Shown: positions 1 through 26,550 of the stretch, in pieces | Layout: each line of letters starts with the position of its first letter | How positions within the stretch are numbered: the stretch's first letter is position 1 | From: a virus | DNA: 26,550 nt | IMG/VR virus record: IMGVR_UViG_3300021963_000560 | Location: 1 to 26,550 of that record | Reading direction: 5' to 3' (one strand) | Made by a program: the position numbers and the translations under genes | Notes under the pieces: generated by a model | What the model was told of the DNA's origin: nothing | Seen by the model: only the letters and a program-made list of their open reading frames with translations | Database searches by the model: none

Positions 1-173
1 TCAATAGACTTAATGTGTCGATAAGCATCTTCACGCCTATCACATTCTTCTGCACTTGTGTTAATTATCACACTAATCTGTTCTTTTTTCAAGTTATCTA
101 TAACTTCTTTGAAAAAGTCATCATTTAGTAAGTTTTTAGCCCATTGAGCCAGTAGGTTTTTATCAGTAGGCAT
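1..173 (-). CDS. Hypothetical small phage protein, C-terminus cut by window edge
   Basis: An open frame starts with ATG at 173 and runs off the left edge with no stop; 57 complete codons are visible. The product begins MPTDKNLLAQWAKNLL and is helical and charged (Asp/Lys/Glu-rich), with no membrane segment or motif I recognise. Its start lies 11 bases inside the end of the upstream virion-protein gene, as at other junctions here, which supports a real, co-translated gene. There is no strong Shine-Dalgarno sequence, so translation may depend on the upstream gene. Function unknown. Confidence 0.6.
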   Translation of the reverse strand, partial: MPTDKNLLAQWAKNLLNDDFFKEVIDNLKKEQISVIINTSAEECDRREDAYRHIKSI

Positions 174-1248
174 TTGTAACCGAATAGTTGTCATCAACAA
201 ATTTACCACCACTACCGCCAGAATTAGCCACAGGAGTAAACAAGTTAAAATAACTGTTACCCCTAGCAGTACCTAAGTCAGCAATTGGGTTAAAGGTAGA
301 AGTTCCACCACTCGTTATAGACCTGATTGTGGCAATAGCTTCTTGGTCACCAAGTTCAGCAAGCACCCTTAGAGTATTTGCATCCATACTGTCATAGGCA
401 GCCCCTGCCCTTCTTCTGCTTGCATCAGCAGTTCCAGCTAGGTTAGCAGCACCCAATAGACCATACTCGCCTACAGTTCCTTCTGGGGTGTTTAGCAAAC
501 CATTAACAATGTCGCCAATGGTGTAACCAGTTAGATTGCCAGAAATTTGATTGACAAGGTTTAAGGTTGGGTTTGTCAGTCCAAGCAAAGCGTTAACTGT
601 CATAGGTGTATTGTCTGAAGCCAAGCCTAGACCTGCTGCTATGACGTTCCCTGCTGGCCCTGCTGCCAACATTGCTATCTTTGTACCCAAGTTCAGAACA
701 TCAGCTTCTGTCTTAATGTCAGCAGCAGAACCAATCAGGTTTAGTGCAATAGCTGTTTTAACTAGGTCTGAATTACCCGCTAAAGCAGCTATCGGTGCTA
801 CTGTCCCTGCAACATTGGCTATATCTGTTCCTGTTACCTTTGTGCCAAACAAGCCTGAGTCAACATTAGAAGTATTAACTCCACCAGTATTTTTAGTGAA
901 GTCGTTGTTATAGACAAGAGTGTTATCAATGGCTGTGTTACCAGTAATCTTGCCTGTATCCAGATTCCCAAGGTTAATAACGCCAGAATCTACACTTGCT
1001 GCTGCATCTGTATTCTTAACTGCTGTCATTGGTGTAGGCAAAACTCTTGGTAGTGCCTGTAGCAATGAGCCATAAGCAATTCTAGGCTGGTCAGGTAACT
1101 GCGTACCAATCATGTCTAGCAATGAAGTGGTAGGCGCAAACTGCGTCTGTGGACGATACTGGCTCTGGATGCCAGAAACAATGTCCTCATAAGTAGCACT
1201 CTGAGGATTGTTCCCACCAACTAAACTAACCAGTTCTTGATAGTTCAT
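163..1248 (-). CDS. Gly/Ala/Asn-rich putative virion protein
   Basis: This encodes 361 residues starting MNYQELVSLVGG. I chose ATG 1248, 7 bases after the stop of the previous gene and preceded by AAGTGAGA, over an in-frame TTG at 1266. The product is rich in Gly, Ala, Asn and Thr, with two apolar stretches in the middle (around IANVAGTVAPIAALAG and TKIAMLAAGPAGNVIAAGLG) that could insert into a membrane. It lies three genes after the terminase and directly follows another repeat-rich protein. This composition is typical of internal or ejected phage proteins, but no family is recognised. A virion role is inferred from context only. Confidence 0.7.
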   Translation of the reverse strand: MNYQELVSLVGGNNPQSATYEDIVSGIQSQYRPQTQFAPTTSLLDMIGTQLPDQPRIAYGSLLQALPRVLPTPMTAVKNTDAAASVDSGVINLGNLDTGKITGNTAIDNTLVYNNDFTKNTGGVNTSNVDSGLFGTKVTGTDIANVAGTVAPIAALAGNSDLVKTAIALNLIGSAADIKTEADVLNLGTKIAMLAAGPAGNVIAAGLGLASDNTPMTVNALLGLTNPTLNLVNQISGNLTGYTIGDIVNGLLNTPEGTVGEYGLLGAANLAGTADASRRRAGAAYDSMDANTLRVLAELGDQEAIATIRSITSGGTSTFNPIADLGTARGNSYFNLFTPVANSGGSGGKFVDDNYSVTNAY

Positions 1249-1255
1249 TCTGTTC

Positions 1256-2668
1256 TCACTTAGCAATTAAGCCTAAGACATTGTTCAATGAAGTGGGCGC
1301 ACCAACTACATTGTTCTGCATGGTGTTTAGTCCAAGACTATTATCTGCTGGCAAACCTTGAATCATGTTAACAATGCTTTGAGTCGTTGGACGCTCGTTA
1401 ATCAAGCCTTGGGCTAAACGCTTAGATTCTCCAAACGAGGGGAACAACTCACGCATCTGACCTGCAACAATCGGAGGTTGATAAATGTTAGCAGGGTTAA
1501 AGTTTAGTGGTGTAGTGGGTGTTTTAGCCAAAGTGTTAATTCTTTGACCTGCATCAGTCGCATATGCTTTGTTATAAACATCTTGACCAAACTGGAAAGG
1601 AACTTTGTTAGCTTGAGCCAATGCACCAACAGAGAAGTTAGCAGGTAACCTACCACCATTCTCAGCAGCAATCTTATCCACTAAGGCTTGAACACCTGTA
1701 GAGTTAGATTGTGCTTGCTCTAGCGTCTTGCCTACACCCAATTGAAAGCCATAGTTAGGGTCTAACGCTGCTACTGCTTGTGGTGTACCAAATGCTTTAT
1801 AAACATCATCCATTGACTTAGCGTTAGCCAATGCACCAGTTAGGTTTTTGTACTCAGTACCAGTTAACGCACCAGTACCCAAAGCCAGATTGATAGCTGC
1901 TTGTGCTTGCTCACCAGTTAATGTATTAACGCCTTCTTTAACAACCAACTTACCATCTACAAACGATGTGACAATAGGTTGTTGTGTAACAGGGTTAATA
2001 AACTGAACAACATTACCAGAAACATTTTTAGAAATGTTTGGCAACGTAGAGTCCAGCTTAGTGGTCATCGTTGATAAGTCATAAGTCCCATAAGGATTGA
2101 CGTTTGCATAACGCCCTGCAAATGGGTCACTCTCTAGCGCAGCAACATTGGCAGACAAGTTCTTTGCAGTACCTAAAACACTCGCATTAAATGGGTCATA
2201 GCCCAACTTAGCCATTTCAGAAACATATTCTGTCTGTGTAGGGTTTCTACCTAGTGCGCTACGATAGCCTGAGATGATGCTTTGTGTGTCGTAGTTATAG
2301 CCTTCTGTGCTGTAGTTCAATGCGCCTGTACCAGCAAGAGAATTACCGCCAGTTGTTAGATAAGTTTTTGCATTGGCTTTTTCTGCCTCTGTAGCATCAC
2401 GCCCAAACTGTTGGTTATATGCGTTATCAATAACTGTATCTAAAACTTTTGCTTCTGCAACAAGTGGTTTACCAATGTTGGTAGCGTATTGGTTAACAGC
2501 AGAAGTATCAAACCCAAGCACACGCCCAAGTTGCTCTGCTGAAACGCCTCTATTTACCGCTTCATTAGCAACTGCTTGATATAAAGCGTCACCAGTTTTA
2601 CCTGCAAACTCTTTGTCAATGAACTCTTTAACTAACTGGTCTGAATAATAAACTGGTGCTGTAGCCAT
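1256..2668 (-). CDS. Repeat-containing putative virion protein (DUF4214-like repeats)
   Basis: This encodes 470 residues; ATG 2668 follows a GAGG ribosome site that overlaps the portal stop region. The N-terminal 70 residues look like a small helical domain (Val-Ser-Ala-Glu-Gln-Leu-Gly...Leu-Gly-Phe-Asp). Two consecutive motifs, AYNQQFGRDATEAE and GYRSALGRNPTQTE, follow about 40 residues apart. Each resembles the Y-x-x-x-(L/F)-G-R-x-(P/A)-(T/D) helical repeat of DUF4214-type proteins. The remainder is Asn/Gln/Ala-rich with no hydrophobic segment long enough for a membrane span. Its place directly downstream of the portal suggests a structural or adhesion role, but this is inference; no enzyme motif is visible. 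Confidence 0.72.
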   Translation of the reverse strand: MATAPVYYSDQLVKEFIDKEFAGKTGDALYQAVANEAVNRGVSAEQLGRVLGFDTSAVNQYATNIGKPLVAEAKVLDTVIDNAYNQQFGRDATEAEKANAKTYLTTGGNSLAGTGALNYSTEGYNYDTQSIISGYRSALGRNPTQTEYVSEMAKLGYDPFNASVLGTAKNLSANVAALESDPFAGRYANVNPYGTYDLSTMTTKLDSTLPNISKNVSGNVVQFINPVTQQPIVTSFVDGKLVVKEGVNTLTGEQAQAAINLALGTGALTGTEYKNLTGALANAKSMDDVYKAFGTPQAVAALDPNYGFQLGVGKTLEQAQSNSTGVQALVDKIAAENGGRLPANFSVGALAQANKVPFQFGQDVYNKAYATDAGQRINTLAKTPTTPLNFNPANIYQPPIVAGQMRELFPSFGESKRLAQGLINERPTTQSIVNMIQGLPADNSLGLNTMQNNVVGAPTSLNNVLGLIAK

Positions 2669-2670
2669 GA

Positions 2671-4803
2671 TTAACCTCTAATCTCTACGTTGGATGTAAT
2701 GCCAGCACCAATCTTCATTGCTTTCAATTGGGCTTCTGCTTCAAACTCTTGTTGCTTCAATGCAAAGTAAGCCTGTTGTTTCTCACGCTCAAGTTGCAAC
2801 TTAGCCATTTCTTTCTCACGCATCAATTGCATTTCAAGAGCAGCCTTCTGTTCAGCCATCTGCATATCAATCTGCATCTGTTGTTGTTGCATCTGCAAGT
2901 CAGCTTGTGCTTTAGCTTGGTTGGCTTGTATCTCAGCCTGAGTCCTAGCCATCAATGCTTGAACCTCTGGAGGCATTTGTTGTTGCTGTGGAGGAGGATT
3001 GCTCAATGCTTGGTCTTGCTCTGGCGTAATCGCTTTGTAGAACTCAGCAGAATCCTTAAACCCTGCAATCTCTACCATGCGTCCCAATGTGCCACGATAC
3101 TGAGCAGGAGAAACGTAAGGATTAGCAGGGCCATACTGAGCAATCAACTGCTCTTGTTTAGCAAGAACCATAGACAACATAGCCATCTGCTCTTGTCTGT
3201 TACCAGCACCCAGACCTACATTGATAGACACATCGTATTGGTTAGCCCATGTACGAGGGTCAAACTCTACGAATTCTCCTCTCATACGCACCATACGAGC
3301 CTTGTCCTGATACTTACAAAGCAAGTGCAAGATACCTTGAAACAAAGACTTAACGCCTGTCTCAGCAAAGATTCGAGCCATCAGTTCAATCTTACCTGCG
3401 CCAGCTTGTTGCATTGAAGCAACCGCAGCAGCAGTCACGTTCTGCAAGATAGCAGGGTCTAAGCCCTGTGAAGCATCAGACACACCAGTACGCTTAGACT
3501 GTACTGTGTCCAAATACTGAAGCATTGGGAAAGCCTGATTAGCCACGTTCTGAACAACTAACTGTTGAACAGCACCTTGTGACTTGGCACGAATAACACC
3601 CCCTGCTGTAGAAGTAAGCAGGTCATCTAAATTGACTTGGCCCTCTACGGCAACTACTCTGGCGTTATTGGTCAGATATAAGTTATCCAACATCTGACGA
3701 GTGATAGTCGTTTTAATTAGTTGTAGGTCAACTGTTCTGTCAGCTAACGAGTTACCAAAGAACTTATGCGGAATTGGTATAGGACAAATAGAGTGGAAAG
3801 GAACGTAATCAACTTCCTCAATCATTTCCTTACCCTTCTCATCCTCTAGGATTTCATTAGAAGCGTAGAACACTTGAACCAAGGTAGCAATGCCTTTGCC
3901 ATCTATATCAGTTTTGACATAGCACTCAAAGACTTCAATCTCTTGCATTGATGGGTCATCAGTCTGAACTTGGTAAGGTTGCTCACCTGCTGCATAACGA
4001 GCCACACGCTCTGGCGTATAAGCCAAAGCATCACCCATCTGCAAGCCTTCAATCTGCTTCTTGTTAAAGCCCATAGCCACCAAGGTGCTACGAGTCAACA
4101 TCTGCCTGTGGGCTACAAAAGGCGAATCAGCAATAGTTCTAGCCTTCTTGCTAATCAGGAATTCTTCGGGAGGAACATTCTCAATCGTTACCTTGCCTGA
4201 CTTTTTCTTCTGTTGGACAACTACGTTATGAGTAGCACTCATCACAGGCATACCCATAGGGTCTATAACTGGCTGTCCCATTGGGTCAATAATTGGAAAC
4301 TCTGTCGTATCTTGCTCGACAATCTCCATAGTCTCATCACTCATCAGCATTGCTAACTCATCATTAGACAAATCAAAGTAACGCTCTTTAGTTATGTCTT
4401 CTTTGTCTTCCCAATATGCTTTAACGATGCCGTTCTTCTGAAGCAGAGCATCCTTAAACCAATCATGGAGGATAGATACACCAGCGTTATCACGGGAAAA
4501 AACCCAATTGCAATACTGTGTCGCTTGTTTTGCGGATGCTTCGTCTTTAGGGCCTTGAGGCTCGAAAACTACAATATCATCTGAGCCTGTAAAGATACGA
4601 ACTAAGCTAGGTAGCGCACCATCTATCGCTTCTGCCACTTCTCCAGTAACGATTTGAGACTTACCCTCAACCTCATTATTGTAAGGTTGACGTAAGTATG
4701 CTTGAAGTGCTTGCTTCCTTTGCTCAACAGTCTCACTCTCAATAAATCCAATTGCATCGTCAATCTCTGCTTGGATTATCGACATTAACTCGTTCTGTGC
4801 CAT
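2671..4803 (-). CDS. Portal protein (podovirus type) with long C-terminal coiled coil
   Basis: This encodes 710 residues, beginning at ATG 4803 with AAGGA upstream. The portal forms the dodecameric ring at one capsid vertex through which DNA is packaged and ejected. The N-terminal part (IVTGEVAEAIDGALPSLVRIF, then a YCNWVF segment and a DALLQKNGIVKAYWED segment) resembles head-to-tail portal proteins of podoviruses. The middle carries the alpha/beta core and a GVSDASQGLDP segment. Roughly residues 607-692 are a Gln/Glu/Met/Lys-rich heptad region, comparable to the helical barrel that extends P22-type portals. Its position just after terL fits. The family call rests on reading the sequence and synteny, not on a search. 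Confidence 0.88.
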   Translation of the reverse strand: MAQNELMSIIQAEIDDAIGFIESETVEQRKQALQAYLRQPYNNEVEGKSQIVTGEVAEAIDGALPSLVRIFTGSDDIVVFEPQGPKDEASAKQATQYCNWVFSRDNAGVSILHDWFKDALLQKNGIVKAYWEDKEDITKERYFDLSNDELAMLMSDETMEIVEQDTTEFPIIDPMGQPVIDPMGMPVMSATHNVVVQQKKKSGKVTIENVPPEEFLISKKARTIADSPFVAHRQMLTRSTLVAMGFNKKQIEGLQMGDALAYTPERVARYAAGEQPYQVQTDDPSMQEIEVFECYVKTDIDGKGIATLVQVFYASNEILEDEKGKEMIEEVDYVPFHSICPIPIPHKFFGNSLADRTVDLQLIKTTITRQMLDNLYLTNNARVVAVEGQVNLDDLLTSTAGGVIRAKSQGAVQQLVVQNVANQAFPMLQYLDTVQSKRTGVSDASQGLDPAILQNVTAAAVASMQQAGAGKIELMARIFAETGVKSLFQGILHLLCKYQDKARMVRMRGEFVEFDPRTWANQYDVSINVGLGAGNRQEQMAMLSMVLAKQEQLIAQYGPANPYVSPAQYRGTLGRMVEIAGFKDSAEFYKAITPEQDQALSNPPPQQQQMPPEVQALMARTQAEIQANQAKAQADLQMQQQQMQIDMQMAEQKAALEMQLMREKEMAKLQLEREKQQAYFALKQQEFEAEAQLKAMKIGAGITSNVEIRG

Positions 4804-4939
4804 GCTTGTCCTTTGGAGGGCGTCCCATTCGGGGTTTATCCAATTGTAACTCTTTTACCATATTTTCAAGCATTTCGATACGCTTTTCAAGTTCTTTTAC
4901 TTTAGGTGCTAGATTTACACCTTGCATTTGTACATACAT
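4760..4939 (-). CDS. Small coiled-coil protein with AT-hook-like motif
   Basis: This encodes 59 residues. ATG 4939 shares its A with the terL stop (TGATG), a classic coupling junction; an in-frame GTG at 4951 is less likely. Residues about 12-33 form a Leu/Ile/Met heptad (VKELEKRIEMLENMVKEL), followed by RMGRPPKDKHG, which resembles an AT-hook core (G-R-P). The 3' end overlaps the start of the portal gene by 44 bases. A dimeric DNA-binding accessory protein for packaging is a reasonable inference from its position between terL and portal. TerS, on the other side of terL, carries a similar basic GRGRPKG motif. Confidence 0.7.
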   Translation of the reverse strand: MYVQMQGVNLAPKVKELEKRIEMLENMVKELQLDKPRMGRPPKDKHGTERVNVDNPSRD

Positions 4940-6201
4940 CAGACAATCCACTTCGGAGTTTGGTTAATAGGCTTAGACCATGTTGAATGTCCTTCATCCA
5001 ACCCTAGTGCTAAGTAACGGAACGAATCAGAGCCATGACTTGACCAATCGTGTAGTGGTCTTTCATAGAAAATCTTACGCTTCTCATCGTAATCTCTGCG
5101 GTAGTTTCTCAGGCAATTCAGCCCTATTTGGACTTTAGGAACATTAAACCAGCACCTTGGCAGCAATCGTCTTACCGCTTGGATACCATCATCTAGTCCC
5201 ATTCTGGGTGCAATCTTGACTTCTAATCCAGCTTCCTCAAGCATTTCCATTCTGCTCTTACCTGTGCCAAGTTCCCTGACCCTAACGTCATGGGGCAGAA
5301 TATGCTCTGCTTTGAGATAGTCGTTGTCCTTAATCCACTTAACGTAGTGGTCTAAACCTACGCCATGATTCTCGTAATAGTCAATCAAACGCACCTCAGT
5401 ACCCACCAATTGAGCTACCCAGATAGACGTAGAGTCACCCATTCCCAAGTCCCAAGCAGTAAAAGTCCTACTCAGTTCCTCTCTGGGAATCTCCTGCATA
5501 TGCTTCTTGTCTTCTAACTCGTTAAGGATTTCTCCATAATATGACCCCTCAATTGGCGCATCGAAACTGCACTCAAACTCTTGGCGGTACTTGCTTTCCC
5601 CCATTTCATTCTTAGCAGCCTTCAGTTCTACATCATCCACCACCCCTGTCTCAGAGGCTTTGAACTCTAGCAATCCCCACCCATCCTCTTTTTCAGCCCT
5701 GTCTCGCAGTTCTTTAAAGTGGTTGTGTCCCTTTGGAGTACCAATAAAGAGACACCAGCCCTTTCTGTCAGCTAGTGCAGGTCTGACAATGTCTGTCCAT
5801 ATCTTAGGATTCTGGTCACCCACCTCATCAATGATTACCCCATCAAAGAATTGTCCTCGGAGGGAATCAGGATTGTCTGAGCCATACAATTGAATACGCC
5901 TACCCCAGAAGTCAACTCGTAACTCTGAGATGTTGTTAGTACCGCCTAGCGGAGTAGTGTATTTAACGAGATAGTCCCAAGCTACCCTCTTTGCTTGTCC
6001 ATAGGTAGGCGCAATGTAAGCGTATCTGGGTGTTTCTTTCTCGTTTAGCACCGCCTCACGGATTAAGTGGTTAAGCGCAGCTACAGTCTTACCGAATCTA
6101 CGATGTGCCACCACTACTGCAAAGCGTTTGCCATCCAGTAACTCGTGAACTCTTAGTTGGTGTTCCCTTGGCTTATAGGGAATTTCGATTACTTCGCCCA
6201 T
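4939..6201 (-). CDS. terL: Terminase large subunit
   Basis: This encodes 420 residues, starting at ATG 6201. It is the packaging motor ATPase plus nuclease that cuts concatemeric phage DNA and pumps it into the prohead through the portal. The Walker A variant is AHRRFGKT (residues 32-39), Walker B is GVIIDE (121-126) and the coupling motif is GTPKG (154-158). The RNase H-like nuclease domain shows TAWDLGMGDST (Asp251), a second acidic stretch around LIDYYE, HD at 304-305 and SHGSDSFRY (Asp392). The length is normal for compact phage terminases. It overlaps terS by 13 bases upstream and the AT-hook gene by one base downstream. Confidence 0.95.
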   Translation of the reverse strand: MGEVIEIPYKPREHQLRVHELLDGKRFAVVVAHRRFGKTVAALNHLIREAVLNEKETPRYAYIAPTYGQAKRVAWDYLVKYTTPLGGTNNISELRVDFWGRRIQLYGSDNPDSLRGQFFDGVIIDEVGDQNPKIWTDIVRPALADRKGWCLFIGTPKGHNHFKELRDRAEKEDGWGLLEFKASETGVVDDVELKAAKNEMGESKYRQEFECSFDAPIEGSYYGEILNELEDKKHMQEIPREELSRTFTAWDLGMGDSTSIWVAQLVGTEVRLIDYYENHGVGLDHYVKWIKDNDYLKAEHILPHDVRVRELGTGKSRMEMLEEAGLEVKIAPRMGLDDGIQAVRRLLPRCWFNVPKVQIGLNCLRNYRRDYDEKRKIFYERPLHDWSSHGSDSFRYLALGLDEGHSTWSKPINQTPKWIV

Positions 6202-6506
6202 GTAACGCTAATCTCAATGGGTTTGTTGTCGCTACCTGTTAACTCTGTTCTTGCAAGTTTAGGTGTGGCATATTCAGCCAACTTAGCCAGCATATCTAAT
6301 GCTTTGTAAGGGTCTGGACGAATCTCTTTAACTTCATCACCCTCCGCAACCAATGTAAGCCACTTGGAGACGTTATCAGCGTTATCCTCTAGTAGACACT
6401 TAACTGTCTCTCTGAACTCGCTAGTGACCCGATTAACCGCCCCTTTGGGTCTTCCTCTACCCTTATTGGTTAAGTTCTCGGAATATCCTACCTCTAATTT
6501 ATTCAT
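6189..6506 (-). CDS. Putative terminase small subunit
   Basis: This encodes 105 residues; ATG 6506 is preceded by GAGGAG at good spacing. The N-terminus carries the basic motif GRGRPKGAVNR, common in small phage DNA-binding proteins next to terL. A helical region with Phe-Arg-Glu-Thr-Val-Lys and Ala-Asp-Asn-Val-Ser-Lys-Trp-Leu follows, then DPYKALDMLAKLAEYATPKL. TerS recognises the packaging site and loads TerL. Identification rests on position immediately before terL, size and the basic N-terminus. Family membership is likely but not proven. Confidence 0.75.
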   Translation of the reverse strand: MNKLEVGYSENLTNKGRGRPKGAVNRVTSEFRETVKCLLEDNADNVSKWLTLVAEGDEVKEIRPDPYKALDMLAKLAEYATPKLARTELTGSDNKPIEISVTWAK

Positions 6507-6548
6507 TTTGTTTGACTCCTCTAGGGTTGGTCAAGGTTAAGTAATACT

Positions 6549-7823
6549 TTATTCTAACAGACTTGTAATTTGTTTACGTTGTTGTTCTGCCAGTAATGAT
6601 AGCGCATCCATTGGAATATTCTGACCAAGATTGTTTGCTTCGGTGTGCAGCGCAACAGGGATTTGCTCAATTCCCAATTCTTTAGCCATATACGCTCTAT
6701 GCCTACCATCCTCTTTGCCATCTTTATAAATGTGCAATGGGTCTAGTTTTCCACCAGATTGAACATGGCTTTTAAGTGAGGCAATGTTTTCTAGTGACAC
6801 ATCATCTAACTCTAATGGTCTTACTCTGGACAAATACTCGTCAGGAGTCATGTAAGTAAGTTGACCACCAAATTCTTCGTATCTAGTGCCAGCAGGTGCT
6901 AAAGGATATTCAACAGCGTTTCTTTGTGCTGTATCTAGTGCTTCTTGCTGTGGATAACTTGCTTTTACTTTTGACGCTTTAATAGCATCCTCAAATGGCT
7001 TCTGATACCTAGCTGGCATTGCAAAGTCTGACAATGCTTTGTCAATACTTCCAGCTTCCTCAAGAGTATCAATTGAATGTTTTAGTAATTGTCTAGTTTC
7101 ATCAGAACGGAACTTACCTTCCAATGCCTTTTTCATTGCAGGAATGTCATACTTGTTGCTTAAATCTTCAATTACTGAAACAGGGACATTCTTCTCACCA
7201 AGCAATCTTAATGCTTCAAGTCTATGCTGACCTTCAAGAACATTTCCTAAATCGTCAACAATAATCCTAGAAACAAAACCATCAGGACTAGAAATTTTTT
7301 CTGCTAACTCTTTAACCCTTTTAACTTCTTTAGGGTCTGTCATTCGTACACCACCAGTTAATTGGTCAATTGGTAATGTTTTGTTTCCACCTAATTTTGC
7401 ATACTCAAATGTCGCATCCATTACTTCATAAACGTCATCTGTTGGCGGTTTAACTCTTAGTTTTGTTCCTACATTCTTAACGCTTGCGCCTACTGGTAAA
7501 CCCTTAGTAGCTTGCATTAACGCTCTGTTAACAGGTGCAGCAAATGGTGCAAGGGTCATTGCAGCTTCAGCAGTCTCAGGCTTTAACAATGGTACGTTAG
7601 CCCTGTTGACGTTGGTTAATGCGTCTAGCAATCCTCTGGGGCTTTCAGCGTATGCTGCTCTCTCTACTGTCTTAGGGATTCCTGTGCTTTCCAACAAATT
7701 ACCCAGACCTTGCAGTTGCTGAGTGCGCCTTTTATCTTGCATGAACGCAAGCAAGCCTTGGATAGCATCGTTAGATAACCCTGTTAATGGGTTAGCGTAA
7801 GGAGTAGCCCTAAGTTCAGCCAT
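6549..7823 (-). CDS. Protein with two ParB/sulfiredoxin-like boxes
   Basis: This encodes 424 residues; its ATG overlaps the preceding stop as TAATG. Two separated stretches look like the ParB-N/sulfiredoxin fold signature. The first is DDLGNVLEGQHRLEALRLLG (about 190-209) followed by VPVSVIED. The second is KDGKEDGRHRAYMAKELGI (about 367-385) followed by IPVAL. Each has a G-x-H-R core, as in the box that binds nucleotide in ParB-type CTPases. The first 110 residues are Leu/Ala-rich helices like those of virion-associated polyproteins. It sits just upstream of terS. It could be a DNA-binding or nucleotide-dependent factor in packaging, or an injected effector; the biochemical role is unknown. 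Confidence 0.7.
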   Translation of the reverse strand: MAELRATPYANPLTGLSNDAIQGLLAFMQDKRRTQQLQGLGNLLESTGIPKTVERAAYAESPRGLLDALTNVNRANVPLLKPETAEAAMTLAPFAAPVNRALMQATKGLPVGASVKNVGTKLRVKPPTDDVYEVMDATFEYAKLGGNKTLPIDQLTGGVRMTDPKEVKRVKELAEKISSPDGFVSRIIVDDLGNVLEGQHRLEALRLLGEKNVPVSVIEDLSNKYDIPAMKKALEGKFRSDETRQLLKHSIDTLEEAGSIDKALSDFAMPARYQKPFEDAIKASKVKASYPQQEALDTAQRNAVEYPLAPAGTRYEEFGGQLTYMTPDEYLSRVRPLELDDVSLENIASLKSHVQSGGKLDPLHIYKDGKEDGRHRAYMAKELGIEQIPVALHTEANNLGQNIPMDALSLLAEQQRKQITSLLE

Positions 7824-7987
7824 TACTTCATCCTACCCATTTTCTTAGCAGCTTCAGCCATAGCAATAGCAATAGCTTGGTCACGGCTCTTTACAACTTT
7901 ACCGCCTTTACCTGAGTGTAGAGTACCTTCTTTGTACTCACCCATGACCTTGCCAACTTTCTTCTGACCAGCTTTTGTCATTTTCAT
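7823..7987 (-). CDS. DUF6496-like small basic protein
   Basis: This encodes 54 residues starting MKMTKAGQKKVGKVM; an alternative ATG at 7999 would add four residues. The core KVMGEYKEGTLHSGKGG followed by Ser-Arg-Asp-Gln-Ala-Ile-Ala-Ile-Ala matches my memory of the DUF6496 family, short basic proteins found in bacteria and phages. The C-terminus is basic (AAKKMGRMK). The stop overlaps the next ATG (TAATG). It lies in a run of small genes ahead of terS. The function is unknown; the charge suggests nucleic-acid binding. Confidence 0.75.
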   Translation of the reverse strand: MKMTKAGQKKVGKVMGEYKEGTLHSGKGGKVVKSRDQAIAIAMAEAAKKMGRMK

Positions 7988-7992
7988 GTTGT

Positions 7993-8244
7993 TCACCATT
8001 TAACCTTGTTAGCCCAATACGCTGCACTCATCTTACCTTTGGCAATGTTCTCAGCGTGACGAGCCTTGAACGCTTCGTTGCGCTTCGTGCCATCAGGTGA
8101 ACCTTTTACACCCTGTTGACCAAAACGGATTAGCTTTACATCCTCACCAGACTTAGCTAAAACAGCGTGAGACTTAGTGGGATGGTCAGGAGTCTTCTTA
8201 GGCTTGTTGTAGCCAGAAAACTGCTCTGAGCCTCGTTTAATCAT
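7993..8244 (-). CDS. Conserved small phage protein, function unknown
   Basis: This encodes 83 residues; ATG 8244 overlaps the upstream stop as ATGA. The product is basic, with KRGSEQFSGYNKPKKTPDH at the N-terminus, a middle VKLIRFGQQGVKGSP and a C-terminus FKARHAENIAKGKMSAAYWA followed by NKVKW. I recognise this Arg-His...Ala-Tyr-Trp-Ala pattern from many phage genomes, where it sits near head or packaging genes, but no function has been assigned to my knowledge. It is probably cytoplasmic: no signal or membrane segment is present. Confidence 0.8.
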   Translation of the reverse strand: MIKRGSEQFSGYNKPKKTPDHPTKSHAVLAKSGEDVKLIRFGQQGVKGSPDGTKRNEAFKARHAENIAKGKMSAAYWANKVKW

Positions 8245-8366
8245 TTCTTAGGCTTCTTTGCTTTGTTCTTTGCAGTACGCTCACCACGCTCAGGCATGGG
8301 CTTAGTCTTCTTCTGCATAAGTTTCTGCATCATTTCCATTGCTTGCTGATTTGTCGTTCCCATCAT
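8241..8366 (-). CDS. Small Met/Lys-rich protein
   Basis: This encodes 41 residues (ATG 8366; a second ATG at 8363). GAGGA lies at ideal spacing upstream, and the stop overlaps the next gene as ATGA. The product is MMGTTNQQAMEMMQKLMQKK, then a Lys/Arg/Pro-rich tail ending KAKKPKK. The first 65 bases lie in another frame within the 3' end of the Cys-rich gene. The good ribosome site and the coupling to the next gene are the arguments for a real gene; there is no known family. Confidence 0.6.
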   Translation of the reverse strand: MMGTTNQQAMEMMQKLMQKKTKPMPERGERTAKNKAKKPKK

Positions 8367-8808
8367 TTTCTTCCTCGGTTATTGGCCCACCACTAATCCA
8401 TGCCTCACAAGTCCTCTTGGAAGCACACTTAAAATCAAACACTTCGCAATAGCCTAAGTCGCCAGCGTCAATGACTTCCCATGCGTCCATCTCGTTGTCG
8501 CCCATCTCTAAGCCTGATTCAATGCAAGCAAGCATCTTAGGGGTTTGAATGAAAGCAGCGCAGTTACCGCAACGAGACTTTTTAGCCTGTGCGGGGGAGT
8601 TTCTCCAAGCCTTAGAGATTTCACGCCAGTAATCAGCGTTGGCTTCGTTAGGATTCATTGGGCCATAGTTCGCCTTATCAATGGCTTTCTGACGACACTC
8701 AAGATTGACTTCTACGTCACCTGTGGCAACTGGACACGCTTCGCCCTTTTTCTCTTGGCTTTGTATCTCAATCTCAATTTTTACGGATGGTTCAAGTAAT
8801 CCACTCAT
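8302..8808 (-). CDS. Cys-rich conserved phage protein (possible Fe-S or zinc protein)
   Basis: This encodes 168 residues starting MSGLLEPSVKIEI. The core NYGPMNPNEANADYW is followed by a cysteine array: RCGNCAAF (C80, C83), C95, GYCEVF (C121), FKCAS (C128) and RTCEAW (C134). This pattern recurs in phage proteins near terminase genes. The C-x2-C...C...G-Y-C-x-x-F arrangement resembles the ligand spacing of high-potential iron-sulfur proteins, though a zinc site fits too. The C-terminal 30 residues are acidic and low-complexity. It is the first gene after the putative late promoter. Function unknown. Confidence 0.8.
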   Translation of the reverse strand: MSGLLEPSVKIEIEIQSQEKKGEACPVATGDVEVNLECRQKAIDKANYGPMNPNEANADYWREISKAWRNSPAQAKKSRCGNCAAFIQTPKMLACIESGLEMGDNEMDAWEVIDAGDLGYCEVFDFKCASKRTCEAWISGGPITEEENDGNDKSASNGNDAETYAEED

Positions 8809-8832
8809 GGCTATCCCTACGGAGTTTGTACC

Positions 8833-8860
8833 ATTATCTCATAAAAAAAAGAGGACGCAA
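8833..8860 (-). promoter_or_regulatory. Putative leftward late promoter overlapping a terminator
   Basis: Reading leftward, TTGCGT (8860-8855), a 16-base spacer and GATAAT (8838-8833) form a sigma70-like promoter; TGA directly before GATAAT adds an extended -10. The transcript would start near 8825 and lead into the 8808 gene and the packaging operon. The -35 sits in the loop of the terminator just upstream. Seen by eye only. Confidence 0.45.
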
Positions 8861-8868
8861 GCCCTCTT
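8843..8868 (-). terminator. Rho-independent terminator of the leftward early operon
   Basis: Read leftward, AAGAGG and CCTCTT form a 6-bp stem around an 8-base loop, followed directly by a run of eight T in total. It lies about 35 bases after the stop of the HNH gene, the last gene of the operon that starts at 14595. A second weak pairing (CAATGG/CCATTG) lies just upstream. Confidence 0.75.
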
Positions 8869-8903
8869 AAAACTCAATGGCAACTGAGTGCATCCATTGT
8901 GCG

Positions 8904-9161
8904 CTATCTAAAAAGTTTTGCAAGGGTTTCATTTAGCACCGACATTTCATCTTGCTTATAAATTGCCCAATTACGCTTTTGCCCATGAATACCCAAAAAA
9001 TTATTTTGATGGCAATCCTTGCATAAAGGAATACATAAGTATTGGTTATGCTGAACAATGTGGTGTGCATCGCTTGGAGGAGAAGCATTGCAGACCCCAC
9101 AAGGCATTTCTTTAATCTTTGCCAAGTGCAGCCGTTCCCTGTTATTGGGTCTATTGTTCAT
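8904..9161 (-). CDS. HNH endonuclease (Ref/HNHc-like)
   Basis: This encodes 85 residues. It has a zinc knuckle C21-x2-C24, the HNH core SDAHHI (H33, H34), then PLCKDCH (C47, C50, H51), GIHG (H59) and Trp65. This order is that of small phage HNH nucleases related to the P1 Ref type, which nick or cut DNA with a metal ion during recombination or packaging. The small size fits. The start overlaps the previous gene by 11 bases, and a terminator follows. It is the last gene of the early operon, which also encodes RusA. A recombination or packaging role is inferred. Confidence 0.8.
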   Translation of the reverse strand: MNNRPNNRERLHLAKIKEMPCGVCNASPPSDAHHIVQHNQYLCIPLCKDCHQNNFLGIHGQKRNWAIYKQDEMSVLNETLAKLFR

Positions 9162-9846
9162 TCTTTTGCTTTAGTTTGGCTTCAACCGCAAGGCATAAAT
9201 CTTCCCAGCCATGTTGAGCCTTTGCCAATTCAAACCTATCTTCATCCGTCAGCCCTACCCATGTTATGTCACTGCGTGACGGGCGCTTATGTGGCTCCGC
9301 CACGGGTGGTGGGGTGGTGTAGGATGGCATGGAATAGTCCATTGCTTGACGCAAAGCGGCGTTATATCCAACTCGCCAGTGATACCCAGATTGGCTTGTA
9401 TCAATCCCTTTAAGGTCTTGAAACATTGCGGACAATTGCTCCGAAGATATGACCCTCACAGGTGTTTGGGGTTCGTTGCATTTAGGCCACCCACATTGCA
9501 GGTTGTAGTTTGGACACACGCCGTTGTTTTTGCGTTTTTCCTTGCAGTGAATTGCCACAGGCTCATCCTTCGCTCCACAGTTGCACTCACCCGTTGGATG
9601 CGCTGGCTCGCTATGCACAGCGCAATCGCTTGCGTGAGGTACTACCTTGCAGGCAGGGCACTGGCAACCATCCTTCGCTTCTAGTGCGGCTTTAATAGCG
9701 GTGATGGCTTGTTGCGTATTGTTTATGTCAACTTGCAAGTCATGCTTTTCCTGAAAATACTCGCTGGCATAACTACCCCAAGATTCAATTGCATTAGACG
9801 CATTCTCCAACGCCTCCAATGCAAGACGTAATGCTTCTTTAGTCAT
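9151..9846 (-). CDS. Mosaic phage protein with Cys-rich middle
   Basis: This encodes 231 residues; ATG 9846 follows GGGGGATGA and overlaps the upstream stop (ATGA). The N-terminus, MTKEALRLALEALENASNAI up to AITAIKAALEAKD, is a helical module seen at the head of many phage mosaic proteins. Residues about 60-125 carry ten or more Cys/His (CQCPACK, CNCGAK, CPNY, CGWPKC). The C-terminus has WVGLTDEDRFELAKAQHGW. The DNA is visibly more GC-rich than its neighbours, with small perfect inverted repeats, suggesting horizontal acquisition. Function unknown; zinc binding is possible. Confidence 0.72.
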   Translation of the reverse strand: MTKEALRLALEALENASNAIESWGSYASEYFQEKHDLQVDINNTQQAITAIKAALEAKDGCQCPACKVVPHASDCAVHSEPAHPTGECNCGAKDEPVAIHCKEKRKNNGVCPNYNLQCGWPKCNEPQTPVRVISSEQLSAMFQDLKGIDTSQSGYHWRVGYNAALRQAMDYSMPSYTTPPPVAEPHKRPSRSDITWVGLTDEDRFELAKAQHGWEDLCLAVEAKLKQKNEQ

Positions 9847-10073
9847 TGCTTCATCCCCCTGACAAAAGCAGCAAAACTATCTGCTGTGTCACCAAAAGGC
9901 ATCTTTTCAAACTCTAAAGCTACTTCCTCAAGAATATGGTTTCTTTGTGAGGGTGAAACATAGGTATCAAAATGATAGGGTTGACCTTGTGCTTTTAAGA
10001 TTTGCTTACCAAGGTTGCTTTGTTGCTCAACAGAATTAAATGCTTCGTCTTCCTCTTTAGTCCAATCAGTCAT
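9843..10073 (-). CDS. Hypothetical acidic protein
   Basis: This encodes 76 residues starting MTDWTKEEDEAFNSVEQQSN. ATG 10073 is preceded by GGGGAAG, much better placed than an upstream in-frame start at 10196, which would run deep into the previous gene. The product is acidic and helical, with no motif recognised. It overlaps the upstream gene by 8 bases and the downstream one by 4 (ATGA). Confidence 0.7.
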   Translation of the reverse strand: MTDWTKEEDEAFNSVEQQSNLGKQILKAQGQPYHFDTYVSPSQRNHILEEVALEFEKMPFGDTADSFAAFVRGMKQ

Positions 10074-10275
10074 GGCTTCCCCTTGCTCGAATGGCAGTAG
10101 TGCATTGGTTGATGATGTTGTGTTGCCCAATTGCTTCACACACCTTTGCACACGCCTCACGCTCTTGTTGAGCAACCAGATAGGCAAAGCGTTCAAGCAT
10201 CAATTGACACTTATCAACTTCGCCATCATAAAAGCCAACTTCTAGGGCTATGCGAATAACGTCTTCTCTAGTCAT
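10066..10275 (-). CDS. Conserved small phage protein (MTRED family)
   Basis: This encodes 69 residues from ATG 10275 (MTREDVIRIALEVGF). ATGs at 10281 and 10299 are possible alternatives. The pattern MTRED...LERFAYLVAQQEREACAKVC...CTTAIRARG is a common small phage/prophage protein, often encoded near replication or Nin-like genes. The function is unknown. It begins within the end of the previous gene, with no strong ribosome site, suggesting coupled translation. Confidence 0.75.
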   Translation of the reverse strand: MTREDVIRIALEVGFYDGEVDKCQLMLERFAYLVAQQEREACAKVCEAIGQHNIINQCTTAIRARGSHD

Positions 10276-10519
10276 GTTCATAAGCCATAATCTTGGCATG
10301 GTCAGCTTCAGCGAGTAAATGGCTGGTCAGTCTCATTGTGCCTTCCATCTCTAATTCTTTAAACTGTGCGTCAGTAAAGAGTCCCATCAAAGACACCTTT
10401 TCGTAAATCACATCTGAAATATTCTCGTTGTAAGTTCCATCCTCGTCCTGCTCGTACTCCATAACGACAGTAACGATTACAGAGCCTTCACCAGTTGTTG
10501 TGTCAAATTCGTATTTCAT
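10268..10519 (-). CDS. Hypothetical acidic protein
   Basis: This encodes 83 residues starting MKYEFDTTTGEGSVIVTVVM. AAGGA lies 7 bases before ATG 10519. The product is acidic; the first third looks like beta strands (EGSVIVTVVMEYEQDEDG) and the rest is helical. No family is recognised. It is the second gene of the duplicated regulatory module: its ribosome site directly follows the GGGG...CCCC hairpin at 10537-10552, and it starts ATGAAA like the gene after the matching hairpin at 14953. Confidence 0.75.
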   Translation of the reverse strand: MKYEFDTTTGEGSVIVTVVMEYEQDEDGTYNENISDVIYEKVSLMGLFTDAQFKELEMEGTMRLTSHLLAEADHAKIMAYEHD

Positions 10520-10536
10520 TTTGTATCCTTAAAAGT

Positions 10537-10552
10537 GGGGAACTAAGTCCCC
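10537..10552 (-). promoter_or_regulatory. Intergenic RNA hairpin, copy 1
   Basis: Read leftward, GGGGACTTAGTTCCCC folds with five base pairs and a CTTAGT loop, preceded by AAATCAACA and followed by TTTTAAGGA before the next ATG. There is no T run, so it is not an obvious terminator. A near-identical element with the same flanks lies at 14953-14968 on the other strand. Confidence 0.65.
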
Positions 10553-10559
10553 TGTTGAT

Positions 10560-10730
10560 TTATTTAAAATTAAAACCTTGAGCAATTTCTAAAGCCTCTT
10601 GTGCAGTTCTTCCAAAGTACAAGTGACCACTTTTACCCTCAACAGCCCAATCATTGATGCCAACTTCAATTTGCTGCTCAAGCGTCATGTCGTTGAAGCT
10701 AGGGTTATGAATTTCGTATGCTTTAGTCAT
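10560..10730 (-). CDS. Small protein, first gene of regulatory module copy 1
   Basis: This encodes 56 residues starting MTKAYEIHNPSFNDM; ATG 10730 follows TTAAGGAAATCAAA. The C-terminal half has W-A-V-E...YFGRTAQEALEIAQ. The product of the gene at 14724 on the other strand also starts MTK and has W-V-V-E...FFGHSRKEAIQNAI, and the promoter, leader and following hairpin match too. The two genes are therefore probably diverged copies. The fold is small (about one beta strand plus a helix). Function unknown; it is controlled by the promoter at 10777. Confidence 0.8.
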   Translation of the reverse strand: MTKAYEIHNPSFNDMTLEQQIEVGINDWAVEGKSGHLYFGRTAQEALEIAQGFNFK

Positions 10731-10776
10731 TTTGATTTCCTTAAAAGTACCCTTGCGAATTGCTTGGGCTGACGCA

Positions 10777-10806
10777 AGTATAGCAAACAAATAAACAAAA
10801 TGTTTA
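10777..10806 (-). promoter_or_regulatory. Operator palindrome plus extended -10 promoter, copy 1
   Basis: A perfect palindrome TAAACA-AAA-TGTTTA (10792-10806) lies 9 bases upstream of TGC-TATACT, an extended -10 (-10 at 10782-10777, read leftward). The leader to ATG 10730 is 46 bases. The same arrangement is found at 14649-14676 on the plus strand. A repressor bound to the palindrome would cover the -35 region; the Cro-like protein encoded at 14410 is the likely ligand. Confidence 0.7.
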
Positions 10807-10822
10807 CTAAGAACAATTATTT

Positions 10823-11155
10823 TTATTCTGTTGTTTTTACGCCAAGACGCTCACTTGCTTGCTCACTTCTCCAAATGTCAGCTTTCATCTGAGCAGCAGT
10901 CAGCATCCACTTTAAGGTTTCTTCCTTCTCAATGGCAATCATCAAACCTTTGAGCAAATCAGCATACTCAATGTGAGCATAGGCTTCACGCTCTTGGGCA
11001 ACCGCAGAATCTATCCCTCTAGCCATAGCGTCTTTCATCAGCAGAGCCTTTTTGGTTTTGCGGAATTCTTCAAGATATATCCTTTGTGCTTTAGCCTCGG
11101 CAAATTTGCATGAATTTTCAATGATGTACTCAATGGCTTTGTAAGGGGCTTTCAT
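10823..11155 (-). CDS. Conserved phage protein next to RusA, function unknown
   Basis: This encodes 110 residues starting MKAPYKAIEYIIENS; ATG 11155 overlaps the rusA stop (ATGA), with AAGGAG upstream. The product is almost entirely helical: EAKAQRIYLEEFRKTKKALLM, then AVAQEREAYAHIEYADLLKG and EEETLKWMLTAAQMKADIW up to RSEQAS. I recall proteins with this pattern in phage recombination/replication regions, but no role is assigned. Its 3' end is followed directly by the internal promoter for copy 1 of the module. Confidence 0.8.
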   Translation of the reverse strand: MKAPYKAIEYIIENSCKFAEAKAQRIYLEEFRKTKKALLMKDAMARGIDSAVAQEREAYAHIEYADLLKGLMIAIEKEETLKWMLTAAQMKADIWRSEQASERLGVKTTE

Positions 11156-11580
11156 TCCAGACACTCCTTAACGCAAATATCTACACCAGCTTGACTTGAA
11201 TAAACCTTACTTACATGGAAGTTGACGATTTGAGAATCATCCTTGTAAACCACGGAATTCATACCATCTTCTACGCTTTTCAAGATATTGGACGCATCTG
11301 GCTTCTTAATTGGCTTCTCTGAGCCATTTTGGATAGCCTCCAAGCGTTTTTTAGTGCATGACTTAGGGATAGGTACTCTGATGTACAGATAAAGCGATAC
11401 AGGAGTTTCTAGTGGCTCGGAACTTCCCATCGCTTGTTTGGCAGATTCCTTGATAAGCGTTTCGTAGCTTCTGGTTTTCTCAGGGGTGTAGGCTTGGACA
11501 AAGTTGCCACGCTTGGCATACCTTGCTCTTTGTTTGCCAACAGGATTACCTTCAACTTTGAATGTCACCATGAATGTCAT
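11152..11580 (-). CDS. rusA: RusA-type Holliday junction resolvase
   Basis: This encodes 142 residues; ATG 11580 has AAGGA upstream. RusA dimers cut four-way DNA junctions and help resolve recombination or replication intermediates. Family hallmarks present are GNPVGKQRAR near the N-terminus, KKPDASNILKSVEDGMN (Asp95, Lys101) and VVYKDDSQIV (Asp114, Asp115). The usual P-D-x-D-N motif reads P-D-A-S-N, so the second acidic position is Ser97; other acidic residues may compensate, or activity may be altered. Length is slightly above the E. coli RusA size. It lies between a small conserved gene and a helical protein, with ATGA overlaps on both sides. Confidence 0.9.
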   Translation of the reverse strand: MTFMVTFKVEGNPVGKQRARYAKRGNFVQAYTPEKTRSYETLIKESAKQAMGSSEPLETPVSLYLYIRVPIPKSCTKKRLEAIQNGSEKPIKKPDASNILKSVEDGMNSVVYKDDSQIVNFHVSKVYSSQAGVDICVKECLE

Positions 11581-11780
11581 TTGTTATTCCTTAGTTTGTT
11601 CATTCTTTCCCTCAAATCCAAAGTAGCGGATTCGCCTCTGATTCGTTGCAAGTCCCCTAACACTCCCTGCCACCAGAGCAACGCTTTGCTTGAGCCAATC
11701 GTCAATTTCTTTTGGTTGTACCTGCGTATCCACTCTTTGGCTTCGCAGTTTTTGAAGTGTTCTAGTTCTTCTGGAGTCAT
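11577..11780 (-). CDS. Conserved small phage protein, function unknown
   Basis: This encodes 67 residues starting MTPEELEHFKNCEAKEWIRR. The N-E-(A/C)-K-x-W-I-R pattern, followed by a helical second half (GVLGDLQRIRGESATLDLRE), is familiar from small proteins encoded beside RusA in phages. ATG 11780 has only a weak ribosome site, but the stop overlaps the rusA start (ATGA). A longer alternative frame starting at 11802 is less convincing. Confidence 0.75.
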   Translation of the reverse strand: MTPEELEHFKNCEAKEWIRRYNQKKLTIGSSKALLWWQGVLGDLQRIRGESATLDLRERMNKLRNNK

Positions 11781-11798
11781 CTATGTCCCATTGAAAAT

Positions 11799-12659
11799 TC
11801 ATGCAAGTTTCATCCCATAGTTGTTAACACCTTGCGGAATAACAATTCCTTCTTTTTTGAGCAACTGGTTTTTCTGGAAAACGCTGTAATCAACGTGATG
11901 ATGGTGTCTGCCATAACGAAAGGCTAATCTTGAAACATCTGGATGCAAGTCAACCAGCATCTGTGATTTCGGAAGTGTTCCTTCTTTTTCGTAAAACTCT
12001 GCTGTGTTACCGCCTTTGACAGTCTGTGTAGCAGCTTTGTTTTGTAAGAAGCATTGAAACAAAACAGTACACCATCCATCTTTGAGCATCCTCAAGGAAA
12101 GGTCTGTGTCTTCGTTGTATCTACCTCTCCAGCGATAAGGAACATCGTTCCTATTCAAGATGCAAGAGTAAATCCTTGTGTTCAATCGGAAAGCAGGTTT
12201 CTTGCGTCTGCTGCCACCAGCAAAGAAACGATACTCAAACCCTGCCTGAGAGACATTCTCGTAACGCTCAACAAAGTCCTCTGCAATGCGAAAGATAGTC
12301 CCAGAAGAAACCTTGTGACGCTCGTTGCGGTTTAGGCGACAGAAGCCATCAATGTTGTCGTCTAGCACCCAATGCCAAGATGCACCGATAGAGATGGAGT
12401 GCTGCCAGCAGAAGTTCCTTGCTGCGCCAGGCCCAACTCCCAGAGAGTTACCCAGAGAGTCGCAAGTATCGTAATCACGCAAATATTGTTTATCAAGGAT
12501 TAGGATTTTCTCTGGCGCAATAACTGACGCATAGTTGTCGTACTCTTGTTCCTCAATAACGATAAAGTACGGAACTTTCATTTCGTCAAATGCTTTGCTT
12601 GTCAGTCTGGATTCCCATCTGCCTTTTGAGACAATGTAAACAGGGTGTTTAGGATTCAT
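11799..12659 (-). CDS. TET-associated (GREB1-like) glycosyltransferase
   Basis: This encodes 286 residues. The N-terminus PVYIVSKGRWESR, then GPGAARNFCWQHS, HWVLDDNIDGF (Asp100, Asp101), GRYNEDTDLSLR (Glu183, Asp184, Asp186), a KGGN segment, DLHPD and GRHHHHVDY match my knowledge of the TAGT family, a GT-A-fold group related to the GREB1 glycosyltransferase domain. In phages these enzymes are proposed to add sugar to hydroxymethylated bases made by TET/JBP dioxygenases, blocking host nucleases. The DDN motif would bind the metal and sugar nucleotide. No TET/JBP gene is in this window, so the acceptor is unknown. It overlaps the upstream small gene by 11 bases. Confidence 0.85.
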   Translation of the reverse strand: MNPKHPVYIVSKGRWESRLTSKAFDEMKVPYFIVIEEQEYDNYASVIAPEKILILDKQYLRDYDTCDSLGNSLGVGPGAARNFCWQHSISIGASWHWVLDDNIDGFCRLNRNERHKVSSGTIFRIAEDFVERYENVSQAGFEYRFFAGGSRRKKPAFRLNTRIYSCILNRNDVPYRWRGRYNEDTDLSLRMLKDGWCTVLFQCFLQNKAATQTVKGGNTAEFYEKEGTLPKSQMLVDLHPDVSRLAFRYGRHHHHVDYSVFQKNQLLKKEGIVIPQGVNNYGMKLA

Positions 12660-12882
12660 CTATCCACACCTTTTTTTCTGTCTGGGTTACTGGAAACAAA
12701 ACACTCTTGGTTGTGAATGTGATGTTTCTGCCAATCAACTCAGAAAACTTAATCATGTCTTCTGTTGTCAGGAAGTGGACAGTAATGCTGTGTATCTCAG
12801 TCAAGTCTTCTTGGACAAACTCAGGCATACCTTGCCACTCCTTTTCCCAATTAAATTCTTCGTCACCAAATAAGTCTTTCAT
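12649..12882 (-). CDS. Small conserved protein paired with the glycosyltransferase
   Basis: This encodes 77 residues: an acidic/aromatic N-terminus (DLFGDEEFNWEKEWQGMPEF) then an alpha/beta core, ITVHFLTTEDMIKFSELIGR and NITFTTKSVLFP. I recall similar small domains (W-x-x-M-P-E-F...K-S-V/I-x-F/Y-P) in phages, in places next to TAGT or ParB-like proteins; this memory is unchecked. The gene overlaps the glycosyltransferase by 11 bases and the replication gene by 4. It may be a partner or specificity subunit of the modification enzyme; no catalytic residues are evident. Confidence 0.72.
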   Translation of the reverse strand: MKDLFGDEEFNWEKEWQGMPEFVQEDLTEIHSITVHFLTTEDMIKFSELIGRNITFTTKSVLFPVTQTEKKVWIDES

Positions 12883-13628
12883 GCCTTCCTCCGCAACTCA
12901 GCCATCTTTGCTAAAACTTCTAGCGGAATAGGCGCAGCTTTAAGAGCATCAGCTTTAATTTTCTCAAGAGCAGGGTCAGGCTCATTTCTGCTCGGAACTG
13001 TGAGCCTCACAATGTCAGCAGGGTTTTGTTTAGGTGCGTTAGTGCTTCTCACCCAATTACGCCAAGTTGCAAACCAATCCAGCTTGACACCCTTCTGACC
13101 TGCTTGGGCTATCCAGTAATCCTTGAACTGGTCAAAGGTTTTAACAGGGCTAAGTTCTGGTCTTGTCTGTTGGCAGAACTGTTCCCATTCCAATGGAAAA
13201 CTAAAATCAGAAGCGAGGCGTTTGCCGAGTGTCTTCTTCTCTTGGTTATTGGTTATTGGTTTATGGTTATTGGTTGCTATTGGGGTAGCATTAGGGGTGC
13301 TAATAGCCTCCCCATTGGGGGGTGTTGACCACCTCTTAGCTGCCCCACGCTTTCCAGCTTCTGAGAACTCTTTGTATTGCTTGATTTCCTTGTCTGCACG
13401 AGGAGAAACAAAGCCATCTGCTGTGGAAATAAAGAACTCATTAAGCACAGTCATAACGTCTTCCTCATGCTCACGCATACCAATCTGACGAGCAATATCC
13501 CTGTGTTTTATGGGTTGCTCATGCAGAAAGTAGAAGTCTAGCAAACGTCTGTAAGCTAAATCTTCCATTAAAGAAAGATGATGAGTGTGACTTTTGTAGT
13601 CACCAATGTGAAACTGGTAGTAGTGCAT
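12879..13628 (-). CDS. DUF1376 (YdaU-like) replication protein
   Basis: This encodes 249 residues from ATG 13628 (MHYYQFHIGDYKSHTHHLSL). The N-terminal ~100 residues are a DUF1376 domain (winged-helix-like: LMEDLAYRRLLDFYFLHEQP, then VLNEFF and a D-K-E-I-x-x-Y segment), typical of phage replication initiators in the position of lambda O. A low-complexity linker (TPNATPIATNNHKPITNNQE) follows, encoded by 7-bp tandem repeats. The C-terminal part has FPLEWEQFCQQTRPEL and WFATWRNWVR, as in helicase-loader-type proteins. It has a 105-base untranslated region upstream and overlaps the next gene by 4 bases. Confidence 0.82.
   Translation of the reverse strand: MHYYQFHIGDYKSHTHHLSLMEDLAYRRLLDFYFLHEQPIKHRDIARQIGMREHEEDVMTVLNEFFISTADGFVSPRADKEIKQYKEFSEAGKRGAAKRWSTPPNGEAISTPNATPIATNNHKPITNNQEKKTLGKRLASDFSFPLEWEQFCQQTRPELSPVKTFDQFKDYWIAQAGQKGVKLDWFATWRNWVRSTNAPKQNPADIVRLTVPSRNEPDPALEKIKADALKAAPIPLEVLAKMAELRRKA
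13242..13285. repeat. Seven-base tandem repeats inside the replication gene
   Basis: TTATTGG occurs at 13246, 13253 and 13267, with TTTATGG at 13260, giving four contiguous 7-base units; a diverged TATTGG follows near 13278. They encode the Asn/Thr/Pro linker of the DUF1376 protein. They could be binding sites for the initiator (lambda's origin repeats lie in gene O), or only a slippage-prone linker. Confidence 0.7.
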
Positions 13629-13733
13629 AACACGCCCCAAATACCCCCATAAAAGAAACAATCGGCAGGAGGGGGGTGTTCTCTTTTCGGTATGGGTAAT
13701 TAGTCCAACCTAGCCGTGTTTCAAAACATTGTA

Positions 13734-14102
13734 TCAAATAAACTGATTGTTTGTAATATCTTGTGAAAACGATTTACCAAGCAGTCTTTTAGCTTGTGCG
13801 TTCATTACCGCATATTCTGCCTTAGAAAAGATACCTTTGGCATTGCGAATGTCGAAAGGATTTAGCTTATCGTAAGGCTCATCATTGGCAGCCTTTTGAG
13901 CCTCAATCATGTGTGGTGCAAGGGTAAACTGAGAAACCCAAGAACGCCCCATCTTAATTTTCCCTATTGTTAATTTCTTCTTGTAACTCATCTTGGTGCA
14001 ACAAGCTGCAATGGATAGTCTTGGTATGCCAGTTAAATCCTCTAGTTGGTAGGATGTGAGTGGGCCATTCTGTAATGCTCTGATAACTGCTTCTTGGGTC
14101 AT
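13734..14102 (-). CDS. Winged-helix DNA-binding protein
   Basis: This encodes 122 residues from ATG 14102, which overlaps the previous stop (ATGA). The N-terminus MTQEAVIRALQNGPLTSYQL, followed by EDLTGIPRLSIAACCTKMSY, has the spacing of a winged helix-turn-helix, with a basic wing (KKKLTIGKIKMGRSW). The C-terminal half, NPFDIRNAKGIFSKAEYAVM then NAQAKRLLG, is a second helical region. It is the third gene after the control region, where phages often encode regulators or replication accessories. Its target is unknown. Confidence 0.72.
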   Translation of the reverse strand: MTQEAVIRALQNGPLTSYQLEDLTGIPRLSIAACCTKMSYKKKLTIGKIKMGRSWVSQFTLAPHMIEAQKAANDEPYDKLNPFDIRNAKGIFSKAEYAVMNAQAKRLLGKSFSQDITNNQFI

Positions 14103-14413
14103 TCTGTAACTTCTTCTTTCTTTAATGGAATAGCTGGGCCTCTGCGGATATTGCAACTCTTGCAAGTAGGCTCAACTTCTAATGGTTTGTTGTAGTCTCT
14201 GTGTTCATAACATTGAGCAATTTTCCCACAATCTACACAAATTAAAGTTGAAACGTGAGGCAAGATACCTTTTTTTACTGCTTGATTTACTTTAGCAGCA
14301 GCTTGTACTTGTCCATTCTTTTTAGGTCTTAAATCACAACATGACCAACAGAATTTAGCACTCGGCTCTCTGCCAGTAATTTCCTGATTGCAATCAGCGC
14401 ACAATTTACTCAT
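14099..14413 (-). CDS. Two-zinc-site phage protein (HNH-like C-terminus)
   Basis: This encodes 104 residues. Zinc ligands can be read as C5-x2-C8...C22-x2-C25 and C59-x2-C62...C84-x2-C87, with His71 between the last pairs. The second half, CVDCGKIAQCYEHRDYNKP then LEVEPTCKSCNIRRG, looks like the treble-clef scaffold of HNH proteins but lacks an obvious full nuclease triad. It is joined by ATGA overlaps to the Cro-like gene upstream and the winged-helix gene downstream, so it is expressed with the repressor. A DNA-binding or antirepressor-type role is possible but unproven. Confidence 0.75.
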   Translation of the reverse strand: MSKLCADCNQEITGREPSAKFCWSCCDLRPKKNGQVQAAAKVNQAVKKGILPHVSTLICVDCGKIAQCYEHRDYNKPLEVEPTCKSCNIRRGPAIPLKKEEVTE

Positions 14414-14595
14414 TTCTTAATCCTTTTGTTTAAGAAAAGTTTTGGGTAGGCTAACTTGATTGACGCAGGGATGCCTCTGGTCATCCAGTTATGCACTCGC
14501 TGCTTAGAGATTTGTAGCTTCTTAGAAATGTAAGAAGTACCACCTAGAGCCTGTATAAGTTCTTGGTCAAATTGGATTTGTTCTTGTTTGGTCAT
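14410..14595 (-). CDS. Cro/YdaS-like helix-turn-helix repressor
   Basis: This encodes 61 residues from ATG 14595 (MTKQEQIQFDQELIQALGGT). The helix-turn-helix spans about residues 19-37 (TSYISKKLQISKQRVHNWMT), followed by RGIPASIKLAYPKLF, the typical Cro/YdaS pattern. It heads the leftward early operon. There is no Shine-Dalgarno sequence, and the TATGAT box ends 7 bases before the A of ATG, so the message is probably leaderless, as for lambda cI from PRM. The likely targets are the TAAACA-n3-TGTTTA sites at 14627, 14649 and 10792. It could act as lysogenic repressor or early switch; no partner repressor or integrase is in the window. Confidence 0.85.
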   Translation of the reverse strand: MTKQEQIQFDQELIQALGGTSYISKKLQISKQRVHNWMTRGIPASIKLAYPKLFLNKRIKK

Positions 14596-14601
14596 GGTTG
14601 C

Positions 14602-14630
14602 ATCATAACAACAGAATTCATAAAAGTAAA
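14602..14630 (-). promoter_or_regulatory. Promoter of the Cro-like gene (leaderless)
   Basis: Read leftward: TTTACT (14630-14625), a 17-base spacer, TATGAT (14607-14602), six bases, then ATG at 14595. The predicted transcription start is at or next to the A of the start codon. The -35 overlaps the weak operator at 14627-14641, which suggests autoregulation. Confidence 0.6.
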
Positions 14631-14641
14631 CTATTTGTGAA
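14627..14641. promoter_or_regulatory. Degenerate second operator site
   Basis: TAAACT-ATT-TGTGAA matches the TAAACA-n3-TGTTTA consensus at 5 of 6 bases in the left arm and 4 of 6 in the right. Its centre (14634) is 22 bp from that of the stronger site (14656), about two helical turns, as with neighbouring lambda operators. It overlaps the leftward -35. Confidence 0.45.
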
Positions 14642-14648
14642 AATATTT

Positions 14649-14676
14649 TAAACAAAGTGTTTTTCTTTGCTATACT
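14649..14676 (+). promoter_or_regulatory. Operator palindrome plus extended -10 promoter, copy 2 (rightward)
   Basis: TAAACA-AAG-TGTTTT (14649-14663) is followed after 7 bases by TGC-TATACT (-10 at 14671-14676, extended -10). TAAACA also serves as a weak -35 with a 16-base spacer. The 47-base leader to ATG 14724 resembles that of copy 1 (CTATAC...TCAGCCCA...TTAAGGAAATCAA). Confidence 0.7.
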
Positions 14677-14723
14677 GCACTCAGCCCATAACAAAACGTA
14701 AGTGGGTAATTAAGGAAATCAAG

Positions 14724-14945
14724 ATGACTAAGTTATTTAACGCAGACTGCTACTTTAAAGAAGAACAATACAACCCAAGAATTCGGGCTACTGTTCCTCC
14801 AGCTTGGGTAGTTGAGTTTGATTGTGCTTTGCCAAATACAAATGTCCCACCTGTGTTCTTTGGACATTCTCGTAAAGAAGCAATCCAAAACGCAATTGAT
14901 TGCTTAAAGTCTATGGGTTTAACAGGACGTTTAATTTTAAACTAA
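14724..14945 (+). CDS. Small protein, first gene of regulatory module copy 2
   Basis: This encodes 73 residues starting MTKLFNADCYFKEEQ; TTAAGGAAATCAAG precedes ATG 14724. The centre and C-terminus have PPAWVVEF...PVFFGHSRKEAIQNAIDCL. The product of the leftward gene at 10730 shows the same W-x-V-E...F-G-x-x-x-x-E-A-x-x-x-A pattern; the copy here has a longer loop. It heads the rightward operon under the operator-controlled promoter and is probably among the first genes expressed. Function unknown. Confidence 0.8.
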   Translation: MTKLFNADCYFKEEQYNPRIRATVPPAWVVEFDCALPNTNVPPVFFGHSRKEAIQNAIDCLKSMGLTGRLILN

Positions 14946-14952
14946 ATCAACA

Positions 14953-14968
14953 GGGGGCTTAGTCCCCC
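14953..14968 (+). promoter_or_regulatory. Intergenic RNA hairpin, copy 2
   Basis: GGGGGCTTAGTCCCCC forms a five-base G/C stem with a six-base loop, flanked by AAATCAACA and AATTAAGGAG. There is no T run. It is the counterpart of 10537-10552 and could be a processing site or control translation of the next gene. Confidence 0.65.
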
Positions 14969-14984
14969 AATTAAGGAGAACCAA

Positions 14985-15077
14985 ATGAAAAGTAAGATTA
15001 TTCAGACGCTAGTTGAGTATGTGTTAGCCATCGTTATCTTTGGCGGTATTGGTGTACTACTGGCTTGGAGGGGTTGA
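14985..15077 (+). CDS. Single-span small membrane protein (30 aa)
   Basis: The product MKSKIIQTLVEYVLAIVIF, then GGIGVLLAWRG, has one hydrophobic segment (about residues 8-27) with basic ends. AAGGAG precedes ATG 14985 at good spacing. It follows the conserved hairpin and lies 2 bases before the next gene. Function unknown; small early membrane proteins can block superinfection or affect host envelope processes. Confidence 0.65.
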   Translation: MKSKIIQTLVEYVLAIVIFGGIGVLLAWRG

Positions 15078-15079
15078 AC

Positions 15080-15274
15080 ATGAATGAATCAGCATTTCCA
15101 ACTGGAACAGGTGTTACACCCTATAAATCAGGCATGACCTTGCGTGACTACTTTGCTGCTAAAGCAATGCAGGGATTAGTTGAAAACGCAAACTGGCGAG
15201 GTATGCCAGAAGATGCGTTAGCTAAAGAATCATACAAATTGGCAAACGAAATGCTAAAAGCGAGGGAAGTATGA
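15080..15274 (+). CDS. Conserved small phage protein (GMTLRDYFAAKAMQ family)
   Basis: This encodes 64 residues from ATG 15080 with GGAGGGG upstream. The signature KSGMTLRDYFAAKAMQGLV, followed by Ala-Lys-Glu-Ser-Tyr-Lys-Leu-Ala...Met-Leu-Lys-Ala-Arg, is very widespread in phages and prophages of Gram-negative hosts. No function is known to me. It overlaps the next gene by 4 bases (ATGA). Confidence 0.85.
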   Translation: MNESAFPTGTGVTPYKSGMTLRDYFAAKAMQGLVENANWRGMPEDALAKESYKLANEMLKAREV

Positions 15275-15426
15275 ATACACACTACCTAACCCATGTCCGT
15301 AAGATATTTCGCACTTACGATGCCCCTCCACAGGTCATTAGAAGCTACCAAAAGCAATGGGTGAAGTCAGTACGCCAGTTGGGTGATAAATGGCTTGTAG
15401 CAAAGCCTATCGAAAGAATCCAATGA
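15271..15426 (+). CDS. Conserved small basic phage protein
   Basis: This encodes 51 residues: MNTHYLTHVRKIFRTYDAP, then VIRSYQKQWVKSVRQLGDKW and LVAKPIERIQ. ATGA overlaps on both sides support it. The W-V-x-S-V-R-x-L-G-D-K-W-L pattern recurs in phage small proteins. Function unknown; the basic, aromatic composition could suit nucleic-acid binding. Confidence 0.75.
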   Translation: MNTHYLTHVRKIFRTYDAPPQVIRSYQKQWVKSVRQLGDKWLVAKPIERIQ

Positions 15427-15602
15427 TTACTAGACAAGATGCAATTAAAGACTTGTCACATGATGACTACTGCTGTTACTGCACAGAACCCAAGGGCGAC
15501 AAATATGTTTGCTGCTCAGAAAACCACTTCGTACCTTTCGAGGATTTATACGATGAAGACAAAGAAGCAATGATTGAAGAATATTTAAGTAAAGGAAATT
15601 AA
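15423..15602 (+). CDS. Small Cys-rich phage protein
   Basis: This encodes 59 residues from ATG 15423 (MITRQDAIKDLSHDDYCCYC); an in-frame ATG at 15390 lies inside the previous gene and is less likely. It has clustered Cys (CCYC and VCC) and an acidic FVPFEDLYDEDKEAMIEEYL C-terminus. A zinc site is possible. It precedes the ERF gene by one base. Confidence 0.75.
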   Translation: MITRQDAIKDLSHDDYCCYCTEPKGDKYVCCSENHFVPFEDLYDEDKEAMIEEYLSKGN

Positions 15603-15603
15603 A

Positions 15604-16212
15604 ATGGTACACAAGAAGTTAATGCAAGCACGAGTGGAATTACAAGCAATGCCACTCAAAAAGTCTGGTCACAACAAGTTTGCTGGCTATAACTACTTTG
15701 AGTTAGGAGACTTTCTCCCTCAAGTAAACTCAATCTTTAACCGCCTTGGTTTGTGCAGCGTAGTGTCGTTTGACGCTGAATATGCAAGCCTGACTATTAC
15801 TGATGTAGATGATGGCACAATGATTGTCATTACAAGCCCAATGGTTGAATCAAGCATGAAAGGCGCATCAGCCATCCAGTCCCTTGGTGGAATTCAGACT
15901 TATCAACGGAGATATTTATATTTATGCGCTACTGACCTCGTAGAAAACGATAGTTTTGATGCAGCAGCCCCTATCAAGGAAGAAAAGATAATCATCACAC
16001 CTACTCAGGGTGCAATGGATACCATTCCAGAAGACGAACAGAATTATCTCAGAGAGTTAGCAATGGAGTTAATTGCTATCTGTGAGAAAGAAGAACCTAA
16101 GACAGCTTGGGTCAAGTTGGAAGCAGAGAACTTAGATAGCGAACAGAAAGTTGCTCTATGGACTTTACTTCCTAGTAAAGTAAGAAGTGCGTTAAAGAAC
16201 GCTAAAGGATAA
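15604..16212 (+). CDS. erf: ERF-family single-strand annealing protein
   Basis: This encodes 202 residues. ERF proteins anneal complementary single strands, and in P22 allow genome circularisation and recombination. The hallmark segments are SGHNKFAGYNYFELGDFLPQ near residue 22, the central beta region and SAIQSLGGIQTYQRRYLYLC, followed by a DLVENDSFDA segment. The C-terminal third is acidic/helical and more divergent, as is usual. It is followed after 2 bases by an SSB-like gene, a typical recombination pairing. RusA and the HNH nuclease in the other operon would complete such a pathway. Confidence 0.9.
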   Translation: MVHKKLMQARVELQAMPLKKSGHNKFAGYNYFELGDFLPQVNSIFNRLGLCSVVSFDAEYASLTITDVDDGTMIVITSPMVESSMKGASAIQSLGGIQTYQRRYLYLCATDLVENDSFDAAAPIKEEKIIITPTQGAMDTIPEDEQNYLRELAMELIAICEKEEPKTAWVKLEAENLDSEQKVALWTLLPSKVRSALKNAKG

Positions 16213-16214
16213 AT

Positions 16215-16460
16215 ATGGAATACGATAATACTAACAGGGGTTCTTTGTTCAAGAACGATAGAAAAGATGATGCTAAGTTTCCAGACTACAAAGGGTCTGT
16301 AAACGTAGAGGGTGTGGAGTATTGGCTATCTGCTTGGATTAAACTAAGCAAAGACGGACAGAAGTTCATGTCCTTGTCTATCAAAAATAAGAACGCTGAT
16401 GCTTCTTTAAACAAGCCTAAAAAATCTAAACAAGAAGATGATTTAGACCTACCATTTTAA
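16215..16460 (+). CDS. SSB-like phage protein with acidic tail
   Basis: This encodes 81 residues. The pattern NRGSLFKNDRKDDAKFPDYK, followed by G-S-V-N-V-x-G-V-E-Y-W-L-S-A-W-I-K and KFMSLSIKNK, is seen in small phage proteins related to DUF736. The end, KQEDDLDLPF, resembles the acidic tip of bacterial SSB that recruits partner enzymes. With ERF directly upstream, single-strand binding is a reasonable inference. It is much shorter than classical SSB. Confidence 0.78.
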   Translation: MEYDNTNRGSLFKNDRKDDAKFPDYKGSVNVEGVEYWLSAWIKLSKDGQKFMSLSIKNKNADASLNKPKKSKQEDDLDLPF

Positions 16461-16466
16461 GTTAAC

Positions 16467-16522
16467 GAGGGGAGGGCTGTGCAAAGGATTTTCCTAGCTT
16501 GCAGACGAGCAGTCTTCCCCTC
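16467..16522 (+). ncRNA. Three-tier intergenic hairpin (structured RNA element)
   Basis: GAGGGGAGGGCTG (16467-16479) pairs with CAGTCTTCCCCTC (16510-16522), with GG/TC wobble-type positions in the middle. Inside, TGCAA (16480-16484) pairs with TTGCA (16499-16503), and AGGA with TCCT closes a TTT loop. No T run follows. The element ends 17 bases before the next ATG; AAAGGAGAAAG lies between. Confidence 0.6.
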
Positions 16523-16539
16523 ACCTAAAGGAGAAAGTA

Positions 16540-16860
16540 ATGGATTACAAGAAGTTATTTGACAGAGTGTTTCCTGACTTCCCAAGAGTGAGAAGCACAG
16601 ACCCACTAACATCATTTGAGGCAGCAGAGGCAATTAAGCCAGTTGTCTCTCAGCACCATCAAGTTATCCTAGAGTGCTTACAAAAGCATGGTTCTCTTGG
16701 TAAGGATGGCATAGCAGCATTGACTAACCTAGATGGTAATCAAGTCGCTAGACGCTTAAACGAAATGAAAGTCTTAGGACTTATTGAACTTACAGGTAAA
16801 ACAGTTAAATCTAACTCAGGACGCAATGAAAGAGAGTGGTCATGTCATACGCAGATGTAG
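16540..16860 (+). CDS. Winged-helix phage protein
   Basis: This encodes 106 residues from ATG 16540 with a strong AAAGGAG site. VRSTDPLTSFEAAEAIKPVV and a following Gln-His-His-Gln-Val-Ile-Leu introduce a helical region; then LGKDGIAALTNLDGNQVARR and LNEMKVLGLIELTGKTV form a winged helix-turn-helix with a wing (SNSGRNEREW). Proteins of this type are common in phage early operons and may bind DNA as regulators or replication aids. The 5' leader carries the three-tier hairpin, which could regulate it. Confidence 0.75.
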   Translation: MDYKKLFDRVFPDFPRVRSTDPLTSFEAAEAIKPVVSQHHQVILECLQKHGSLGKDGIAALTNLDGNQVARRLNEMKVLGLIELTGKTVKSNSGRNEREWSCHTQM

Positions 16861-17150
16861 AAATAAAAGTCATCCAATGGGGTGAAGCACGAGGAATCGT
16901 TCAGAATAGCACAGCAAAAGCCCAAGCATGGAAAACTGTTGAAGAAGTCAATGAATTGCTAGGTGCAATTGAAAATGGTAATCGTGCTGAAATGGCAGAC
17001 GCATACGGAGATATTCTTGTAACCCTAGTAATGGGTTGTGCTTGTGCTGATTTAGACCTTGTAGAGTGCTTTAAAGGCGCATACGAGGAGATTAAAAACA
17101 GAAAAGGTTATCTTAATGAAGATGGAGTTTTTGTCAAAGAATTAACTTAA
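16842..17150 (+). CDS. MazG-like nucleotide pyrophosphohydrolase
   Basis: This encodes 102 residues from ATG 16842 (MSYADVEIKVIQWGEARGIV); a GTG at 16836 is possible. Metal ligands of the all-alpha NTP-pyrophosphatase fold are visible: EEVNE (34-38) and EMADAYGD (50-57). Such enzymes cleave NTP or dNTP to the monophosphate; phage versions are proposed to adjust nucleotide pools or lower host alarmone. It starts 19 bases inside the previous gene. Its last 9 bases overlap the 3' end of the endolysin gene on the other strand. Confidence 0.85.
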   Translation: MSYADVEIKVIQWGEARGIVQNSTAKAQAWKTVEEVNELLGAIENGNRAEMADAYGDILVTLVMGCACADLDLVECFKGAYEEIKNRKGYLNEDGVFVKELT

Positions 17151-17645
17151 AAACAAAGCCACTTCTGCTTTTCTACGCTTTACCAACCCTGCTACTTCCT
17201 TACCACCTGCTTTAGTCCACATCATAAAAGCCTCGGCAGCACCCTCCCAATCACCCCTATTAACCTTCATGCGAATGGTTGACCTTTGGTAGTTACCTAA
17301 CCCAGCGTTGTAGGCAAAAGAGACAACAGCGTCGAATTTGCTTTGATGACTAGCAAGAGTAGGAGAAAGTCGAAGAACACCACGTTCAAAATTATCGATA
17401 TCCATCTTGAAAAGGTTGACCAGTTCCTCTTTTGACCATACACGATTGTCTTCTCCCTTGAGTTGATAATCAGACCTGATAAGCCCTGTATAACCCTCTT
17501 TACGGACGTTTGGGAGGGCTAATTGGTCTGCATACATAGCGTGACCCCACCCGACAGTCCAAATCGCAGCAGAGCACCGATAAGGCTTGTTCCTGTAGCC
17601 TTCAAAGAAGTGCATCAGGTGTTCACCCTTTTCGCTGATTTTCAT
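17142..17645 (-). CDS. Endolysin, GH24 muramidase (Glu-Cys-Thr triad)
   Basis: This encodes 167 residues, with no signal peptide. It hydrolyses the MurNAc-GlcNAc bond in peptidoglycan at the end of infection. The catalytic region FFEGYRNKPYRCSAAIWTVG gives Glu15, Cys24 and Thr30, that is E-8aa-C-5aa-T, the Cys variant of the T4-type E-D-T triad known from some lambdoid lysozymes. Later motifs FDAVVSFAYNAG and GLVKRRKAEVALFL are standard GH24. Its ATG overlaps the holin stop (ATGA). Without a signal it depends on the holin for release. Confidence 0.93.
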   Translation of the reverse strand: MKISEKGEHLMHFFEGYRNKPYRCSAAIWTVGWGHAMYADQLALPNVRKEGYTGLIRSDYQLKGEDNRVWSKEELVNLFKMDIDNFERGVLRLSPTLASHQSKFDAVVSFAYNAGLGNYQRSTIRMKVNRGDWEGAAEAFMMWTKAGGKEVAGLVKRRKAEVALFLS

Positions 17646-18145
17646 TTCTTAGACCAGCTTCTACTTCCAAACCAGAAGCCAATAATTGCGCCCAACATTG
17701 CCATCTCATCGCCTGAGAAAATAATGTCAGTAACTTGTATTAAGTCATCCATGCTTGTTACTAAACTAGGTCTTGAGTAAACGTAATAAGCTATCCATGC
17801 GTTAATAGCGCATAACTCTAGGATAAAGATGTAAGTCACAATAGGTCTTACAGTACCCACAAAGTTAACCACCCAAGTGCTTGCTTTTTCCATGATTTTC
17901 TCATCATGCGCCAAAGCAGCTTCTGTCATCTGGGCATCTGTTTGCATGGCAATCTGGTCTGTGCGAATCTCCTCCATGCGCTCTTGAGCCTTAAACCCTT
18001 GAGCCATCATCTGCAATTGAAGTTCTACTTGAACCCTAGCCAAAGCTAACTCATGCCTTTGGTCATCTTTGTTCTGGAAGAAGTCTAGTAGTTTAGGTAG
18101 TCCAGAAATTAGCAAACCACCAAGTGTAGAAAATAGAGATAACAT
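17642..18145 (-). CDS. Holin (3-TM, gene-transfer-agent type)
   Basis: This encodes 167 residues. There is an N-terminal apolar segment (MLSLFSTLGGLLISGLPKLL), a long charged coiled coil (about 25-85), then two membrane segments (VGTVRPIVTYIFILELCAIN and beyond; EMAMLGAIIGFWFGSRSW). This architecture matches the 3-TM holin family described for phage and GTA release. Holins time lysis by opening the inner membrane to the endolysin. It is directly upstream of the endolysin. The upstream 50-residue membrane protein overlaps its ATG (TAATG). Confidence 0.85.
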   Translation of the reverse strand: MLSLFSTLGGLLISGLPKLLDFFQNKDDQRHELALARVQVELQLQMMAQGFKAQERMEEIRTDQIAMQTDAQMTEAALAHDEKIMEKASTWVVNFVGTVRPIVTYIFILELCAINAWIAYYVYSRPSLVTSMDDLIQVTDIIFSGDEMAMLGAIIGFWFGSRSWSKK

Positions 18146-18297
18146 TATCCGAGTCCTATAAGTGAAAGTAATTTATCCATGATTTTGTTTGACAAAGAGT
18201 CTGGTAGGAACTGTAAAAACCCTAGCACATACCACGCCACCGCCCCACGAATCCACCATTTGAGCAGTTCATCAAAGGTTTTTTGATACTCATTCAT
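18145..18297 (-). CDS. Small membrane protein in lysis cassette (50 aa)
   Basis: The product MNEYQKTFDELLKWWIRGA, then a VAWYVLGFLQFLP segment and DKLLSLIGLG, has one apolar span (about 18-31) and a C-terminal amphipathic helix. Start and stop overlap both neighbours (ATGA and TAATG). It could be a second holin, an antiholin or a pinholin-like protein; no family is recognised. Confidence 0.7.
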   Translation of the reverse strand: MNEYQKTFDELLKWWIRGAVAWYVLGFLQFLPDSLSNKIMDKLLSLIGLG

Positions 18298-18794
18298 CGC
18301 CCACATCTGCGAGTTGTATCGCAGAATTCTTTTAATTCAATCAGACCTATAACAATCAAAAACAGCACAAAGATAACACCACCAACAGCTACACCAATCT
18401 CAAAGTCTCGCTGCTCTTTTTCTTTGCGCCTCTTTTCTTCTAACTTTTCATCCCTTGCAGCTATGGCATCATCCCTGTCCATCTCTGCTGCTCTAGCCTT
18501 GATTTTATTCCATACGTCCACGTTGCCTGTCTGCATATAGAGCATTTGAAGCTGGGATTCCAACTTAGCCGTATTCATCAAAGCATTTTCTATTTGCATT
18601 GCTATGGCGAAGTTACTCTTGTTGCCTGACCGCTTGGCTTGAACCATCGCCTTTGTAGCTTGGCTCTTGGCATCAAAGAGTCGCCCAACCATTACTCCAA
18701 GACCACCTAAATCCTTGGCAACGGCTTGCGCTTTCTTTACAAGATTGATGGCATTTTGTAAGCCATCCAATGCGTCTTCGGGGCTAAGTATCAT
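18294..18794 (-). CDS. Tail-anchored helical protein in lysis cassette
   Basis: This encodes 166 residues: MILSPEDALDGLQNAINLVK starts a long helical domain; residues about 107-133 are highly charged (RDEKLEEKRRKEKEQRDFE); then a single membrane span (GVAVGGVIFVLFLIVIGLI, about 134-152) and a short tail ENDING with Cys/Arg residues. Similar proteins are known to me from phage lysis or late regions, but without a function. The topology (cytoplasmic domain, C-terminal anchor) is opposite to that of an inner-membrane spanin. ATGA overlaps on both sides. Confidence 0.78.
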   Translation of the reverse strand: MILSPEDALDGLQNAINLVKKAQAVAKDLGGLGVMVGRLFDAKSQATKAMVQAKRSGNKSNFAIAMQIENALMNTAKLESQLQMLYMQTGNVDVWNKIKARAAEMDRDDAIAARDEKLEEKRRKEKEQRDFEIGVAVGGVIFVLFLIVIGLIELKEFCDTTRRCGR

Positions 18795-18943
18795 TTTTTC
18801 TCAACCTTTTGCCACTCAAGGCATACTACCTTTCGGTTGTAAACATCACCTGTCCATGCCCATCTGACACAACGATATTCAGTTTTTTCTTTACTAGATG
18901 CCACCAAGGTAAACAAGGTTGAAAGCACCAGTAGCCATTTCAC
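18791..18943 (-). CDS. Small exported Cys protein in lysis cassette
   Basis: This encodes 50 residues from GTG 18943, which overlaps the upstream stop (GTGA). The N-terminus MKWLLVLSTLFTLVASS reads as a signal peptide with a possible cleavage after Ala-Ser. The mature part, EKTEYRCVRWAWTGDVYNRK then VVCLEWQ, has two Cys that could form a disulfide in the periplasm. No lipobox Cys is seen, so it is not an obvious outer-membrane spanin. The RW-W-TGDVYNRKVVCLEW pattern recurs in phages. Function unknown. Confidence 0.75.
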   Translation of the reverse strand: MKWLLVLSTLFTLVASSKEKTEYRCVRWAWTGDVYNRKVVCLEWQKVEKK

Positions 18944-19032
18944 GTCATAGCCCAAACGATGATGTAAAAACACCAGACCACAGTAATGCAAAAAAGGACT
19001 GCGGTAGTAAAAGCCACAGCCCAATCGTTCAT
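18940..19032 (-). CDS. Tiny membrane protein in lysis cassette (30 aa)
   Basis: The product MNDWAVAFTTAVLFCITVV, then WCFYIIVWAMT, is almost entirely one membrane span. ATG 19032 overlaps the upstream stop (ATGA), and its stop overlaps the next GTG (GTGA). No ribosome site is obvious, so translation is probably coupled. Possibly an accessory holin or antiholin. Confidence 0.65.
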   Translation of the reverse strand: MNDWAVAFTTAVLFCITVVWCFYIIVWAMT

Positions 19033-19256
19033 TTTTTAATCCAAGTCTGCCAAACAGCACCAGCAGCCATGATTAGACCAGCCACCCACAGAATAGGCTT
19101 GGCAGCAGAAGCAACCCACCCCAAGACTTTAAAAGCCCCATCAAGAGCCTTCATAGCCTCTACAAGCCCACTTGTGTTCTTGTCGATGGAATCCACCTTA
19201 GTCTCAACAGCAATGAGCCTGTCGTAGATTTGCTTGTGGGTTACTTGGTCTTCCAT
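19029..19256 (-). CDS. XhlA/holin-like coiled-coil membrane protein
   Basis: This encodes 75 residues: an N-terminal coiled coil (IYDRLIAVETKVDSIDKNTS), then a C-terminal hydrophobic segment (about 44-70: FKVLGWVASAAKPILWVAGL then IMAAGAVW) and a basic end (WIKK). This layout is that of haemolysin XhlA-type phage proteins, which help holins. It follows a small acidic gene by 3 bases and overlaps the 30-residue gene. It may be a second holin. Confidence 0.75.
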   Translation of the reverse strand: MEDQVTHKQIYDRLIAVETKVDSIDKNTSGLVEAMKALDGAFKVLGWVASAAKPILWVAGLIMAAGAVWQTWIKK

Positions 19257-19259
19257 TAC

Positions 19260-19406
19260 TCACTCCGTTGGTGCGTCTTTAGGAACTTGCGCTTCAGCCT
19301 GTTCTTTGATTTTAAGAATCAGAGGCCACACGCCTGACTTGCTTGGCAATTCACCAAGAGTCTGCAATACAAAGTTAATCTCGTTAACGTCTAGTTCTAG
19401 CTTCAT
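19260..19406 (-). CDS. Conserved small phage protein (48 aa)
   Basis: The product MKLELDVNEINFVLQTLGE, then LPSKSGVWPLILKIKEQAEA, is a short helical protein of a type often encoded after phage tail fibre genes. ATG 19406 overlaps the upstream stop (ATGA). Function unknown; possibly a virion accessory. Confidence 0.8.
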   Translation of the reverse strand: MKLELDVNEINFVLQTLGELPSKSGVWPLILKIKEQAEAQVPKDAPTE

Positions 19407-19702
19407 GCTTGACCCCAAGGAGTCCCAGAAGCCGTTACTGGTGCTTTCTGCAAAGCAATCTGAGCCGCCAAAGCATCTTCTGTGGCTTGCTTATCAACAC
19501 CATTAGCCCATACCCAACCAAGGACTGTCTCTTGTGTCAGGTCTGCATAAGGCGTGTTGACTGTGCCATCTGCCCATGAGCAAGTTGAATAGATGGATGC
19601 TGTGTGTTCGCCATCTACTGCTGTGGCTTGCCAGTGAGCGGTAGTTACAAAACCATCTGCTGTTTTACGGTCAAGTTGTGAGATTGTCCAAGTGGTAGTC
19701 AT
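19403..19702 (-). CDS. Tail-fibre-associated small protein
   Basis: This encodes 99 residues: MTTTWTISQLDRKTADGFVT, then a beta-rich stretch (THWQATAVDGEHTASIYSTC-like) and a helical end, PYADLTQETVLGWVWANGVD followed by AALAAQIA-type repeats and GTPWGQA. AAAGGA precedes ATG 19702. Proteins with this pattern directly follow tail fibres in many phages. A role in fibre assembly or adhesion is plausible but not shown. Confidence 0.78.
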   Translation of the reverse strand: MTTTWTISQLDRKTADGFVTTAHWQATAVDGEHTASIYSTCSWADGTVNTPYADLTQETVLGWVWANGVDKQATEDALAAQIALQKAPVTASGTPWGQA

Positions 19703-19714
19703 GTTAGTTTTCCT

Positions 19715-21943
19715 TTAAAGATTAGCGGCATCCAAGCGTGCCTTGAGTGAGTCAATGATTGCTTGTTGTTCTTGGATGGCTTTGACCAAAGTAGGAATCA
19801 TGTCGCCCATTTTTAAGCCAAGTTTATTTTCTTCGTCAGAAATTTTGTAGCTTTCAACCAAGTCGGGCAGTACAGATTGAACTTCTTGTGCAATGAATCC
19901 AGAAACATTTGTGCCAGAACCATTCTTCCAATCAAACCTTCTTGGTTGTAATGCCAAGACAGAATTAAGACCAGTTTCTAAATCTCTAATGTTTTCTTTT
20001 TCAGAAACATCAGAAAGACCTGTGATGGATGTACTACGAGCGTAAATTGTCCCGCCATAAGTTACATAAAACTGATATTGGCTTAACGAACTTGAATACA
20101 GGTGATAAGAGCCTTGACCATTATCAGAGGAGTTGCCAACTAAACCCAAAGTTGGAGTGCTTGCACCACCACCAGCAGCAGTAAGTTTGATGCCTGTTCC
20201 AGTAGTCATGGAACTGTTAGTGGATGCCACCAGCAAGTTACCGCTAGAGTCTATTCTGGCAGCTTGTGTAATACTTCCACTACGCATTGTGTAGAAGTCT
20301 AAGTTTCCAGCCTCAGAACCAGCAGTAACAGTAGACGCATTGCTCTGAATTAACGCATAAGAAATAGCTGAACTACTTGCGTTTAAGCCAGCAAGAATCA
20401 AACCACCCATATCACCTGTTGTGGTCTTATTTCTTGAAAAACGCGCTTGACCTACTGTGTCATAAGTATCCAATACATAGCTAGGACTTGTTTGACCAAT
20501 CCCAAGTCGCCCACTTGCATCCAAATTCATCGCCTGAGTAAAGGAGATAGCGTTTCCTGCTGTGCCTGATGCGGCTGTTGCCCATGTGTGTGCGCCAGCG
20601 TATTGGTAGTAATACGTTGCCGCAGCCGTTACAAGGTATCTTGGAGAATTTGATGCATTCCAAAACGTGTTGTTGCTAAAGGTTGAATCGTTGCTACTTG
20701 AAGAATAAATCGCCCCTGTTGGCCCAAATTGCATTGCTTTATAAACGCTGTTCCAAGCACTCGGAGTAACTCCCAAGCCTAGATTGCCTGAGGAGTCGAG
20801 GCGCATACGCTCTGTGGCGGCAGTATTAGTAGTTACCGACCTTGTAGCAAAAACTAAATCGCCAAGTGTTTCTCCACTTACGCTCGTGCTTACGTATCCA
20901 ATTTCTGCTGGAGGATTATTTCCATTTGCGCCTACGTAACCAAAACCTATAGTTTGTAAACTACTTAAACGATACTCACTTCGACCTATCTGTAGATAAG
21001 GGAATCCATAAGTTGTTGGTAAATTGTTATCAAGACTTTGTGTGCCTCTGTAAATCCAGTTTGCGGGAAGCGTACTTGATGATTGAGCTACTTGGATTTT
21101 TGCGTATGGCGAACTTGTACCAATACCAACATTGCCTGAGGTATCAAGCACCATTCTCAAAGCAGCCGCTGTGGAATCATAAAAATAAAGGCTGTTTGCG
21201 TAACCTGATGCGGCAGTATTACCACCGACACCAATCTCGTAAGTCTTACCAGAAGCACCGCTGTTTGATAATCTAAAAGTTGTGTAGTCGCCTGTTCCTG
21301 ATTTGTTTAATTGAAGTTGTGCGCTAGGCGAACTTGTACCAATACCCAACCCTGTTGAGGTGAGGCGCATTTGTTCTGAGCCAGATGCGTACAAAGGTAA
21401 ATCAGCATTAGAAAGAATACCAATTCCTTGTGCTTCACTATGAACAATAGCGCCTGCATTTGCACCTGTTGAATTTATAAACCATTGCAATAATTTACTT
21501 GAACCATAAGAAGTTCCAGTATCTTGAATAGTTAACAAATTAGTTGTATTTGCACTACCAGCAATCATTACTTTTGCGGCATATCCTGCTGGATTTGAAT
21601 TTCCAATACCAAGGTTTGTTCCATCAAAGACTAGCGCAGAGCCACTTGTCAGAACCTTTGAACCATTGAGATAGGTTACTCCGTTGGCTGTTCCTCCAGA
21701 GAGGGTTACAGAACCAGAGGCAGCTAGGGTAGTGAACGCACCAGCAGCAGCCGTAGATGTACCAACAGGGCCGTTAAACGAGTCACCAACAGCACCTGTC
21801 TGGAAGTCCTTTAACTGAGCCATTAACTCACGGATAGCATCGTTAATGCCAGATGGCGCACAGCCCTCTGCAATGTTAATCGAATCAATGTCTGTGTTAT
21901 TAGCAGGGGTTGCGCTAAATTCCGAGATTTTTGTCTTTGCCAT
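19715..21943 (-). CDS. Tail fibre with C-terminal S74 chaperone/peptidase
   Basis: This encodes 742 residues. The N-terminus (AKTKISEFSATPANNTDIDS, then AEGCAPSGINDAIRELMAQL) is the virion-attachment type seen in phage fibres. The middle is a beta-rich shaft with at least five repeats of (N/G)-(L/V)-G-I-G-x-S/T-S-P. The C-terminal 99 residues are an intramolecular chaperone domain (Peptidase_S74): Ser644-Asp...Lys649 is the self-cleavage dyad, followed by FIAQEVQSVLPDLV and a trimer coiled coil. The domain trimerises the fibre, then cuts itself off. The shaft probably binds the host surface. Confidence 0.9.
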   Translation of the reverse strand: MAKTKISEFSATPANNTDIDSINIAEGCAPSGINDAIRELMAQLKDFQTGAVGDSFNGPVGTSTAAAGAFTTLAASGSVTLSGGTANGVTYLNGSKVLTSGSALVFDGTNLGIGNSNPAGYAAKVMIAGSANTTNLLTIQDTGTSYGSSKLLQWFINSTGANAGAIVHSEAQGIGILSNADLPLYASGSEQMRLTSTGLGIGTSSPSAQLQLNKSGTGDYTTFRLSNSGASGKTYEIGVGGNTAASGYANSLYFYDSTAAALRMVLDTSGNVGIGTSSPYAKIQVAQSSSTLPANWIYRGTQSLDNNLPTTYGFPYLQIGRSEYRLSSLQTIGFGYVGANGNNPPAEIGYVSTSVSGETLGDLVFATRSVTTNTAATERMRLDSSGNLGLGVTPSAWNSVYKAMQFGPTGAIYSSSSNDSTFSNNTFWNASNSPRYLVTAAATYYYQYAGAHTWATAASGTAGNAISFTQAMNLDASGRLGIGQTSPSYVLDTYDTVGQARFSRNKTTTGDMGGLILAGLNASSSAISYALIQSNASTVTAGSEAGNLDFYTMRSGSITQAARIDSSGNLLVASTNSSMTTGTGIKLTAAGGGASTPTLGLVGNSSDNGQGSYHLYSSSLSQYQFYVTYGGTIYARSTSITGLSDVSEKENIRDLETGLNSVLALQPRRFDWKNGSGTNVSGFIAQEVQSVLPDLVESYKISDEENKLGLKMGDMIPTLVKAIQEQQAIIDSLKARLDAANL
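21108..21346. repeat. Direct repeat inside the fibre gene
   Basis: A 20-base stretch, GGCGAACTTGTACCAATACC on the plus strand, is identical at 21108-21127 and 21327-21346. It encodes the repeated shaft motif. Recombination between copies would delete or duplicate 219 bases (73 codons), keeping the frame. Confidence 0.8.
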
Positions 21944-21958
21944 GTTAACTCCGTTAAA

Positions 21959-24217
21959 TTATTGACCTAGCAGACCGCCAGATAAAAGTTCTTCAAGATA
22001 TGGATATACCTGTTCAACTAATTGAGAACCTGCTGCTGCGCTAGTTGCTGGAAACAATAAGTTGTTTGGCATTGCATTAGGTATTGTCGCACCACGCACC
22101 GCTTCTTTAGCTGGCATATTCCTAAATATATCTTTAGCAGTTCCCATTGCATTTTGCAATAAATACTGACCACCTGCTGTAACAGGGTCACCTGTAGCAG
22201 CTAATGTTCCACCAGTAGATATTTTTTGTAGCAAGTCGCCCAATCCTCTTGATAACTCATAAGCAGAGCCAGAACGATTGATAGAACCTGCACCAGCAAA
22301 GTTTGCTGACAATGGATTGTCTGGAGGCAAAACCCTAGATAACTGAGTACGCAAGTCAAACAACTTACCCAAGTCTTCGCCATTAAAAACTAAATTAAGA
22401 ATTTCACTTCCTTCTTTAGTTGCTTTGTCAATCCTTTGGACAACCTTTAAAGGATTAGCAGGGTCACCAGCAGAGCCATTGATAATTTGATAGAACACAG
22501 CTTCACGAACTCTATTCACTTCTGGAGAGTCTGCGCCATACGCCTTTACCAATCTGTCAATTGTTCTATAAGCATTTTGATTGCCACCAACATCAGCATT
22601 ACCAAAAATCTTGTTAACAATTTCTGGTGAAGTTACATCATCATTTTTAATGATTTGCTCAATAGACCTTCCAGCAGTATCGCCACCAAGTCTATTAGAT
22701 GGCTCAAATAACTGACCATATTCTGTGCGCTTTGCCCTTGCGTCTTTTAGCTTGGTAACAGCAGTCTCGTCACCTAAGAACTTACCCTGTTCAACCAAAT
22801 CATCTAACCAAGTATCAAAAGCCTTGATAGATGTAAGGGCAGCAGCTTTTCTTTCGTCATTGCTTGCAGAGTTTGCAGTTCTAGCAAGAACACGCCTAAC
22901 TTGCTCTGTCTTCCCCAAAGAGAAAGAATCTTCACCAAACTTTTCTGTAAGTTCACGCAAATACTTAATATTTGCCATCATCTCAGGATACAACTTAGGG
23001 TCAAGAATCCTGTCACCAGCTAAAGCAAAATCTGTAGCGTATTGTGCTAATCCATTAAAGTCATCTGGCATAACAGAAAAAGGAACATCCTTCATTTCTT
23101 TATATGCTTCATCTACTTCTTTAAGTTTTGCAGATGCTGTCTTACGCAAGTCTTCAGCAAGGGCAGAACCTTGTTCCTGACGAGTGGTAAATGTAGGTTG
23201 TGTAGTTCTACCAGTTTGAGCCTGTAAACGCTCTTGCGCCTCTTTAATGGCTTGTGCTTGTGCCAAGTCAAACTCACGCATAGTAGTGGCTGCTTTGTCA
23301 CCAGATGCGCCAGCCCTCATGCGATATTCACGAGCAAGTTGGTTTACATCACCAGTTTGCTGACCTTTTGTTGTTGGTATGCCAGATGCTTTTGATTCTG
23401 CTTTTGCAACAGATGTTGACAATACAGCATCATCATAAAATGACCTACCAGCTTGTTGGCGCAACTTATCCAACTCCATCAAAATGTCAGGCGTCCAACG
23501 AGAAGTGTTTAAGCCTTGGTCAATAAAATACTGTTCAACTTCTGGCTTTAGTTTGCCTTGATTGTCTAAAATGCTTTGCTTTTTGCCAAACTTTTTAGCT
23601 AAGTTTTCGCCAATATTTTGACCAAATCCACCAAACAAAGTTGTTGCACCAGCTTGCAAATAAGAAGTATCTTTTTCTCCACCAAGTATTTGTGCAAGGT
23701 TTTGCATTGAAAGGTCTGTTGCACCAGATGTAGTTCCAGCAACAGTAGCCCTTCTTACAGGTGTAGCCAAAGCACCTTGTGCTAACGCTCTTAATGGAGG
23801 AGGAAGAACTTGTGAGCCTACTTTAAGCGCACCCATTACTCCACCAGTAGAAACAATGTCAGCAATAGATGGGGTTAAAAATTCAGCTACATCTTCACCA
23901 GTTAGACCTTGCTTTGTAATAGCATAGTTCTTGTCTTTGTATGTGATGTAAGGAACATAGTTCCCTGCAACAACATCAAACTTGATTTCAGCACTAGGAA
24001 GATTTTTTACAATTGCTTTTGCTTGGTCTAGTGGAGAACCTGCATTTAGAACAGCACCAATAACCGCTTTACCTGCGCCAGCATCTTTTAACAATTGCAA
24101 GTAACCAGCCATTTGCCCACGCTCAGTTGGCTCAATGCGCTGAGACTTTTCTTTTTGAACCAATACTGATTCAAGCCCTGCAAATGGGTTTCCTGTAACT
24201 GGTGTTAATTTAGCCAT
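21959..24217 (-). CDS. Large internal virion protein (putative DNA ejection protein)
   Basis: This encodes 752 residues. The first 180 include Gly/Ala-rich apolar stretches (IADIVSTGGVMGALKVGSQV; ALAQGALATP). The rest is long, charged and helical, with many Gln/Lys/Glu/Ala (about 290-540), then a Gly/Ala-rich C-terminus. No enzyme motif such as a transglycosylase is seen. Size, composition and position between another internal-type protein and the fibre match P22-like ejection proteins, which are injected before the DNA. The call rests on these features alone. Confidence 0.7.
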   Translation of the reverse strand: MAKLTPVTGNPFAGLESVLVQKEKSQRIEPTERGQMAGYLQLLKDAGAGKAVIGAVLNAGSPLDQAKAIVKNLPSAEIKFDVVAGNYVPYITYKDKNYAITKQGLTGEDVAEFLTPSIADIVSTGGVMGALKVGSQVLPPPLRALAQGALATPVRRATVAGTTSGATDLSMQNLAQILGGEKDTSYLQAGATTLFGGFGQNIGENLAKKFGKKQSILDNQGKLKPEVEQYFIDQGLNTSRWTPDILMELDKLRQQAGRSFYDDAVLSTSVAKAESKASGIPTTKGQQTGDVNQLAREYRMRAGASGDKAATTMREFDLAQAQAIKEAQERLQAQTGRTTQPTFTTRQEQGSALAEDLRKTASAKLKEVDEAYKEMKDVPFSVMPDDFNGLAQYATDFALAGDRILDPKLYPEMMANIKYLRELTEKFGEDSFSLGKTEQVRRVLARTANSASNDERKAAALTSIKAFDTWLDDLVEQGKFLGDETAVTKLKDARAKRTEYGQLFEPSNRLGGDTAGRSIEQIIKNDDVTSPEIVNKIFGNADVGGNQNAYRTIDRLVKAYGADSPEVNRVREAVFYQIINGSAGDPANPLKVVQRIDKATKEGSEILNLVFNGEDLGKLFDLRTQLSRVLPPDNPLSANFAGAGSINRSGSAYELSRGLGDLLQKISTGGTLAATGDPVTAGGQYLLQNAMGTAKDIFRNMPAKEAVRGATIPNAMPNNLLFPATSAAAGSQLVEQVYPYLEELLSGGLLGQ

Positions 24218-24219
24218 GT

Positions 24220-25536
24220 TTAGTCAACCTTAAAATACTTAGGTGTTCCATCCGTATTTGTTCCAGATTGAATGTAGTAGTTACCATCATCAGCAAGTTT
24301 TGCAACTGTTTGTTTTTTATTTATCATCACAGTTTTTGATGGAGGCTTCTTAATATCTGCAAATGGATTTGGAACAGCTTTCTCTGGATTTAAACCAAAC
24401 GCCTTGGCATAGTCCTTATACATATCAATTGTTTCTGTAACGCCTCTTTGCTGATTAGATACATATTGATATGCTTGATTTAACAAGTCTGCTCTTTCGC
24501 TTTCTAGCAATGTTTGACCACTTGCCAACTTCAAAGCCATACCTTTAAACTTCTCAGGGATAGAACGAGATTGTTTAATCATCTCAATCTCACCTTCACG
24601 CACAGTTGACTGTGGGTCAAGAACTTTAAAGAATGTATAAAGCATTGTTGTATCACCCTTTTGAGTCGGGTTTGTGGCAGCGTTATACATTGTTTGGTAA
24701 GCAGTAGCTGTGTCTTTAGGCCCTTTTAAATCTTGCCTAATATCACCCTGCATTTTAAGACCAGCCATTGCTACAGCAGTTGGGTCTTTCAAATCTACAG
24801 AAACTTTAGGTGCTTTACCTGCATCTTTTCTGTCAATGTAAGCACGAACTAAGGCTCTTTCAGTCTGAGTCATTTCATCAACTGGAGTCAAGATTCCAAG
24901 AACTTGTCTTGCTTCTTTTACATCTCCAGCAATATCTACTTTTTCTTTTTTTGGTGCGCCACTAGCAACAGTTTTAACATCTCCAGTTGGGCTAACACGA
25001 ACAAGATTAGCACCTTCTGGTAATGTAGTAAGTTCACCACTCATTGCTTTATTAGATGCAATCAACTCAGTCAAGGCTTTACGTCCTTCTGGTGAAGCCA
25101 TCAATTGAGGCATTGCTTTTTGCAAATCAAAGCCACCAGCAGTCATGCCTTCGCCTACTCGCTGACCCATCATGTCCTCACCATACATCTCTTGAGGCTT
25201 GGTTACAGCACCTTGGATAACACCTTGAATTCGTTGTTGTTCAGCTAATGCTTGTTGCTCTAACTTACGCTTACGAATCATGTCAGCCAACTGGACATTC
25301 TGTAACTGGCTTTGCAATGTCTCTTGCATACCGCCACGATATGCTTTCTGACCTTGTTGCAATCCCTCAACGATAGATTGACCTGTGTTTCCACCTTGGA
25401 ATAAACGCCCTGCTAGGGCATACAAGGCTTGTGCTTGTGCATCTTCACGATTACGCTGAATGTCAGCAGGTGACATACCAAGCAGACCCATTGTGTCTGC
25501 ACCGCCTGTACCGAAAATGTCTAATAGTCCAGCCAT
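24220..25536 (-). CDS. Internal virion/ejection-type structural protein
   Basis: This encodes 438 residues. The N-terminus MAGLLDIFGTGGADTMGLLG is followed by a Gln-rich helical region (about 60-110). The C-terminal half holds a segment, FFKVLDPQSTVREGEIEMIK then SRSIPEKFKGMALKLASGQT and an ADLLNQAYQYV helix, that I know from internal proteins of many phages. Two bases separate it from the next gene, with AAGGAA before ATG 25536. It is probably part of the ejected complex with its neighbours. Confidence 0.75.
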   Translation of the reverse strand: MAGLLDIFGTGGADTMGLLGMSPADIQRNREDAQAQALYALAGRLFQGGNTGQSIVEGLQQGQKAYRGGMQETLQSQLQNVQLADMIRKRKLEQQALAEQQRIQGVIQGAVTKPQEMYGEDMMGQRVGEGMTAGGFDLQKAMPQLMASPEGRKALTELIASNKAMSGELTTLPEGANLVRVSPTGDVKTVASGAPKKEKVDIAGDVKEARQVLGILTPVDEMTQTERALVRAYIDRKDAGKAPKVSVDLKDPTAVAMAGLKMQGDIRQDLKGPKDTATAYQTMYNAATNPTQKGDTTMLYTFFKVLDPQSTVREGEIEMIKQSRSIPEKFKGMALKLASGQTLLESERADLLNQAYQYVSNQQRGVTETIDMYKDYAKAFGLNPEKAVPNPFADIKKPPSKTVMINKKQTVAKLADDGNYYIQSGTNTDGTPKYFKVD

Positions 25537-25546
25537 GTTTTATTCC

Positions 25547-26443
25547 TTAAGGCCCCATGAACAGGTTAGGGTCAGGGTTTGTGTAACCAAATGAGGGTTG
25601 TGAATTAAATGCACCACCAAGGAAACTTGAACTAAATGGATTGATGTAACTCAGGTTAGGAGAGCCTAGATTCTTGTAAACACCTGCGCCAACAGCAGCA
25701 GTACCTAGCAACTTCTGGAACGCAGAAGTATCAGCCGCACCAGACGCAGTAGTCTGTCCAACTCGTCCTAGTGGGTTGCCATATACCAATGACATATAGT
25801 TTTGTAAGTTCTGTTGTGGTTGGTTTTGCAAGAAGTTAAAACGCTGAATATCAGCACCCAACTGTTGACCTTGGTAACCTTCACGCAACTGACCAGCTTG
25901 CAACAACTGGTTAATGTCTTGGTAATCAGCTTGAGCCAATGCTGGCGCAGCACCAATAGCTGCTTGCTGTCTTGCTCGTTCTTGCTCGTAGTTCTGATAA
26001 GCCAGTTGACCTGCTGTGTTAGTTAATGCTTGTGCATACTGACCAGAAGCCCTATCTTGTAGGTTACCCATAGCACCAGAGCCATAACGACCTGCTAGGC
26101 TTGCTTTGGAACTAATGTCGCCCATTGTGTTCTGGAACTGAGACTGAGCCGCTTGAGCAGCAGGGGCAAATGCACCTTGAAAGAATGGATTACCACCCAG
26201 ATAAGCACCGCCCAAAGTACCCTGTAACTGTTGTTGAGCAAGACCAGTTAAAGGACTACCTGCCAAAGCACGAGTCTCTAAGGCTTGAACGCCAGCTTGT
26301 GTAGTTTGCGAGGGTGCTACAAAGGTTTCGCCTGTGTAGTATTGTGGGCCACCCTTTTGGTACAGACCTGATGCCTGTTGCAGACCATACGTCAGGTATG
26401 GTGCTATTTCTGGTGCGACAGTAGATGTGGTAGTAGTTGCCAT
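25547..26443 (-). CDS. Gln/Ala/Gly-rich virion protein
   Basis: This encodes 298 residues from ATG 26443 (MATTTTSTVAPEIAPYLTYG) with TAGGAG upstream; a TTG at 26470 is in frame but lacks that site. The middle is Gln/Ala-rich and helical (PAAQAAQSQFQNTMGDISSK; ALAQADYQDINQLLQAGQLR), and the C-terminus is aromatic/Pro/Gly-rich (SYINPFSSSFLGGAFNSQPS). It is the first of three structural genes preceding the fibre; a small internal/ejection protein or stopper is possible. No family is certain. Confidence 0.75.
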   Translation of the reverse strand: MATTTTSTVAPEIAPYLTYGLQQASGLYQKGGPQYYTGETFVAPSQTTQAGVQALETRALAGSPLTGLAQQQLQGTLGGAYLGGNPFFQGAFAPAAQAAQSQFQNTMGDISSKASLAGRYGSGAMGNLQDRASGQYAQALTNTAGQLAYQNYEQERARQQAAIGAAPALAQADYQDINQLLQAGQLREGYQGQQLGADIQRFNFLQNQPQQNLQNYMSLVYGNPLGRVGQTTASGAADTSAFQKLLGTAAVGAGVYKNLGSPNLSYINPFSSSFLGGAFNSQPSFGYTNPDPNLFMGP

Positions 26444-26491
26444 CTTTACTCCTAAAAGTTCGGATTCCAAGATGGGTCATCCACGGAATCC

Positions 26492-26520
26492 ATTATACAT
26501 AAATTATGAAAATCAACCAA
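26492..26520 (-). promoter_or_regulatory. Putative leftward promoter of the structural/lysis operon
   Basis: Read leftward: TTGGTT (26520-26515), a 17-base spacer and a perfect TATAAT (26497-26492), about 49 bases before ATG 26443. The -35 matches consensus at 3 of 6 bases. Upstream sequence is cut by the window. Confidence 0.45.
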
Positions 26521-26550
26521 TAATTGCATACCGATATGTCTTATTGGCAG

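Follow-up and report, generated by a model that had tools for sequence, protein, structure and literature searches.

Can a single small repressor govern divergently transcribed early genes in a phage that carries no recognisable lysogeny partner, and does such an arrangement amount to a genetic switch? The question is raised by a divergent gene junction in a 26,550-nucleotide stretch of viral DNA (IMG/VR record IMGVR_UViG_3300021963_000560, positions 1 to 26,550), here called the window. Our analysis makes it very likely that this junction is part of an early control hub, in which a Cro-type repressor acts on three promoters in a lambda-type layout without a detectable cI or integrase. The operators, the positions of their promoters, their conservation, their tie to one Cro type and the lack of cI and integrase are features of the compared sequences; binding, dimerisation, repression and timing are the parts that the model would add to them.

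Palindromic sites at three promoters and their conservation

Three palindromic sites, O1, O2 and O4, were located in the window, each overlapping the -35 region of one of three plausible sigma-70 type promoters (Table 1). An earlier note on this DNA had proposed a strong site centred at 14656 and a weaker one centred at 14634, each on a -35 and 22 bp apart between divergent promoters, together with a further operator at 10792 on an internal promoter. All of these were recovered, and both the 22-bp spacing and the internal site recur among related phages. The motif scan that the note had called for, run on the window, had a mixed outcome: with up to three mismatches allowed, 28 matches were found against 25 expected, so that weak sites such as O2 did not rise above chance and a comparison with relatives was needed, which did show the sites to be real.

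Table 1. Coordinates of the control elements and genes of the window, with information content in bits per position.
Feature	Position	Strand	Description
Operator O1, TAAACAAAGTGTTTT	14649..14663		Centre 14656; at -35 region of rightward promoter; 1 mismatch to palindrome; arms 1.65 bits, centre 0.47
Operator O2, TAAACTATTTGTGAA	14627..14641		Centre 14634; at -35 of cro promoter; weak match in the window, 3 mismatches; arms 1.76 bits, centre 0.86
Possible third site O3	14608..14622		Within spacer of cro promoter; window copy degenerate; relatives have better palindromes
Operator O4, TAAACAAAATGTTTA	10792..10806		At second leftward promoter; exact palindrome, recurring in relatives
Predicted cro promoter	14602..14630	-	-35 TTTACT 14630-14625, 17 nt, -10 TATGAT 14607-14602
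Predicted rightward (PL-like) promoter	14647..14676	+	Extended -10 TATACT 14671-14676
Predicted second leftward promoter	10777..10806	-	-35 TAAACA 10806-10801, 18 nt, -10 TATACT 10782-10777
cro-like gene	14410..14595	-	61-aa protein with helix-turn-helix (recognition segment SKQRVHNW); heads leftward operon
CxxC zinc/HNH-like protein	14099..14413	-	Second gene of cro operon; matches phrog_2340 endonuclease (E 3.8e-5), with an alignment as further evidence
DUF1376 primosomal/replication protein	12879..13661	-	cro operon; start codon uncertain
RusA Holliday-junction resolvase	11152..11580	-	cro operon
Small gene, first behind O4	10560..10733	-	Within promoter-leader-gene-hairpin cassette
Leader hairpin CCCAAGCAATTCGCAAGGG	10750..10768	-	Leader of second leftward promoter; same leader in relatives; paralogous to rightward leader
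Hairpin near predicted 5' end of rightward transcript	14685..14706	+	Hairpins in most relatives
Small gene, first in rightward operon	14724..14945	+	C-terminal part like that of 10560-10733; inverted repeats I1, I10
ERF single-strand annealing protein	15604..16212	+	Rightward operon
Single-strand DNA-binding protein (SSB)	16215..16460	+	Rightward operon

Related loci were collected in two scans of viral contigs using the Cro protein as query, and yielded 83 loci with alignable control regions. Both junction sites were resolved in 80 loci (79 viral loci and the window), of which 76 have a spacing of 22 bp and the other 4 one of 23 bp. A single site was resolved in four other loci: L023 begins within the control region, O2 of L081 is weak, and the control regions of L045 and L102 are apparently shorter by about one 22-bp unit, which leaves the divergent promoters with one operator between them. 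The last two suggest that one operator may serve both promoters. Information content, computed over 55 distinct sequences, was concentrated in the arms of O1 and O2 and low in their central triplets (Table 1), and conserved arms with variable centres are what a palindromic site for a protein should show. Conservation of O3 was weak (arms 1.27 bits against 1.03 in the centre), and O3 is only weakly supported as a site.

A position weight matrix trained on relatives outside the clade of the window placed O4 at the top of the window, at 18.0 bits against a maximum of 17.85 in 200 shuffled controls. It was followed by 12637 (coding), 7517, 14649, 14919 and 14627, placing O1 fourth and O2 sixth. 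Among loci outside the training set, 35 of 39 had an O1 of at least 12 bits and 38 of 39 an O2 of that strength, counts that are not independent because the loci are homologous. O4-type sites were present in 26 of the 51 related loci with enough flanking sequence, 2.5-3.9 kb downstream of cro, and were missing from about half of the relatives. Across one set of scanned loci, every site of at least 16 bits lay at the junction or at O4. Spacing, arms and recurrence are thus kept across related loci, and on this comparative evidence the O1, O2 and O4 palindromes are confirmed as real sites.

Several further matches were considered. The exact operator-like match at 12637-12651, overlooked in the earlier note, covers the start codon of 11799-12659, has no adjacent promoter and is probably a chance occurrence. 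In a scan of eight longer relatives, two further sites reached 16 bits. One, G007:17884 (16.8 bits), lies just 5' of the homologue of window gene 163-1266, appears by eye to encode a conserved LNNVL and was rejected as a regulatory site; the other, at G015:23151-23165, is operator-like (16.0 bits) and lies away from the control junction of its genome. Separately, an inverted repeat, GTTGY-TAWGAT-RCAAC (14598-14613), surrounds the -10 of the cro promoter and is kept in most relatives, out of register with the operator half-sites.

A neighbourhood search, queried with the CxxC zinc/HNH-like gene that comes second in the cro operon, recovered loci in which other regulators occupy the place of cro: P22_Cro-family proteins in L136, L161 and L174 (by Pfam) and in L184 and L185 (by near-identical sequence), a different helix-turn-helix protein in L145 and similar loci, and a prophage-like pair in L172. 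In L161 and L174, a Pfam search also confirmed ERF on the divergent side. No operator site of at least 11 bits was found in L136, L161, L174, L184, L185, L145, L147-L151 or L155, and none lay at the junction of L172. Both sites were present in the loci of the same set that encode a QRVHNW-type Cro (L152, L166, L167, L169, L171, L182, L183 and L186). Because the operator is absent with other regulators and present with the QRVHNW-type Cro, it follows the Cro type and not the host or the locus. L136, L161, L174, L184, L185 and L145, whose Cro or helix-turn-helix proteins are not orthologous to this Cro, point to an exchange of repressor specificity among phages without a detectable cI. Different palindromes are present at several of the loci with other regulators. 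In Acinetobacter and Moraxella phages with a more distant Cro, other palindromes were seen by eye and no control-region site was scored.

The Cro-like protein, its gene and the surrounding gene content

The leftward gene at the junction had been described as Cro-like in the earlier note, and this description is supported. The protein matches PHROG 8008 (DNA-binding protein) with an E value of 1.9e-18; Pfam scores fell below cut-off for both YdaS (PF15943; 26.4 bits, E 6e-6, cut-off 30) and P22_Cro (PF14549; 15.2 bits, cut-off 30.2). The AF2 model of the 61 residues (pLDDT 88) is all-helical, with helices H3-17, H19-27, H31-40 and H44-49, and has a small helix-turn-helix fold. Fold matches to the solved Cro proteins of N15 and Xfaso1 were weak (Foldseek E at least 0.75), and a DALI-like structure comparison (VIA) with solved Cro proteins gave a middling Z of about 4.5. 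As in a Cro repressor, the gene is the first of the early replication operon and carries palindromic operators on its own promoter. A rule linking recognition helix to half-site was sought and did not come out cleanly; TGTGTA half-sites occur mainly with NNW variants.

In 75 of the 83 loci, as in the window, the end of a canonical -10 lies exactly 6 nt ahead of the cro ATG; the remaining 8 deviate from the hexamer pattern used, by eye in one letter. A Shine-Dalgarno-like 4-mer within 20 nt of the cro ATG was found in none of the 83. Because the -10 lies so close to the ATG and such a 4-mer is lacking, the cro mRNA is predicted to be leaderless, with transcription starting at the AUG. A similarly close -10 is present in some loci with another Cro type.

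The claim that cI and integrase are missing was likewise upheld, by profile searches of 28 related records, mostly incomplete viral records. The integrase search, which covered the tyrosine family (PF00589), detected none in these records, and no S24 or CI-repressor match exceeded the cut-off in the 28 taken together, the families run varying by record. As a positive control, the S24 profile recovered the cI proteins of phages QDWS and fEg-Aba01. HTH_3 and PF07022 matches in relatives were below cut-off and were discarded, those to PF07022 lying in frames of 61-64 aa that are apparently cro itself. Measured against a lambdoid switch, the locus thus has shared operators at both early promoters and has neither a detectable cI divergent from cro nor a detectable integrase.

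Other small helix-turn-helix proteins are encoded at 13734-14165 and 16540-16860, and a ParB-like domain lies at 6549-7823, among structural genes. For the structural genes, the nearest named isolate is Methylophilales phage Venkman. One of the 28 records, G007, is 34.2 kb long and appears to be a near-complete, circularly permuted genome, since homologues of neighbouring window genes sit at its two ends; about 7 kb of it, comprising head and tail genes, has no counterpart in the window. No relative was found in two scans of bacterial genome contigs. As a separate observation, the leftward gene 11799-12659 is glycosyltransferase-like, matching a PHROG for beta-glucosyl-HMC-alpha-glucosyltransferase (E 1.2e-45), and could point to modified DNA bases or to another glycosyl transfer.

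A predicted negative-feedback hub and competing readings

In the proposed mechanism, the 61-residue Cro would bind the 15-bp palindrome T[A/C]AACA-n3-TGTT[T/G]A, probably as a dimer. At O1 it would block the rightward, PL-like recombination operon (ERF, SSB); at O2 it would block its own leftward, PR-like operon (cro, replication protein, RusA); and at O4 it would block the second leftward promoter, 3.8 kb downstream. On infection all three promoters would fire, cro would be translated from its leaderless mRNA, and the accumulating Cro would turn down its own synthesis together with the early genes. The earlier suggestion that one repressor controls both directions fits the finding that operators of one Cro type lie on both divergent promoters, with repression itself belonging to the model. 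Its likeness to a switch of the lambda OR kind was not supported: cro would be self-repressed, all interactions listed above are negative, and no opposing repressor was detected. With every interaction negative and the antagonist absent, two stable states are not predicted, and the locus is predicted to be a negative-feedback hub for homeostasis and early-gene shut-down, not a bistable switch.

The immunity region of lambda and P22 has the layout OL-cI-OR-cro, and the better parallel is OL plus OR fused without cI, not OR alone. The locus shares with lambda and P22 a Cro-type repressor and one operator used by the promoters of both early operons. With these phages and with Shewanella phage vB_Sb_QDWS (OK094664) it shares the PR/PL operon order, namely cro, replication, RusA and terminase with a divergent recombination operon. 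QDWS is the nearest sequenced example with the Cro type of the window (Cro 45% identical); it encodes an S24 cI-type repressor, carries the operator of the window in an OR-like region between cI and cro (TAAACGTCTTGTTGA, TACACGCGATGTTTG and TAAACATGGTGTTTA) and has two OL-like copies ahead of its recombination operon, of which the second was identified by eye. In contrast to the OL-cI-OR-cro type, the window has no detectable cI or integrase, its early promoters abut, an extra operator lies at a third promoter, and cro is predicted to be leaderless. The cI that lies between OL and OR in QDWS has no detectable counterpart here, so that the OL- and OR-like promoters lie side by side. Because the cI-bearing QDWS layout uses the same operators, we favour loss of cI over assembly without it.

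Two further comparisons are informative. The immB regions of the telomere phages PY54, phiKO2 and N15 likewise have a small Cro and few operators (PMC4488713, PMC4997575), and PY54 cro mRNA is reported to be leaderless (PMC4488713), as predicted here; those phages differ in being temperate, with a prophage repressor. PY54 Cro has been suggested not to repress its own synthesis (PMC4488713, PMC4997575). Venkman EXVC282S (MT375522), with a portal 57% and a terminase 61% identical, has a P22_Cro-family gene at a divergent junction, but it has another Cro, another palindrome (TCTAGAGAGGCTCTAGA) and a Shine-Dalgarno sequence before its cro. A literature search of incomplete coverage found no described case of the exact arrangement.

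A one-protein switch, in which pre-existing Cro silences the early promoters of resident or incoming genomes and thereby sustains a non-integrated carrier state or superinfection immunity, is unlikely, though it survives best among the alternatives. Every early promoter identified has an operator for the one protein, and the Cro type differs at the same place between related phages, as selection for immunity specificity would produce. A self-repressed Cro with no positive feedback in the model does not, however, favour a repressed state that sustains itself; neither a partition system nor an integrase nor any other gene for maintenance was recognised, the ParB-like domain lying among structural genes, and the bacterial genome scans contained no relative. 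Also improbable is a wider proposal in which one Cro is the sole control of both early genes and superinfection and Cro types are swapped at a fixed junction, so that phages differ in immunity with no lysogeny involved; repression might then make some infections pause.

A diverged, unrecognised cI-type partner, which would restore a normal temperate switch, is very improbable: the other small helix-turn-helix proteins of the window are candidates for it, but the S24 profile that finds the cI of QDWS and fEg-Aba01 gave nothing over cut-off in the 28 records, the loci that were read leave no gene-sized room between the divergent promoters, and no integrase was detected. That the palindromes are host regulator sites with an incidental neighbouring Cro can be nearly dismissed; they do sit at the -35 elements of host-type promoters, but they are absent where another Cro type holds the same neighbourhood, turn up again in Shewanella phage QDWS, whose Cro is related, and score nowhere in the control regions of Acinetobacter and Moraxella phages with a more distant one.

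If the Cro-based hub is correct, its interest lies in what it isolates. The role of Cro in lytic growth without an opposing cI is debated in lambda, and a family of freshwater phages would show that role where no lysogeny decision exists. The constraint kept on cro and several operators in a widespread lineage that lacks cI suggests that early-gene turn-down is itself selected. The three promoters form a small system for testing this, and the different Cro types that occupy this neighbourhood provide ready-made material for specificity swaps.

The O4 promoter, its cassette and the leader hairpins

In relatives, O4 frequently takes the form of a perfect palindrome, either TAAACAnnnTGTTTA or TCAACAnnnTGTTGA; another common form is the asymmetric TAAACAnnnTGTTGA. 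Where O4 lies with respect to the -10 varies by lineage: it may coincide with the -35, fall within the spacer or lie farther upstream. Because its position differs in this way, occlusion by a bound repressor would fit better than activation.

The O4 cassette of the window (10533-10806, minus strand) is paralogous to 14649-14972 on the plus strand, each consisting of a promoter and leader followed by a small gene and a GC-rich hairpin, as seen in repeats I1, I2 and I10. Compared with mononucleotide shuffles, the hairpins of 45 distinct leaders had a mean z of -2.0, and their sequence changes between relatives. On both repressible transcripts other than that of cro they lie close to the predicted 5' end and take a similar form, with an outer stem that is often CCC...GGG, a variable inner stem and a 5-nt loop. 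Do they act as mRNA stabilisers, or as nut/put-like antitermination sites? A further hairpin of the GGGGGCTTAGTCCCCC type, followed by a Shine-Dalgarno sequence, occurs between small genes in both cassettes (14952-14967 and 10537-10552; repeat I1). The small genes that follow the leaders are not the same from one relative to another, so these hairpins may be module-boundary repeats.
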